The notes beneath the pieces are model-generated. The model saw nothing but the letters and a program-made list of their open reading frames with translations, did not search any database and was not told the DNA's origin. Positions 1 to 56,043 of a stretch of 56,043 nt of DNA are shown piece after piece. The first letter of the stretch is position 1, and every line of letters starts with the position of its first letter. A program made the position numbers and the translations under genes. This DNA is from Acidimicrobiia bacterium (GTDB lineage: Bacteria; Actinomycetota; Acidimicrobiia; Spongiisociales; ZC4RG35), in assembly GCA_025928935.1 (NCBI GenBank), contig JAICNB010000010.1, forward strand, positions 1 to 56,043, in the 5' to 3' direction.

Positions 1-1060
1 AGACGGTGAAGGTCTGGCCCGAAAGCTCGTCTGGAGTGAGGGAACGCGCCCTTGCTCCCTCGCCGAGGCGCCGCACCTCCTCGGAGACGTCGAGGATCCC
101 TCGGGAGTTGGCGTCACGGATCACTGCCACCAGGAGCCCGTCGGGGGTATCGACCGCGATGCCGATGTCGTGTCTCTGATGCACCACCAGATCGTCGCCA
201 TCGAGGGTCGCGTTGAATTCCGGGAAGGCCTCGAGTGCCGGGATCACAGCCTTGATCACCAGAGCCTCCACGGGGATCTTCACGTCGTGCCTGGTGCCGA
301 GAGCATCCCTGACCCGGGCAAGACGGTCGGCATCGATCTCGTCGAACGTGGTGACATGCGGGATCTCGGACCAGCTCTTCGCCATGTTGGCCGCAATCGT
401 GCGACGCAACCGCGACATGGGACGCCGCTGATCCTCTCCTTGTCCGGCCTCCACCGCCGGAGTCGCGTCCGCTGCAGGCTCCTGGACCGGCTCCGCGCCC
501 AAGGTCCCGGTGGATGAGGCGGCGGCGAGCACGTCTTCACGGGTGACCCGGCCTTCCGCGCCGGTCCCCTGTACCCCGGACAGATCCACCCCTAGCTCTC
601 GGGCCAGCTTGCGGACGATCGGGAGCGCCTTCACCGTGCCCGTGGCAGCACCGGCCGTTGCATGGCCGGCTGCGGCGAGTACCTCCGCCTCTTCGCTCAG
701 TGTGCCGACGATGGGGGCGGCCTCGTGTGATGGCGCCACGGTATCGGCGGGGGCAGCCGGCGAGCTTTCCTCCGTGCCGGCCCCGGCGGTTCCCGCCCCG
801 GGTCGGCCATGGTCCTCGTAGTCCGCGTCGCCGATCACCACCAGAACCGCACCGACTTTGATCGTCTCACCCTCTGCTCCGCCATGACGGAGCACGACCC
901 CCGCGTATGGCGAGGGGATCTCCACTACTGCCTTGTCCGTCTCGACCTCGACCACGGGCTGGTCGGCCGCGACCTGGCCACCCTCGGGCACCAGCCAGCG
1001 GACGATCTCGGCCTCGGTCAGGCCCTCGCCGATGTCGGGTAACAGGAACTCCCTCGCCAC
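1..1060 (-). CDS. pdhC: 2-oxoacid dehydrogenase E2 component (dihydrolipoamide acyltransferase), 3' end outside window
   Basis: This is the lipoyl-bearing core of a pyruvate or branched-chain 2-oxoacid dehydrogenase complex; it takes the acyl group from E1 and passes it to CoA. I translated it directly. It starts with a lipoyl domain (LLPDIGEGLTEAEIVRW near residue 6, ETDKA with the lipoyl lysine at residue 43). A linker rich in Ala, Thr and Glu follows, then a peripheral subunit-binding domain (VRKLARELGVDLSGVQGTG). The catalytic acyltransferase domain begins near RRPMSRLRRTIAANM and is cut by the window edge, so the C-terminal HxxxDG motif is not visible. The GTG start shares one base with the TAG stop of the E1beta gene. 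Pyruvate versus branched-chain substrate cannot be decided from what is visible. Confidence 0.92.
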   Translation of the reverse strand, partial: MAREFLLPDIGEGLTEAEIVRWLVPEGGQVAADQPVVEVETDKAVVEIPSPYAGVVLRHGGAEGETIKVGAVLVVIGDADYEDHGRPGAGTAGAGTEESSPAAPADTVAPSHEAAPIVGTLSEEAEVLAAAGHATAGAATGTVKALPIVRKLARELGVDLSGVQGTGAEGRVTREDVLAAASSTGTLGAEPVQEPAADATPAVEAGQGEDQRRPMSRLRRTIAANMAKSWSEIPHVTTFDEIDADRLARVRDALGTRHDVKIPVEALVIKAVIPALEAFPEFNATLDGDDLVVHQRHDIGIAVDTPDGLLVAVIRDANSRGILDVSEEVRRLGEGARARSLTPDELSGQTFTV

Positions 1061-2037
1061 TAAGCCTCCAGCGTCTCTTCCGCAGCCCGCACGATCCGAT
1101 CCAGACTCGGAAGGTAGTGAGCCTCCGACCGCTTCAGCGGGAACACCGTGTCCCACCCGGCGACCCGCCGGACCGGCGCCTGTAGCGAGTACAGGGCGCG
1201 CTCCTGGATGAGCGCCGCCACTTCTGCCCCCAGGCCGGCGTTCTTCGGCGCCTCATGGACGACCACCACTCTGCCTGTCTTCGCGGCCGAATCGACGATT
1301 CCATCCTGATCCAGCGGGGAAAGGGTGCGGAGGTCCAGGACCTCGACCGAAGCCCCCTTCTCCTCGAGACGACCGGCCGCAGCCCTCGTCTCCTTGATCA
1401 TCGCTCCCCACGAGATCAGGGTGATGTCCTTCCCCTCTCTCTCCACCCGCAGCGGGCCGATCCCGGTGGTGTAATAGTGCTCCGGCACCTCTTCTTTCAC
1501 GGCGCGATAGAGCCTGATCGGCTCGAGGAACAGCACGGGGTCGGGATCCTCTATCGCCGCCAGGAGCAGGCCGCGGGCATCGGATGGAGTGGACGGGACC
1601 ACCACCTTCAGCCCCGGGATGTGGGCGTAGATCGCCTCAGTCGACTCCGAATGGTGCTCGGCGGCGCCGATGCCACCCCCGTAGGGCACGCGGATCACCA
1701 TCGGAGCCGTGAACCTGTGGTTGGACCGGTTCCGGATCCGGGCTACGTGATTGATGATCTGGTCGTAAGCCGGATAGGAGAACCCGAGGAACTGCAACTC
1801 CGCCACCGGGTGCATCCCGGCTATCGCCATGCCAAGAGCCGCGCCGACGATCCCCGACTCTGCAACCGGGGTGTCGAAGACCCGGTCCTCGCCGTACTTC
1901 GCCCGGAGACCGTCGGTGATCCTGAACACCCCTCCGGTGCGCCCGATGTCCTCACCAAGGAGGACGACCCGCTCGTCGGTCTCGAGGGCGGTGGCCAGTG
2001 CGCCATTCAATGCCTGGGCAAGGGTCTGCTCGCTCAT
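1060..2037 (-). CDS. pdhB: 2-oxoacid dehydrogenase E1 component, beta subunit
   Basis: This is the beta subunit of the thiamine-diphosphate-dependent alpha2beta2 E1 that decarboxylates pyruvate or branched-chain 2-oxoacids. It has 325 residues, normal for the family. Typical segments are VVLLGEDIGRTGGVFR near the N-terminus, TPVAESGIVGAALGMAIAG, the PYGGGIGAAEHHSES segment and the C-terminal domain around VVVVHEAPKNAGLGAEVAA. The reading frame stays open for 75 codons upstream, but the ATG at MSEQTLAQ is preferred because it overlaps the E1alpha TGA as ATGA and the upstream residues are low-complexity Arg/Pro/Gly. It sits between E1alpha and E2 in one operon. Confidence 0.95.
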   Translation of the reverse strand: MSEQTLAQALNGALATALETDERVVLLGEDIGRTGGVFRITDGLRAKYGEDRVFDTPVAESGIVGAALGMAIAGMHPVAELQFLGFSYPAYDQIINHVARIRNRSNHRFTAPMVIRVPYGGGIGAAEHHSESTEAIYAHIPGLKVVVPSTPSDARGLLLAAIEDPDPVLFLEPIRLYRAVKEEVPEHYYTTGIGPLRVEREGKDITLISWGAMIKETRAAAGRLEEKGASVEVLDLRTLSPLDQDGIVDSAAKTGRVVVVHEAPKNAGLGAEVAALIQERALYSLQAPVRRVAGWDTVFPLKRSEAHYLPSLDRIVRAAEETLEA

Positions 2038-3053
2038 GGGTCGATCTCGTCGATTTGCGCCTGGAGGGCGCTCGTGGGCTCTGCATACATGCGGGACAGC
2101 ATTTCCTCCGCGGTGGGCTGAGGCAGAGCCTCTGCCTCGGCAACGGCCGCTTCGACCACCTGGGACGACCGGGCCTCCAACTCGGCTTGCCACTGGGGAG
2201 TCCATCTTCCCGCCCTCTCCAGGAGCGCCCGGACCCGCTCCAGAGGGTCTCGGTCGCGCCACTCCCCGGCTTCGTCCTCGTCCCGGTAGCGGGCGGGGTC
2301 GTCGGAGGTCGTGTGCGGGCCGAGACGATATGTGACCGCTTCGATGAAGGTCGGACCCCCGCCGGAGCGAGCTCTGGCCACCGCCTCGCCGACCACAGTG
2401 AGCACCGCCGCCACATCGTTGCCATCGACCATGACACCGGGCATGCCGTACGCGTCCGCCTTCATGGCGATCGACTCCGAGCGCGTCTGCTCCTCACGAG
2501 GGTAAGAGATGGCGAACCCGTTGTTCTGGCACAGGAAGATGGTTGGGGTCCTGTAGACGGCGGCGAAGTTCATCGCCTCGTGGAAGTCACCCTCGGATGT
2601 GGCACCATCGCCGAACGAAGTGAGGGCCACCCGATCGGAGCCGTTCAGCGCCTCCGCCCAGGCCAGGCCAACCGCATGGATCATGTGTCCGCCGACCGTT
2701 ATCGAGGGTGGCAGGACATTCACTCCCTCGGGGGCCTGTCCCCCACGCTCGTCACCGGTCCGGCCCGCGATGAGCAGGGCCCAGGGATACCCGGCCCTCC
2801 ACATGAGGGCGGCGTCGCGATAGGTGGCGGCCACCCAATCGTCGGGGCGGAGTGCGGCTGCAGCCCCGATCTGAGCCGCCTCCTGACCCTCGAAGGGGGC
2901 GTAGGTGGCGAGACGGCCCTGACGCTGCATGGCCATGCACTTGTGGTCGTAGGTCCTGGCCTCGACCATGTCCACGTATAGCTGCCGGGTCTCATCGAGA
3001 GTCATCGAGAGACGGTCGCGGACGGTCCCGTCCGGGCTGATCAGGGTGAGCAT
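2034..3053 (-). CDS. pdhA: 2-oxoacid dehydrogenase E1 component, alpha subunit
   Basis: This alpha subunit binds thiamine diphosphate and Mg2+ and starts the decarboxylation reaction. It has 339 residues. The ThDP motif is clear: GDGATSEGDFHEAMNFA ending about 30 residues later in QNNGFAISYP. The substrate-side segment YAPFEGQEAAQIGAAAAL and the phosphorylation-loop equivalent YRLGPHTTSDDPARYR are also present. It is the first gene of the E1alpha-E1beta-E2 operon and has a 67-bp gap to ftsK upstream, where the operon promoter should lie. The family is certain; substrate preference (pyruvate versus branched-chain) is not. Confidence 0.95.
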   Translation of the reverse strand: MLTLISPDGTVRDRLSMTLDETRQLYVDMVEARTYDHKCMAMQRQGRLATYAPFEGQEAAQIGAAAALRPDDWVAATYRDAALMWRAGYPWALLIAGRTGDERGGQAPEGVNVLPPSITVGGHMIHAVGLAWAEALNGSDRVALTSFGDGATSEGDFHEAMNFAAVYRTPTIFLCQNNGFAISYPREEQTRSESIAMKADAYGMPGVMVDGNDVAAVLTVVGEAVARARSGGGPTFIEAVTYRLGPHTTSDDPARYRDEDEAGEWRDRDPLERVRALLERAGRWTPQWQAELEARSSQVVEAAVAEAEALPQPTAEEMLSRMYAEPTSALQAQIDEIDP

Positions 3054-3120
3054 GGCGGCGATGAGCTTATCCGCCGGCCGGTTTCAGACCATTTTGGCGC
3101 CAAGACGCACGGAAAGGGCT

Positions 3121-5403
3121 CTAGACGCCTGCCTTCTCGGAGGCCAGGATCTCCTCCATCTCCTCCACCGTCATGAGCACCTCGCGGGCCTTGCTGCCAT
3201 GCGACGGGCCGACCACTCCGCGGCTCTCCAGGATGTCCATAACCCTGCCGGCACGGGCAAAGCCGATCCGAAGCTTGCGTTGCAGCATCGAAGTGGAGCC
3301 CAGCTCACTCCGCACGACCAGATCCATCGCCTGGCGGACGAGGGCTTCCTCCTCGTCGTCGACCTCCTCGGCCTGTGCTGCGGCGGCAGCAGCGGTGGCC
3401 ACCAGGACCTCTCCGTCCTCGTACTTGGCCTCCTGCTGTTTGCGGACCCAGTCCACCACGGCATGCACCTCGCCCTCCCGGACCCAGGCTCCCTGGATAC
3501 GCTGCGGTCTCGGCTCCTTGGCGGTCACCACCAGCATGTCGCCCATCCCGATCAGCTTCTCGGCGCCGGCGCCGTCGATGATGACGCGGCTGTCCGTCTG
3601 AGAGGCGACGCTGAAGGCGAGGCGGCTCGGGATGTTGGCCTTGATCACACCGGTGATGACGTCGACCGAGGGACGTTGGGTGGCGATCACGAGATGGATG
3701 CCGACGGCACGCGCCATCTGGGCGATCCTCACGATCGACTCCTCGACCTCCCGTCCGGCCACCATCATCAGGTCGTTGAGCTCATCGATCAGGATCACGA
3801 TGTAGGGGAAGCGGTCGAATCCCTCCGGATCCAGGCCCCCTGCCTCCCACTTGGCCCGGTAGCCCTCGATGTCGCGCACCTTGGCATCGGCCAGGAGGTC
3901 GTAGCGACGATCCATCTCGGCCACGGCCCACTTCAGTGCATCGTTGGCCTTCTTCGGGTTGGTGATCACGCGGGTGAGGAGATGGGGCACCCCGTTGTAC
4001 TGGCCCAGCTCCACACGTTTCGGGTCGACCATGATCACCCTGACGTCTTCGGGGTGGGTCCTCATCAACAGCGAGGTGACGATGGAGTTGATGCAGGACG
4101 ACTTGCCCGCCCCCGTCGCCCCGGCGATCAGGACGTGGGGCAACTCGGACAGGTTGAGCAACTTGGGCATGCCTGAGATGTCCATCCCGAGGCCAACGGT
4201 CAGGGGGTGGGTCTCCACCGCCGCCTCGGCGCTGGAGAGGATGTCACCGAGTGATACCAGGCGGCGCTTGGTGTTGGGGACCTCCACTCCGATGGCCGAC
4301 TTGCCGGGTATGGGGACCAGGATGCGAACGTCCGGTGTGGCCAGGGCATACGCGATGTCGTGGGAGAGGCTGGAGATCCGGTTGACCTTCACTCCCGGGG
4401 CGAGCTCGATCTCGTAGCGGGTCACGGTCGGTCCGGGGACGATCTTGGTCAATGAGGCATCGACCCCGTGCTGGGTCAGGGTCTCTTCGAGTTGCCGCGC
4501 CGTGTCCTCGAGCGCACGCTTGTTGATCTCGCCGCCGGTGCCCTCGTCGAGGAGGCTGAGAGGTGGGAGCTTGTACCCGTTGGGCGGGGCTGTGGCGGAG
4601 ATGGTTGCCGGTTGAGGCTTGGGCTTCGGTGCGGGCGGTTCTGTCGGCTTCTGGGCTCTTGGCCGTGCAGTCTTCGGCTGCTCGTGGCGCCCGCGGGTCG
4701 ACGGTGCAGGCTTGACCACCCGGTCGGCCACATGGCCTGCTCGATCCAGCCGGGCACCGGCCGTGGCCGACGCCGCCAGTCTTCGCGTCGAACGGAAGAT
4801 GTCGGCGATGCCCGCGGCGAGCTCCCTGACACTGGTCTGGGTCATGATCAGCACACCCATGCCCATGGCCGAGGCGAGCACGACGAATGCCCCCCAGGTC
4901 CCGAGGATGCGACGCATCGGGAAGGCGATCAGTGATCCCACGGCACCGCCCCGTTCCTCGACCAGCTCGATGCTCGGGGCAAGGGCCACAGCCCCGGTCA
5001 TGAGATGGAAGAGAGCAAGTGACCCGATGAAGGTGATCACGCCGCCGGCAATGAGGCGCTTGGCCCCATCCCTGGGCTTGCCGAGGATCATCGCAACCCC
5101 GATCCCGGCCAGTGCGATCGGGAGGGCGAATCTCCACACACCGAACATGAGCCGGCTCCCGCTTGCCATCCCCTCCCCGACCGGGCCGGCCAGGTCGACG
5201 AAGGCGAGCAAGACCAGGAGGGCCAAGACCACGAGGATCAGACCCCAGATGTCGTCGGTCTGACGCCCCAGGGTGTTGCGCACCGAGCTCCGGACCGCCA
5301 CCAGCTTCTGACGGATCGTGCTCTTCGGCGCAGGTTTCTTCTTCGCTGTGGACACCCGTCTCCGCCCGGAGGACCCCTTCCGGGTGGGTGCCCTAGTTCC
5401 CAT
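3121..5403 (-). CDS. ftsK: DNA translocase FtsK/SpoIIIE
   Basis: This is a septum-located hexameric motor that pumps DNA during chromosome segregation. It has 760 residues. The N-terminus is basic and is followed by about four membrane helices between residues 50 and 190 (for example IWGLILVVLALLVLLAFVDL). A Pro/Lys/Ala-rich linker comes next, then the alpha/beta motor domain with Walker A GATGAGKSS near residue 430 and Walker B VILIDELNDLMM near residue 537. The C-terminal winged-helix gamma domain runs from about VRQAMDLVVRSELGSTSMLQ to VGPSHGSKAREVL; it reads KOPS-like orienting sequences in known family members. The ATG lies inside a 10-bp inverted repeat (5399-5425). The gene lies 48 bp downstream of rnj on the same strand and may be cotranscribed with dapA-rnj. 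Confidence 0.97.
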   Translation of the reverse strand: MGTRAPTRKGSSGRRRVSTAKKKPAPKSTIRQKLVAVRSSVRNTLGRQTDDIWGLILVVLALLVLLAFVDLAGPVGEGMASGSRLMFGVWRFALPIALAGIGVAMILGKPRDGAKRLIAGGVITFIGSLALFHLMTGAVALAPSIELVEERGGAVGSLIAFPMRRILGTWGAFVVLASAMGMGVLIMTQTSVRELAAGIADIFRSTRRLAASATAGARLDRAGHVADRVVKPAPSTRGRHEQPKTARPRAQKPTEPPAPKPKPQPATISATAPPNGYKLPPLSLLDEGTGGEINKRALEDTARQLEETLTQHGVDASLTKIVPGPTVTRYEIELAPGVKVNRISSLSHDIAYALATPDVRILVPIPGKSAIGVEVPNTKRRLVSLGDILSSAEAAVETHPLTVGLGMDISGMPKLLNLSELPHVLIAGATGAGKSSCINSIVTSLLMRTHPEDVRVIMVDPKRVELGQYNGVPHLLTRVITNPKKANDALKWAVAEMDRRYDLLADAKVRDIEGYRAKWEAGGLDPEGFDRFPYIVILIDELNDLMMVAGREVEESIVRIAQMARAVGIHLVIATQRPSVDVITGVIKANIPSRLAFSVASQTDSRVIIDGAGAEKLIGMGDMLVVTAKEPRPQRIQGAWVREGEVHAVVDWVRKQQEAKYEDGEVLVATAAAAAAQAEEVDDEEEALVRQAMDLVVRSELGSTSMLQRKLRIGFARAGRVMDILESRGVVGPSHGSKAREVLMTVEEMEEILASEKAGV

Positions 5404-5425
5404 GTAGTCGGAAACACTACATGGG
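5399..5425. promoter_or_regulatory. 10-bp perfect inverted repeat over the ftsK start codon
   Basis: CCCATGTAGT (5399-5408) and ACTACATGGG (5416-5425) are perfect reverse complements separated by a 7-base loop. The left arm on the plus strand contains the complement of the ftsK ATG (5401-5403). In the ftsK mRNA the element would fold into a hairpin hiding the start codon; as DNA it would make a two-fold operator. No U-run follows on either side, so it is not an intrinsic terminator. Which role applies is inference. Confidence 0.55.
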
Positions 5426-5451
5426 GGCGGGAATTGGCCGTGGAATGCTGC

Positions 5452-7086
5452 TCAGAGCTCCATCACGACCGGCACGATCACCGGCCGTCGTGCCGTCTCG
5501 GCGCGTATGACCCGGCCTGCCGCCTGCCGGATCGTCTTCTGGAGCTCACCGATGTCGGACCGCCCCGAAGCATGCTCGACGATGGCTTCCTTGACTGCAT
5601 CGGCCGCCTTGTCGAGGACGGCACTCGGGTCATCCATCAGTCCGTGGCTGTCCATGTCGGGGCCGTAGACCACCTCGCCGGTGTCATGGTCGATCCCGAC
5701 GGTCACCACGACCACTCCCTCATCCGCCAGATGCGACCGGTCGCGCAGGACCGCCGACTGAACGTCGCCCACCGATGACCCATCCAGGTACACGAAACCG
5801 GCAGGGACTGCCCTGCGCAGCACCTGGGTTTTCTTGCCGTTCAAGATCACCCGGTCACCGTCCTCGAGGACGTCGACATGCCGCACCCCCATGCTCCGGG
5901 CCAGTTCGGCGTGGGCGTGGAGATGGCGGTACTCGCCGTGGACCGGGACGAAGGCCTGTGGCCGAAGCAGGTTGAGGAACGTCAGCAGCTCGTCCCGGTT
6001 GGCGTGGCCGGAGACGTGGACAGGGGCGTTGGTCCCGTGAACCACTTTGGCCCCTCGCCGGGTCAGGTTGGAGATCACCTTCGATACCGCTCGCTCGTTC
6101 CCGGGAATCGGCTTGGCGGAGATGAGCACCGTGTCCCCCTCGCCGACCTCCACGAACTTGTGCTGCCCCTGGGACATCAACGAGAGGGCGGCGAAGGGCT
6201 CTCCCTGGCTGCCGGTCGTGATCAGCAGTTGCTGCTCGGGAGGGAGCTCGTCCATGTCCTTGATGTCGACCACCGATTTCTGAGGTATGTCGAGTGACTT
6301 CAGATCGGTGGCGATGGTGGTGTTCCGGTGCATGGAGCGGCCGAAGAAGGCGATCTTCCGCCCATTGGCTATCCCGGCGCCGGCGATCTGTTGGATGCGG
6401 TGGATGTGTGACGCGAAACATGCCGCGATGACCCGGCCACTCGCGTCCCGGATGGCGTCGGAGATGGGCTGGCCCACCGAGCTCTCCGAGGGCTCGAACC
6501 CGGGCCGCTCCGCGTTGGTGGAGTCGGCCATGAGCAGCCTCACCCCCCTCCTGCCCAGCGTGGCGAAGGCAGGAAGGTCGGTGGGCACTCCATCGATCGG
6601 GGTGGGATCGAGCTTGAAGTCGCCCGAATGGACGATGACGCCTTCCGGCGTCTCCAGAGCGACTGCACTGGCGTCCGGCACCGAGTGGCTGACCGGGATC
6701 AGCTGGAAGCGAAACGGGCCCTGATCCACCCACTTCTTGACCGGCACATGACGGAGATCGCCCTCGACCCCCAGTTCGTCGATCCGGGCCCGGGCCAGTT
6801 CGATGGTCAGCCTGGTGCCGAGGACCGGCACGTTCACGTCCCTGAGGAAGTAGGCCAGGGCGCCGGTGTGATCCTCGTGCCCGTGGGTCAGGATCACACA
6901 CTCCACGTCATCGCTCCGCTCCACCAGCCACGACCAGTCGGGGAAGACGAGATCGACTCCGAGCATGTCCTCCTCGGGGAACATGAGCCCGCAATCGATC
7001 AGGGCGATACGACCCTCGATCTCGATCGCCGCGGAGTTACGGCCGATCTCACCGAGACCCCCCAGAAAGGTGATGGAGACGCTCAC
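5452..7086 (-). CDS. rnj: Ribonuclease J (metallo-beta-lactamase/beta-CASP RNase)
   Basis: RNase J is a cytoplasmic endonuclease and 5'-3' exonuclease that matures and degrades RNA. The 544-residue length fits the family. The zinc-binding motif is THGHEDH (His68, His70, Asp72, His73), with later metal and beta-CASP elements such as SHSVPDA, MADSTNAERPG, CFASHIHRIQQI and HVSGHANRDEL. The GTG start overlaps the dapA TGA as GTGA. The frame stays open 52 codons further upstream, but that part runs through dapA and is Gly/Arg/Pro-rich shadow. The dapA-rnj pairing is common in Actinobacteria and other Gram-positive bacteria (family knowledge). Confidence 0.96.
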   Translation of the reverse strand: MSVSITFLGGLGEIGRNSAAIEIEGRIALIDCGLMFPEEDMLGVDLVFPDWSWLVERSDDVECVILTHGHEDHTGALAYFLRDVNVPVLGTRLTIELARARIDELGVEGDLRHVPVKKWVDQGPFRFQLIPVSHSVPDASAVALETPEGVIVHSGDFKLDPTPIDGVPTDLPAFATLGRRGVRLLMADSTNAERPGFEPSESSVGQPISDAIRDASGRVIAACFASHIHRIQQIAGAGIANGRKIAFFGRSMHRNTTIATDLKSLDIPQKSVVDIKDMDELPPEQQLLITTGSQGEPFAALSLMSQGQHKFVEVGEGDTVLISAKPIPGNERAVSKVISNLTRRGAKVVHGTNAPVHVSGHANRDELLTFLNLLRPQAFVPVHGEYRHLHAHAELARSMGVRHVDVLEDGDRVILNGKKTQVLRRAVPAGFVYLDGSSVGDVQSAVLRDRSHLADEGVVVVTVGIDHDTGEVVYGPDMDSHGLMDDPSAVLDKAADAVKEAIVEHASGRSDIGELQKTIRQAAGRVIRAETARRPVIVPVVMEL

Positions 7087-7976
7087 AGACCCTGGACGGC
7101 GCCGACGGCCTTCTCGACCGCCGCCAGTGTCTCCTCGGACGCGGGCACCAGTGGGAGCCGGACCTCGCCCACAGGCTCCCATAGCCGGTCCATCGCCCCT
7201 TTCACCGGGGTGGGGTTCGTCTCGAGGAAACATGCCTCGCAAAGGGGCAAGAGCAGATGATGGAGGCGCCTCGCCTCGGCGAGGTCTGCGTCCAGGGCGG
7301 CGTGGACCATCGCAGACACCGCGCGGCCTGCGAGATGGGAGACGACCGACACCACCCCGACCGCACCCACCGCCATCATCGGCCAGGTGAGCGAGTCCTG
7401 CCCGCAGTACACCGCCAGGCCGGGAATCCGGTTGATGGTGTGCCCTGAGAACTCGAGGTCGAGCACGGCGTCCTTGACCGCCACGACGTTCTCATGCTCG
7501 GCCAGACGGGCCATGGTCTCGATTTCGATCCTGGTCCCGGTCCGCCCGGGGATGTTGTAGAGCATGACCGGCAGACCCACGTCGGCGATCGCAGAGAAAT
7601 GCTCGACCAATCCCGCCTGATCGGGCCGGTTGTAATAGGGCGTCACCGCCAGAGCCCCATGACAGCCGATCTCGGCAGCTCTCTCGGTAAGTTCGATCGA
7701 CTCGACCGTGTTGTAGGTGCCGGTCCCGGCTATCACCCGGGTGTCCTTCTCTGCCACCGCGTCGACGACGGTCCTGTACAGCGACACCTTCTCATCATCG
7801 CTGAGAGTGGGTGATTCACCGGTAGTACCGGTGACCACCAGGGTGTCGCTGCCATTGTCCGAGAGGAACCGGGCCAATCGCCAGGCCCTCTCGTGGTCGA
7901 CGTCACCGGATGCGGTGAAGGGCGTGATCATGGCGGTGGCGACATGGCCGAAGGGGGCCGTCGTCGGTGATCTCAC
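7083..7976 (-). CDS. dapA: 4-hydroxy-tetrahydrodipicolinate synthase
   Basis: DapA condenses pyruvate with aspartate semialdehyde, the first committed step to diaminopimelate and lysine. It has 297 residues. Family marks are GTTGESPTLSDDEK near residue 48, AVTPYYNRPDQ, the catalytic Tyr in MLYNIPGRTG, and the Schiff-base Lys in VVAVKDA near residue 165. The C-terminal domain LETNPTPVKGAMDRLW is also typical. It is the first gene of dapA-rnj and is divergent from the kinase-LLM gene, with only 40 bp between them for both promoters. Confidence 0.96.
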   Translation of the reverse strand: MRSPTTAPFGHVATAMITPFTASGDVDHERAWRLARFLSDNGSDTLVVTGTTGESPTLSDDEKVSLYRTVVDAVAEKDTRVIAGTGTYNTVESIELTERAAEIGCHGALAVTPYYNRPDQAGLVEHFSAIADVGLPVMLYNIPGRTGTRIEIETMARLAEHENVVAVKDAVLDLEFSGHTINRIPGLAVYCGQDSLTWPMMAVGAVGVVSVVSHLAGRAVSAMVHAALDADLAEARRLHHLLLPLCEACFLETNPTPVKGAMDRLWEPVGEVRLPLVPASEETLAAVEKAVGAVQGL

Positions 7977-8016
7977 CCGGCCCAGGTTACAGACCGATCA
8001 GCTAGAACACCCGACC

Positions 8017-9504
8017 ATGGACCTTCGTCTACCCATGCCATGCCTCGTGGTCGTGTGCGGCCCGTCTGGATCGGGGAAGAGCACCTGGGCGGCCGGGACG
8101 TTCCAGGAGAGCCAAATCGTCTCCTCGGATCGGATCAGGGGGATGGTCGGAGCCGGGGAGGATGACCAACAGGCGGGCACTGCCGCCTTCTCGATCCTCG
8201 AGCAAGTGGTCTCAGAGCGAATGAGGCGTGGCCTCACGACGGTGATCGACACCCTCGGGATGGACGCCGACAAACGTCGCAGATGGGTGGGCATCGCCCA
8301 CGAGGCCGGGATCCCGGCCTACGCAGTCCTCTTCGACACACCCGCCGTGGAGATCCGTGCCCGTAACTCGGCGAGGGCCCGACCGATACCAAAGACGGTG
8401 CTCGACAAGCAGCTGAGCCGGTTTCGGGCCGTCCGCGGCGAGATCGAGCAGGAGGGATTCGACCAGGTCCTGACAGAGCAACCGATGGTCATGGTCACGC
8501 CATCTGTCGTCCCAGCCCGAAGCCGTCCGGCGCCTGAGCCCGCTGCTCCCACCGCACCGCACCGGTTCGGCCTGGTGGTGAACCGGTTCGACTGGGGCGG
8601 CCCGGAGGTGCTGGCCACGAATCTCGCCTCGATCGCTCACAGGGCGGAGGCCGCCGGGTTCCACGACCTCTGGGTCATGGATCATTTCCGCCAGATACCC
8701 AGAGTGGGCCGGGCATGGGAGGACATCCCCGAGGCATACGTTTCGTTGTCGTTCCTCGCCGGGGTGACCCGGACCATCGGGTTGGGCGCCCTGGTGACCG
8801 CCATCGGGCACCGTCACCCTGTGGTTCTCGGCAAGATGGTCGCCACCCTCGATGTCCTCAGCGGTGGCCGGGCCGTTCTCGGCCTCGGGATCGGCTGGGA
8901 CCGGACAGAGCAGGAGGGATACGGGATCCCATTCCTGCCGGTCCGGCAGCGCTACGACTTGCTCGAGGACACGCTGAAGATGCTGCCGCTGCTCTGGGGC
9001 AAGGGCTCGCCTTCGTTCGAAGGCGTGACCTTCTCCGCCCCCGAGCTGACTTGTTACCCCCGGCCCATCCGGGAGCACATACCCATATTGATCGGGGGCT
9101 CCGGCGAGAGGCGGACTCTCCGGCTGGTGGCGCGCTACGCCGACGCCTGCAATCTCTTCGGGAGGCCCGACGTGATACGACGCAAGGTCGAGGTGCTCCA
9201 TGGCCACTGCTCCGAGATCGATCGTGACCCCGACGAGATCGAGGTGACCCACCTGGTCGACGTGATGGTCGCCCCGGATCGAGAGGCGCTCCGGGAACGG
9301 GTCGAACGACTTCGCGGCCGGAGCACCACCGCCGAGGCTTTCATGGCCCGAAACAATGCGGGGGTGGTCGAGGACCAACTGGAGCACTTCGCCGCCTATC
9401 ACCAGGCGGGGGCAAATCATTCGATGGTCGTGCTGCCCGACGCCCATCTGGAAGGGAGCATCGAGACCTTCGGCCTGGTGATCGGAGCCATGGCCCACAC
9501 TTAG
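8017..9504 (+). CDS. Fusion of a P-loop kinase-like ATPase and an F420-type LLM oxidoreductase
   Basis: This 495-residue protein joins two domains. Residues 1-160 form a P-loop NTPase of the AAA_33/polynucleotide-kinase type: Walker A VVCGPSGSGKSTW at about residues 12-24, then SSDRIRGMVG, TTVIDTLGMDADKRRRW and a lid-like ARNSARARPIPKTVL. A Pro/Ala-rich linker at about 165-183 follows. Residues 184-495 are a luciferase-like TIM barrel resembling the TIGR03560 F420-dependent family (RFGLVVNRFDWGG, GGRAVLGLGIGWD, HIPILIGGSGERRTL). The frame is open further upstream, but the ATG at 8017 is preferred since earlier codons lie in dapA. The next gene starts 9 bp downstream. Both halves look intact. 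The substrate of each is unknown, and F420 rather than FMN use is inferred from the family. Confidence 0.85.
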   Translation: MDLRLPMPCLVVVCGPSGSGKSTWAAGTFQESQIVSSDRIRGMVGAGEDDQQAGTAAFSILEQVVSERMRRGLTTVIDTLGMDADKRRRWVGIAHEAGIPAYAVLFDTPAVEIRARNSARARPIPKTVLDKQLSRFRAVRGEIEQEGFDQVLTEQPMVMVTPSVVPARSRPAPEPAAPTAPHRFGLVVNRFDWGGPEVLATNLASIAHRAEAAGFHDLWVMDHFRQIPRVGRAWEDIPEAYVSLSFLAGVTRTIGLGALVTAIGHRHPVVLGKMVATLDVLSGGRAVLGLGIGWDRTEQEGYGIPFLPVRQRYDLLEDTLKMLPLLWGKGSPSFEGVTFSAPELTCYPRPIREHIPILIGGSGERRTLRLVARYADACNLFGRPDVIRRKVEVLHGHCSEIDRDPDEIEVTHLVDVMVAPDREALRERVERLRGRSTTAEAFMARNNAGVVEDQLEHFAAYHQAGANHSMVVLPDAHLEGSIETFGLVIGAMAHT

Positions 9505-9513
9505 ACTGGCCAC

Positions 9514-10098
<585 letters not shown>

Positions 10099-10164
10099 CG
10101 GACGTCCCCCCGCGCTCTACGTCTTACGTTCCAGGTCTCACGTTCTACGAGGAAGGAAGCCCCT

Positions 10165-10674
10165 TTGGCCAAGCAGTACCCATCACCACCCGATCTGATC
10201 ATCGACCTCGACAAGGCGTACACCGCCACCCTGGACACCAACCATGGTGAGATCGTCATCGAACTGGACCCGGCCCGGTCACCACTGACCGTGAACAACT
10301 TCGTGTTCCTCGCCCGGGATGGCTACTACGACGGAGTCATCTTCCATCGTGTCATCGAGAACTTCATGATCCAGGGTGGCGACCCGACCGGGACCGGCAC
10401 TGGGGGCCCGGGATACAAGTTCCGTGATGAGATCGATGGCGCAGGGGAGTACTCCAGAGGCACGGTCGCGATGGCCAATGCGGGGCCCAACACCAACGGC
10501 TCGCAGTTCTTCATCTGCCACACGGATGTCGGGCTCCCCCACTCCTACACCATCTTCGGCAAGGTCCGCTCGGGCCTGGAGGCCGTGGACTCGATCGCCA
10601 CCACGCCGACCGGTCGCGCCGATCGGCCGGAGTCGGATGTCGTCATCAACCGGGTGACGATCACCGAGGGCTAG
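10165..10674 (+). CDS. Peptidyl-prolyl cis-trans isomerase (cyclophilin type)
   Basis: This 169-residue protein catalyses cis-trans isomerisation of Xaa-Pro bonds. Cyclophilin motifs are VIFHRVIENFMIQGGDPTGTG, with the catalytic Arg, then GTVAMANAGPNTNGSQFFI and LPHSYTIFGKVRSGLEAVD. No signal peptide is visible, so it is cytoplasmic. The start is TTG at 10165, supported by a purine-rich ribosome-binding site (GAGGAAGGAAG) just upstream. Earlier in-frame codons add nothing conserved. Confidence 0.95.
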   Translation: MAKQYPSPPDLIIDLDKAYTATLDTNHGEIVIELDPARSPLTVNNFVFLARDGYYDGVIFHRVIENFMIQGGDPTGTGTGGPGYKFRDEIDGAGEYSRGTVAMANAGPNTNGSQFFICHTDVGLPHSYTIFGKVRSGLEAVDSIATTPTGRADRPESDVVINRVTITEG

Positions 10675-10730
10675 GAGCAGATCGGCCCAGAAACGCGACG
10701 CGATCCATTAGATTCCACTACCGTTCCGCC

Positions 10731-10746
10731 CGCTGCTTCGGCGGCG
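10731..10746 (+). other. UUCG-loop hairpin in the leader of the RRM gene
   Basis: CGCTGC-TTCG-GCGGCG forms a 6-bp stem (one G-U pair) closed by a UUCG tetraloop, a very stable RNA hairpin. It lies in the 181-bp stretch between the cyclophilin stop and the RRM start. It has no U-run, so it is a weak terminator candidate and could equally be part of a structured 5' leader. Nothing else clear is seen in this stretch apart from a Shine-Dalgarno-like GGAAAGGATGACGGG before the ATG. Confidence 0.4.
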
Positions 10747-10855
10747 ACTCGTTGGCTTCCCGTCCCGCATTGCGACCGGATAGAGGGCAGGGTCGTACCG
10801 GACACATGGCAAGGGCTGTCAAGAGGCCCTGATTGGAAAGGATGACGGGAAAGTC

Positions 10856-11116
10856 ATGAACATCTATGTGGGGAACCTCCCCTTCAACACCACCGCAGCC
10901 GACCTCGAGAGCCTGTTCGGCGAATACGGATCGGTCGACTCGGCCGCGATCATCAACGACCGCGAGACCGGGCGCTCCCGTGGCTTCGGCTTCGTCGAGA
11001 TGGCGAACGACGCAGGGGCGAGGGCCATCGAGGAGCTCGACGGCAGGGACTACAACGGGCGCAACCTCAAGGTGAACGAGGCCCGGCCCCGTGAGGAGCG
11101 CGGCCCGCGTCGCTGA
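10856..11116 (+). CDS. RNA-binding protein with a single RRM domain
   Basis: This 86-residue protein is essentially one RNA recognition motif. RNP2 is NIYVGNLPF at residues 2-10 and RNP1 is RSRGFGFVEM near residues 41-50, both with the aromatic residues that stack on RNA bases. The tail ARPREERGPRR is basic. Small single-RRM proteins of this kind occur in cyanobacteria and some other bacteria, where they bind RNA and are often cold- or stress-responsive (family knowledge). A 180-bp leader precedes it, and its stop codon lies inside the first unit of a palindromic 27-bp tandem repeat. Confidence 0.95.
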   Translation: MNIYVGNLPFNTTAADLESLFGEYGSVDSAAIINDRETGRSRGFGFVEMANDAGARAIEELDGRDYNGRNLKVNEARPREERGPRR

Positions 11117-11212
11117 AGCGACGCCAATCGTCGCAGTCGCTGAAGCGACGCCAATCGTCGCAGTCGCTGAAGCGACGCCAATCGTCGCAGTCGCTGAAGC
11201 GACGCCAATCGT
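11109..11212. repeat. Tandem 27-bp palindromic repeat, four copies
   Basis: Units start at 11109, 11136, 11163 and 11190. The last is 23 bases long. Each unit contains two overlapping hairpin options: GTCGC-TGAA-GCGAC, and GCGACG-CCAAT-CGTCGC, the latter perfect in the first three units. They share the GCGAC arm, so only one can form at a time within a unit. The first unit includes the last codons and TGA stop of the RRM gene, and the array ends 12 bp before the stop of the convergent znuC gene. Copies are identical, suggesting recent expansion. Possible roles are 3' end protection, bidirectional termination or a protein-binding RNA site. Confidence 0.9.
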
Positions 11213-11223
11213 GACCTAGGTAG

Positions 11224-12036
11224 TCATCCCGATCGATCCCGGTGCACATGACGTCCCGGAACGGGACGATGGGCCGGATCATCGATGAAGAGACGCTCAC
11301 CCTCGACGTGGAGCAGATTCGGCCCGTAAGCAGCGGTCAGGTTCTCCACCGTGAGGACCGATTCCGAGGGTCCCGAGGCGACGACGCGACCCGACAGCAG
11401 TATGACGTGATCGGCGACCTGTGCCTCGGCCAGGTCGTGGGTCGTCATGACGATGGTGCAGCCCGTCGTGGTCTCGTCGTGTATGACCTGGTCGATTGCC
11501 TGGGCCGAGGGCAGGTCGAGCCCGGTGAGAGGCTCGTCCAGCAACAAGATGTCGTGGTCCTGGGCCAGACCTTGGGCAACGAGGACACGCTGACGCTGAC
11601 CCCCGGACAGCTCCCGAAGATGCATGCCGGCGAGATCTGTGATCCCCATCCTCGCCATGGCGTCGTCTACCGCCGTCTGGTCCTCGGGGCCGAACCTGTG
11701 CCGGACCGAGTTGCCGGCGTACCGCCCCATGGCGACGACCTCCCTCACCGTGACCGGGAGGCTGTCGTTCACCTTCGTGCTCTGCAGGACGTACGAGATC
11801 CGGCTCCGTCCTCCGCCATTGGCGGTCTGCACAGAGATCGACCCCGAGATCGGCTCGATCAGTCCCGCGATGGCCCCGAGGAGGGTCGATTTCCCCGACC
11901 CGTTGGGCCCGATCAGCACCGTGATCCCGCCGCGTGGGATCTCGAATGACGATTCGGCCAGTGCAACCCTGGCCCCATAACCGAGAGCGAGATGGTCGGC
12001 GCTCACCGCTGCAGGGCTCACCGGCATCTCTCGCAT
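11224..12036 (-). CDS. znuC: Zinc/manganese ABC transporter, ATP-binding protein
   Basis: This is the ATPase of a metal importer of the ZnuABC/cluster-9 family. It has 270 residues. Walker A is IGPNGSGKST near residue 42, the Q-loop region is SYVLQSTKVNDSLP, the signature is LSGGQRQRVLVAQGLAQ, and Walker B is ILLLDEPLTGLD, followed by the H-loop MTTHD. It is translated from the same strand as zur, with its start overlapping the zur 3' end by 19 nt at ATG 12036. An in-frame ATG at 12027 (10-nt overlap) is an equally good start. Its permease and binding protein are encoded on the other strand across a shared operator. Confidence 0.9.
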   Translation of the reverse strand: MREMPVSPAAVSADHLALGYGARVALAESSFEIPRGGITVLIGPNGSGKSTLLGAIAGLIEPISGSISVQTANGGGRSRISYVLQSTKVNDSLPVTVREVVAMGRYAGNSVRHRFGPEDQTAVDDAMARMGITDLAGMHLRELSGGQRQRVLVAQGLAQDHDILLLDEPLTGLDLPSAQAIDQVIHDETTTGCTIVMTTHDLAEAQVADHVILLSGRVVASGPSESVLTVENLTAAYGPNLLHVEGERLFIDDPAHRPVPGRHVHRDRSG

Positions 12037-12494
12037 CGGCCGTCGACCTCCAGCGCGTGCCCACTCGCCGAGAACGAGGACAACCCGGAGACCTTGCCCA
12101 CCAGCCGCTCCAGCTCCACCTCGAGCTGCTTGGGCAGCTCGATGTCCTCGACACCACCACAGCTCTCACAGACCAGGTGATGGTGATGGCCGGCCAGCCA
12201 CTCTGCCATCTCGTACCTGGTCAGACCCCTGGCCCCGTGGTGTGGCTCGACCACTCCAGCCTGCTCGAGGACGGCGAGGCTCCGGTAGACCGATGAGACG
12301 GGGACCTCTCCCCCCATCTCCTCGTGGAGCTCGGCGGCCGAGCGCGGCCCGTCGGCGCCGGACAGGGCAGCCACCACCTGCCGGCGGCCCGATGTGAAAC
12401 GAGCGCCACTGCCTGCCAACCGCTCTTCGATCGCACGCTCGGAGATTGGCGCATGGGGAGGTCGCTGGGTAACCTTGTTGATAATGATTCTCAT
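12018..12494 (-). CDS. zur: Fur-family transcriptional regulator, probably Zur
   Basis: This 158-residue metal-sensing repressor has an N-terminal winged helix (FTSGRRQVVAALSGADGPRSA, SSVYRSLAVLEQAGVVEP), the HHHHLVCESCGGVEDIELP metal site and a second Cys pair at the C-terminus (CERC). The zinc context (znuA, znuB, znuC) supports Zur over Fur. The ATG at 12494 lies inside a 17-bp palindrome (12481-12497), so binding there would block its own gene. No later in-frame start keeps the first helix. The frame is open further upstream, but that part is antisense to znuA. Confidence 0.9.
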   Translation of the reverse strand: MRIIINKVTQRPPHAPISERAIEERLAGSGARFTSGRRQVVAALSGADGPRSAAELHEEMGGEVPVSSVYRSLAVLEQAGVVEPHHGARGLTRYEMAEWLAGHHHHLVCESCGGVEDIELPKQLEVELERLVGKVSGLSSFSASGHALEVDGRCERCR

Positions 12495-12497
12495 TAT
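12481..12497. promoter_or_regulatory. Fur/Zur-type operator between zur and znuA
   Basis: ATAATGA-TTC-TCATTAT is a perfect 7-3-7 palindrome and closely resembles Fur-superfamily boxes rich in ATAATGATT/ATTCTCATTAT. It covers the zur start codon on the minus strand and ends 24 bp before the znuA GTG on the plus strand. TATAAT on the minus strand and GATAAT on the plus strand both overlap it, so a bound repressor could block both -10 regions. This AT-rich patch stands out in a GC-rich window. Regulation of both arms by the adjacent Zur is an inference. Confidence 0.85.
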
Positions 12498-12521
12498 AGG
12501 CCTGATGCGAGGTCTGGCCAA

Positions 12522-13415
12522 GTGACGGGCAGGCTTCTGACCGTCAGCGGGCTCACCCTGGCCCTCGCCACCTGCTCCACCAACTCCAGCGGGCCGGATG
12601 ACGGAGTCGTGATCGTGGCCACCACCCCCGTTCTCGGGGACATCGTCGAAGCAGTGGCCGGGGACGAGGCGCGAGTGGAGGTGCTGATCCCGATCGGCGT
12701 CGACACCCACGACTTCTCTCCCTCCGCTCAGCAGGCCAGTGTGATCTCAGGCGCCGACCTGGTCGTCGCCAACGGGCTGGGTCTGGAAGCGGGCCTCGAG
12801 GACTTCATCGCCGCTGCGGCTTCAGACGGAGTGGAGATGCTGGAGGTGGGACCGTTGTTGGACCCCATCCCCCTCCAGGGCGATGAAGAGACCCTTGATC
12901 CACATTTCTGGATGGATCCCCTCCGGGCGGGAGAGGCCGCTCGGGTGGTAGCCGAGGCGCTCTCCACTCGGGCGAGAGGAGGATGGGAGGAGAGGGCCGA
13001 TGCCTACGCAGCGGAGTTGGAGGCCACCGACGTCAGTGTGTCCGAGATGCTCTCGCTGATCCCGCCCCCAGATCGGGTGATGGTGACCAACCACGAGTCG
13101 CTCGGCTACTTCGCCGAACGATACGACTTCGACATCCTCGGAGTGATCGTTCCCGGTGGCTCCACCCTGGCCGAGCCGTCCTCGGCGCATCTCGCTGAGC
13201 TGGTCGAGGTGATGGACGAGGCCGGAGCGAACGTCGTCTTCGCAGAGACCACCGAGCCAACCGCGCTCGCCGAGGCGATCACTTCGGAACTCGAGGGCGA
13301 TGCCCGGGTCGTCGAGCTCTACACCGAGTCGCTGGGCGAGCCCGGGTCAGAGGCCGCAACCTTGTCCGCGATGCTCATCAGCAATGCCAGGAAGATCTCG
13401 GAGGCTTTGGCATGA
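12522..13415 (+). CDS. znuA: Zinc/manganese ABC transporter substrate-binding protein
   Basis: This is the extracellular metal-binding protein of the import system. It has 297 residues from the GTG at 12522. The N-terminus is a short lipoprotein-like signal (VSGLTLALATC). Metal ligands of the cluster-9 family are visible: His in GVDTHDFSPSAQQ, His in LDPHFWMDP, His in VMVTNHESLGYFAERY, and Glu/Asp in VVFAETTEP. No His-rich loop is present. The reading frame is open upstream, but that part overlaps zur and the operator. Together with znuB and the minus-strand znuC it makes a complete transporter. Confidence 0.9.
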   Translation: MTGRLLTVSGLTLALATCSTNSSGPDDGVVIVATTPVLGDIVEAVAGDEARVEVLIPIGVDTHDFSPSAQQASVISGADLVVANGLGLEAGLEDFIAAAASDGVEMLEVGPLLDPIPLQGDEETLDPHFWMDPLRAGEAARVVAEALSTRARGGWEERADAYAAELEATDVSVSEMLSLIPPPDRVMVTNHESLGYFAERYDFDILGVIVPGGSTLAEPSSAHLAELVEVMDEAGANVVFAETTEPTALAEAITSELEGDARVVELYTESLGEPGSEAATLSAMLISNARKISEALA

Positions 13416-13434
13416 CCCCGTTTGCCTCGGAGCC

Positions 13435-14277
13435 ATGAGCTGGCTGATCGAGCCGTTCGAGCTCGCCTTCCAGCAGCGGGCGCTGGTAGCAGGGGTCCTG
13501 GCCGCCGTGGCACTGGCCGTCGTCGGGACCTGGGTAGTGATCAGGGGAATGACCTTTCTCGGAGATGCGCTGGTCCATGGTGTCGTCCCCGGGATCGCTC
13601 TCGCCCTGATCTTCGACTTCAACGTGGTGATCGGAGCGCTGCTGGCCGCCGTGGTGATGATCGGTGGCATCAACCTGGTGCACCGGCAGACGGGGTTCTC
13701 CGAGGACACCGGGATCGGTCTTCTCTTCGTCGGGATGCTCGGCCTCGGTGTGATCCTCGTGTCGAGCACGGACTCCTTCGCCACCGACCTCACATCGATC
13801 CTGTTCGGCGACGTGCTCGGGGTCACCACGACCGACCTCGTCGGGCTCGTCATCGTGGTGGCCGTGGTGGTTGCGGTGTCCGCCCTGTTCTACCGGAACT
13901 TCCTCGTGCTCTCCTTCAACGAGCAGAAGGCGCATCTCTTCGGGCTCCGTCCCGGCGCTACCCATCTCGCCCTTCTGGCCCTGGTCACGTTGTCGATCGT
14001 CGGCTCCTTCCAGACGGTGGGGACTCTCCTCGTGTTCGGTCTCCTGGTGGGCCCACCCGCTACCGCCGCCCTACTGGTGAAGCGGGTGCCCTCCATGATG
14101 GCCACCGCCGCGCTGATCGGGATGGGATCTGTGGTCGTCGGCCTGATCATCAGCTATCACGCCAACACGTCGGGCTCGGCGACCATGGCCGTGGTCCCGA
14201 TCGTGCTCTTTTTCGTCGTGCTGGCGGTCAGACGGCTGTGGCGCCCCGCGCATTCCTCTTCGATGATCCCGGACTGA
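13435..14277 (+). CDS. znuB: Zinc/manganese ABC transporter permease
   Basis: This is the membrane channel subunit of the metal importer. It has 280 residues and about eight hydrophobic helices, among them VLAAVALAVVGTWVVIRGM, VIGALLAAVVMIGGI and LVGLVIVVAVVVAVSALFY. The family's motifs GDALVHGVVPGIAL and SFQTVGTLLVFGLLVGPPATA are present. The ATG at 13435 is 19 bp after the znuA stop and the two are cotranscribed. It ends 6 bp before the convergent metallo-beta-lactamase gene. Confidence 0.93.
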   Translation: MSWLIEPFELAFQQRALVAGVLAAVALAVVGTWVVIRGMTFLGDALVHGVVPGIALALIFDFNVVIGALLAAVVMIGGINLVHRQTGFSEDTGIGLLFVGMLGLGVILVSSTDSFATDLTSILFGDVLGVTTTDLVGLVIVVAVVVAVSALFYRNFLVLSFNEQKAHLFGLRPGATHLALLALVTLSIVGSFQTVGTLLVFGLLVGPPATAALLVKRVPSMMATAALIGMGSVVVGLIISYHANTSGSATMAVVPIVLFFVVLAVRRLWRPAHSSSMIPD

Positions 14278-14283
14278 CCCTGC

Positions 14284-14994
14284 TCATCCCGTCCAGGTCT
14301 CGCCCGGCTCCAGTGTGGCGACCCCGGCCCGGGTGTGCTCGGCTAGCTCCTCAGGCGTCCCACTGAGAATGGGGAAGGTGGCGTAGTGCACGGGGATCAC
14401 GGTGGATGCCCCCACCATGTCCGCAGCCCGCCCGGCATCACGAGGTCCCATCGTGTAATGCCCCCCGATCGGCAGCACCGCGATGTCCGGTGAGAAGCGC
14501 TCGCCGATGAGGCTCATGTCCCCGAACACGTCTGTGTCGCCCGATTGGTAGACGACCGTGCCATCTTCGAACTCGATCACCCATCCCCAGCAGCCGAGAT
14601 CACGAGTCACCTGGTCGCCCCCGGTACCAAGAGTGGCCCCACCGGTGTGGTCGGCGCGGACCATGGTGAACTTGACTCCGGCCAGCGCCACCGTCCCGCC
14701 GATGTTCATCCCGATCGCCTCGATGCCCCGGGCGCCCATGAAGACGGACAGCTCGTGTGAGCCCACGACCGCAGAGCCGACGATGCCGGAGAGCTCCATC
14801 AGGTCGGAGCAGTCGTCGCCCACATGGTCGAAATGGCAATGGGTGGGAGCGATGACATCCACCTTCTCCGGCTCGCGGTAATCCTCGGCGAAGTTCGGCG
14901 CCGACGACCAGCGATCGACCCATATCCAGGAGTCACCGGGCGAGCGGTAGAGGATCCCACCGTGGCCGAGGCGGGTGATGCGCAGACTGGCCAT
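14284..14994 (-). CDS. Metallo-beta-lactamase-fold metal-dependent hydrolase (UPF0173/UlaG type)
   Basis: This 236-residue cytoplasmic hydrolase carries the signature THCHFDHVGDD near residue 51, followed by later metal ligands in VRADHTGG, YQSGDTDVFGD and VIPVHYATF. Beta-strand spacing matches the UlaG-like branch of the superfamily, which cleaves phosphodiester or lactone bonds. The substrate is unknown. It is the last gene of a minus-strand set after an LLM oxidoreductase and a VOC protein, with gaps of 13 and 19 bp, so the three may act on the same compound. Confidence 0.88.
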   Translation of the reverse strand: MASLRITRLGHGGILYRSPGDSWIWVDRWSSAPNFAEDYREPEKVDVIAPTHCHFDHVGDDCSDLMELSGIVGSAVVGSHELSVFMGARGIEAIGMNIGGTVALAGVKFTMVRADHTGGATLGTGGDQVTRDLGCWGWVIEFEDGTVVYQSGDTDVFGDMSLIGERFSPDIAVLPIGGHYTMGPRDAGRAADMVGASTVIPVHYATFPILSGTPEELAEHTRAGVATLEPGETWTG

Positions 14995-15007
14995 TCGATC
15001 TCCTTCG

Positions 15008-15382
15008 TCAGCCGACCCGGGTGGCGATCCACCAGGTCACGTTGCCCGGGCCTTTCACTCCACCCCGTCTGTCCTCGTCTTCTTTCTGCACCGGATCCTG
15101 GACCGAGGTGGCACCCGCTGCGAGCGCTCGACGGTATGTCTCGTCCACGTCGGGCACATAGACATGGATCTGGGCGGGCGATGCCGGCCATCCCTCGACC
15201 TCATCGGCGAGCATCACAATGCTGTCATCGACACGCACCTCGGCATGCCTCAGCCGGCCGGAATCGTCGGGGTACCGGCGGAGGTCCTCCCCGTCGAACA
15301 CAGTGACCAGGAAATCGATCAGGGCAGCTGCGTCGTCGACGATCAAGTATGGCGATACCGAGTTGTATCCCTGTGGCTTCAT
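15008..15382 (-). CDS. VOC-superfamily protein (glyoxalase/PhnB-like)
   Basis: This 124-residue protein has two beta-alpha-beta-beta-beta modules of the vicinal oxygen chelate fold: the start SVSPYLIVDDAAALIDFLV, the strand HAEVRVDDSIVMLADE and the second half IHVYVPDVDETYRRALAAGA. It resembles the PhnB/YdeE-like glyoxalase subgroup, whose functions are diverse. Whether metal ligands are conserved cannot be judged. It lies between the LLM oxidoreductase and the metallo-beta-lactamase in one operon. Confidence 0.85.
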   Translation of the reverse strand: MKPQGYNSVSPYLIVDDAAALIDFLVTVFDGEDLRRYPDDSGRLRHAEVRVDDSIVMLADEVEGWPASPAQIHVYVPDVDETYRRALAAGATSVQDPVQKEDEDRRGGVKGPGNVTWWIATRVG

Positions 15383-15401
15383 GGGCGCTTGACCAACCTA
15401 A

Positions 15402-16307
15402 TCATCTCAACAGTGTGAGCACCTCGGCCAGCTCGGCCACGGCGGGGGCGTCGATCGGATCCAGCACGACCTGGATGTGGGAGATCCCCATCGCGCCGAA
15501 TCGGGCCAGAGACTCGGCCATCTCCTGAGGCGAGCCCGTGATCGGCTCGACGTCGGGTCGCTCGCTGCTGCCGGCGATACGGCCCTTGCCGCGGCTCAGC
15601 CGGACCAGGACGGCCACGGTTCGTGCGATCTCTCCCGGATCGCGTCCCACCTCCCTGCACGCATCGTCGACTGTCTCCATCAGGGGGGCGACACCCTCGG
15701 GCCGGTTGTCGAAACCGGTGTACCAGCTGTTCCAAAGGTCGACATGGGGAGCGGCGATACGAAGCATGCGAGGACCGTTGGAACCGATCAAGAGCGGCAT
15801 GTCGGCCCGGGCCCGAGGCAGGAGCTCCATCTGCAGGTGTGTGTAGAAGCGCCCCTGGAAATCGATCGAACCCTCTCTGATCAACGTGCTGACCACGACG
15901 AATGCCTCCTCGAACCTCGACACCCGACTGTCGAAGGGGAATCCGAATGCCTCGTACTCGACGCGGTTCCAGCCGGCTCCCAGCCCGAGGACGAGACGGC
16001 CTCCACTGATGTCGTCGACAGTGGCCGCCTTCTTGGCGATCATCGCCGGGTTGTGGAAGGAGGTCGCAGCCACCAGCGGACCGATGAGGACTCGCTCGGT
16101 CGCCTCTCCTAGAGCCGCCAGCGTCGACCAGGCCTCGAGGGGGCCACGCGCCCCGGTCAGGGGGTCACGGAAGAGCAGATGGTCACCGACCCAGATCGAA
16201 TCGAACCCCGTCTCTTCGACGGTGGTGGCGATCTCCCTCACTTCACGCCAGGGGACCTCTCGCTCGACTTCGGGCAGTTGTATGCCAACCTTCATCGGTT
16301 CAGTCAT
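15402..16307 (-). CDS. LLM-class F420-dependent oxidoreductase
   Basis: This luciferase-like TIM-barrel enzyme has 301 residues from the ATG at 16307 (MTEPMKVGIQLPEVER). Family marks are IWVGDHLLFRDP, ATSFHNPAMIAKKAATVDDISGGRLVLGLGAGWN, the usual flavin-binding FGFPF segment, and PLLIGSNGPRMLRIAA. Such proteins in Actinobacteria usually use F420 (family knowledge) on varied substrates. An ATG seven codons upstream is also possible. It is divergent from glpD and leads the LLM-VOC-MBL operon. Confidence 0.9.
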   Translation of the reverse strand: MTEPMKVGIQLPEVEREVPWREVREIATTVEETGFDSIWVGDHLLFRDPLTGARGPLEAWSTLAALGEATERVLIGPLVAATSFHNPAMIAKKAATVDDISGGRLVLGLGAGWNRVEYEAFGFPFDSRVSRFEEAFVVVSTLIREGSIDFQGRFYTHLQMELLPRARADMPLLIGSNGPRMLRIAAPHVDLWNSWYTGFDNRPEGVAPLMETVDDACREVGRDPGEIARTVAVLVRLSRGKGRIAGSSERPDVEPITGSPQEMAESLARFGAMGISHIQVVLDPIDAPAVAELAEVLTLLR

Positions 16308-16314
16308 GACTGCG

Positions 16315-18021
16315 ATGGTACGGAACACGGAAACGGCCCCCTCCAGCCTCGACCCGGCCCAGCGCCGGGCTCATATCGACCGGATGGCGAGCGACGACCT
16401 CGACGTCCTCGTCATCGGTGGCGGCGTGACCGGATGCGGCGTGGCCCTCGACGCCGCATCTCGGGGGCTCAGGGTGGCCCTCGTCGAGCAAAGGGATTAC
16501 TCCTCCGGTACGTCCAGCCGATCCAGCAAGCTGTTCCATGGAGGGCTCCGCTACCTCGAGCACCGCAACTTCGCGCTGGTGCGTGAGGCTTTGGCCGAGC
16601 GCAACCTGATGCTCAACCACGTCTGCCCTCACCTCGCCAGCCCGGTTTCCTTTCTCTATCCGCTTCGGCACCGTTTCTGGGAGCGGCTCTACGTCGGGGC
16701 CGGTGTCCTGATCTACGACCTCATGGCCTCATTCGCCGACAACCCGCTCCCCCGCCACACCCACCTGAGCCGCCAGGCTGCTTTGCGGATCGCACCCGCC
16801 CTCGGTGGTCGAGGGTTGGTGGGAGCGGTGAAATACTGGGATGCGCTCGTGGACGATGCCCGGCACACACTGATGCTGGCCCGGACGGCAGTGGCCCATG
16901 GGGCTCTGCTGGCCAGCAGCGTCCGAGCCACAGGCCTCGTCATCGAGAACGGACGGGTGCACGGAGCCGAGGCGACCAATCTCGAGACGGGAAGGGAATT
17001 CCGGATCAGGGCACGCCGTGTCATCAACGCCACCGGCGTATGGAGCGACGACATCCAGGCGATGGCCGGTGACCGCGGCCTGGACGTGGAGGCATCGAAG
17101 GGGATCCACATCGTCGTGCCCAAAGACCGGATCCGGTCCGAAACCGGTCTCATTCTCCGCACGGAGAAGAGCGTGCTCTTCGTGATCCCATGGGACCGGC
17201 ACTGGATCGTCGGCACCACCGACACCCCTTGGGAGCTGCGTCGGGCCCACCCTGCCGCCTGCCGCAGCGATATCGACTACTTGCTCGGCCAGGTCAACGC
17301 CGTCCTCTCCGAGCCTCTTGCCCACGGCGACATCGTCGGCGTGTACGCCGGGCTCCGGCCCCTGCTCACCGGCGAGTCGGACGACACCAGCATGTTGAGC
17401 CGCGAGCACGCCGTCATCGTCTCCGACACCGGTCTGGTCAGCGTCGCCGGTGGGAAGTACACCACCTACCGGATCATGGCTCGCGACGCCGTCGACGCCG
17501 CAGTCTCCGATCTAGGAGAATTGGTGCCGGCCTCCGCCACTGAGGAGATCGCCCTCGTGGGTGCAACGGGATGGGCGGAGATGATGGAAGATCCTGCCCG
17601 GCTGGGGCTGCCTGACCCGATCCGCCTCATGCGCCGATATGGCTCCGAGACTGCGAAGCTCGCCGCCCTGGTCTCAACCGATTCGTCCTTGGCCGGCCCG
17701 CTGGTGGGAGATGCCCCCTATCTGAGAGCCGAGATCGCGTTTGCGGCCCTCGAAGAGGGCGTCCTGCACCTCGACGATGTCCTGACCCGGCGCACCAGGA
17801 TCTCTATAGAGACGGCAGACCGCGGGCTCGAAGCGTCGATCGCGGCGACCGATATCGTGGCGCCGATCCTGGGCTGGGACCACGCTGCCGCGGGCCGGGA
17901 GATCGCCCACTACCGGGCCCGCGTCGAAGCCGAGCGCGACTCCCAGCGTCAGCCCGACGACCACACGGCCGACGCGGCGAGGATGGGTGCCCCCGACGTG
18001 AGGACCGGCCGGAGCGAGTGA
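16315..18021 (+). CDS. glpD: Glycerol-3-phosphate dehydrogenase, FAD-dependent
   Basis: GlpD oxidises glycerol 3-phosphate to dihydroxyacetone phosphate and feeds electrons to the membrane quinone pool. It has 568 residues. The FAD-binding Rossmann motif DVLVIGGGVTGCGVALDAASRG lies near residue 30, followed by YSSGTSSRSSKLFHGGLRYLE and the conserved RVINATGVWSD, PWDRHWIVGTTDTPW and SVAGGKYTTYRIMA. The start at 16315 keeps the conserved LDPAQRRAHIDRMASDDLD helix; an ATG at 16306 is also possible. The start is immediately divergent from the LLM gene. The last ~25 residues are Arg/Asp-rich and not typical, a minor tail. Confidence 0.95.
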   Translation: MVRNTETAPSSLDPAQRRAHIDRMASDDLDVLVIGGGVTGCGVALDAASRGLRVALVEQRDYSSGTSSRSSKLFHGGLRYLEHRNFALVREALAERNLMLNHVCPHLASPVSFLYPLRHRFWERLYVGAGVLIYDLMASFADNPLPRHTHLSRQAALRIAPALGGRGLVGAVKYWDALVDDARHTLMLARTAVAHGALLASSVRATGLVIENGRVHGAEATNLETGREFRIRARRVINATGVWSDDIQAMAGDRGLDVEASKGIHIVVPKDRIRSETGLILRTEKSVLFVIPWDRHWIVGTTDTPWELRRAHPAACRSDIDYLLGQVNAVLSEPLAHGDIVGVYAGLRPLLTGESDDTSMLSREHAVIVSDTGLVSVAGGKYTTYRIMARDAVDAAVSDLGELVPASATEEIALVGATGWAEMMEDPARLGLPDPIRLMRRYGSETAKLAALVSTDSSLAGPLVGDAPYLRAEIAFAALEEGVLHLDDVLTRRTRISIETADRGLEASIAATDIVAPILGWDHAAAGREIAHYRARVEAERDSQRQPDDHTADAARMGAPDVRTGRSE

Positions 18022-18045
18022 TTACTCAGAAGGTGGCGGCGGTGA

Positions 18046-19335
18046 TCAGGGCGGCGGAGCTGCGGCCAGCTCCTCGTCGGTGGGCAGTGCAGCCCGATCG
18101 AAATTGCTGACCGCATTCCACAGGATCCAGCCAACACCGTGGTCCTCGGCGGCCTGGATGGACGTCCTGATCTGGTCGTTGGTCCACCAGAAGGCCTGGA
18201 GCCACGGACGAAGCACGACACCGGGCTCGAGCCGCTCCTGAGCATCCAGGATGGCATCCTCCGTCACGTCGTAAGGGTGATCATTGGGGTCGTCGAACCC
18301 GAGCCATCCCGGTGAGTAGTGGCTGGGATACACCATCGGGCTGAACGCGTCGACATGCTGGGTCAGCACCTCCGGGCGCTGTCCGATCCCCTGGTCGTTG
18401 TCGGCCGACACCACGATGGCGAAGACGTCGGCGCTCATCGCACATCCCGCCGCATGCACCCGGGCCTGCGCCGCTTCCAGGAACCCACCGATGGTGGATG
18501 TGCGCTGTTCCTCGGTCATCTCCAGTTGGCCACTGATCTGGGCCGCCTCCTCGGACGGAAAGCGGACATAGTCGAACTGGACCTCGTCGAACCCGAGCCG
18601 GCACGCCTCCTCGGCGAGAGCGATCGGGTACTCCCATGATGCATTCTTGGTCGGGTCGATCCACTTCCCGTCGTATGCCTCCTCCGGCCGGAAAGCGGCC
18701 CAGTAGGAGTCTTCGAAGGTGACGATGCGGGTGATCGTGTAGAGACCGTGATCCTTGGCCTGGGCGAGGCGCTCGGCCGGGTCGTACACGTTGACCACGG
18801 CACCGGCGTCATGGGCTCCTGTCACCTCGGTGTCGTAGAAGACCTCGCCGCCCTCCTGCTTCGTGTCGAAGACGAGGGCATTGATGGCTGTCTCGTCGGC
18901 GAGGGCGAGAATGGCCGCGAAGTTCTCGTCGCTTCCGGCCGCCTCGGCCCCGACCCGGAGGGCTCGGATCTTGCGGGGCTGTATCGGCCACTCGGTGAAA
19001 GCGGGAGAGCCGTCCCAGGTCCCTTGCGTGGCCAGCCACGCCGGCTTGTCGACCGTCAGCTCACCCGGGGACGTCATGAGATCGAACCAGCCATCGGCTG
19101 CGGTGAGCGCGACATGCTCCCCTACCGCCACCTCGGCCCTGGGAACGGGGGCGCCTGACTCGTCGACAACCTTGCCCAGCAGCTGGGACAAGGGGATCGT
19201 CGTGCCGACAGCCCCGTCAGCAGCCTCGGGCCCTGGGCCGGCATCTCCTCCGTCGCCGTTGCAGGCGGCCACTACGACTGCCAAGGCTGCGAGGAGAGCG
19301 ATCCGGTCCCCCACCTGGCCAGGTCTCCGGCTCAC
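18046..19335 (-). CDS. Putative glycoside hydrolase lipoprotein (DUF4015/GHL type)
   Basis: This 429-residue exported lipoprotein has a signal ending in AVVVAACNG (lipobox VAAC). About residues 50-110 form a carboxypeptidase-regulatory-like beta-sandwich (GKVVDESGAPVPRAEVAVGE). The main domain from ~125 to the end is the PF13200 putative glycosyl hydrolase TIM barrel: ITRIVTFEDSYWAAFRPE, CRLGFDEVQFDYVRFPSE, MSADVFAIVVSADNDQG, FSPMVYPSHYSPGWLG and LRPWLQAFWWTNDQIRTS. The GTG start overlaps the preceding gene as GTGA. A longer reading frame upstream is open but lies in the other gene. Substrate is unknown; a cell-surface polysaccharide is likely from the fold. Confidence 0.85.
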   Translation of the reverse strand: MSRRPGQVGDRIALLAALAVVVAACNGDGGDAGPGPEAADGAVGTTIPLSQLLGKVVDESGAPVPRAEVAVGEHVALTAADGWFDLMTSPGELTVDKPAWLATQGTWDGSPAFTEWPIQPRKIRALRVGAEAAGSDENFAAILALADETAINALVFDTKQEGGEVFYDTEVTGAHDAGAVVNVYDPAERLAQAKDHGLYTITRIVTFEDSYWAAFRPEEAYDGKWIDPTKNASWEYPIALAEEACRLGFDEVQFDYVRFPSEEAAQISGQLEMTEEQRTSTIGGFLEAAQARVHAAGCAMSADVFAIVVSADNDQGIGQRPEVLTQHVDAFSPMVYPSHYSPGWLGFDDPNDHPYDVTEDAILDAQERLEPGVVLRPWLQAFWWTNDQIRTSIQAAEDHGVGWILWNAVSNFDRAALPTDEELAAAPPP

Positions 19336-19787
19336 GCCCCGAGACGGAGGACCATGGCTGTGATCGTGAATAGGAGGAGGACCGTGTCGAGCACGCCGAA
19401 CACGGCAACTCTGCCTGTGGCCGACCTGATCGCCGCCTGGTCTCCCCCGTCGATGGCGGTGGCCGCTCGCTCGGACCCGCGATCGAAGACGAGGATCCCT
19501 AGCACGGCCCCGATCAGGATCATCCCGAAGCCGATGGTCACGAAGAGTGTTCCGAACCCATAGGCGTCGACGAGGAGAACCATCCAGATCCCGGTGCCAA
19601 GCAGGAGGATCGCCGCCGGCATGTACAGACGTGACGCGAGCTTCGCAGCCACCCGATACCAGCCGGCATGGGCAGCCGGGCCCTGTCGGGCGGCCAGCGA
19701 GGGGGCCATGGCCTGGACGACGTTGGCCCCGAGCCATGTCCCGGCGCCTGCGATGTGGAGGATCAGGAGGACGTCTTTGAGCTCCAT
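19332..19787 (-). CDS. DUF2269-like four-helix membrane protein
   Basis: This 151-residue protein has four predicted membrane helices: VLLILHIAGAGTWLGANVV, LYMPAAILLLGTGIWMVLL, LFVTIGFGMILIGAVLGIL and VFGVLDTVLLLFTITAMVL. The HIAGAGTWLGAN start with its His resembles the DUF2269/CopD-like group of integral membrane proteins, of which little is known. Its stop overlaps the glycoside hydrolase lipoprotein start by 4 nt, so the pair is coexpressed. Confidence 0.75.
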   Translation of the reverse strand: MELKDVLLILHIAGAGTWLGANVVQAMAPSLAARQGPAAHAGWYRVAAKLASRLYMPAAILLLGTGIWMVLLVDAYGFGTLFVTIGFGMILIGAVLGILVFDRGSERAATAIDGGDQAAIRSATGRVAVFGVLDTVLLLFTITAMVLRLGA

Positions 19788-19857
19788 TGAGTCCCTTCGG
19801 TCCAGACAAAGCTACCTGGCGGGGTCCGCTCTGCGTGGCCTTACCATCGCCGGCCAC

Positions 19858-20229
19858 GTGGCGAGCAAAAACGATGGGATCGGTTGCAGGGACGCGGCAC
19901 TCGCCACGATCTTCCTCCTCGGCTTCGGAGTCGTGCTCTTCGCCATCGGGCTGGCCACCATCAACCAGGAAGCCTGCATCGGTGTATGCGAGACCCTCGG
20001 CCTCACCGCCCTCTACGCCGGCGGGCCGGTATCCGCCCTGTTCGGTATCTTCACCGACTCGGTCATCGTTGCCTGGCCACTGGATCTCATCCTGTGGGTG
20101 TCGCTCGGGTTCGGTGTCGCCCGCTTCTCCCAGAACCGTCGGGTCCGCCCATGGGGGCCGCTCCTGACAGTGTTGGTCTTCTTCCTGGTCTACGGACTAG
20201 TCCTTTCGCAGCTAGTGGAATTGACCTGA
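19858..20229 (+). CDS. Small integral membrane protein of unknown function
   Basis: This 123-residue protein has three or four hydrophobic helices, among them LATIFLLGFGVVLFAIGLATI, LTALYAGGPVSALFGIF and LLTVLVFFLVYGLVLSQLV. Two cysteines at ACIGVCETL lie between the first helices. The GTG start at 19858 is chosen because the frame upstream overlaps the DUF2269 gene in antisense. No family is recognised. It is divergent from the DUF2269 gene. Confidence 0.6.
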   Translation: MASKNDGIGCRDAALATIFLLGFGVVLFAIGLATINQEACIGVCETLGLTALYAGGPVSALFGIFTDSVIVAWPLDLILWVSLGFGVARFSQNRRVRPWGPLLTVLVFFLVYGLVLSQLVELT

Positions 20230-20274
20230 AGAATCGGACCAGAAACGATCGTCACCAGGCTTCAATGATCGTGC

Positions 20275-20619
20275 GTGACTGTCGTTCGCCGATTCGCACT
20301 TTTCGCCGCTGCGCTGCTGCTAATGGCTGCGTCCGTCGGTGGCACCGCTCTGTTCCGATCCGCCGGTCCCGGCGCCAACCTGAGTCCCGTTGGCGACGCC
20401 GATTCGATGGTCCAGGTGCTCCAGGGCAACAGGACCGTTTTGTGGACCGCGCTCTCCGGATCGGTGAGCCTCTACCGGGTAGAGGGCTGGCCGAGCACGG
20501 TGAGCGGGAACGACCTGGGTGGTGCGGTGGTGATGGAGCGACCAGCCGACGGCACAGCAGGGGTCATCGACTTCGGTGAGAAGCCGCGGTCGGTGAGCTT
20601 CGAGATCGATAAGCGCTAG
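20275..20619 (+). CDS. Small exported protein of unknown function
   Basis: This 114-residue protein has a basic start and one N-terminal hydrophobic segment (FALFAAALLLMAASVGGTAL) that reads as a signal peptide or anchor. The rest is beta-rich (TVLWTALSGSVSLYRVEGWP) with no recognised domain. The start is GTG at 20275. Its last 4 bases overlap the end of the convergent M16 peptidase gene. Function unknown. Confidence 0.6.
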   Translation: MTVVRRFALFAAALLLMAASVGGTALFRSAGPGANLSPVGDADSMVQVLQGNRTVLWTALSGSVSLYRVEGWPSTVSGNDLGGAVVMERPADGTAGVIDFGEKPRSVSFEIDKR

Positions 20620-21911
20620 ACGGCCAGAAAGGCGTCCAGGTCGCCCTCGTCATAGGGCCCGACCGCACCGATCATCCGCTGTCCGGTGAACAGCTCGCCG
20701 GCGATGGCTTTCACCTCTTCGAGGGTCACCGCCTCCAGCTTGGCCAACCGCTCGTCCACCGATAGGTGGGGCATCCCTGACAGCTCGTCGCGTCCCAGCC
20801 TCACCATCCGGCTGTTGGGATCCTCCATGGCCAGCGCGAGACCCCCCCGCATCGAGCCTTTGGCTCGTTCGAGCTCCTCCTCGGTGATCCCCTCGGAGAC
20901 GACCTTGGAGAGCTCTTCACGGATCACACTCATGGCCGTTTCAGTCTGACTCGGGGTGGTCCCAACGTAGACCCCCCACGCCCCTGCGTCTGCGTAGGCC
21001 ATCTTGAACCCATAGACGGCATAGGCCAGGCCACGCTCCTCACGTATCTCCCGGAACAGGCGGGACGACATGCCGCTGCCCAGGACGTGGTTGAGAACCT
21101 CGAAGGACCACCGTTTCTCGTCGCTGCGGGTCAGACCCTTGCCCCCGATGACGACGTGGGCCTGTTCCGTCTCCCGGCGCGTGATTTTCACGACGGGCCA
21201 TGGCGCCGCCTCGCCGAATTCATGGTCCACGTTGTCTCCCGACCAGTCGCCGAACCGCTCGGCCACCATGTCGACGACAGCCTGGTGGTCGACCGATCCT
21301 GCTGCCGCCACCACCATCGAGCCGGCGCCGTAGCGCCGCTTCCAGTAGCCGAGGATGTCGTCTCGAGACATCCCCCTGATCGATTCCCTGGTCCCCAGGA
21401 CCGGGGCTTCGAGGGGATGGTCGACGAACACCGCCATCGTGAAGTTCTCGAAGGCGACGTCGTCGGGATCGTCGTCGTTCATGTTGATCTCTTCGATCAC
21501 TACCTGACGTTCGGCATCGATCTCGTTCTGGCGGAAAGCCGGGCGCTGCAGCATCTCGGACAGGACGTCGAAACCCGTGCCGAGGTCCTGGTCGAGAAGA
21601 CGAACCCAGTAACACGTGCTCTCCTTCGAGGTGAAGGCGTTCGACTCGGCTCCGATCGCATCGAAGATCTCGGACACCTGGCGAGCCGAGAGCTTCTCAG
21701 AGCCCTTGAACAGAAGGTGCTCGAGGAAGTGTGATGCGCCGTTCTCGTTGGGCAGCTCGTCGCGAGTCCCGGTGTCGACCCAGCAGCCGAGTGCCACCGA
21801 GCGAAGCGAGGGCATGGGCTCGGTGATCACACGAAGCCCGTTGGGGAGGGTGGTCAGGTCATAGTGCACCGGCGGGAGTGTATTGGCCGGGAGGGCGTAG
21901 GCCCTCAGCAC
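20616..21911 (-). CDS. M16-family zinc metallopeptidase (processing-peptidase type)
   Basis: This 431-residue protease has the inverted zinc motif HFLEH (His61, Glu64, His65) in the GASHFLEHLLFKG segment, with the third ligand Glu downstream in VVIEEINMNDDDP near residue 140. The C-terminal inactive domain has the characteristic RGLAYAVYGF and GISEEELERAKGSM-like regions. The family includes mitochondrial processing peptidase relatives, single-chain in bacteria. No signal peptide is visible. It is divergent from the VWA gene. Confidence 0.93.
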   Translation of the reverse strand: MLRAYALPANTLPPVHYDLTTLPNGLRVITEPMPSLRSVALGCWVDTGTRDELPNENGASHFLEHLLFKGSEKLSARQVSEIFDAIGAESNAFTSKESTCYWVRLLDQDLGTGFDVLSEMLQRPAFRQNEIDAERQVVIEEINMNDDDPDDVAFENFTMAVFVDHPLEAPVLGTRESIRGMSRDDILGYWKRRYGAGSMVVAAAGSVDHQAVVDMVAERFGDWSGDNVDHEFGEAAPWPVVKITRRETEQAHVVIGGKGLTRSDEKRWSFEVLNHVLGSGMSSRLFREIREERGLAYAVYGFKMAYADAGAWGVYVGTTPSQTETAMSVIREELSKVVSEGITEEELERAKGSMRGGLALAMEDPNSRMVRLGRDELSGMPHLSVDERLAKLEAVTLEEVKAIAGELFTGQRMIGAVGPYDEGDLDAFLAV

Positions 21912-21974
21912 GAAGTCGCTGCCGCCCGGTTACGTCGAAAAGGCCGTTTGACACCTGTGAGACAATGACTGGCT

Positions 21975-24056
21975 ATGCGCGGACGCGACCAGACCGTTCT
22001 CACCGAGCTGATCAAGCCCGAAGACCAGGCGATCGAGGCCGTGGTGAGCCGTTATCAGCGGGTCGCGCCTGCAGTGACCCGGTTCGCCCGCACCCTTTCC
22101 AAGAACCCGAACCTCAGGGTCCGACTCGGTTCCGAGGCTTCCGCCTCGAGCGACGAAGTCGTCTGTGACCCTCGCATATTCCAGGCTGCCTATCACCGCA
22201 ACGCGCCGGTGACTCCGGATGAAGTCGCCATCGCTTCGGCGCTCCACGAGGTGATGCATCTCGTCTCGACCAATCTGGACGAGACCCGCGAGCTGCCCGA
22301 AGGGTGGCCGGTGGAGGGCGAGGTGACGCCCGGCACCCAGGTCGACCTGCTCACTGCCCTGGACCGAACCAACAAGCCCGTAGCCGAGGTGCTCTTCTTC
22401 TCCCTCGAGGACGCCCGTCAGGAATTCCAGGGCCTGTCGATCTACCCCGGGGCCAGATCCGTCTTATCGGACCTCTACATGTCCTCTCTCAGCCAGGCGA
22501 TAGCCCGTTCCGGCGCCCTGAGCCAGTTCGTCCTGGGTTGCTTCCTCCTCGTGGGCGGATACGTGAGTCGCGACGTTCTCGAACGCCGATTTGAAGCCAG
22601 GGCCACTGCCGCTCTCGACGATGCAACCCATCACTGCGAGGTGGCCGCCGCGGCCGATGACCCCTGGGAAGTCGCTCAGCTGGCCCTCGAGCTCGAGGCG
22701 ATTGCCCGATCTCACGGCCTCATCAGCGAGGTCCAGGCGAACACCACCCATGCCAAACAGCAGCATGCGGCGCAGGCAGACGCCGAGAAGGCGCAGGAAG
22801 GTGTCGACGCTGTCCGGATGACCTCCCCCATCCTCAACGACGCACAGTCGTACCAGGACACCAGGAGATCGGCCGAGTCACGTTCCGGTGCATCCGATCG
22901 CAAGGGAGCCTCGGATGTCGCCGACGAGGAGTCGACCGATCAGCTGCTCCGGGTCAGTCAGGCACCCGATGTGTTCCTCCCCAGCGGTCAGGGCGGGAAA
23001 CTCGTGGTCGGTCCCATCCCATCGTCGTTCTCCCGTTTCTCCAGCGAGGGCCTGGCCGCGCTCACCGAGAAGGCCAGACGCTGGGAGCTCGCCCAGCGCA
23101 GGGTGTCGGGGGAGTTGTTCCCGCTCTTTGTCGCAAATCAGCGGAGGGGGTTGCGATCCGGGTTCGACCAGGGCGATGTCTCACCCCATTCTGCCCTGTT
23201 CATCGGCGCCGGCCTCTATCAGCGTCTCTACGAGCGGAGGGCGGCCCGGACGCGCCGTACCTATGCGGTGTCCCTGTTGGTGGACGCCTCGGCTTCGATG
23301 CTCAGCCCGGGCCGCGGCGGGAGCTCCTGGGCGATGTCCGCCGCCATGCTCGGGGCCTGGACCATGGCCCGACTCTGCGACGAGCTCCAGGTCGACTTCG
23401 AAGTCGCCCTCTTCAACCGGGGTTTCGCCGCCCGTGTCGACGACACCGAGGACTCGTACCGGAGAAAGCGTTCGGCGGCCACCGCCGGGCTGAAACGGAC
23501 TCAGGGAGCCGCCGCCGATCGGCTCACCTCCACCGTCAACCACTACGTCGTGAAGCCGTTCGAGCGGCGATGGCGCGATGCAGAGGCGACTCTGGCCGGG
23601 GTGTTCTACACCGCCGCCGAGCCGAAGATGGCTTCCACTCTCGCCCGCCGCGACCCCAGGTCGGCGCCACCTGTCTCCCTCTTCGAGAAAGCCGCCAACG
23701 TCGACGAGTTCAACATCATCCATGCCGCCGAGCGTATGGCCCGTCTGGGCGCCCAGGTCAGGGTGCTGATGGTGCTGGCCGACGGCATGACCCGGGGTTC
23801 GCTCGAAGCCCTGGCCACGTCGGTGGCCGCGGTCGAGGCAGGGGGGACGACGGTCATCGGAATCGGCATCGGAGACCACACCGTCGACGAGGCCTACCGA
23901 CGTCATGAGGTGGTCTCACGACCTGAAGACCTGGCCCAGGCCATGATCGATGGGACCAGGAATGCGTTGCGCCGGAGCCTCGCTCTGTGGGGCATGGACA
24001 CCTGGTGGCTCCGGGCATCCGAAATCGACATCAACCAGGAGAGTGCAGTTGCCTGA
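21975..24056 (+). CDS. VWA-domain protein with HExxH motif, CobT-like
   Basis: This 693-residue protein has a HEVMH zinc-peptidase-like motif at residues 91-95 in a helix (VAIASALHEVMHLVSTNL), a region of helices and an acidic/Ser-rich linker at about 270-330, and a C-terminal von Willebrand A domain. The MIDAS is visible as LLVDASASM near residue 437 and MVLADGMTRG later. Layout resembles the putative metallopeptidase/VWA DUF2201 group and CobT. The next gene, a CobS-like AAA+ protein, overlaps it by 8 nt, as in cobST pairs. No cobN is present here, so cobalt insertion is not implied. A MoxR/VWA-type chaperone role is more likely. Confidence 0.82.
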   Translation: MRGRDQTVLTELIKPEDQAIEAVVSRYQRVAPAVTRFARTLSKNPNLRVRLGSEASASSDEVVCDPRIFQAAYHRNAPVTPDEVAIASALHEVMHLVSTNLDETRELPEGWPVEGEVTPGTQVDLLTALDRTNKPVAEVLFFSLEDARQEFQGLSIYPGARSVLSDLYMSSLSQAIARSGALSQFVLGCFLLVGGYVSRDVLERRFEARATAALDDATHHCEVAAAADDPWEVAQLALELEAIARSHGLISEVQANTTHAKQQHAAQADAEKAQEGVDAVRMTSPILNDAQSYQDTRRSAESRSGASDRKGASDVADEESTDQLLRVSQAPDVFLPSGQGGKLVVGPIPSSFSRFSSEGLAALTEKARRWELAQRRVSGELFPLFVANQRRGLRSGFDQGDVSPHSALFIGAGLYQRLYERRAARTRRTYAVSLLVDASASMLSPGRGGSSWAMSAAMLGAWTMARLCDELQVDFEVALFNRGFAARVDDTEDSYRRKRSAATAGLKRTQGAAADRLTSTVNHYVVKPFERRWRDAEATLAGVFYTAAEPKMASTLARRDPRSAPPVSLFEKAANVDEFNIIHAAERMARLGAQVRVLMVLADGMTRGSLEALATSVAAVEAGGTTVIGIGIGDHTVDEAYRRHEVVSRPEDLAQAMIDGTRNALRRSLALWGMDTWWLRASEIDINQESAVA

Positions 24057-25038
24057 AAAAGTGACATTCGAAGACCCTTCGGGAGAAGGAGCCCCGATTG
24101 TCCTCGAGAGGTTCGACGTGCCGAAAGACAGCGCAGAGCATGAGCTGCGATTGCGCAAGATCCCCGAGCCGGACCCCCACTATGTCGATCTGGGCATGCT
24201 CTATCGATTCGCCCAGCTGGAGCAGGCCCGAATGTCGGGGGCCGAGGGCCTGGTGCCCCTCCATGTCGCGGTGCGCGGCCACATGGGGACGGGCAAGGAC
24301 CACGACATCGAGCAGTTCGGCGCCGCCATGGGGTTGCCCTACTTCCGCATCCCTCTCACCGGCGAGGTCCGGGATGTCACCCTGATCGGCTCCACCCGCC
24401 TCCATGGGGATGGGAAGGGAGGCACCGAGAGCCGGTGGGAGGACGGTGACATCACCCGGGCCCTGCGTGGCCCGGCTTTGCTCAACCTCTCCGAGTTGAA
24501 CGCGGCGGGTGCAGAGACGCTCTTCGCGCTGCACGGGCTCCTCGACCGGTATTCGTCCCTCGACCTCCCCACCGGCGAGACGGTGAGATTGCGTGATGAC
24601 GTGCGGATCTTCGGGACGATGAACCCGACCGACCTGCGCGACTACGCCGGCACTCAGACCCTGAACAAGGCTTTCGCCGACCGCTGGGTGATCTGGGAGA
24701 AGAGCTTCCCCGCTGGGGAGCAGGTCGAGACGATGCTGACACGTCGCTATCCCCATCTCAACACGGAGTACGTGGTGGCGATCGCCCGGCTCGCGGTGGA
24801 GGTCAATGCGTCTTTCGAGGCGCAGGACTCGGGGGTCCGGGTCGAGACGCCACTGTCGCTACGTTCGGTGCTGGACCGCATCCCCACCGGGCTGCTGGTC
24901 TATGCAGACCGGCCCGACCCCCTCCGCTTGGCATGGGAGGAGTACGTGTTGCCTCATGTCGACCCCTTCGACCGCGACCAGTACGAGACGGTCTGGAACG
25001 CCGTGGTGAGAAAGGGACCCACCGTCCGCCCGTTCTGA
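24049..25038 (+). CDS. CobS/MoxR-like AAA+ ATPase with altered Walker motifs
   Basis: This 329-residue AAA+ protein resembles CobS and MoxR-family ATPases that act with VWA partners. Its P-loop reads GHMGTGKDHDIEQF: Lys83 is kept, but the following Ser/Thr that binds Mg2+ is Asp84. The Walker B region reads ALLNLSELNAAG, where the usual Asp-Glu is Ser-Glu. Sensor 1 (IFGTMNPTD, Asn192) and the C-terminal helical region are normal. The start is TTG at 24049, with AGGAG 7 bases before it, overlapping the VWA stop by 8 nt. ATPase activity may be lost or altered. Confidence 0.82.
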   Translation: MPEKVTFEDPSGEGAPIVLERFDVPKDSAEHELRLRKIPEPDPHYVDLGMLYRFAQLEQARMSGAEGLVPLHVAVRGHMGTGKDHDIEQFGAAMGLPYFRIPLTGEVRDVTLIGSTRLHGDGKGGTESRWEDGDITRALRGPALLNLSELNAAGAETLFALHGLLDRYSSLDLPTGETVRLRDDVRIFGTMNPTDLRDYAGTQTLNKAFADRWVIWEKSFPAGEQVETMLTRRYPHLNTEYVVAIARLAVEVNASFEAQDSGVRVETPLSLRSVLDRIPTGLLVYADRPDPLRLAWEEYVLPHVDPFDRDQYETVWNAVVRKGPTVRPF

Positions 25039-25045
25039 CCAAGGA

Positions 25046-25359
25046 TCACTCCGACCGGGAGAGGCGATCCAGGGCGGGATCGGCCCTGGCCACGACACGC
25101 CCGCCGTGGCCCGTCGGTCCCCGACGTAACACAAGGCACGGCCGGCCCATGCCCGCGGCCAGTATTCATGTCGGTCTGAGGAGTGGACCCACCCAGGGTC
25201 GACACCGGCGATATCCCGGAGCAACGCAGGCCACGGCTCCACCTCGAGCTCCACCATCGCGACCCCGCCCGATGCGAGTGAGCAGAGACGCCTGATCGCC
25301 TCGTCTTCTCCCAGATGCCGGACCGCGGCCCTGGCGCCGACACGGGGTGTCCATCTCAC
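25046..25359 (-). pseudogene. Possible decayed small gene with HEAT-repeat-like sequence
   Basis: The 364-bp gap between the CobS-like and LOG genes is not empty. On the minus strand, from GTG 25359, about 95 codons read like protein (RHLGEDEAIRRLCSLASGG, YWPRAWAGRALCYVGDRRA), similar in style to HEAT-repeat helices. After DRRATAG the frame runs into the 3' end of the CobS-like gene. A one-base shift there gives VVARADPALDRLSRSE and a stop at 25046. This fits a frameshifted gene, but the composition argument is weak and a database search is needed. Confidence 0.3.
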
Positions 25360-25402
25360 GACCGGATCATTTTCGGGCCTTGAACCCGGTACCGTCGCGA
25401 CG

Positions 25403-26485
25403 ATGCCGTACGACCTGGGCAACCCGGAGCTAGATGCCCTGGTGGCACAGCTCGTCGCCGGCGCCACCACGTCAGAGCATGCCGACCTGATCGCCGAGAT
25501 GATCGTCACCTCCCTCAAACTGGGGCGGGATGGGGCGTCGAAAGCCGATCTCAAGCTGATCAACACAGCCCTGAAGGAGATGAGGTATTCCAACCTCGTC
25601 TTTGCCCGGCATGAGGAGCCGAAGGTGACGATCTACGGGTCTGCCCGAATCGGGGAAGACGACCCCAACTACCACCTCACCGCAGACTTCGCCGCGACCA
25701 TGGCCGAAAGCGGCTGGGGCGTCATCACCGGGGCCGGCCCGGGGATCATGGAGGCAGGAAGCAAAGGGGCGGGAATCGACAACGCCTACGGGGTGAACAT
25801 CAGGCTTCCATTCGAGGACGAGGCCAACCTCCACATCTCGCCGGACCGCATCGTCAACTTCAAGTACTTCTTCACGAGGAAGCTGGGCTTCGTGAAGGAG
25901 GCCCACGCCTTCGTCCTCCTCCCTGGCGGCTGGGGCACCCTCGACGAGACGTTCGAGCTGCTCACCCTGGTGCAAACGGGAAAGAGCGACCTCCACCCGA
26001 TCGTCCTGCTCGAGGCCGAGGGAACCGAATACTGGGGGCCCATGATCGAGTTCATCACCGATCAACAACTCGCCCGAGGCCTGATCAGCGAATCCGACCT
26101 GAACCTCTTCCTCCACACCACCGACCATCGGGAGGCGGCGGAGCACATTTGGCACTTCTATGGCAACTACCACTCGCAGCGCTACTCGGGCGGCAGACTG
26201 GTCCTCCGCCTCAACGAAGATCCCTCCGATGCCACGATCGAGCATCTCAACGACGAGTACTCGGACATCGTCGTGGACGGCCGGATCGAGAAGGTCGAAG
26301 CCACCGCAGCCGAGACCGAGGACAGCGACGCGCTCCATCTGCATCGGATCGCCTTCGTGTTCGACCGTCGTCATTTCGGCCGTCTCCGGGCGATGATCGA
26401 CACACTGAACGATCTTGTTGCTGCCCCCACCCCGTCCCACCTTCCCGAGCCAATGACCGAGGAGCACGCCGAAAGACCCTGGTGA
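25403..26485 (+). CDS. LOG-family protein (cytokinin riboside phosphoribohydrolase-like)
   Basis: This 360-residue cytoplasmic protein has the Rossmann-like LOG domain in the middle: VTIYGSARIGEDDPNY at about residue 75, GWGVITGAGPGIMEA, and the signature LLPGGWGTLDETFELLTL, where PGGxGTxxE is the catalytic motif. It has N- and C-terminal extensions of ~70 and ~110 residues beyond the usual ~190-residue form, as in larger actinobacterial members. LOG proteins release ribose 5-phosphate from nucleotides, but the substrate of this class is not certain. It is first of three plus-strand genes. Confidence 0.9.
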   Translation: MPYDLGNPELDALVAQLVAGATTSEHADLIAEMIVTSLKLGRDGASKADLKLINTALKEMRYSNLVFARHEEPKVTIYGSARIGEDDPNYHLTADFAATMAESGWGVITGAGPGIMEAGSKGAGIDNAYGVNIRLPFEDEANLHISPDRIVNFKYFFTRKLGFVKEAHAFVLLPGGWGTLDETFELLTLVQTGKSDLHPIVLLEAEGTEYWGPMIEFITDQQLARGLISESDLNLFLHTTDHREAAEHIWHFYGNYHSQRYSGGRLVLRLNEDPSDATIEHLNDEYSDIVVDGRIEKVEATAAETEDSDALHLHRIAFVFDRRHFGRLRAMIDTLNDLVAAPTPSHLPEPMTEEHAERPW

Positions 26486-26536
26486 AGGGCGGTTTCGGCC
26501 TGGGTATAAACCCCGTTCCGGGGCTACCATTGGAGG

Positions 26537-27268
26537 GTGCGAGACATCCTTTCGGATCTGGTAGCCGAACAACAGTTCCTCGATCAGTCGCTGCAGAGGA
26601 TTCCCATCAAGATCTGGGACATGGTCACGCCGTCCAAACCGTGGACTGTTCGCGACACCATCGCCCACCTCGCCGATTTCGAGGAGCTCGCCGCCGACAC
26701 GATCGCGGGGGGTGACAAGCTCAAGCGGTGGCAGACTGCCCCCAAGCTCGGGCCGCTTCGCGCCGAGGCGATCAAGAAGGGTCGAGAGATGCGCCCTCAG
26801 GACGTCATCGAGTGGTGGCGCGGCGGTAGGGCGAAGGTCGTCGAGCCCCTGTCTCATATGGAGGCGGAGGACCGGATCGAGTGGATCGAGGGCGACATGA
26901 GCGCCCGTACTTTCGCCACCTTCAGACTCATGGAGACCTGGATGCACGGTCTCGACATCTATGCGACGTTGGGGATCGAAGTCGAGGACACGCCCCGCAT
27001 CCGCCACGTCTGCTGGCTGGGCTGGAAGACACTGCCTCACGCCTTCAAGCACGCTGGTGAGGACTACGAGCCGGTCCGGGTGGAGCTCATCGGACCCGGT
27101 TATGCCAAATGGGTCTACGGCCCCGAGGACACCGACCAACTGATCAAGGGCTCGGCGTCGGAGTGGGCACGTGTCGCGGTGCGCAGGATGAACCCCGGCA
27201 AGACGCACCTGAAGGTGTCGGGCGATTACGCCGAGAAGGCGATGCGGGTGGCCAGGGCCTATCTGTGA
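26537..27268 (+). CDS. TIGR03084-type maleylpyruvate isomerase-like metal-binding protein
   Basis: This 243-residue protein belongs to the DinB/mycothiol-dependent maleylpyruvate isomerase fold. Segments typical of the TIGR03084 group are WTVRDTIAHLADFEELAA with the metal-ligand His, RLMETWMHGLDIYATLG with the second His, and a C-terminal domain from about 170 (GPGYAKWVYGPED). Function is unknown; a thiol-dependent role is possible by fold. The GTG start at 26537 follows GGAGG directly. A TATAAA at 26505-26510 could be a promoter of its own. It shares GTGA with the next gene. Confidence 0.82.
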   Translation: MRDILSDLVAEQQFLDQSLQRIPIKIWDMVTPSKPWTVRDTIAHLADFEELAADTIAGGDKLKRWQTAPKLGPLRAEAIKKGREMRPQDVIEWWRGGRAKVVEPLSHMEAEDRIEWIEGDMSARTFATFRLMETWMHGLDIYATLGIEVEDTPRIRHVCWLGWKTLPHAFKHAGEDYEPVRVELIGPGYAKWVYGPEDTDQLIKGSASEWARVAVRRMNPGKTHLKVSGDYAEKAMRVARAYL

Positions 27269-28056
27269 GCCCGATCCCCCGTCTGGTGGGGATGATCCAT
27301 CTACTCCCACTGCCCGGCTCGCCCGGCTTCAGGGGCTCCATGGACGAGGTCCTCGATACCTCGACCACCGAAGCCAATGCATTGGCGGCGGCCGGATTTC
27401 CCTCTCTCCTCGTGGAGAACTTCGGCGATGTCCCCTTCCACGCCGACTCATCAGACCCCGAGACGATCGCAGCAATGGGTATCGCCGTCCGCAGCGTCAT
27501 CGGGGAGACCGGGCTCCCGGTGGGGGTCAACGTGCTCCGCAACGATGCCTTGTCGGCGTTGGGCATCGCCGCAGTGACCGGAGCGGGATTCATCAGGGTC
27601 AATGTGCTGACCGGCGTCATGTACACCGATCAGGGGCCGATCACGGGGCGAGCCGCCGAATTGGCCCGCAGGCGGGCGTGGCTGGCACCTGAGGTCGAGA
27701 TCTGGGCGGACGCGATGGTCAAACATGCCACCCCTCCGCCTGGTCTGGGGATCGAACGAGCGGTGGAGGACACGGTCTCGCGCGGGCTTGCCGATGCCGT
27801 GATCGTCTCGGGGCCCGGTACTGGGGTGGAACCAGATGTCGCCGAGGCGGCCACAGTCCGGTCCGTGCTGCCCAAGGGGACACGTCTGGTCATCGGATCG
27901 GGAGCCGGGGTCGACAACCTGGGCGTCCTGGCCGAGGTCGCAGACACCGTCATCGTCGGGTCCTCGCTCAAGGTGGACGGCGTCGCCAACGGCCGGCTCG
28001 ATCCGGGTCGGGTTGCCACCTTCATCGAGGCGGCCCGGCACCACGGGTTGATCTGA
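27265..28056 (+). CDS. BtpA/SgcQ-family TIM-barrel protein
   Basis: This 263-residue protein reads RLVGMIHLLPLPGSPG at the start and ENFGDVPFHADS, INVLRNDALSAL-like and RVNVLTGVMYTDQGPITG further on, typical of the BtpA family. BtpA in cyanobacteria affects photosystem I; other members have no proven reaction, and a phosphate-binding TIM-barrel is expected. The GTG start overlaps the preceding TGA by 4 nt. The gene ends one base before the convergent CoA-binding gene. Confidence 0.88.
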   Translation: MSPIPRLVGMIHLLPLPGSPGFRGSMDEVLDTSTTEANALAAAGFPSLLVENFGDVPFHADSSDPETIAAMGIAVRSVIGETGLPVGVNVLRNDALSALGIAAVTGAGFIRVNVLTGVMYTDQGPITGRAAELARRRAWLAPEVEIWADAMVKHATPPPGLGIERAVEDTVSRGLADAVIVSGPGTGVEPDVAEAATVRSVLPKGTRLVIGSGAGVDNLGVLAEVADTVIVGSSLKVDGVANGRLDPGRVATFIEAARHHGLI

Positions 28057-28057
28057 C

Positions 28058-28540
28058 TCAGATCGGTCGGAGCCGGCGAGACGAGATCACACCGGTGTTG
28101 AAACCGGCCAGGTGGAGCTTCCCCGAGAACCTGGCATGCTCGATCTTCAGGCAGCGATCCTGGACGACCTGCAAACCGGCCTCCTCCGCCTTGGCCGCTG
28201 CCTCGTCGTGACGCAGACCGAGTTGGAACCAGACCACCTTGGCCCCCACCGCGATGGCCTCTTCCACAACATTTGGGAGCTCGTCGCGCCGGCGGAAGAC
28301 GTCGACGATGTCGGGCACCACCGGCAGGTCGGCGAGCGAGGGGTAGCTCTTGAGCCCGAGGATCTCGTCGTACATCGGGTTCACCGGGTACATGTCGAGA
28401 CCAGTGCGCACCAGATAGGTGGCCACGAAATTGGACGACCGGAGGATGTTTGCCGAGACCCCGACCAGGGCCACACTCCGGGCGGTCTGGATGATCTGAA
28501 GACGCTCCAAGGCAGTCGCCTCGTGAAGGACCGTGGTCAT
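28058..28540 (-). CDS. CoA-binding protein (YccU type)
   Basis: This 160-residue Rossmann protein belongs to the CoA_binding_2 family. Its strand-turn-helix starts at SVALVGVSANILRSSNFVAT, followed by YPVNPMYDEILGLKSYPSL and VVWFQLGLRHDEAA, with a CLKIEH motif near the C-terminus. Ligand and function are unproven. The ATG overlaps the metY TGA as ATGA, so it is coexpressed with metY and lies under the same SAM riboswitch. Confidence 0.9.
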   Translation of the reverse strand: MTTVLHEATALERLQIIQTARSVALVGVSANILRSSNFVATYLVRTGLDMYPVNPMYDEILGLKSYPSLADLPVVPDIVDVFRRRDELPNVVEEAIAVGAKVVWFQLGLRHDEAAAKAEEAGLQVVQDRCLKIEHARFSGKLHLAGFNTGVISSRRLRPI

Positions 28541-29847
28541 GACTGCCCCCTCTCAGTGATATCCCCCACCCCCGCTGCCAGGGCCTGGCCCAGATCCCAG
28601 ATGATGTCGTCCACGTCCTCCATCCCCACCGAGATCCGGATCATCTCGTCACCGACGCCGGCCGCCCTCCGCTCCTCGACGGGCACCTGCTGATGGGTGG
28701 TGCTGGCCGGGTGGATGACGAGGGTCTTTGCATCACCCACGTTGGCCAGGTGGGAGGAGAGCTCGACGCCGGCGATGAACGCGGCCGCGGCATCGAAGCC
28801 GCCCTTCACCCCGAACGTGAACACCGCCCCCGGGCCCTCCGGGACATACTTCTTCGCCAGCTCGGTCCACGGGTTGTCGTCGAATACCGGGAACCGGACC
28901 CAGGCGACGTCCGGGTGCCCGGCGAGGAATTCGGCCACTTTGCGTGCGTTGTCGGTGTGTCTCGCCATGCGCAGTGACAATGTCTCGAGCCCGAGCAGGA
29001 GAATGAAGGCGTTGAACGGCGACATGGCGGCCCCGATGTCACGCAAGGACTCGACACGGGCCTTCATCAAGTAGGCGTACTCCCTGAAGTTCTCCCAGAA
29101 CATGAGGTCGTGATAGGCCGGGGAGGGGTCGGTCAGGCCGGGGAAATTCCCGTTGTCGAAGGGAAAGAGGCCGGATTCCACGATGACACCGCCAATGACG
29201 ACGCCGTGCCCGCCGATGAACTTCGTGGCCGAGTGGACCACGATGTCAGCCCCGTGCTCGATTGGCCGGCACAGATACGGCGTGGCGAACGTGTTGTCGA
29301 CGATGAGTGGTATCCCGTTGTCGTGGGCGATGTCGGCGATGGCCCTGATGTCGAGGATGTCCGCCGCCGGGTTTCCGATTGTCTCCCCGTAGAGGGCCTT
29401 GGTCTTCGGGGTTATCGCCTCCTTGACCGCGCCGTGATCGTGGATGTCCACGAAGGTCACGTTGATCCCCATCCGACGCAAGGTCACGTCGAACTGGGTG
29501 AAGGTGCCTCCGTAGAGAGACCGCGAGGCCACGATCTCGTCGCCGGCATTGCACAGCGTGAAGATGGCGATCAGTTGGGCGGCCTGCCCGGAGGAGGTAG
29601 CCAGCGCCCCGAGGCCACCTTCCAGCGAGGCCATCCTCTCCTCGAAGGCGGCATTGGTCGGGTTCCCGATCCGGGAGTAGATGTTCCCGAAGCTCTGCAA
29701 CGAGAACAGGTCGGCAGCCTGCTGGGCGTCCTCGAAGACGAATGAGGTCGTGGCGTAGATCGGCATCGCCCGCGCCCCTGTCTCGGGATCGGGTCGCTGC
29801 CCGGCATGGATCTGACGGGTGTCGAACCCGTACTCGTGGTCCTTCAT
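28537..29847 (-). CDS. metY: O-acetylhomoserine (thiol)-lyase / O-acetyl-L-homoserine sulfhydrylase
   Basis: MetY makes homocysteine from O-acetylhomoserine and sulfide in methionine synthesis, using PLP. It has 436 residues. The PLP lysine lies in VVHSATKFIGGHG; other marks are YSRIGNPTNAAFEERMASLEGG, TSSGQAAQL, ETIGNPAADILDI and IVDNTFATPYLCRP. The C-terminal RISVGMEDVDDIIWDL is typical. The gene follows a SAM-I riboswitch, a hairpin and a 24-codon upstream ORF whose stop overlaps the metY ATG, with GGGGGAG just before the ATG. Confidence 0.96.
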   Translation of the reverse strand: MKDHEYGFDTRQIHAGQRPDPETGARAMPIYATTSFVFEDAQQAADLFSLQSFGNIYSRIGNPTNAAFEERMASLEGGLGALATSSGQAAQLIAIFTLCNAGDEIVASRSLYGGTFTQFDVTLRRMGINVTFVDIHDHGAVKEAITPKTKALYGETIGNPAADILDIRAIADIAHDNGIPLIVDNTFATPYLCRPIEHGADIVVHSATKFIGGHGVVIGGVIVESGLFPFDNGNFPGLTDPSPAYHDLMFWENFREYAYLMKARVESLRDIGAAMSPFNAFILLLGLETLSLRMARHTDNARKVAEFLAGHPDVAWVRFPVFDDNPWTELAKKYVPEGPGAVFTFGVKGGFDAAAAFIAGVELSSHLANVGDAKTLVIHPASTTHQQVPVEERRAAGVGDEMIRISVGMEDVDDIIWDLGQALAAGVGDITERGQS

Positions 29848-29918
29848 GGTCTCCCCCGCGGTGGGAGGGGTGGTGCCGAGGTGTGGCCACGGTGTGGTGG
29901 TCGGGCGAGTTGTGCCAT
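29844..29918 (-). CDS. Upstream ORF of 24 codons coupled to metY
   Basis: A short ORF starts with ATG at 29918 behind a strong ribosome-binding site (AGGACAGGAG, 7-8 bases upstream) and ends with a TGA that overlaps the metY ATG as ATGA. The 24-residue product begins MAQLARPPHRGHTS and is rich in Pro, Arg and His. It has no Met beyond the start, so it is not a methionine attenuator in the classic sense. Its ribosome-binding site is better spaced than that of metY, which suggests that metY is translated by coupling. Short ORF size limits confidence. Confidence 0.5.
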   Translation of the reverse strand: MAQLARPPHRGHTSAPPLPPRGRP

Positions 29919-29946
29919 AACGGTTTCTCCTGTCCTACGCGCTCTT

Positions 29947-29976
29947 CCGAGCACCGTGACGGATAGCCGTCCTCGG
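29947..29976 (-). other. Hairpin between SAM riboswitch and metY upstream ORF
   Basis: On the minus strand CCGAG-GACGG-CTAT-CCGTC-(ACGGTG)-CTCGG forms a 5-bp inner stem with a CTAT loop and a 5-bp outer stem with a 6-base bulge. It sits 3 bases after the riboswitch P1 stem and ahead of the ORF's ribosome-binding site. It is not followed by a U-run. It could be an expression platform or a spacer; the switching mechanism cannot be read with confidence. Confidence 0.4.
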
Positions 29977-29979
29977 CCA

Positions 29980-30060
29980 CTCATCGTTCAGGCATTGGCA
30001 CCGTTCGGGTCGGTTGCCGCGGTTTCGCAGGGCCTGTCCCTCCACCGCTCTTGATGAGCG
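29980..30060 (-). ncRNA. SAM-I (S-box) riboswitch upstream of metY
   Basis: The minus-strand RNA carries the SAM-I core in order: P1 strand CTCATC, then AAGAGCGGTGGAGGGACAG, GGCCCTGCGAAACCGCGGC, AACCGACC, GGTGCCAATGCCTGA, and the closing P1 strand GATGAG. The GAGGGA, GCAACC and GGTGCCAA elements that form the k-turn, pseudoknot and ligand pocket are intact. SAM-I is mainly known from Firmicutes and controls methionine genes (family knowledge); here it precedes metY and a CoA-binding gene. High SAM is expected to lower their expression. SAM-IV, the actinobacterial class, fits less well. Confidence 0.95.
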
Positions 30061-30063
30061 CGT

Positions 30064-30091
30064 CATTCGCTTGGCGCAAACTTAGCGAATG
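30064..30091. promoter_or_regulatory. 8-bp inverted repeat upstream of the SAM riboswitch
   Basis: CATTCGCT (30064-30071) and AGCGAATG (30084-30091) are perfect reverse complements with a 12-base spacer. The element sits 3 bases upstream of the riboswitch, where the metY promoter should be, and in the region shared with the divergent HD-GYP gene. It looks like an operator for a dimeric regulator. No known box is matched. Confidence 0.4.
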
Positions 30092-30217
30092 GCCCACAGG
30101 GCTTCCAAGTCGCGACCACTGTCGGTGGCTAGTCCGGAAGGGCCGGGGCATATAGTCCATACGGCCCATACCCCAGTGGGCCCACTCCCACGAGACTTCC
30201 CGGCGGGTGATTTCAAA

Positions 30218-30793
30218 ATGCGGGAACTGCCGAGGGACATTCTGATCGAGGTCATGGTGGATGTGATCGAGGACCTGCACGGGCATGTGCATCGGGTCTC
30301 CGATCTCGCCGTGAACCTCGGGCTCGGCATTGGCCTGGGTGACATCGACCTCGATCGTCTCGCCCTCGCCGGTGTCCTCCACGACGTGGGCAAGATCCAC
30401 CTCGATCCGGGCATCCTGGGCAAGCCGGGCCCGCTGGACGAGTCGGAGCGCGAGCTCATGAACCGTCATCCCGAGCTCGGGTTCGCCATGACCCGCAACC
30501 GGCTCGATCCGGGGGTGGCCGAGGCGATCCTCTATCACCATGAGCGATACGACGGCCGGGGTTATCCGTTCGGGCTGGCCGGTGAGGAGATCCCGATCCT
30601 GAGCCGGATCATCCTCGTCGCCGACGCCTTCGACGCGATGACCTCCACCCGGGCCTATCAGCGCGCGCTACCCGTCGAGTTCGCTGTCAACGAGATCCGC
30701 AAGCACGCCGGGACCCAGTTTGACCCCCATGTCGTCGATCTCTTCATGGAGCTCGCCGCGATCAATCGTCTGCCGTTGGAGCTGTCTGCCTGA
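30218..30793 (+). CDS. HD-GYP domain phosphodiesterase-like protein
   Basis: This 191-residue protein is a stand-alone HD-GYP domain. The HD part is LAGVLHDVGKIHLDPGILGK, and the GYP part is ILYHHERYDGRGYPFGLAGEEIPILSRI with HHExxDGxGYP. These domains usually hydrolyse cyclic di-GMP or related dinucleotides, and all key residues are present. The ATG at 30218 is chosen because the 43 residues upstream (in frame from 30089) look non-conserved; a start there cannot be excluded. TATAGT at 30151-30156 could be a -10 box. Confidence 0.88.
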   Translation: MRELPRDILIEVMVDVIEDLHGHVHRVSDLAVNLGLGIGLGDIDLDRLALAGVLHDVGKIHLDPGILGKPGPLDESERELMNRHPELGFAMTRNRLDPGVAEAILYHHERYDGRGYPFGLAGEEIPILSRIILVADAFDAMTSTRAYQRALPVEFAVNEIRKHAGTQFDPHVVDLFMELAAINRLPLELSA

Positions 30794-30817
30794 TCCGGGC
30801 GGGCGGCTTGTCCCATT

Positions 30818-31825
30818 TCACCAGGTGGGCACGTATGAGGTGAGGGTCTTCATGTAGCTGGTGCGCTCGAGCACCTCGGGATCGGGGATGGATGCGAAGC
30901 TGAGGCTTCCCCGGGCCTGTCCCACGCTCGAGTACTCATGGTCCTCGAGCCAGCCCTCCATTCCCTGCCTCACCTCCCGCAAACGGCCCGGCCCATGCCT
31001 GAGCAGCGCCGAGGCCATCATCACGACGTTGGCTCCACACAGCACGGCCTTCAGGGCGTCCTCGGCCTCGTGGATCCCCGATGTTGCGGCCAGGTCGCAT
31101 CCCACCCTCCCATGCATCACCGCAAGCCAGCGCAGGACCAGGCGCAACTCGACCGGGCTGGAGAGGACGAGGTTTGGTGTTATCTCGAGGGTCTCCAACT
31201 CGACATCGGGTTGATAGAACCGGTTGAAGATGACGAGCCCGTCGGCGCCGGCCTCGGCCAGGCGGCGAGCCATCTCCCCGATGGACGAGAAATAGGGCCC
31301 GATCTTGACCGCCAAGGGCAGCTCGACCGATCTCCTGATCGTCTCCACCAGGTCGAGATACGATCGCTCGACCTCGGCGCTGGTGGCCTCGACATCGGTG
31401 ATGGGCCGGTAGGTGTTGAGCTCGAGGGCATCGATCCCCTGATCCGCGAGGATGGCCGCATAGCGGGTCCAACCCCTGGTCGACACTCCGTTGAGGCTTG
31501 CGATCACCGGGATCCTCGTCTCGCTCTTCGCACGCCTGATCAGGTCCAGGTATCCCCTCGGGCCGGTGTTGTAGTCGTCGAGCTCTGGAAAGTAGCCGGA
31601 AGGGGTCTCGGCGAATCCGTCGGCGCCCGACTCGAGGGCCATGTGCACGGCCATTTCGTCATGCTCTATCTGCTCTTCGAACAAGCTGGGCAGCACCACC
31701 AACGGGGCGCCCGCCTCGATCAACTGGAGGATGTGGTCGATGTCACCGGTCAATGGTGAAGCGGAGGGCACCACCGGATGATCGAGATCGAGCCCGAGAT
31801 AGGTGGTGCTCATGTCGACGCTCAT
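30818..31825 (-). CDS. Dihydroorotate dehydrogenase-like flavoprotein
   Basis: This 335-residue TIM-barrel protein resembles class 1 dihydroorotate dehydrogenases (DHODs): YLGLDLDHPVVPSASPLTG, IPVIASLNGVSTRGWTRYA, ALELNTYRP, PLAVKIGPYFSSIGEMARRL, GLVIFNRFYQPDVELET and SGIHEAEDALKAVLCGANVVMMAS for FMN phosphate binding. The NTYRP segment replaces the usual DHOD active-site motif, so a true pyrimidine role is doubtful. Its ATG overlaps the nifJ stop as ATGA, so it likely works with NifJ as a ferredoxin-linked flavoenzyme. That partnership is an inference from position. Confidence 0.85.
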   Translation of the reverse strand: MSVDMSTTYLGLDLDHPVVPSASPLTGDIDHILQLIEAGAPLVVLPSLFEEQIEHDEMAVHMALESGADGFAETPSGYFPELDDYNTGPRGYLDLIRRAKSETRIPVIASLNGVSTRGWTRYAAILADQGIDALELNTYRPITDVEATSAEVERSYLDLVETIRRSVELPLAVKIGPYFSSIGEMARRLAEAGADGLVIFNRFYQPDVELETLEITPNLVLSSPVELRLVLRWLAVMHGRVGCDLAATSGIHEAEDALKAVLCGANVVMMASALLRHGPGRLREVRQGMEGWLEDHEYSSVGQARGSLSFASIPDPEVLERTSYMKTLTSYVPTW

Positions 31826-34800
31826 TCCGCGACCTCCGAGTATTGCGCAGTGCGGTGGAGCTCGACCATCTGCTCGTAGAGCTGCCATCTGTCGTCGATG
31901 TCCTGTTGGGCCCTGAGCAACAGGCGCTCCGACCGGGCCTTGTCGACCAGGCCGAGCATGGCGAACCTCGTTTCCTTCGAGGCGAGCTCTTTGAAGCTGG
32001 TGGTCGGTCTGCGGCTGTCGAGCAGCAAACCCGGGTTGCCTGTGGCTTCTCGCGCCGGGTCGTATCGATAGAGAGGCCAATAGCCGGTCTCTGTGGCCAA
32101 CTTCTGATGTTGGATCTGGTCGGCGAGGTCGTACCCGTGGGCGATGCATGGGCTGTAGGCGATGACCAGTGAGACGCCTCGATACGCCTCGGCTTCGGCC
32201 ATGGCCCTGACCGTCTGGTTGACATTGGCCCCCATGGCGACCTGGCCCACATAGACGTTCCCGTAGGACATCGCGATCTGGCCCAGGTCCTTCTTGGCCG
32301 TGGCCTTGCCGCCTGTTGCGAACTTGGCGATCGCCCCACGGGGAGTGGCCTTCGACGCCTGGCCTCCCGTGTTGGAGTACACCTCGGTGTCGAGGATCAG
32401 GATGTTGACGTCCCTCCCCGACGCCAGCACATGGTCGAGCCCACCGAAGCCGATGTCGTAGGCCCAACCGTCGCCCCCCACGATCCAGATGCTGGTCTCG
32501 ACCAGGGAGTCGGCCACGCCCTCGAGCCTGCGGGCCAGAGGCCCTTCCATGTGTAGGAGGTGTTCTCTCAGCTGACTCACCTGTCTCCGCTGCAGATCCA
32601 CCCGCGCATCTCGATCCACCGCGTCACGATCCGCTGCCGCCTCGAGGATCTCGACGGCCAGATGCCCCAGATCTGGGGCCAGGGCAGTGACCAGCAGGAG
32701 CGCGTCGTCCCGTTGCACCTCCATGGCCAGCCTCATCCCCAGGCCGAACTCGGCATTGTCCTCGAAGAGGCTGTTGGACCATGCCGGCCCCCTTCCATCC
32801 CCGTTCTGGGACCAGGGGGTGGTGGGGAGGTTCCCTCCGTAGATCGAGGAGCAGCCCGTGGCGTTGGCCACGATCATCCTGTCCCCCATCATCTGGGTGA
32901 TCAGCTTCAGATACGGAGTCTCACCGCAGCCGGCGCAGGCCCCCGAGTACTCGAACAGAGGCTGGAGGAGCTGGGACCCTTTCACCGAGTTCGCGATCAC
33001 GTCGGAGCGTTGCATCTCGGGGATCTCGAGGAAGAAGGAGTAATTGCGGCGCTCCCGCTCCAGATGGGGCAGCTTGGGCTCCATGTCGATGGCCTTGTGC
33101 TTCGAGATCTCCTTGGATCTCGCCGGGCACACATCTACACAGATGCTGCAACCGGTGCAGTCGTCGGGGGCGACCTGGACGATGATGCGCTTGCCCTTGA
33201 GATCCTTGCCGGTTGACTCCTTCCACGGGAGCCCGTCCGGGATCTCGATATCGGGATCGAAAGCCTTGAATCTGATGGCGGCATGCGGGCAGACCAGGGC
33301 GCATCGCCCGCAGTCGATGCACAGCTCGGGGTCCCAGATGGGGATCTCGAAAGCGATCGACCTCTTCTCCCACTGGGCCGTGCCGGTGGGGAAGGTCCCG
33401 TCTACCGGCATCGCCGAGACGGGGAGCAGATCTCCATTACCGGCCATCATCATCGCGGTCACCCGCTTGACGAATTCCGGTGCCACCTCGGGGACAGGGT
33501 CGGCGATCCGCCTCGAGCTGTCCGCGTTGCCGACGTCGACACGATGGAGCCGGCCGATCGCCTCGTCGATCGCCATCTCATTCCGCCTGACCACCGCCTC
33601 CCCGCGGCCCCCGTAACTCTTGCGGACACCCTCTTTGATGGCGGCGACGGCGTCCCCGGTGTCGAGGAAGTCGGTCAGATGGAAGAAGCAGGTCTGCAGG
33701 ACAGTGTTGATCCGGTTGCCCAGACCGCACTCCCGCGCAATGGAAAGGGCATCGATCGCCCACACCTCGAGCCCTTTTGCGACGATCTGACGCTGGGCCT
33801 CCCAGGGCAGTCGATCCCAGGTCTGGGCCGCGGGAAATGGGCTGTTGAGGAGGACGGTGGCCCCTTGACCGGCGATGGCGAGCACATCGGTGCTCTCCAG
33901 GAAGTCGAATTGATGGATCCCAACGAAGTCCGCTTCCTCGATCAGATAGGACGACTCGATCGGCCGGGGGGACACACGAAGATGGGAGACCGTCCGTGAG
34001 CCCGATTTCTTGGAGTCGTAGACGAAATAGCCCTGTGCGTTGAGCAATTCGGGTTCACCGAGGATCTTCACCGAGTTCTTGACCGCTCCGACGGTGCCGT
34101 CGGCTCCGAGCCCGAAGAACACGGCACGGGTGACATCGGCGGGCTCGTGCCACCACGCGCGGTCCCAATCGATCGAGGCCCTGGTGACGTCGTCGGCGAT
34201 TCCGACGGTGAAATGGCGCTTGGGCCGATCACTGGCCGCCTCGGCGAATATCCCGGCGACCATGGCCGGGGTGAACTCCTTCGAGGAGAGCCCATAGCGG
34301 CCCGCGATGACATCGATCTCACGGCCCTCCTCGGCCAGGGCTGCGACGACGTCGAGGTAGAGGGGGTCGCCAACCGCTCCCGGCTCCTTGGTCCGGTCCA
34401 TGACGACGAGTCTGCTGACCGATCGAGGCACGGCGGCGCTGAAGGCGGCCGTGTCGAATGGGCGGAACAACTTCACGGCGAGCACGCCGACCCTGTGGCC
34501 CCCCTCCACCAGGCGCTCGACCGCCTCGGCGGCGGCACCAACCCCGGAGCCCATCAAGACGACCACCGCATCTGCGTTGGGCGCACCTCGATACTCGAAC
34601 AGCTCGTAGTGACGCCCTGTCTCAGCCGCGACCCGGGCCATGGCGTCGGCCACGATGGCCGGTGTCGCCTGGTAATAGGGGTTGACCGCCTCCCTTGCCT
34701 GGAAGAAGACATCCGGGTTCTGGGCGGTGCCGCGGATCGATGGCCGGTTGGGGTTGAGGGCCCTGAGACGGTGATCCGCGATCAGATCCTCGTCGACGAG

Positions 34801-35391
34801 CCGCCGCACCGTGGCTTCGTCGATGACTTCGATCTTCGCCACCTCATGGGATGTTCGGAATCCGTCGAAGAAATGGAGAAAGGGAATCCTGCTCTCCAGT
34901 GTGGCCAGGTGGGCGACAAGGGCCAGATCCTGTGCTTCCTGGACGTTCGAGGAGGCGAGCATCGCGAAGCCGGTGGCGCGGGCCGCCATCACATCCGAAT
35001 GATCTCCGAAGATGGACAGGGCATGGGTGGCCAGTGCCCTCGCCGCGACATGGATCACCGTGGGGGTGAGCTCGCCGGCGATCTTGTACATGTTGGGGAG
35101 CATCAGGAGCAGGCCTTGTGAGGCGGTGAACGTGGTGCTGAGGGCGCCCGTTGTCAGTGCTCCGTGGACCGTGCCCGCGGCCCCGGCCTCACTCTGCATC
35201 TCGACGACGTCTGGCACCACCCCCCACAGGTTGGGCTTGCCGCGGTGGGACCAGGCGTCGGCCAGCTCCCCCATCGGCGAGGCCGGCGTTATCGGGTAGA
35301 TGGCGATCACCTCGCTGAGGAGATGGGCGATCCGCGCCGCCGCCTCGTTGCCGTCGACGCTGACGTGGGAGGACGTCACAGTCGGGCTCAT
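31822..35391 (-). CDS. nifJ: Pyruvate:ferredoxin (flavodoxin) oxidoreductase
   Basis: This 1189-residue single-chain enzyme converts pyruvate to acetyl-CoA and reduces ferredoxin. The N-terminal domain has IAIYPITPASPMGELAD and WGVVPDVVEMQSEAGAAG. Two [4Fe-4S] sites are visible: CIDCGRCALVCP and CTGCSICVDVCP. A third cluster lies in GACAGCGETPYLKL, and the thiamine diphosphate motif is GGDGWAYDIGFGG, then LDTEVYSNTGGQASKATP. The ATG at 35391 starts MSPTVTSSHVSVDGNEAAARI, right at the conserved start; 60 upstream codons are unlike the family. It coexists with a pyruvate-type dehydrogenase operon at the left end. Confidence 0.96.
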   Translation of the reverse strand: MSPTVTSSHVSVDGNEAAARIAHLLSEVIAIYPITPASPMGELADAWSHRGKPNLWGVVPDVVEMQSEAGAAGTVHGALTTGALSTTFTASQGLLLMLPNMYKIAGELTPTVIHVAARALATHALSIFGDHSDVMAARATGFAMLASSNVQEAQDLALVAHLATLESRIPFLHFFDGFRTSHEVAKIEVIDEATVRRLVDEDLIADHRLRALNPNRPSIRGTAQNPDVFFQAREAVNPYYQATPAIVADAMARVAAETGRHYELFEYRGAPNADAVVVLMGSGVGAAAEAVERLVEGGHRVGVLAVKLFRPFDTAAFSAAVPRSVSRLVVMDRTKEPGAVGDPLYLDVVAALAEEGREIDVIAGRYGLSSKEFTPAMVAGIFAEAASDRPKRHFTVGIADDVTRASIDWDRAWWHEPADVTRAVFFGLGADGTVGAVKNSVKILGEPELLNAQGYFVYDSKKSGSRTVSHLRVSPRPIESSYLIEEADFVGIHQFDFLESTDVLAIAGQGATVLLNSPFPAAQTWDRLPWEAQRQIVAKGLEVWAIDALSIARECGLGNRINTVLQTCFFHLTDFLDTGDAVAAIKEGVRKSYGGRGEAVVRRNEMAIDEAIGRLHRVDVGNADSSRRIADPVPEVAPEFVKRVTAMMMAGNGDLLPVSAMPVDGTFPTGTAQWEKRSIAFEIPIWDPELCIDCGRCALVCPHAAIRFKAFDPDIEIPDGLPWKESTGKDLKGKRIIVQVAPDDCTGCSICVDVCPARSKEISKHKAIDMEPKLPHLERERRNYSFFLEIPEMQRSDVIANSVKGSQLLQPLFEYSGACAGCGETPYLKLITQMMGDRMIVANATGCSSIYGGNLPTTPWSQNGDGRGPAWSNSLFEDNAEFGLGMRLAMEVQRDDALLLVTALAPDLGHLAVEILEAAADRDAVDRDARVDLQRRQVSQLREHLLHMEGPLARRLEGVADSLVETSIWIVGGDGWAYDIGFGGLDHVLASGRDVNILILDTEVYSNTGGQASKATPRGAIAKFATGGKATAKKDLGQIAMSYGNVYVGQVAMGANVNQTVRAMAEAEAYRGVSLVIAYSPCIAHGYDLADQIQHQKLATETGYWPLYRYDPAREATGNPGLLLDSRRPTTSFKELASKETRFAMLGLVDKARSERLLLRAQQDIDDRWQLYEQMVELHRTAQYSEVAE

Positions 35392-35448
35392 GGGGACAAC
35401 ATAAGCAGACGGCGCTGCCAACAGAGGGGGCCAAAATCCCCTACTTGA

Positions 35449-35493
35449 AATTGGGACCGACCGACGCGCATATGACGCCAATTGGTCCCAATT
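35449..35493. promoter_or_regulatory. 10-bp inverted repeat in the nifJ/lhr divergent promoter
   Basis: AATTGGGACC (35449-35458) and GGTCCCAATT (35484-35493) are perfect reverse complements separated by 25 bp. A CCAATTGG palindrome (35478-35485) overlaps the right arm. The element lies in the 142-bp gap between the divergent nifJ and lhr starts, 57 bp from nifJ and 40 bp from lhr, and is AT-richer than its surroundings. It fits an operator for a regulator binding two half-sites about three and a half turns apart, centre to centre. The regulator is unknown. Confidence 0.5.
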
Positions 35494-35533
35494 ACGGACC
35501 GAGACTGTCCTCCACCGGTGATACCTTCTCCGT

Positions 35534-38500
35534 GTGGATCCCCTCGGTGCCTTCACCGCCGCCACCCGCACCTGGTTCGAAGCCTCCTTCGCCGAGCCGA
35601 CCAGGGCTCAGGCTTTGGGCTGGCCGGCCATCGCCGGCGGCCACCACACATTGATCCATGCCCCCACCGGCTCGGGCAAGACACTGGCAGCGTTCCTCTG
35701 GACACTCGACCGGCTGCTCACCGAGCCCCAACCCGAAAAGACGGCCCGGTGCCGGGTCCTCTACATATCACCGCTCAAGGCGCTCGCCCACGACGTCGAG
35801 CGGAACCTCCGGGCGCCGCTCGCCGGTATCAGGCACGCCTCGAGCCGCATCGGAGGACCCGAGCTGCCGACGATCGACACCTTCATCCGCACCGGTGACA
35901 CCCCGCCCGAGGACCGGCAGAGGATGCGGCGGAACCCGCCCGACATCCTCATCACCACACCCGAGTCTCTCTACCTGCTGCTCACGTCGGCGGCGAGAGA
36001 GGTCCTGCGCACCGTCCGGTGGGTCATCGTCGACGAGGTCCATGCAGTGGCGGGCAGCAAGCGAGGCGCCCATCTCGCCCTCTCCCTCGAGCGTCTGGAG
36101 GAGGTGACCGAGACCCCGCCTCAACGGATCGGGCTCTCCGCCACTCAACGGCCGTTGGACACGATCGGCCGATTCCTCGGGGGCGGCACCCTGGACGACG
36201 AGAACGCCTGGCAACCTCGACCGGTGACCTTGATCGACGTCCCCCACGATCGCACCCTCGACCTCGAGATCGTCGTACCGGTCGAGGACATGAACGCGCT
36301 CGGCGAGCCGGACCCTCTCGACCCCGAACAGCAGACCACCAGATCCATCTGGCCCGCGGTCTACCCACGTCTTCTGGAGCAGATCCTCGCCCACCGCAGC
36401 ACCATCGTGTTCGCCAACTCACGTCGTCTCGCAGAGCGCATCTGCTCTGAGATCAACAATCTCGCAGGGGAGGAGATCGCCAGGGCCCACCACGGCTCGG
36501 TGGCGCGGGAGCAGCGGATCATCACCGAGGAAGCGCTCAAGCGGGGTGAGCTCAGGGCGGTCGTGGCGACTTCGTCCCTCGAGCTTGGCATCGACATGGG
36601 CACCGTGGACCTCGTCCTCCAGGTCGAATCGCCCACCTCGGTCTCCTCGGGGCTCCAGCGCGTGGGTCGGTCCGGCCATCAGGTGGGTGGCACCTCGAAG
36701 GCAATGATCTACCCCAAGTACCGGGGTGACCTGCTGGTGTCGACGGTGGTGGTCGACCAGATGCTTCGCCGCGAGGTGGAGACCACCAAAGTCCCGGCCA
36801 ACCCCCTCGACGTGCTCTCCCAGCAACTGGTGGCACATGTCGTGGCCACCCCGTCCACCGCCGACGAGCTTTTCGAGATCGCCCGGAGGGCCGCCCCATA
36901 CGCCGATTTGACCCGGGCCGTCTTCGACGAGACCCTCGACATGCTCGCCGGTCGCTATCCCTCCGACCTCTTCGCCGAGCTGAGACCCCGGGTCAACTGG
37001 GACCGATCCACCGGAGACGTGTCGCCGAGGCCCGGATCACTGCAGCTGGCCGTGGCCAATGCGGGGACCATTCCCGACCGTGGGCTGTTCCGGGTGACCC
37101 TGCCCGACGGGAGCCGGGTCGGCGAGCTGGACGAGGAGATGGTCTACGAGTCACGGGAGGGAGATGTCTTCCTCCTCGGCAGCAGTGCCTGGCGGATAGC
37201 CCGGATCACCCACGACCGTGTCGAGGTCGTCCCCGCTCCCGCGGAGGGTGCGGCCAGAATGCCGTTCTGGCACGGCGACAGCCTCGGTCGATCACTCGAG
37301 ACGGGCCGCGCCGTTGGGCGGTTCGTCCGTGAGATGGGTCGCCTCGATCCCGAGACCGCCGATTCCGAGCTCCGATCCAGATACCACCTCGACGAGTTGG
37401 CCGCTCGGAACCTGTTGGCCTATCTGAGCGAGGAACGGGAGGCCACCGGGGCCCACCCCACGGATCAGAGCATCGTCGTCGAGAGGTTCCGAGACGAGAT
37501 CGGGGACTGGCGCCTGGTCCTGCTCTCGCCTCTCGGCGCCCGTGTCCATGCCCCATGGGCCATGGCCCTTCGACACCGGTTCCGGGAGCGGTACGGGACC
37601 GATGTCGATGCGATCTGGTCTGACGACGGCATCGCCTTCCGCTTTCCCGACTCCGACGCCCCGCCCGAGGCAGAAGACCTCGTCCTCGACCCCGAGGATG
37701 TGGAGGCCCTGTTGCTCGAGCATCTGGGCGACACTGCCCTGTTCGCGGCCCGCTTCCGCGAGGCGGCGGGACGCTCGCTCCTCCTTCCCCGAAGACGGCC
37801 AGGGGAGCGGACCCCGCTGTGGCTCCAACGGAGGAGGTCGGCCGACCTTCTCGGCGTGGCCAAGCAATTCGGCTCCTTCCCCATCATGCTCGAGGTCTAC
37901 CGGGAGATCCTCCAGGACGACTTCGACCTCCCCGGGCTGGTCGAGGTCCTGAGCGACGTGAGGGCGAGGAGGATCCGGGTGGCCTCGGTCGACCTTGACG
38001 GGCCAAGCCCATTCGCCTCCTCCCTGCTCTTCGCATTCGTCGCCGCGTATCTGTACGAAGCCGATGCTCCGTTGGCGGAGCGCAGGGCCGCAGCGATGAC
38101 GCTGGACCGGGACCTCCTCAGGGAGCTCCTCGGGGAGGGTGAGCTCCGCGAGCTGATCGACCCCGAAGTGGTGGCCGCAGTCGAGCTCGAGCTACAGCAT
38201 CTGACCGAGAGACGAAGGGTGAAGCGCCCCGACGGGGTGCATGACCTTCTGAGGGATCTCGGGCCACTGACCCTCGACGACATCGAGGTGAGGACGGAGG
38301 GGCTGGACGTTGCCTCCACGCTGGAGGATCTGGTCGCGCAGCGAAGGATCGTCGAGGTGAGCATCGGTGGTGTCAGCCGCTGGGCGGCCGTGGAAGACGT
38401 GTCCCGGCTCAGGGACGCGCTGGGCATCCCCCCGCCCCCAGGTGTCCCGCACGTCTTCCTGGAACCGTTGGCCGATCCGCTCGGTGACGTGATCGGGCGA

Positions 38501-39907
38501 TACGCCCGCACTCATGGCCCTTTCACTGCCGGGGACGTGGCCGACGCCCTCTCCATCCCTGGAGCCATCGTGGAGACGATCCTCGAGGGTCTCGAGGCAT
38601 CGGGACGAGTCGATGTGGGCGCCTTCCGCCCCGGCGGTCAGGGCCGGGAATGGGTCGATCGCGAGGTGCTGCGCCGACTCAAGCGTCGCTCGCTTGCCGT
38701 GCTCCGGCGCGAGATCGAGCCGGTGGGCCCGGCGTCCTTGGCTGCCTTCAACGTCGCCTGGCAGGCAGTGCGGGAAGACCCACCGGTGAGTCAGTCCGCT
38801 CTCATCGATGCATTGGGGCGTCTCACCGGGGCCGTGATCCCGGCGTCCGTGCTCGAACGGGATGTCCTCGCCGCCCGCGTGGCGGATCCCGAGAACCTCC
38901 TCGACCGGCTGCTCCTCGACGGCGACTACGTGTGGATAGGGCACGGGTCCCTCGGCACCTCTGACGGGAGGCTCGCCCTCTATCCCCAATCGTCGCTCGG
39001 AGTCCTGTGGCGCGGGCCGCAGGAGCTGCCTGAGGCCCCCGAGGCGAGTGCCATCCTCGACTTCCTGGACGCAAGGGGCGCCAGCTTCTTCCGGGACATC
39101 TACAACGGCGCCGGTGGCGGAGACCCCGCAGCCTTGTTGGAGCATCTCTGGGACCTGGTCTGGTCCGGTCACGTGACCAACGACACCCTGGCTCCGGTGC
39201 GGGCATTCACCCAGCAGCGTCCGACACGGCGCAGCGGCCGCCCGGGTCTTTCCTCACAGTTCCCGCCCCAGGCCGCGGGACGGTGGTCATCGACGAAGCA
39301 GCTGACCACCGGCGATGCCGGGGACACCGAACGCCATGCCGCCTGGGCCCACCTCATGCTCGATAGACACGGCGTGGTGACCAGGAGCGCCATCCTGGCC
39401 GAGGGTTACCCCGGTGGGTTCAGCGCCCTGTATCCGGTGTTCTCACATCTCGAGGAGACGGGAAGGGTGAGGAGGGGCTACTTCGTCGAGGGTCTGGGCG
39501 GGTCACAGTTCGCCCTACCCGGGGCCGTCGATCGTCTCCGCTCCGACCCGGCGCGGGAGCTGACCGTGCTCGCCGCCACCGATCCGGCCAACCCCTACGG
39601 AGCCGCCCTCCCCTGGCCCGATATCGACGGAGGCCGTTTGGCGCGTGACGCGGGCGCATATGTCCTCGTGTGGGAGGGCGAGCTGATCGGTTACCTCGAT
39701 CGCGGACGTCGCCATCTGACCGTGCTCTCCGAGGACATGTCGGTCTACGGCAGCCTTGGTCGTGGACTGTCAGAGATCGCGGCCCGGCACCGCCGGACCA
39801 CGGTCAACACCGTGAACGGGCGCCCCGCGCCGGGTTCCCCCATCGCCCCCGCGCTCGCCGAGTGGGGGTTCGCCACGGCCCCAAGGGGCCTGACCTACCG
39901 GGGTTAG
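35534..39907 (+). CDS. lhr: Large ATP-dependent helicase Lhr
   Basis: This 1457-residue superfamily 2 DNA helicase has the full Lhr form. The N-terminal core shows the Q-like FAEPTRAQALGWPAI, Walker A HAPTGSGKTLAAFLW near residue 43, motif II DEVHAVAGSKRGAHLALSLERL and motif VI QRVGRSGHQVGG. The Lhr-specific winged helix and C-terminal domains follow to the end. Lhr in mycobacteria is DNA-damage inducible and translocates on single-stranded DNA (family knowledge). The GTG start at 35534 lies just after the divergent inverted-repeat region. No frameshift is seen in this very long gene. Confidence 0.95.
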   Translation: MDPLGAFTAATRTWFEASFAEPTRAQALGWPAIAGGHHTLIHAPTGSGKTLAAFLWTLDRLLTEPQPEKTARCRVLYISPLKALAHDVERNLRAPLAGIRHASSRIGGPELPTIDTFIRTGDTPPEDRQRMRRNPPDILITTPESLYLLLTSAAREVLRTVRWVIVDEVHAVAGSKRGAHLALSLERLEEVTETPPQRIGLSATQRPLDTIGRFLGGGTLDDENAWQPRPVTLIDVPHDRTLDLEIVVPVEDMNALGEPDPLDPEQQTTRSIWPAVYPRLLEQILAHRSTIVFANSRRLAERICSEINNLAGEEIARAHHGSVAREQRIITEEALKRGELRAVVATSSLELGIDMGTVDLVLQVESPTSVSSGLQRVGRSGHQVGGTSKAMIYPKYRGDLLVSTVVVDQMLRREVETTKVPANPLDVLSQQLVAHVVATPSTADELFEIARRAAPYADLTRAVFDETLDMLAGRYPSDLFAELRPRVNWDRSTGDVSPRPGSLQLAVANAGTIPDRGLFRVTLPDGSRVGELDEEMVYESREGDVFLLGSSAWRIARITHDRVEVVPAPAEGAARMPFWHGDSLGRSLETGRAVGRFVREMGRLDPETADSELRSRYHLDELAARNLLAYLSEEREATGAHPTDQSIVVERFRDEIGDWRLVLLSPLGARVHAPWAMALRHRFRERYGTDVDAIWSDDGIAFRFPDSDAPPEAEDLVLDPEDVEALLLEHLGDTALFAARFREAAGRSLLLPRRRPGERTPLWLQRRRSADLLGVAKQFGSFPIMLEVYREILQDDFDLPGLVEVLSDVRARRIRVASVDLDGPSPFASSLLFAFVAAYLYEADAPLAERRAAAMTLDRDLLRELLGEGELRELIDPEVVAAVELELQHLTERRRVKRPDGVHDLLRDLGPLTLDDIEVRTEGLDVASTLEDLVAQRRIVEVSIGGVSRWAAVEDVSRLRDALGIPPPPGVPHVFLEPLADPLGDVIGRYARTHGPFTAGDVADALSIPGAIVETILEGLEASGRVDVGAFRPGGQGREWVDREVLRRLKRRSLAVLRREIEPVGPASLAAFNVAWQAVREDPPVSQSALIDALGRLTGAVIPASVLERDVLAARVADPENLLDRLLLDGDYVWIGHGSLGTSDGRLALYPQSSLGVLWRGPQELPEAPEASAILDFLDARGASFFRDIYNGAGGGDPAALLEHLWDLVWSGHVTNDTLAPVRAFTQQRPTRRSGRPGLSSQFPPQAAGRWSSTKQLTTGDAGDTERHAAWAHLMLDRHGVVTRSAILAEGYPGGFSALYPVFSHLEETGRVRRGYFVEGLGGSQFALPGAVDRLRSDPARELTVLAATDPANPYGAALPWPDIDGGRLARDAGAYVLVWEGELIGYLDRGRRHLTVLSEDMSVYGSLGRGLSEIAARHRRTTVNTVNGRPAPGSPIAPALAEWGFATAPRGLTYRG

Positions 39908-39925
39908 GCGTTCTGGTCGTGAGCT

Positions 39926-41788
39926 CTACGACACGCGATCGAGGATGTCGTATGTCGTCGATCGCAGGGCAGGTCGCCGTCCGGCCGCCTCGATCACCTC
40001 ACGGAACTGCTGTGGGGTGACTTCCTGCCCGTGGGCAGCCCCGGCGGAACGGGTGATGATCTCGCCCATGAGGGTGCCGCCCAGGTCGTTGCAGCCGGCG
40101 TCGAGGAGCCTGCGGCCACCGTCCAGGCCGAGCTTGACCCAAGACGCCTGGATGTTCGGCACCAGGCCGTCGAAGGCAATCCGGGATACGGCGTGGATCA
40201 GCACCACCTCGTCCCAGGTGGGGCCGGGACGCGACCGTCCGCGCAGGTATATGGGCGAGCCCATGTGAACGAAAGGCAGTGGGACCATCTCGGTGAACCC
40301 GCCCGTCCTGCGCTGGATCTCGCGTATCACCTGGAGGTGCTTGGCCCAGGACCTCGGATGGTCGATGTGGCCGAACATGATGGTCGAGGTCGCCCGCAGG
40401 CCGAGCTCATGGGCTGTGATCATCACTTCTGCCCACTGCGAGGTGCGGATCTTGTCCGGGCAGAGATGGGCTCGCACGTCGTCGTCGAGGATCTCGGCGG
40501 CGGTACCGGGAAGAGTCCCCAGCCCGGCCTCCTTCAGTTCCTCGAGGAAGCGCCGCACCGGGATGCCGAGCGTCTCGGCGCCCTGCCAGACCTCGAGCGG
40601 TGTGAAACCGTGGATGTGCATGTCGGGCAGCTCCGCCTTGATCGCGTTGACCACGTCCACGTAGAAGTTCCCGGTGAAGTCGGGATGGATCCCACCCTGG
40701 AGGGTCACCTCGGTCGCACCCCGGTCCCAGGCTTCCACTGCCCGCTCCACGATCTCGTCCAGCCCCATCAGGTACGGCTCGCCCCGCAGGTTGAGGCTGC
40801 GCGGGCCCTTGGAGAAGGCACAGAAGCCACACCTGAAATAGCAGAGATTGGTGTAGTTGATGTTCCGGTTCACCACATATGTGACTGTGTCCCCGACAGC
40901 TCGCTCCCGGAGGACATCGGCGACCTGAGCAACTGCGTCGACCTGGTCACCTCGCGCCCGGAACAGTGCCTCGAGCTCATCGATCGTCGGAGGTGTCCCG
41001 GCGAGGGACCGCTCCAGGATCGGGGCGAGGTCCCCTGCCGACGAGGGATACGCGGGGGCGGACCCCACCGTCCAGGACCGATCGAGCCATTCGGCAGAGA
41101 GGCGACTCGCCGGAACCGGTGGCGCCAGGTCCTTCCCCGGAGCCCATTCGTGCCTGGGACGGGCCGCCCCCGAGCCGTCCACCTGTCCCAGCCATGCCAT
41201 GAACACCTCTGCGGGGAGAGTCTGACGTGCCTCATCGATCTCGATCCCGAGAGGGAAGGCGGTCCGTTCCACCAGCTTCTTGCCGACCAGTGCCTTCCTC
41301 AGTTCGCCGATCCCCTCCGGCTCCCAGTCACGTAGCAGGAGGTCGGTAGCGCCCATCTCGACAGCCTTGGTGGCCTGGGCGACATCGTCGACGAAAACGG
41401 ATACCGCAGTGTCGACTCCGGGCAGGGCGGCGAGGCCGGCCATCACCGATGTCTCGGATCGGGTGGAGCGGAGATAACGCGCCCCGGATCGGGCCACCGC
41501 GTCGAGGATGGACTCCCTGCTCCCCTCGGCGACCACGGTGATCCGCCAGGGGGGAACACCCTGGGCGGCGAGAGTCAGTGCCTCGACCGGCTTCACCACC
41601 CAGGCGGCGGGACCAACATCGCCTATCGACTCGGCCACCACCATGAGGCCAGCCTGGTGACCGGCTGCGATCTCGACCGCAGTTGGTGAAGCCATCTCGA
41701 CGGTGGTGGTCCCCTCCCGGCGCCGGCTGTTCGCGGTGGGCTCGGCCAGCTGGCCGGCGGGTCGGACCCTGAGGAAAGTGATGGTCAT
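39926..41788 (-). CDS. cofH: CofH subunit of 7,8-didemethyl-8-hydroxy-5-deazariboflavin synthase, with a large N-terminal extension
   Basis: CofH is a radical-SAM enzyme that joins tyrosine-derived and flavin precursors for coenzyme F420. The core from about residue 235 shows VGDTVTYVVNRNINYTNLCYF with the cluster motif CYFRCGFC near residue 315, then EVTLQGGIHPDFTGNFYVDVV and LGTLPGTAAEILDD. Residues 210-300 match the usual linker before the CofH core in FbiC. The first ~210 residues (WVVKPVEALTLAAQGVPPW, ATKAVEMGATDLLLRDW) match no family I recognise. The ATG overlaps the cofG TGA as ATGA. At 620 residues it is far longer than a normal CofH (~380). Confidence 0.9.
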   Translation of the reverse strand: MTITFLRVRPAGQLAEPTANSRRREGTTTVEMASPTAVEIAAGHQAGLMVVAESIGDVGPAAWVVKPVEALTLAAQGVPPWRITVVAEGSRESILDAVARSGARYLRSTRSETSVMAGLAALPGVDTAVSVFVDDVAQATKAVEMGATDLLLRDWEPEGIGELRKALVGKKLVERTAFPLGIEIDEARQTLPAEVFMAWLGQVDGSGAARPRHEWAPGKDLAPPVPASRLSAEWLDRSWTVGSAPAYPSSAGDLAPILERSLAGTPPTIDELEALFRARGDQVDAVAQVADVLRERAVGDTVTYVVNRNINYTNLCYFRCGFCAFSKGPRSLNLRGEPYLMGLDEIVERAVEAWDRGATEVTLQGGIHPDFTGNFYVDVVNAIKAELPDMHIHGFTPLEVWQGAETLGIPVRRFLEELKEAGLGTLPGTAAEILDDDVRAHLCPDKIRTSQWAEVMITAHELGLRATSTIMFGHIDHPRSWAKHLQVIREIQRRTGGFTEMVPLPFVHMGSPIYLRGRSRPGPTWDEVVLIHAVSRIAFDGLVPNIQASWVKLGLDGGRRLLDAGCNDLGGTLMGEIITRSAGAAHGQEVTPQQFREVIEAAGRRPALRSTTYDILDRVS

Positions 41789-42921
41789 CGCGCTCCAGTC
41801 TTCTCATGGACGAGGGCCAGCCCGTCGCCATCGGCAGCGGCCACCACGTCGGCGTACAGAACGGGGTCGATCCAGTCGGGTTCGATGTACTCGGGGTAGA
41901 CAGGTAGACGAGGCCGCAACTCGAAACCGGCTTCCTCGGTCCTCCCGCTCAACTCGTCGAGATGCGGCCAGGGCGCCTCGGGATTCACCCAATCGATCGT
42001 GAGCGGGGAGACACCGCCCCAGTCGTTGATCCCGGCATCGAGGTATATCTCGAACTGCTCGGTGAGGTTGGGCGGGACCTGCACGTTGGCCTCGGCCCCG
42101 AGGATCCACCTGGCCAGGGCCACCACCCGGGCGAAGCATGGGGGCACCGGCTCGGCCGAGTGACGCATCGGGGTGTCCGCCTTGGCCCTGAAGTTCTGGA
42201 TGATCACCTCCTGGATGGCCCCGGTGTCCCCGGCCAGGCCACGCAGGGCGAACAGGGAATCGACGATCTCGTCGTGGCTCTCACCGATCCCCACCAGGAT
42301 GCCGGTGGTGAAGGGAACCCGGGCTCGCCCCGCGGCCTCGATCGTGGCCACGCGAGCCGAGGGGTCCTTGGATCTGGTGCCGTGATGGGGCATCCCCGGC
42401 TCCATCAAACGGGGCGAGATGTTCTCCAGCATCATCCCCATCGATGGGTTGCTGGGACGAAGGAGCAGCATCTCGCCCTCGGTGAGAAGGCCGGGATTGG
42501 CATGAGGGAAGAGGGTCGTCTCCTCCCGGACCAGCTCCGACATCTCGGCGACATACGCGATGGTCGAATCCAGGCCCCGGCCGCCCAGGAAGGCGGCCGC
42601 CTGGGGCCAGCGCTCCTCAGGCCGGTCGCCGAGTGTGAACAAGGCCTCCGTGCAGCCACGCTCCTCCCCTGCCCTGGCAATCGCCAGGACCTCCTCAGGC
42701 TCCAGGTACATGCCTCCCGCCCCGGGGGGCTTGGCGAAGGTGCAATAGGTGCAGCGGTCCCGGCACAGGGTGGTGAGCGGTATGAACACCTTGCGGCTAT
42801 AGGTGACGTTTCGGCCCCGTCCCTCGTCACGAAGAGCCCGGGCGTGTTCGAACAGCGGTCCGTCGGACACCGCGCCTTCCAGGTATCGAAGGGCCAGTTC
42901 GGGGTCGGGCTGAGGGTGCAT
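41785..42921 (-). CDS. cofG: CofG subunit of 7,8-didemethyl-8-hydroxy-5-deazariboflavin synthase
   Basis: CofG is the radical-SAM partner of CofH in F420 synthesis. It has 378 residues. The cluster motif is LCRDRCTYCTFAK near residue 58, followed by MYLEPEEVLAIARAGEERGC, NPSMGMMLENISPRL, PFTTGILVGIGESHDEIVDSL and NDWGGVSPLTIDWVNP. The C-terminus EPDWIDPVLYADVVAAADGDG matches the end of the CofG half of fused FbiC proteins. Actinobacteria usually carry a single FbiC; here the two halves are separate overlapping genes. It follows the SDR gene by 17 bp. Confidence 0.95.
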   Translation of the reverse strand: MHPQPDPELALRYLEGAVSDGPLFEHARALRDEGRGRNVTYSRKVFIPLTTLCRDRCTYCTFAKPPGAGGMYLEPEEVLAIARAGEERGCTEALFTLGDRPEERWPQAAAFLGGRGLDSTIAYVAEMSELVREETTLFPHANPGLLTEGEMLLLRPSNPSMGMMLENISPRLMEPGMPHHGTRSKDPSARVATIEAAGRARVPFTTGILVGIGESHDEIVDSLFALRGLAGDTGAIQEVIIQNFRAKADTPMRHSAEPVPPCFARVVALARWILGAEANVQVPPNLTEQFEIYLDAGINDWGGVSPLTIDWVNPEAPWPHLDELSGRTEEAGFELRPRLPVYPEYIEPDWIDPVLYADVVAAADGDGLALVHEKTGAR

Positions 42922-42938
42922 CGGTCTCTCCGTGTCTC

Positions 42939-43715
42939 TCAGGCTATGCCCGACGACGAGGCCTCAGTCAAGCCGCCATCGACCGGGAGAGTCACACCGG
43001 TGATCCAGGCGGCGGCGTCGGAGGCGAGGAAGACGATGGCAGACGCTATGTCCTCCGGCGTGCCCAGTCGGCCGAGCGGGTGCATCCTGGCCGCGGCCGG
43101 CTCGTCCCGCCAGAGCATCTCCGAGAGCCTGGTCTTGACGACGCCCGGAGCCACTGCGTTCACTCTCACCGTGGGAGCGAGCTCGAAGGCGAGCTGGCGT
43201 GTCATGTGGACCAGGCCCGCCTTCGAGATGTTGTAGGAACCCGTGATGGGGCTGGGACGTAGCCCTCCGACAGAGGAGACGTTGACCACCGAGCCTCCGC
43301 TCTTCTCCATGGAAGCCCGATACGCGGCGCGGACCCAGAGCAGAGGCGCCCTCAGATTGACCGCCCAGGTCTTGTCCGAGGCGCCCAGGTCCACCTCCAT
43401 CAGCGTGCCCGCCGACGGGTTGGTCCCGGCGTTGTTCACCAGGATGTCGCATGAGCCAAATCGCTCCACGGTGGCCGCGACCGTTTCGTCCGCCGATTCC
43501 TCGGAGTCGGCCCGGGCCGGAAGGACGAGGAGACGGTCACTCGCCACCCCTGCCTCGATCAGCTCCGCGGCGGCGGCCTCGATGTTTTCAGGCTTTCGAG
43601 AGGTGATGGTGACGCCTTCTGCCCCGCTCCGGGCGAACTCCAGCGCGGCCGCCCGGCCGATGCCACGGCTGGCGCCCGTCACGATGACGACTTTCCCCTC
43701 GACGCTGACTTCCAT
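42939..43715 (-). CDS. Short-chain dehydrogenase/reductase (FabG-like)
   Basis: This 258-residue classical SDR has the cofactor motif VTGASRGIGRAAALEF near residue 12, the NNAG motif in DILVNNAGTNPSAG, the catalytic Ser in VVNVSSVGGL and YxxxK in SYNISKAGLVH. The end LASDAAAWITGVTLPVDGG is typical. The TSRKP near the first strand suggests NADP(H). The substrate is unknown. It lies between a flavin reductase and cofG, 27 and 17 bp away, in what looks like one operon. Confidence 0.93.
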   Translation of the reverse strand: MEVSVEGKVVIVTGASRGIGRAAALEFARSGAEGVTITSRKPENIEAAAAELIEAGVASDRLLVLPARADSEESADETVAATVERFGSCDILVNNAGTNPSAGTLMEVDLGASDKTWAVNLRAPLLWVRAAYRASMEKSGGSVVNVSSVGGLRPSPITGSYNISKAGLVHMTRQLAFELAPTVRVNAVAPGVVKTRLSEMLWRDEPAAARMHPLGRLGTPEDIASAIVFLASDAAAWITGVTLPVDGGLTEASSSGIA

Positions 43716-43742
43716 GACGCTCCTCGGACCGGCGGCGCCCGG

Positions 43743-44240
43743 TCAGTGGCCACCTCTCTTCACGCCGCCGTACTTCATCCTGGTGTCGGACATCGCGGCT
43801 GCACGCGGCTCATCGTCGTTCACGCCGGCATCGACGACCTCACCGATGAACAGGGTGTGAGTCCCGAGATCGATCGACTGACGCACCTCACACTCGAGCC
43901 AGGCAAGGGACTCGTCGAAGATCGGAGCCCCGGTCATACCCCGATGAACCGGCCGGCCGTTCAGCGACCCATTCTCCTGCTCGGCGGGCTTGGAGAACTT
44001 GACGAAGACACGGGTGTCATCGGAGGGCCAGAGGTTCACGCTGAACGACCCGCCATCGGAGATGAGGCGGTGGGTTATCGCCTTGTTGTCGACGCCCACA
44101 CCGATCAACACCGGCTCCATCGAGAGCTGGGTGACCCAGGAGGCAGTCATCCCATTCCACTCCTCACCGGATGCGGAGCCGATCAGGGCCAGGGCGTTGG
44201 GGATCTTCCAGGTGACCTTGTTCAAGAGCTCGGAGTCCAC
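43743..44240 (-). CDS. Flavin reductase-like / FMN-binding split-barrel protein
   Basis: This 165-residue protein has the flavin reductase (HpaC/DIM6-NTAB) fold: the start KIPNALALIGSASGEEWNGMTASWVTQLSMEPVLIGVGV carries the flavin-binding strand and the typical NGMTASW turn. SDGGSFSVNLW and TLFIGEVVDAGVNDDEP complete the barrel. It likely binds FMN and reduces it or a flavin-like substrate. It is first in the set flavin reductase, SDR, cofG, cofH, so a link to deazaflavin metabolism is plausible but unproven. Confidence 0.9.
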   Translation of the reverse strand: MDSELLNKVTWKIPNALALIGSASGEEWNGMTASWVTQLSMEPVLIGVGVDNKAITHRLISDGGSFSVNLWPSDDTRVFVKFSKPAEQENGSLNGRPVHRGMTGAPIFDESLAWLECEVRQSIDLGTHTLFIGEVVDAGVNDDEPRAAAMSDTRMKYGGVKRGGH

Positions 44241-44287
44241 TCCACCCGCCTAGGCACAATCGGTTCCGACACCCTAATCTCAGCTGG

Positions 44288-44797
44288 GTGCGCATCCTGA
44301 TCGCCACAACCGGGGTCCTTCCGGCCGCCCCGGTGGCCGACCTGTGTCGCAGGCTCCACTCAGACGAGGGACGTGTGACGGTCATGACGGTCGTGCGGGT
44401 TCCCCGCTCCTTCCTCGAGTCTCTCGACGACGACGTGCGGCGCTCCTTCCTCGACGACGCGTCGATCGGGTCGTCCGACGCCGAGGCCAAGGCGGCCCGC
44501 TACCTCGAGGAGCGCGGCCAGAAGGCCGTCGAGCCGATCGTCGCCGCATTGGAGGCGGCCGGCATGGAGACCGAGGTCCGCTTCGTCGAGGGCGACGATC
44601 CATCCGAGGCGATCATCAACACTGCCGACGAGGTGGGCGCCGACCTCGTGATGATGGGGGCGACACGAAGGCTCTTCACCGAAGAGGCCTGGCGAAGCGT
44701 GTCTGCCCGAGTGATGGACAAGTCACACCTGCCGGTGCTCCTGGTCCCCGGCACCCGTTTCGACGACACGTCGGAGATGCCTGCATTGGAGCTCTGA
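44288..44797 (+). CDS. Universal stress protein (UspA family)
   Basis: This 169-residue protein has the UspA fold: start RILIATTGVLPAAPVADLC, the strand VTVMTVVRVPRSFL, and GADLVMMGATRRLFTEEAW, where the usual Gly-rich ATP-binding tail GSTS is not clearly visible. It may therefore be a non-ATP-binding member. A GTG at 44288 is the start; the gene is divergent from the flavin reductase with a 47-bp gap. Confidence 0.85.
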   Translation: MRILIATTGVLPAAPVADLCRRLHSDEGRVTVMTVVRVPRSFLESLDDDVRRSFLDDASIGSSDAEAKAARYLEERGQKAVEPIVAALEAAGMETEVRFVEGDDPSEAIINTADEVGADLVMMGATRRLFTEEAWRSVSARVMDKSHLPVLLVPGTRFDDTSEMPALEL

Positions 44798-44896
44798 CCG
44801 GTCGATCCCATGTGCACGCGGCCACCGTCACGGTGAGGCGACGCACACAAGATGCCGCGGGCATTTCTGTCCCACCCGCCTCGTACCTTGCCCACC

Positions 44897-45265
44897 ATGG
44901 GCAAAACGTTCAGATGGTGTGACCACAAACCGGTCTGGGTGGGCCGCGTCGCAGTAAGTGCCTGCGCCGACTGCGGCAAGGTGGATTGGCTCTCCGACAG
45001 CGGGGCGATCGACCATGCCGAGGCGATGGCATATCTGTTCGGCAGCTACGACCTGATCGGGCATCTCGACGCCCTGAGTGGCCCCACTTCCACCGTGCTC
45101 GCCTATGTCCCGCCCAACCAGAAGAAGCGGAAGAACCTCGACGCCCTGCCCAAGCAGGTTTGGCTCGAGGTCGGACCCCGTCTCTGGCTGTCCCATGATG
45201 GAGAGGTATTGTTGCTGGCAACAGATCACCAGCTTCTGATCGAGAACCTGACCCGGGGGGCGTGA
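44897..45265 (+). CDS. Hypothetical protein with a possible N-terminal metal knuckle
   Basis: This 122-residue protein has paired cysteines and histidine near the start (FRWCDHKPVW, ACADCGKVDW) that could bind zinc. The rest (YVPPNQKKRKNLDALPKQVWLEV, LLLATDHQLLIENLT) is not recognised. The ATG at 44897 is preferred over 15 in-frame codons upstream. It is convergent with the ABC exporter gene. Confidence 0.55.
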   Translation: MGKTFRWCDHKPVWVGRVAVSACADCGKVDWLSDSGAIDHAEAMAYLFGSYDLIGHLDALSGPTSTVLAYVPPNQKKRKNLDALPKQVWLEVGPRLWLSHDGEVLLLATDHQLLIENLTRGA

Positions 45266-45275
45266 CAGCAGCGCT

Positions 45276-47165
<1,890 letters not shown>

Positions 47166-47193
47166 ACAGGGCCTCCAGCTCGGACGTCGAAGG

Positions 47194-47952
47194 TTATCCC
47201 GCGGTCACCTCTAGCTCCGAGAGGGGCAGCGGATCGAGCACCATGCGTTGAAGCGCCTCGGCGGTGACGTAAGAGCGGCCGAAGAGCTCGTACCGGTACT
47301 GCGTGTCGAACCAGATCATGGTCGTCCCGTTGCCCGCCTCCAGCGACCAGACCGGCCTGCCCGAGACGGTGGCGACTGCGCACACCTCTGTTGTGCGATC
47401 CCCGAAGCGCTCACATGAGTTGTCGGCTCCTGCAGAGGCGACTTCCGCAGCGGTCTCGGGATCGATCGACACGTTGAGGACGATCATCTGGGCCACCGAG
47501 CGGGATCGGGTGTACGGCTCGGAGGACCAGATCCCGAATGCCGCCACCGGATCGTTGGCGAGGTCACCTCGCTCGTCGAACACGAGCTGAGATGTGACGT
47601 ACTCCGACAGATAAGGCGTGGAGGACGGAAACTGGACTTCCGGGAGGAGGGCCACGATCTCGGCCCTGCTCGCCTGGATGAACAGATCGCCACCCCGGCG
47701 GGCGAAGATCGCGGTCTTCAACGCCTCGGGATCGTCCAGGAACTGGCCCCCCAGCTGATCGTTGAACCACTTCAGGACCCTTGCGTCGACCACGACGGGC
47801 ACCGTGGAAGGCACCGTGGAGGTGGTAGTGATCGTCGGCTCTCCCAGCCAATCCGAGCTGCGCTGTCCGAGGGCGCCTAGGGGCGCGTCCCCACAGGCCG
47901 CCAAGGTCACGGCCGCGGCTACCAGCAGGAAGGTGCCGATACGTGTGCGCAA
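47194..47952 (-). CDS. Lipoprotein of unknown function
   Basis: This 252-residue protein has a lipoprotein signal (FLLVAAAVTLAACGD, lipobox LAAC). A Thr/Val/Ser-rich linker follows (TTTSTVPSTVPVVV). The rest has two cysteines around DNSCERFGDRTTEVCAV and no known domain. The TTG start at 47952 has GGGAGAGAGA before it. It lies 28 bp upstream of the ABC exporter start on the same strand, so the two are likely coexpressed. It is divergent from the lipoate-ligase gene. Confidence 0.75.
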   Translation of the reverse strand: MRTRIGTFLLVAAAVTLAACGDAPLGALGQRSSDWLGEPTITTTSTVPSTVPVVVDARVLKWFNDQLGGQFLDDPEALKTAIFARRGGDLFIQASRAEIVALLPEVQFPSSTPYLSEYVTSQLVFDERGDLANDPVAAFGIWSSEPYTRSRSVAQMIVLNVSIDPETAAEVASAGADNSCERFGDRTTEVCAVATVSGRPVWSLEAGNGTTMIWFDTQYRYELFGRSYVTAEALQRMVLDPLPLSELEVTAG

Positions 47953-48085
47953 GTCTCTCTCCCAGGAGCGTCCTGTCAGAGCATGTAAGTAGTGCTCGGT
48001 TCACAAACGAGTCGAACCGGGTGGACGGTTCCCGGCCCACGGTGGTTCCTCAGAAGCTAACACCACATTCCTTATCCTCCTGGTT

Positions 48086-48841
48086 GTGAGGACCCTGACC
48101 CTGGTCACCGATTCCTACCCGGCCCATGCCGCACTCGACGTCGCGGTGAGTCACGCCACCCTCGACGCCGTGGCTCGTGGCGAGATCGGGCCGGTCTTGC
48201 GTCTACACGTGCCCGGGGCCCTCGTGGCCTTCGGACGTTCGGACCGGGCGCACCCGGGTTACCCGCAGGCGGTCAGGGCGGCGCTGGCCAACGGCTTTGG
48301 GGCGGTTGAGCGTTTGGCGGGGGGTAGGGCGGCGGTTTTCCACGAGCACACCATCGCCTTCGCCCTGGCCACCCCCGAGACCGACGCCAAGGCCGGGATC
48401 GAGACGCGGTTCTCGGAGATCGCCCGGGTGATCGTGGACGCCCTCGAATCGCTCGGTATCGACGCCCGGATCGGCGAGGTGCCCGGGGAGTATTGCCCGG
48501 GCCGTTGGTCGGTAAATGTCGGTGGGAAAGTCAAGGTGATGGGGGTGGGCCAGCGTCTGGTGAGAGGCGCGGCCCATGTAGGAGGGGTGGTCGTCGTGGA
48601 CGCCGGCGAGCGGATCCGGGACGTCCTCATCCCCGTCTACCGCGCCCTCGAGATCGACTGGGATCCCCGCACAACCGGCGCCCTCGCCGATCGTGCGCCG
48701 GGTCTCGACAACGCCAAGGTCACCCAGGCGATCGTCACCAGGATCTCCCGGCTGTACGAGGTGATCCCGGGACGACTGCCGCTGAGCGTCATCGAGCATG
48801 CCCAGAGTCTCCTCCAGGAGCACCTGCCCCGGGTGGCCTGA
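48086..48841 (+). CDS. Lipoate--protein ligase / octanoyltransferase family protein
   Basis: This 251-residue protein has the biotin/lipoate A/B ligase fold: RLHVPGALVAFGRSDRAHPGY, VERLAGGRAAVFHEHTIAFAL, EYCPGRWSVNVGGKVKVMGVGQRLVRGAAHV. The catalytic Lys is in GGKVKVMGVGQR. It would attach lipoate or an octanoyl group to lipoyl domains such as the E2 at the left edge (functional link inferred). The GTG start at 48086 follows a short AT-rich patch. Its stop overlaps the aroQ ATG by one base. Confidence 0.85.
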   Translation: MRTLTLVTDSYPAHAALDVAVSHATLDAVARGEIGPVLRLHVPGALVAFGRSDRAHPGYPQAVRAALANGFGAVERLAGGRAAVFHEHTIAFALATPETDAKAGIETRFSEIARVIVDALESLGIDARIGEVPGEYCPGRWSVNVGGKVKVMGVGQRLVRGAAHVGGVVVVDAGERIRDVLIPVYRALEIDWDPRTTGALADRAPGLDNAKVTQAIVTRISRLYEVIPGRLPLSVIEHAQSLLQEHLPRVA

Positions 48842-49932
48842 TGCGCGTACTCGTCCTCAACGGGCCCAATCTGAACCTGCTCGGCACCCGGGAGCCGGAG
48901 GTGTACGGCGACACCACGCTCCCTGACCTGGAGGCCATGATCGGGCGATGGGGAGCGGCCCTGGGGATGGAGACGGTGTCTCGCCAGTCCAATCACTAAG
49001 GTGAGTTGGTCGACGTCATCCAGCAGGCCGACGGCTTCGACGCGATCGTCATCAACCCGGGAGCCCTCACTCACACGTCACGGGCGATCGGCGACGCACT
49101 TGGGTCGGTCGATGTCCCGGCAGTCGAGGTCCACATCTCGAACATCCGGCAGAGAGAGACCTGGCGTGCGGTCTCGCTCGTGGCACCGAGCTGTGTCCGG
49201 ACCATCTACGGCCGAGGGGTGGGCGGATACCAGGATGCCCTGCGGCATATCAAGAACAGGGCGAGTGTCCCGTTCGAGACCGTGCGTTACGGGTCGCACC
49301 CAGACAACGTCGCCGATCTGCGGCGGGCACCGGGCGATTCGGTCGGCGTGGTGATCCTGGCCCACGGCGGGTTCTGGAGAGAGGAATACGAGCGGGACAC
49401 CACCGAGACGCTGGCAGTCGACCTGGCCGGGCGCGGCATGACCACCTGGAACATCGAGTACCGCCGCGGCAGAGGATGGCCGGCCTGTGCCCACGATGTC
49501 CTCACCGCGATCGACCACATCAGGGTGTTCGAGGGGCCCGAGCCGACACTCGCCATCATCGGGCACTCCGCCGGTGGGCATCTCGCCCTCTGGGCCGCGG
49601 CACGCCGGCCGGGCACGGTCGATCTCATAGTCGGCCTGGCGTCGGTGACCGATCTGTCGGCATTGGCGGACTCGGGGGCGGTGGGTGCTGTGGATGCACG
49701 GGGTCTGCTCGAGACGGGGGCACCGGCGTCGGTCGGCGCGATCCCGGGCAAGACCTTCCTGCTCCATGGCGAGCGTGACGGGGTCGTCCCGAACACCCAC
49801 TCGACCCGTCTTTCCACAGAGGCCCGAGTCGAGGTCGTCCCGAAGATGGGTCATTTCCACATGCTCGACCCGCAACGGGAGCACTGGCCGTCCGTGGTGG
49901 CCGAACTGGGGAAAACGCCCGGCGCGGATTGA
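48841..49932 (+). pseudogene. aroQ: Type II 3-dehydroquinate dehydratase fused to an alpha/beta hydrolase, interrupted by an in-frame stop
   Basis: The frame from ATG 48841 begins MRVLVLNGPNLNLLGTREP, the start of AroQ, and carries the conserved Tyr in EVYGDTTL. At RQSNH it meets TAA (48997-48999) where the family has Glu (the SNHEGEL motif). After the stop the same frame continues with GELVDVIQQADGFDAIVINPGALTHTS, EVHISNIRQRETWRAVS and YGRGVGGYQDALRHI, the rest of AroQ. With no stop between, it goes on into an alpha/beta hydrolase ending at 49932. Removing the stop would give a 363-residue fusion. GAA to TAA needs one base change. Error, reading-through or real loss cannot be told apart here. 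Confidence 0.85.
49006..49932 (+). CDS. C-terminal ORF: AroQ C-terminal part plus alpha/beta hydrolase
   Basis: From TTG 49006 this open frame encodes 308 residues. Residues 1-86 are the C-terminal half of type II dehydroquinase, including the catalytic NPGALTHTS and EVHISN. Residues ~90-308 are an alpha/beta hydrolase: oxyanion motif ILAHGGFWREEYERD, nucleophile GHSAGGHLALWAAARRP, then GERDGVVPN and KMGHFHMLDP for the acid and base. The hydrolase resembles kynurenine formamidase/BD-FAE-like esterases. An internal GTG at 49282 could start the hydrolase alone. AAGGTGAG just before TTG gives poor spacing for reinitiation, so translation of this piece is uncertain. Confidence 0.7.
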   Translation: MVDVIQQADGFDAIVINPGALTHTSRAIGDALGSVDVPAVEVHISNIRQRETWRAVSLVAPSCVRTIYGRGVGGYQDALRHIKNRASVPFETVRYGSHPDNVADLRRAPGDSVGVVILAHGGFWREEYERDTTETLAVDLAGRGMTTWNIEYRRGRGWPACAHDVLTAIDHIRVFEGPEPTLAIIGHSAGGHLALWAAARRPGTVDLIVGLASVTDLSALADSGAVGAVDARGLLETGAPASVGAIPGKTFLLHGERDGVVPNTHSTRLSTEARVEVVPKMGHFHMLDPQREHWPSVVAELGKTPGAD

Positions 49933-49947
49933 TGCGAGTTGCCGCCG

Positions 49948-49956
49948 TTATCCACA
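49948..49956 (+). other. Perfect DnaA-box 9-mer
   Basis: TTATCCACA is an exact match to the consensus DnaA box, in the short gap after the aroQ-hydrolase frame. It is single, with no neighbouring copies or AT-rich unwinding element, so it is not an origin. It may be a chance match or a minor DnaA site. Confidence 0.3.
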
Positions 49957-50034
49957 GACCGGTAGGATTTGCGGCTGGGCCGTGGTCCTGGTCCGCAGAA
50001 CGCGGGCCCTGTGCCCACGGTGGAGTCAAACTCG

Positions 50035-50625
50035 ATGCGTTTCAGACGCCTCTCATTTATCGCTGGATGGGCGGCAGTCGCACTCCTGGCAGCGGCCGGG
50101 TTTGCGGCATTTGGTACTACGGGCGGTACTGAGGCCGGGCTCGAGTTCGACGCGGCCGAACCGGGCCTCGGTCACAGCACCGGGGCGCAGGCCGGATTCA
50201 ACTTCGCTCTCCTTGCCGGCGACACGACTCCACAGGCTTCAGAGGATCTCACGGGCACGACTCTCGCCGAGGCCCTCTCCGCAGAGACAGCCGAGGCCGA
50301 CGCCACAGGCACCATTGCCTCGGACCCATCCGGCTGGCTCTCCCAAGTCCAGGTCAGGGCGTTGGCGGCCAAGTACTTCGCCTCCGAAGACGTGAACCGC
50401 GCCGTTCGCGTCGCCTGGTGTGAGTCCCATTTCAACCCGGCATCGACCAATCTCCGCACCGGCGCCGTCGGTTTGTTCCAGCATCTCCCCCGCTATTGGG
50501 AAGACAGGGCGGAGAACGCCGGGTTCCCGGGTGCCGAGCCGACCGACCCGGAGGCCTCCACCGCTGCCGCGGCCTGGGCGGTGTACAACGAAGGTGGCTG
50601 GGACATCTTCGTCTGCCGGGGCTGA
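50035..50625 (+). CDS. Exported lytic transglycosylase-like protein (SLT domain)
   Basis: This 196-residue protein has a signal or anchor (FIAGWAAVALLAAAGFAAFG) then a low-complexity Ala/Thr/Glu-rich stretch and a C-terminal lysozyme-like domain: VRVAWCESHFNPASTNLRTGAVGLFQHLPRYW, with the catalytic Glu in WCESHF, and WAVYNEGGWDIFVC. It would cut peptidoglycan in the cell wall. The ATG at 50035 is chosen for the signal sequence; an earlier GTG/ATG would add low-complexity residues. A DUF2237 gene follows after 11 bp. Confidence 0.88.
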   Translation: MRFRRLSFIAGWAAVALLAAAGFAAFGTTGGTEAGLEFDAAEPGLGHSTGAQAGFNFALLAGDTTPQASEDLTGTTLAEALSAETAEADATGTIASDPSGWLSQVQVRALAAKYFASEDVNRAVRVAWCESHFNPASTNLRTGAVGLFQHLPRYWEDRAENAGFPGAEPTDPEASTAAAAWAVYNEGGWDIFVCRG

Positions 50626-50636
50626 GGGGGCTCCTG

Positions 50637-51029
50637 ATGGGCGGGCGAAACGTGCTCGGCGGCGAGCTCGACCCGTGCGGGACTGACCCGGTCACGGGGT
50701 TCTACCGGGATGGCTCCTGCACCAGCGGGCTCGAGGACGTTGGCAGCCACACGGTCTGCGCCGTTGTGACCAGCGAGTTCCTCGATCATCAACGTGGCAT
50801 CGGTAACGATCTGAGCAGCCCGATGCCTGAATACCTGTTCCCTGGCCTCGTTCCCGGTGACCGCTGGTGCGTCACCGCCATCAATTGGCTCCGGGCCCAC
50901 GATGACGGAGCGGCCGCCCCGATCGTGCTGGCGTCTACCCATGAACGGGCTCTCGAGTTGATCCCGATCGAGATCCTCCGGGAGTACGCCGTGGACGTCC
51001 CACCCGACCCATCCGGCCTCGAGGCCTGA
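50637..51029 (+). CDS. DUF2237 family protein
   Basis: This 130-residue cytoplasmic protein matches the DUF2237 pattern: NVLGGELDPCGTDPVTGFYRDGSC, HTVCAVVTSEFLDHQRGIGNDLS, and PGDRWCVTAINWLRAHDDG, with conserved Cys and Trp. The function is unknown. The ATG at 50637 gives the typical start; the frame upstream overlaps the transglycosylase gene. Confidence 0.9.
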   Translation: MGGRNVLGGELDPCGTDPVTGFYRDGSCTSGLEDVGSHTVCAVVTSEFLDHQRGIGNDLSSPMPEYLFPGLVPGDRWCVTAINWLRAHDDGAAAPIVLASTHERALELIPIEILREYAVDVPPDPSGLEA

Positions 51030-51085
51030 ACCAGGATCACGCCCGGCGTCCGAGAAAACCCCCTGTGCCCGATACGATTCAGGCC

Positions 51086-52309
51086 GTGAAAGCGCGTCTA
51101 CTGGCGATCGTCGGCGTCGTGCTCCTGGTCGCCGCGTGTGCGCAGACGCCCCCGGACCGAGAAGCTCTCCCTTCAGTCGAGGAGGCGCTGGACCCGCCCG
51201 CCCAATGCAGCTTCCTCCTCGGCGAGCCACAAGGTGTCCTCGTGCAAGAAGTGACCCCTGACTCCGCAGCAGACGGACTCCTCATCGCCGGGGATGTCAT
51301 CATCTCGTTCGACGATCAGCCCACGCCGGACTCGACTGCCCTCCTCGCCGCTCTCGGTGAGAAGAAGGCTGGGGAGATGGTCGAGATAGAGGTCATGCGC
51401 GGAGACGAAGAGACCCGCCAGACCATCACGCTCGGCGATGACGGCGGAGAGCCGCGCATCGGCGTGTCGATCAGGACCCAATACGAGACCGTGGAAGCGG
51501 CCGACATCGCCACCGACATCGCGCCTGGCCCAATGGTCCGCCCAATCTCGATCGGCGGCACGATCTACCTGTTCGACCCCGGGGCACGGGTTTGGGAGCG
51601 GACCGACATCCAGGTTCCAGATGAGCTGAACTGGGTGTCGACCACCTCGGGGATCTACGGGATCCAGGACGAGGTCATAACCGACGTGGTGACGGACGAG
51701 GAGGTGTCACATGACGGCTTCGAGGGCTGGGAGCCGATACGTGTCATCGGGTCGGTAGATGACGACCTGATAGTCGTCGTCACCCAAGAGGTCCCCGAAG
51801 ACCCGGAGCGGGTGGCGGTGGGCGTCTCACGTTTCGATCCCGTCTCGGCGCGGACCGTCTGGGCAGAGCCCGTGGTCGACGGGTTCGGCATCCCGATCTC
51901 CGCCCTCGGATCGCCCGAAGGGGATCAGATCGTCCTGGTGGGAGTCGACGAGGGTGGCACCGACATCATGGGAATCGATGTCTGGAGCGGCAATGGAGTC
52001 GCCCAGGGTATGGAGGACCTGGTGGCCCTGGGGACCCCGGTTGGCTGGATGGACGACGACACCGTCCTGTTCAGGACCGAGGTCGAGACCGGATCATTGC
52101 TGACCGTGCCTGGCGGGGATATCGAGGAGATAACCCTGGAGAGCGCCGTGGGTGGCCTCCCTCTGTTCCCGGTCGGTGACGGCAGGAGTGTCCTCGCCAT
52201 CGACGATGAGACCCTGGTCCTCGAGGACCTGACCCTGAGCGGGGACTTCCAGGTGCTGGCGGAGAACTGCTCCGTGACTCGGGTCGGCGAGCCCGGCTGG
52301 GCCGGTTAG
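51086..52309 (+). CDS. PDZ-domain lipoprotein
   Basis: This 407-residue exported lipoprotein has a signal ending VVLLVAACAQ and a PDZ domain at about residues 40-110 (GVLVQEVTPDSAADGLLIAGDVIISFDD, PTPDSTALLAAL). The remaining ~290 residues are beta-rich repeats that look like a propeller-type sensor (YLFDPGARVWERTDIQVPD, VSRFDPVSARTVWAEPV). No protease triad is visible. The GTG at 51086 is preferred; another GTG seven codons earlier is possible. Its last bases overlap the convergent FtsH-like gene. Confidence 0.82.
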   Translation: MKARLLAIVGVVLLVAACAQTPPDREALPSVEEALDPPAQCSFLLGEPQGVLVQEVTPDSAADGLLIAGDVIISFDDQPTPDSTALLAALGEKKAGEMVEIEVMRGDEETRQTITLGDDGGEPRIGVSIRTQYETVEAADIATDIAPGPMVRPISIGGTIYLFDPGARVWERTDIQVPDELNWVSTTSGIYGIQDEVITDVVTDEEVSHDGFEGWEPIRVIGSVDDDLIVVVTQEVPEDPERVAVGVSRFDPVSARTVWAEPVVDGFGIPISALGSPEGDQIVLVGVDEGGTDIMGIDVWSGNGVAQGMEDLVALGTPVGWMDDDTVLFRTEVETGSLLTVPGGDIEEITLESAVGGLPLFPVGDGRSVLAIDDETLVLEDLTLSGDFQVLAENCSVTRVGEPGWAG

Positions 52310-54624
52310 CGGTCTGTGGCCTCTTCTGCCCCGTTCGGGTTGTTGGTGGTGCTGGCCAACTCGCGACCCGATCTGGTCAGGGCGGCTCGCTGACGCTCCT
52401 CGGCGACCTCGTCTGACACCGCCTGCCATCCCGACGGCTCCCGCATCGTCCTCGAACCTGGGGCGCTTCCCATGATCTCGGCGACCTCGTCACCGGAGAT
52501 GGTCTTCTTCTCTTCAAGGACTGCGGCCAGCTCCAGGATCTTGTCCTGGTTCTCGTCGAGGAGGAGGGTGACACGCTCGTAGAGGACCTCGAGACTCTCC
52601 TCGATGGGCTCGCGCTGCTCCCGGAGAGCGGTGGAGACCGGATTGGCCGGGCCACCCATGCCCGACTCGCGGGTGTTCATCGCCGAGGCCAGCCCCTTGC
52701 CCATCCCGAAGGAGCCGTGCATGAGCGCAGCCACCGTGGAGGCGGATGAGAGGTCACCGGACACTCCTGAGCTGTTGTCGCCGGCGAAGAACATCCTCTC
52801 CCCGGCCAGTGACGCCAGCGAAACCATGATGTCGGTCTCCATCTCCGAGCGCCACTGGGTGAAACGCTCCTCCTGACCCATCGACTTCACCATCCCAAGG
52901 GTGGAGGCCCTCTTCTCGATGGACACCATGTCGATGCGCCTATGGGCGCCGAGCAGGTGCGCGGTCACCGCGTGTGAAGCCTCGTGAATGGCGACGGCGT
53001 GGCGTTCCCGTTGGATGTAGTCGACGTCCTCGGGGGGCCCCAGCTCCTTGAGGGACTTCGCCTTCCAGATGTCCCGCCATTCGATGGCCACCCGGTCGTC
53101 GCGGACGGCGATGATCAGGGCCTCGTTGACCATGTCCTTGATCTTGGCCCCGGAGTACATCGGGGTCACGGTGGCGAGACGCTCGATCTCGTCCTCGGTG
53201 AGGTTGTGCTCCACCTTGTTGAGGTACCCGACGATCGTCTGCTTACGCCCCTCCTTGGAGGGATACCCCATCTTGTAGATGCGGTCGATGCGACCGGGGC
53301 GGAGCATGGCCTCGTCGAGGGCATTGGGCATGTTGGTGGCCATGATGTGAAGCAGGCGGTACTTGGGTGGTGGCTTGGGCCGAAACCCGAGCACCTTGCG
53401 CAGCTTGTTGGTGATGCCACGCGGCTTGGCCAGCCCGTTCATCTCGGTGAGGAGCGCCTGGAGCACCCCCATCCCACCTCCACCCATCATCCCGCCCATC
53501 ATGATTCGATCCACGAACCCGCGTCTCGGCTCCTCGACGGCCTGGGCCTGCTCGCCGGCCCAATGCTTCACCAGCATGTCCTGCGTTTGCTCGCTCAGAT
53601 AGCTGAACCCGTTGCAGGAGAAGCCTCCATAGGACATCGCCGCCGCCCCCAGTTGGCCGGTGGGAGAGCCCATCTGCCCTCTGGAGCCGAGAGAGTCGGC
53701 CTCGTCGAAGAAGACGATGACTCCTCCATGACGGAGGCTGAGCTTGCGCAGCTTGCGGTAGAGGCCCTTCACCTTGAGCAGACCGATGCCCATGAACATG
53801 TTGACGAAAGCGCCGGGCTCGACGAACACGTAGGGCCGTCCGGTCTCTCCGGCCACTGCCTGGGCAAGGAGGGTCTTTCCGGTCCCGGGGGGGCCCCAGA
53901 GCAGGATCCCCCCCGGGATGTAGCCACCCTTCTCCTCGATCTCGTCCGGCTTCTCCAAGAATGCGATGTTCTCCCGGATCAGGTCGAGGACGTGGTCCTG
54001 ACCCCAGACGTCGTCGAAACGGGTCGTCACCTCTTCAGGGAGGATGACGTCGGTCCCTCCCCGCGACAGCAGCCAGAAGATCCCGATGAACTGGATCGCC
54101 ACGAACAAGAAGCCGAAGGAGAGCTGGAGGATGAAGGGGAAGGCCTGGGCGAACAGACGCGGCGCCGCTACCAGTGCCTCCAGCGGACCATTGACCTCGG
54201 GCACGAAATAGTCGATGAGCAGGGCGAAGACGAAGAGGTAGATGAGCCGACGGATGAATCGGCCGACCCGAAATCGGGTCCATGGCTTCATGTGGGCGTG
54301 AGTCCACCGCTCGATGCCCCCGAAGAAGCTGTCCTGCCAGAACGAGTTGTAGGCGGCAGATCTCTCCGAGAGCCAGTAGTGCACCTGACGGGTCAGCTCG
54401 AGCAGGAACAGGAGCCCAAGAGCCATGCCGGCGGTGGTCGTGAAGAACTCGGCGGCGACTTCCCAGAAGCTGAGAAAGCCCACGTCGTCGCTGCTGGCGA
54501 TGATGGCGCCAATGATCACGGCGAGGAGGACCAGGATCTTTATCCGGTCCCACATGTCGGCCCGGCGCCGGGTGGCCCGGATGTCCCTCTGGCGGGTGTT
54601 CAAGCCCTCTTGTTTACGAGCCAT
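52306..54624 (-). CDS. FtsH-like membrane AAA+ protease with four N-terminal helices and an ATPase insertion
   Basis: This 772-residue protein resembles FtsH but differs in layout. Four hydrophobic helices fill residues 28-185, instead of two with a periplasmic domain. Then come Walker A LLWGPPGTGKTLLAQAVAG near 248, a pore-loop-like NMFMGIGLLKVKGLY, Walker B VFFDEADSLGSRG near 305, and sensor 1 ATNMPNALDEAMLRPGRID near 427. The Walker B-sensor spacing is ~120 residues, ~70 more than usual, due to an insert rich in Gly and Met (MMGGMMGGGGMG). The zinc motif is HEASH near 548. The ATG at 54624 lies inside the end of the upstream lipoprotein gene. Confidence 0.88.
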   Translation of the reverse strand: MARKQEGLNTRQRDIRATRRRADMWDRIKILVLLAVIIGAIIASSDDVGFLSFWEVAAEFFTTTAGMALGLLFLLELTRQVHYWLSERSAAYNSFWQDSFFGGIERWTHAHMKPWTRFRVGRFIRRLIYLFVFALLIDYFVPEVNGPLEALVAAPRLFAQAFPFILQLSFGFLFVAIQFIGIFWLLSRGGTDVILPEEVTTRFDDVWGQDHVLDLIRENIAFLEKPDEIEEKGGYIPGGILLWGPPGTGKTLLAQAVAGETGRPYVFVEPGAFVNMFMGIGLLKVKGLYRKLRKLSLRHGGVIVFFDEADSLGSRGQMGSPTGQLGAAAMSYGGFSCNGFSYLSEQTQDMLVKHWAGEQAQAVEEPRRGFVDRIMMGGMMGGGGMGVLQALLTEMNGLAKPRGITNKLRKVLGFRPKPPPKYRLLHIMATNMPNALDEAMLRPGRIDRIYKMGYPSKEGRKQTIVGYLNKVEHNLTEDEIERLATVTPMYSGAKIKDMVNEALIIAVRDDRVAIEWRDIWKAKSLKELGPPEDVDYIQRERHAVAIHEASHAVTAHLLGAHRRIDMVSIEKRASTLGMVKSMGQEERFTQWRSEMETDIMVSLASLAGERMFFAGDNSSGVSGDLSSASTVAALMHGSFGMGKGLASAMNTRESGMGGPANPVSTALREQREPIEESLEVLYERVTLLLDENQDKILELAAVLEEKKTISGDEVAEIMGSAPGSRTMREPSGWQAVSDEVAEERQRAALTRSGRELASTTNNPNGAEEATDR

Positions 54625-55214
54625 GAGTCGACCACTCCCTCGATGGTGTCTTGGTTGGCGATGAAGCACTCCCTATTGCACCCGGCGATCATGGAGTAGA
54701 TCCGGGTGTCGTCCTCGTTGGAGACCGAGATCAGGTAGGCGACACCTTGCCCGGTCGCCGTCTCGTCCTGATAGGCAACCAGCACCCTGACCCCGTCGAA
54801 GCCGTTGCCGAAGCTGAAGTCCTCTTTGGTGATCTCTTCACTGTTGGACAGCCCGTAGTAGGGAAGAACCGACTGGGTCAGCATCGCCCGGGAGAGCAGA
54901 TCCTTCTCGACCTCCCCGACCTGGCGCACCGACATCGACCCGATCGGGTACTCGGCGTCGGTCAGGCTGCTCTCCAGATTCCCTACGTCACGCACCGGGC
55001 CCCCGTCGAACCCGACGCTGCTTATCGCGGGGAAACTGAAGCCTTGAACCTGCTCGTCGAAAGGGATGTCGTCGAGCTCGGACAGTTCGGCGAGCTCGTA
55101 GACGTGCCACGACTCGGGCAGGTCGAACTTGCTCAACCGTTCGTCGTCGGTGAATGTGACCACGCCACCGTCCCCGCCCGAGCACGCCGCGAGCATCACG
55201 GCAAAGCTCGCCAT
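54600..55214 (-). CDS. Lipoprotein upstream of the FtsH-like gene
   Basis: This 204-residue protein has a lipobox (FAVMLAACSGG) right after the ATG at 55214, but no basic residues before it. In-frame codons upstream would supply RRIASGPTRLVF without a standard start codon, so the true start may be unusual or the signal is atypical. The rest (FPAISSVGFDGGP, YGLSNSEEITKEDF, VAYLISVSNEDDTRIYS, AGCNRECFIANQDT) shows no known domain. It overlaps the FtsH-like gene by 25 nt, so they are coexpressed and may act together at the membrane. Confidence 0.7.
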   Translation of the reverse strand: MASFAVMLAACSGGDGGVVTFTDDERLSKFDLPESWHVYELAELSELDDIPFDEQVQGFSFPAISSVGFDGGPVRDVGNLESSLTDAEYPIGSMSVRQVGEVEKDLLSRAMLTQSVLPYYGLSNSEEITKEDFSFGNGFDGVRVLVAYQDETATGQGVAYLISVSNEDDTRIYSMIAGCNRECFIANQDTIEGVVDSWLVNKRA

Positions 55215-55349
55215 GAAGACCAGGCGAGTAGGGCCCGAGGCGATCCGTCTGATTCCTTCAGCCTATTACGGGTCATGAGTTTTATCGCCAGAACTTGATG
55301 AAACCATCTATCTTCGGCCGCCCGCCCCGAAGCGTGAAGAGGAGGAGAT

Positions 55350-56043
55350 ATGGCCGGCCAGCCCCAAGTGCGTCACGTGGTCCTCCGCGCGTCGGAGGCC
55401 CGATACGAGACCCCTTCCGAGATGGCCGGCCACAGCACAGGCCTGACCCGTTGGGCCATGATCGACCACAACACACCGGGGGCGGTGCACACCGGATTCG
55501 GGGTGACTCGGCTCGCCGCGGATGGCCGAATGGACCCCCATGTCCACTCCTTCGAGGAGTCCTTCTATGTCCTGGAAGGCTCGGTGATCGTGGAGACTCC
55601 CGAGGCCGCGGTCGAGCTGGTGCCGGGTGACTACGGGCTGATCCCCATCGGAGTACCCCATGCCTGGCGCAACGAAGCGGGAGAGGAAGCGAGCTGGGCC
55701 GACCTGATGACCCCTCAGCCCCGGCCATGGTTCGACGGAGACACCTATTTCGTGGCCGGGCCGCCCGACCAGAAGCCGATACACGTGGATCCACGTGACC
55801 CGAGGACTCGCTCGTTCGGACACATCGCCCCCGAGAACATGGACCCGGGCAAACAGAGCCAGGATCTGCTGGCGGTGTCGGCCAGCATGCGCACCGCCCT
55901 CCTCGTCTACACGGGGATCACGGTGAAGATGATGTCCGACACCGACCTTGGCGCCCAATTGTCGACCATGTTCATGGTCCAGTACGACCCGCGGGGAGGC
56001 CCCGGCTTCCACGACCACCCGTTGGAAGAGACGTATCTCATCC
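55350..56043 (+). CDS. Bicupin protein, 3' end outside window
   Basis: I translated this plus-strand gene directly. It starts MAGQPQVRHVVLRASEARYE at ATG 55350 behind GGAGGAG. The first cupin has metal ligands in MDPHVHSFEESFYVLEGSV and VPHAWRNEAGEE. The second begins near FHDHPLEETYLI, cut by the window edge. The two-domain layout resembles ureidoglycine aminohydrolase or related bicupins (family guess). It is divergent from the lipoprotein gene. At least 231 residues are visible. Confidence 0.85.
   Translation, partial: MAGQPQVRHVVLRASEARYETPSEMAGHSTGLTRWAMIDHNTPGAVHTGFGVTRLAADGRMDPHVHSFEESFYVLEGSVIVETPEAAVELVPGDYGLIPIGVPHAWRNEAGEEASWADLMTPQPRPWFDGDTYFVAGPPDQKPIHVDPRDPRTRSFGHIAPENMDPGKQSQDLLAVSASMRTALLVYTGITVKMMSDTDLGAQLSTMFMVQYDPRGGPGFHDHPLEETYLI

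Follow-up and report, generated by a model that had tools for sequence, protein, structure and literature searches.

A Pnkp-type kinase domain and a luciferase-like oxidoreductase barrel in a single protein of Actinomycetota

One gene of an Acidimicrobiia bacterium (GenBank assembly GCA_025928935.1, contig JAICNB010000010.1; the whole 56,043-nucleotide stretch analysed is called the window here) appears to encode two enzymes in one chain. This raises the question of whether the two halves truly belong together and, if so, what a kinase and a redox enzyme might do as one protein. The initial annotation had proposed that a kinase-like domain precedes a TIGR03560-like barrel in one 495-residue chain with the key motifs of both halves intact, and it offered a wider search for the architecture, structure prediction and a look for a start codon used between the halves as ways of checking this. 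The data below directly support one continuous chain, its distribution, the descent of both halves, the conservation of active-site residues and purifying selection. The parts of the gene are as follows:

8017–9504, + strand: fused kinase–LLM (luciferase-like) oxidoreductase gene, with ATG at 8017 and a stop codon that ends at 9504; 495 amino acids, from translation and family matches
8017–8472, + strand: Pnkp-type P-loop kinase domain, residues 1–152 (TIGR04075, AAA_33, PDB 4gp6)
8059–8085, + strand: P-loop GPSGSGKST, residues 15–23 (K21 in 62/62 fused kinases)
8128–8139, + strand: acceptor-site motif D38-x-x-R41 (D38 and R41 each in 62/62 fused kinases)
8473–8562, + strand: variable linker, residues about 153–182 (no conserved Met; pLDDT 73–78 at residues 161–180)
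8563–9501, + strand: LLM barrel of the TIGR03560 family, residues about 183–495 (family matches; Z 33.1 to F420-dependent Mer)

The N-terminal half belongs to Pfam AAA_33, a broad family of small P-loop kinases (residues 10–137, 3.7e-27, 95.8 bits against a cut-off of 27). It also matches the NCBIfam model TIGR04075 (bacter_Pnkp, a polynucleotide kinase of RNA repair) over residues 1–152 (9.5e-35), and this match covers model positions 1–153 of 851 only; its 120 bits do not qualify the protein as a full bacterial Pnkp, the TIGR04075 kinase-phosphatase-ligase chain (>750 bits). The C-terminal half matches Pfam Bac_luciferase (residues 200–480, 3.6e-50) and narrowly passes the NCBIfam family TIGR03560 (residues 195–411, 234.7 bits against the curated cut-off of 231.4), a family that every one of the 34 aligned fusions also matches (E up to 1e-10, an E-value threshold rather than the bit cut-off). 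At full length the protein is single-copy in the window's genome, where 18 further places match the LLM half only; one of these is a second LLM-type protein in the window (15465–16250, − strand), 34% identical to residues 200–472. An AlphaFold2 model, built from an alignment of the window protein with related loci, has a mean pLDDT of 95.7 and a pTM of 0.91, and residues 161–180 alone drop to 73–78 (in ten-residue blocks). This pTM suggests that the domains of the fused chain have a defined packing.

The wider search found both halves in a single open frame at 73 fetched loci (some genomes were reached twice), cultured strains among them, so that the two-domain chain of the initial annotation is confirmed by one open reading frame, two family matches and many loci alike. 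An alignment query found 446 relatives, of which 80 loci were kept; a single-protein query over the genome contigs gave no match. Fused relatives are present in 18 of 60 near genomes and, at E up to 1e-70, in 29 of 296 genomes of the class and 10 of 396 genomes of the phylum, each count taking in the window's own genome. One of the 18 near-genome cases (G050) is cut by a contig end, with its N-terminus on another contig. Named isolates that carry the fusion belong to Kineosporia, Phycicoccus, Pedococcus, Terrabacter, Intrasporangium, Nocardioides and Antrihabitans. Three loci have both halves not in one frame, and none of them breaks at the domain border: L057 lies at a contig edge and breaks near residue 120, L131 shifts frame at residue 228/229, and in L134 a piece starting at residue 278 is inverted. 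One record (L058, SMXW01000030.1) is titled Acidobacteria, and its gene is as similar as that of G012:C53, a member of the window's own family; the title looks wrong.

The idea that these are two separate proteins, or a fusion born in assembly or read from an internal start, draws on the fact that unfused TIGR03560-like proteins are common and on Met157 and Met159 in the linker of the window protein. A Met occurs anywhere in residues 150–186 in 10 of 35 aligned fusions, with no more than four in any one column, and the linker varies in length and letters between relatives, which argues that there is no conserved internal start between the halves. No relative parted at the domain border was seen among those found, and with the halves in one frame at 73 loci and no conserved linker Met this explanation has next to no chance of being right. 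The fusion thus stands: it is no assembly accident but a genuine, ancient join that selection has maintained in many actinobacteria.

Both halves are under purifying selection. The closest relative of the window protein is 84% identical, and dN and dS against it are 0.105 and 0.55 for the kinase, 0.068 and 0.35 for the barrel and 0.22 and 1.29 for the linker; in comparisons with the two closest relatives dN/dS is about 0.1–0.2 for kinase and barrel alike. In a tree of the LLM domain (62 fused and 60 unfused proteins, the unfused rows picked by similarity) the fused proteins are separated from the unfused ones by a branch with SH-aLRT support of 100. The kinase tree groups the 12 Pnkp rows at 97, has long-branched solo rows and needs two changes, not one, to account for the 62 fused rows; a single origin of the fusion therefore rests on the LLM tree. 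The protein is a new combination of known parts; the architecture is absent from the literature found in open-licence PubMed Central, and domain databases probably already list this domain combination.

The ancestry of the kinase half is clear from its nearest solved structures, those of the Clostridium thermocellum Pnkp kinase (PDB 4gp6, E 2.4e-21), with phage and mammalian polynucleotide kinases far behind. All 62 fused kinases have K21, D38, R41, D50, R68 and D78, among them the P-loop Lys, Asp38 and Arg41 that mark a Pnkp-type kinase domain. Each also carries S or T at position 22; R116 is kept in 58 and R120 in 56, and position 123 is occupied by R in 45 and by K in six. In the C. thermocellum enzyme we take K21 and S22 to serve the donor site, D38 to be the general base, R41 to lie in the acceptor site and R120/R123 to lie in the lid. 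Retention of K21, S/T22, D38, R41 and the lid arginines makes the catalytic core of the fused kinase look active, and the motifs of both halves were rightly described as kept, the active site of the barrel included.

The fused kinases share with the bacterial Pnkp kinase (TIGR04075; C. thermocellum PDB 4gp6, 4jst and 4mde) a full-length domain match, the P-loop, D38, R41, R116, R120 and a similar C-terminal end of the domain, but the fused protein carries an LLM barrel in place of the phosphatase and ligase. Its acceptor surroundings are also different: A79-T80-N/S81 of Pnkp (A79-T80 in 12 of 12 Pnkp rows) has become T/S-L-G/A in most fused kinases (T/S79 in 62 of 62, L80 in 53 of 62), every one of the 62 has G at residue 45, a position that is S, A or C in Pnkp, the lid has a one-residue deletion, and Q51 is kept in 29 and absent in 33 of 62, or about half. 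A full Pnkp was found in one of 38 fusion genomes (G039:C20:26611-29124, 1337 bits, the sole one above the cut-off). The change of A79-T80 in most fused kinases, together with the near lack of full Pnkp in these genomes, makes RNA ends an unlikely substrate, and the fused kinase probably has a new, small acceptor.

The barrel is structurally closest to the F420-dependent methylene-tetrahydromethanopterin reductase Mer (8qpl, Z 33.1, 2.8 Å over 291 residues) in a structure search that barely tested the kinase part. It shares the same barrel with FGD as well (Z 30–32 for FGD entries), whereas identity to Mer and FGD is 18–25%, and those proteins have no kinase and act on other substrates. FMN-dependent LLM enzymes lie within 1–2 Z units of the Mer match, so that FMN and F420 enzymes resemble the fold to about the same degree. 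With F420-dependent LLM oxidoreductases of the TIGR03560 family (Rv1855c type) it has in common, across 18 unfused proteins, invariant residues such as D222, H223, Q226, K273, G289, G291, W294 and E298, and the fused proteins differ from that family in their N-terminal kinase and in the clade-specific W234 and Y347 (36 of 36 fused). There is a precedent for an LLM enzyme paired with a kinase in the riboflavin lyase RcaE (PDB 5w4y, LLM barrel, Z 29.2), which acts in riboflavin breakdown alongside a flavin kinase; there, however, the two are separate proteins, the kinase is of another family and the cofactor is FMN.

The initial annotation took the join to suggest phosphorylation or nucleotide sensing tied to an F420 redox step. 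Of the 38 fusion genomes, 37 have a match to CofD of the F420 pathway with E below 1e-70 (the other, G509, has a weak match only), and in the phylum sample (396 genomes, E up to 1e-30) CofD occurs in all 10 genomes that carry the fusion and in 203 of the 386 that do not (Fisher 0.0022, not corrected for kinship). The two FO synthase proteins, CofH and CofG, are both missing in the same 10 of the 38 genomes, nine of which keep CofD, the exception again being G509. Retention of CofD in nine of these ten suggests that FO may come from outside, that the genes were missed by the search or that the assemblies lack them. Of the earlier proposal the true two-domain chain holds up. Use of F420 by the LLM half is plausible, with the absence of FO synthase from 10 of 38 genomes and the roughly equal nearness of the fold to FMN enzymes speaking against it, and RNA ends are disfavoured as a substrate.

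A coupling of the fusion to loss of FO synthase was considered and set aside. Among CofD-containing genomes of the phylum sample cofH is absent from 7 of the 10 that carry the fusion and from 20 of the 203 that do not (Fisher 2.3e-5), but four of those seven belong to one genus and among the near relatives of the window the difference is flat (3 of 18 fusion genomes against 9 of 42 others); because the link vanishes there and few independent lineages are involved, it is not counted for the main reading. In the phylum sample as a whole, 27 of the 213 actinobacterial genomes with CofD (G013, G142, G143, G154 and others) lack a CofH match at a threshold of E 1e-40; such genomes may depend on outside FO or use another FO synthase. 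The window itself encodes CofH (39944–40978) and CofG (41848–42804) as separate genes in the region 39944–42804 (− strand), and Actinobacteria are described in a passage of a review (PMC8498797) as carrying them fused as FbiC.

Two genes flank the fusion closely:

9514–10098, + strand: AhpC/TSA-Redoxin family gene that starts 9 bases past the stop of the fusion; order kept in 6 of the 7 nearest relatives
7083–7976, − strand: DapA-type (DHDPS) gene, divergent and 40 bases from the start of the fusion; in 7 of the 7 nearest relatives

A cyclophilin gene comes after the Redoxin gene and is found beside the fusion in 7 of the 7 nearest family members, and the DapA-Redoxin-cyclophilin arrangement is limited to these seven. 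No conserved neighbour emerged when flanks of up to 8 kb were compared between the window and 38 named fused loci; what is widely shared is the gene itself and its antisense reading. The pathway is thus not readable from context. For a defence role, PADLOC gives one LLM match (7.5e-11, residues 207–305) and nothing for the kinase. No viral contig encoding a relative was found in a scan that reaches close relatives only, and the matches to viral structures each cover a single half.

These observations are best accommodated by a bifunctional enzyme that would phosphorylate a small hydroxyl compound and carry out a linked deazaflavin redox step, a reading to which we assign a probability of about 0.45. 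We infer an active kinase with a small-molecule substrate, F420 as the cofactor and a link between the two steps. The N-terminal domain would be an ATP-dependent hydroxyl kinase descended from the bacterial Pnkp kinase module; with donor and general-base residues kept and acceptor surroundings altered, it would phosphorylate a small hydroxyl compound and not RNA ends. The LLM barrel would catalyse a hydride transfer that acts on this compound or belongs to the same pathway, with F420 as its most likely cofactor, and the two domains would have been joined once, early in Actinomycetota, and then kept as one chain.

Other explanations share parts of this evidence. The P-loop half might be a nucleotide-sensing domain that binds ATP and gates the redox half with no phosphorylated product; the kept ATP-side residues and the fixed packing suggested by the pTM of the model are consistent with this, yet D38 and R41 on the acceptor side would be needless in a pure sensor and are nonetheless present in every fused kinase, and we regard such a role as unlikely. 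The chain might also be a 5′-OH polynucleotide kinase for the ends of RNA or DNA, to which the LLM half is unrelated or in which it moonlights; the closest solved relatives and the kept D38 and R41 speak for this. Against this, the chain lacks a phosphatase or ligase module, a full Pnkp accompanies it in a single genome, the Pnkp-invariant A79 and T80 are changed in most fused kinases and Q51 is absent in more than half, which together make it very unlikely.

The kinase half could instead phosphorylate the ribityl 5′-OH of FO or riboflavin and so provide FO-5′-phosphate or FMN for the LLM half, and it is in keeping with this that its closest relative is a 5′-OH kinase. We know of no natural FO kinase, however, and nearly all fusion genomes retain CofD, an enzyme that works on this very hydroxyl. 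Laboratory-made FO-5′-phosphate is described, in a passage of the review cited above (PMC8498797), as functioning as a cofactor of F420 enzymes, which favours a cofactor kinase, as does the frequent absence of cofH from fusion genomes across the phylum, but that comparison is flat among near relatives and leans on one genus. On balance a cofactor kinase of this kind seems quite unlikely, and its more specific form, a self-supplying deazaflavin enzyme whose kinase half makes FO-5′-phosphate from free FO for use by the attached LLM half as a second deazaflavin cofactor beside F420, highly improbable.

The fusion links two enzyme classes, most members of which are without a known substrate. Since this physical link has persisted across Actinomycetota, identifying what one half makes would give a lead to what the other half acts on, and with it to a role for the orphan F420-type family TIGR03560. 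If it were true that the kinase acts on FO or riboflavin, the result would be a new natural flavin-like cofactor.
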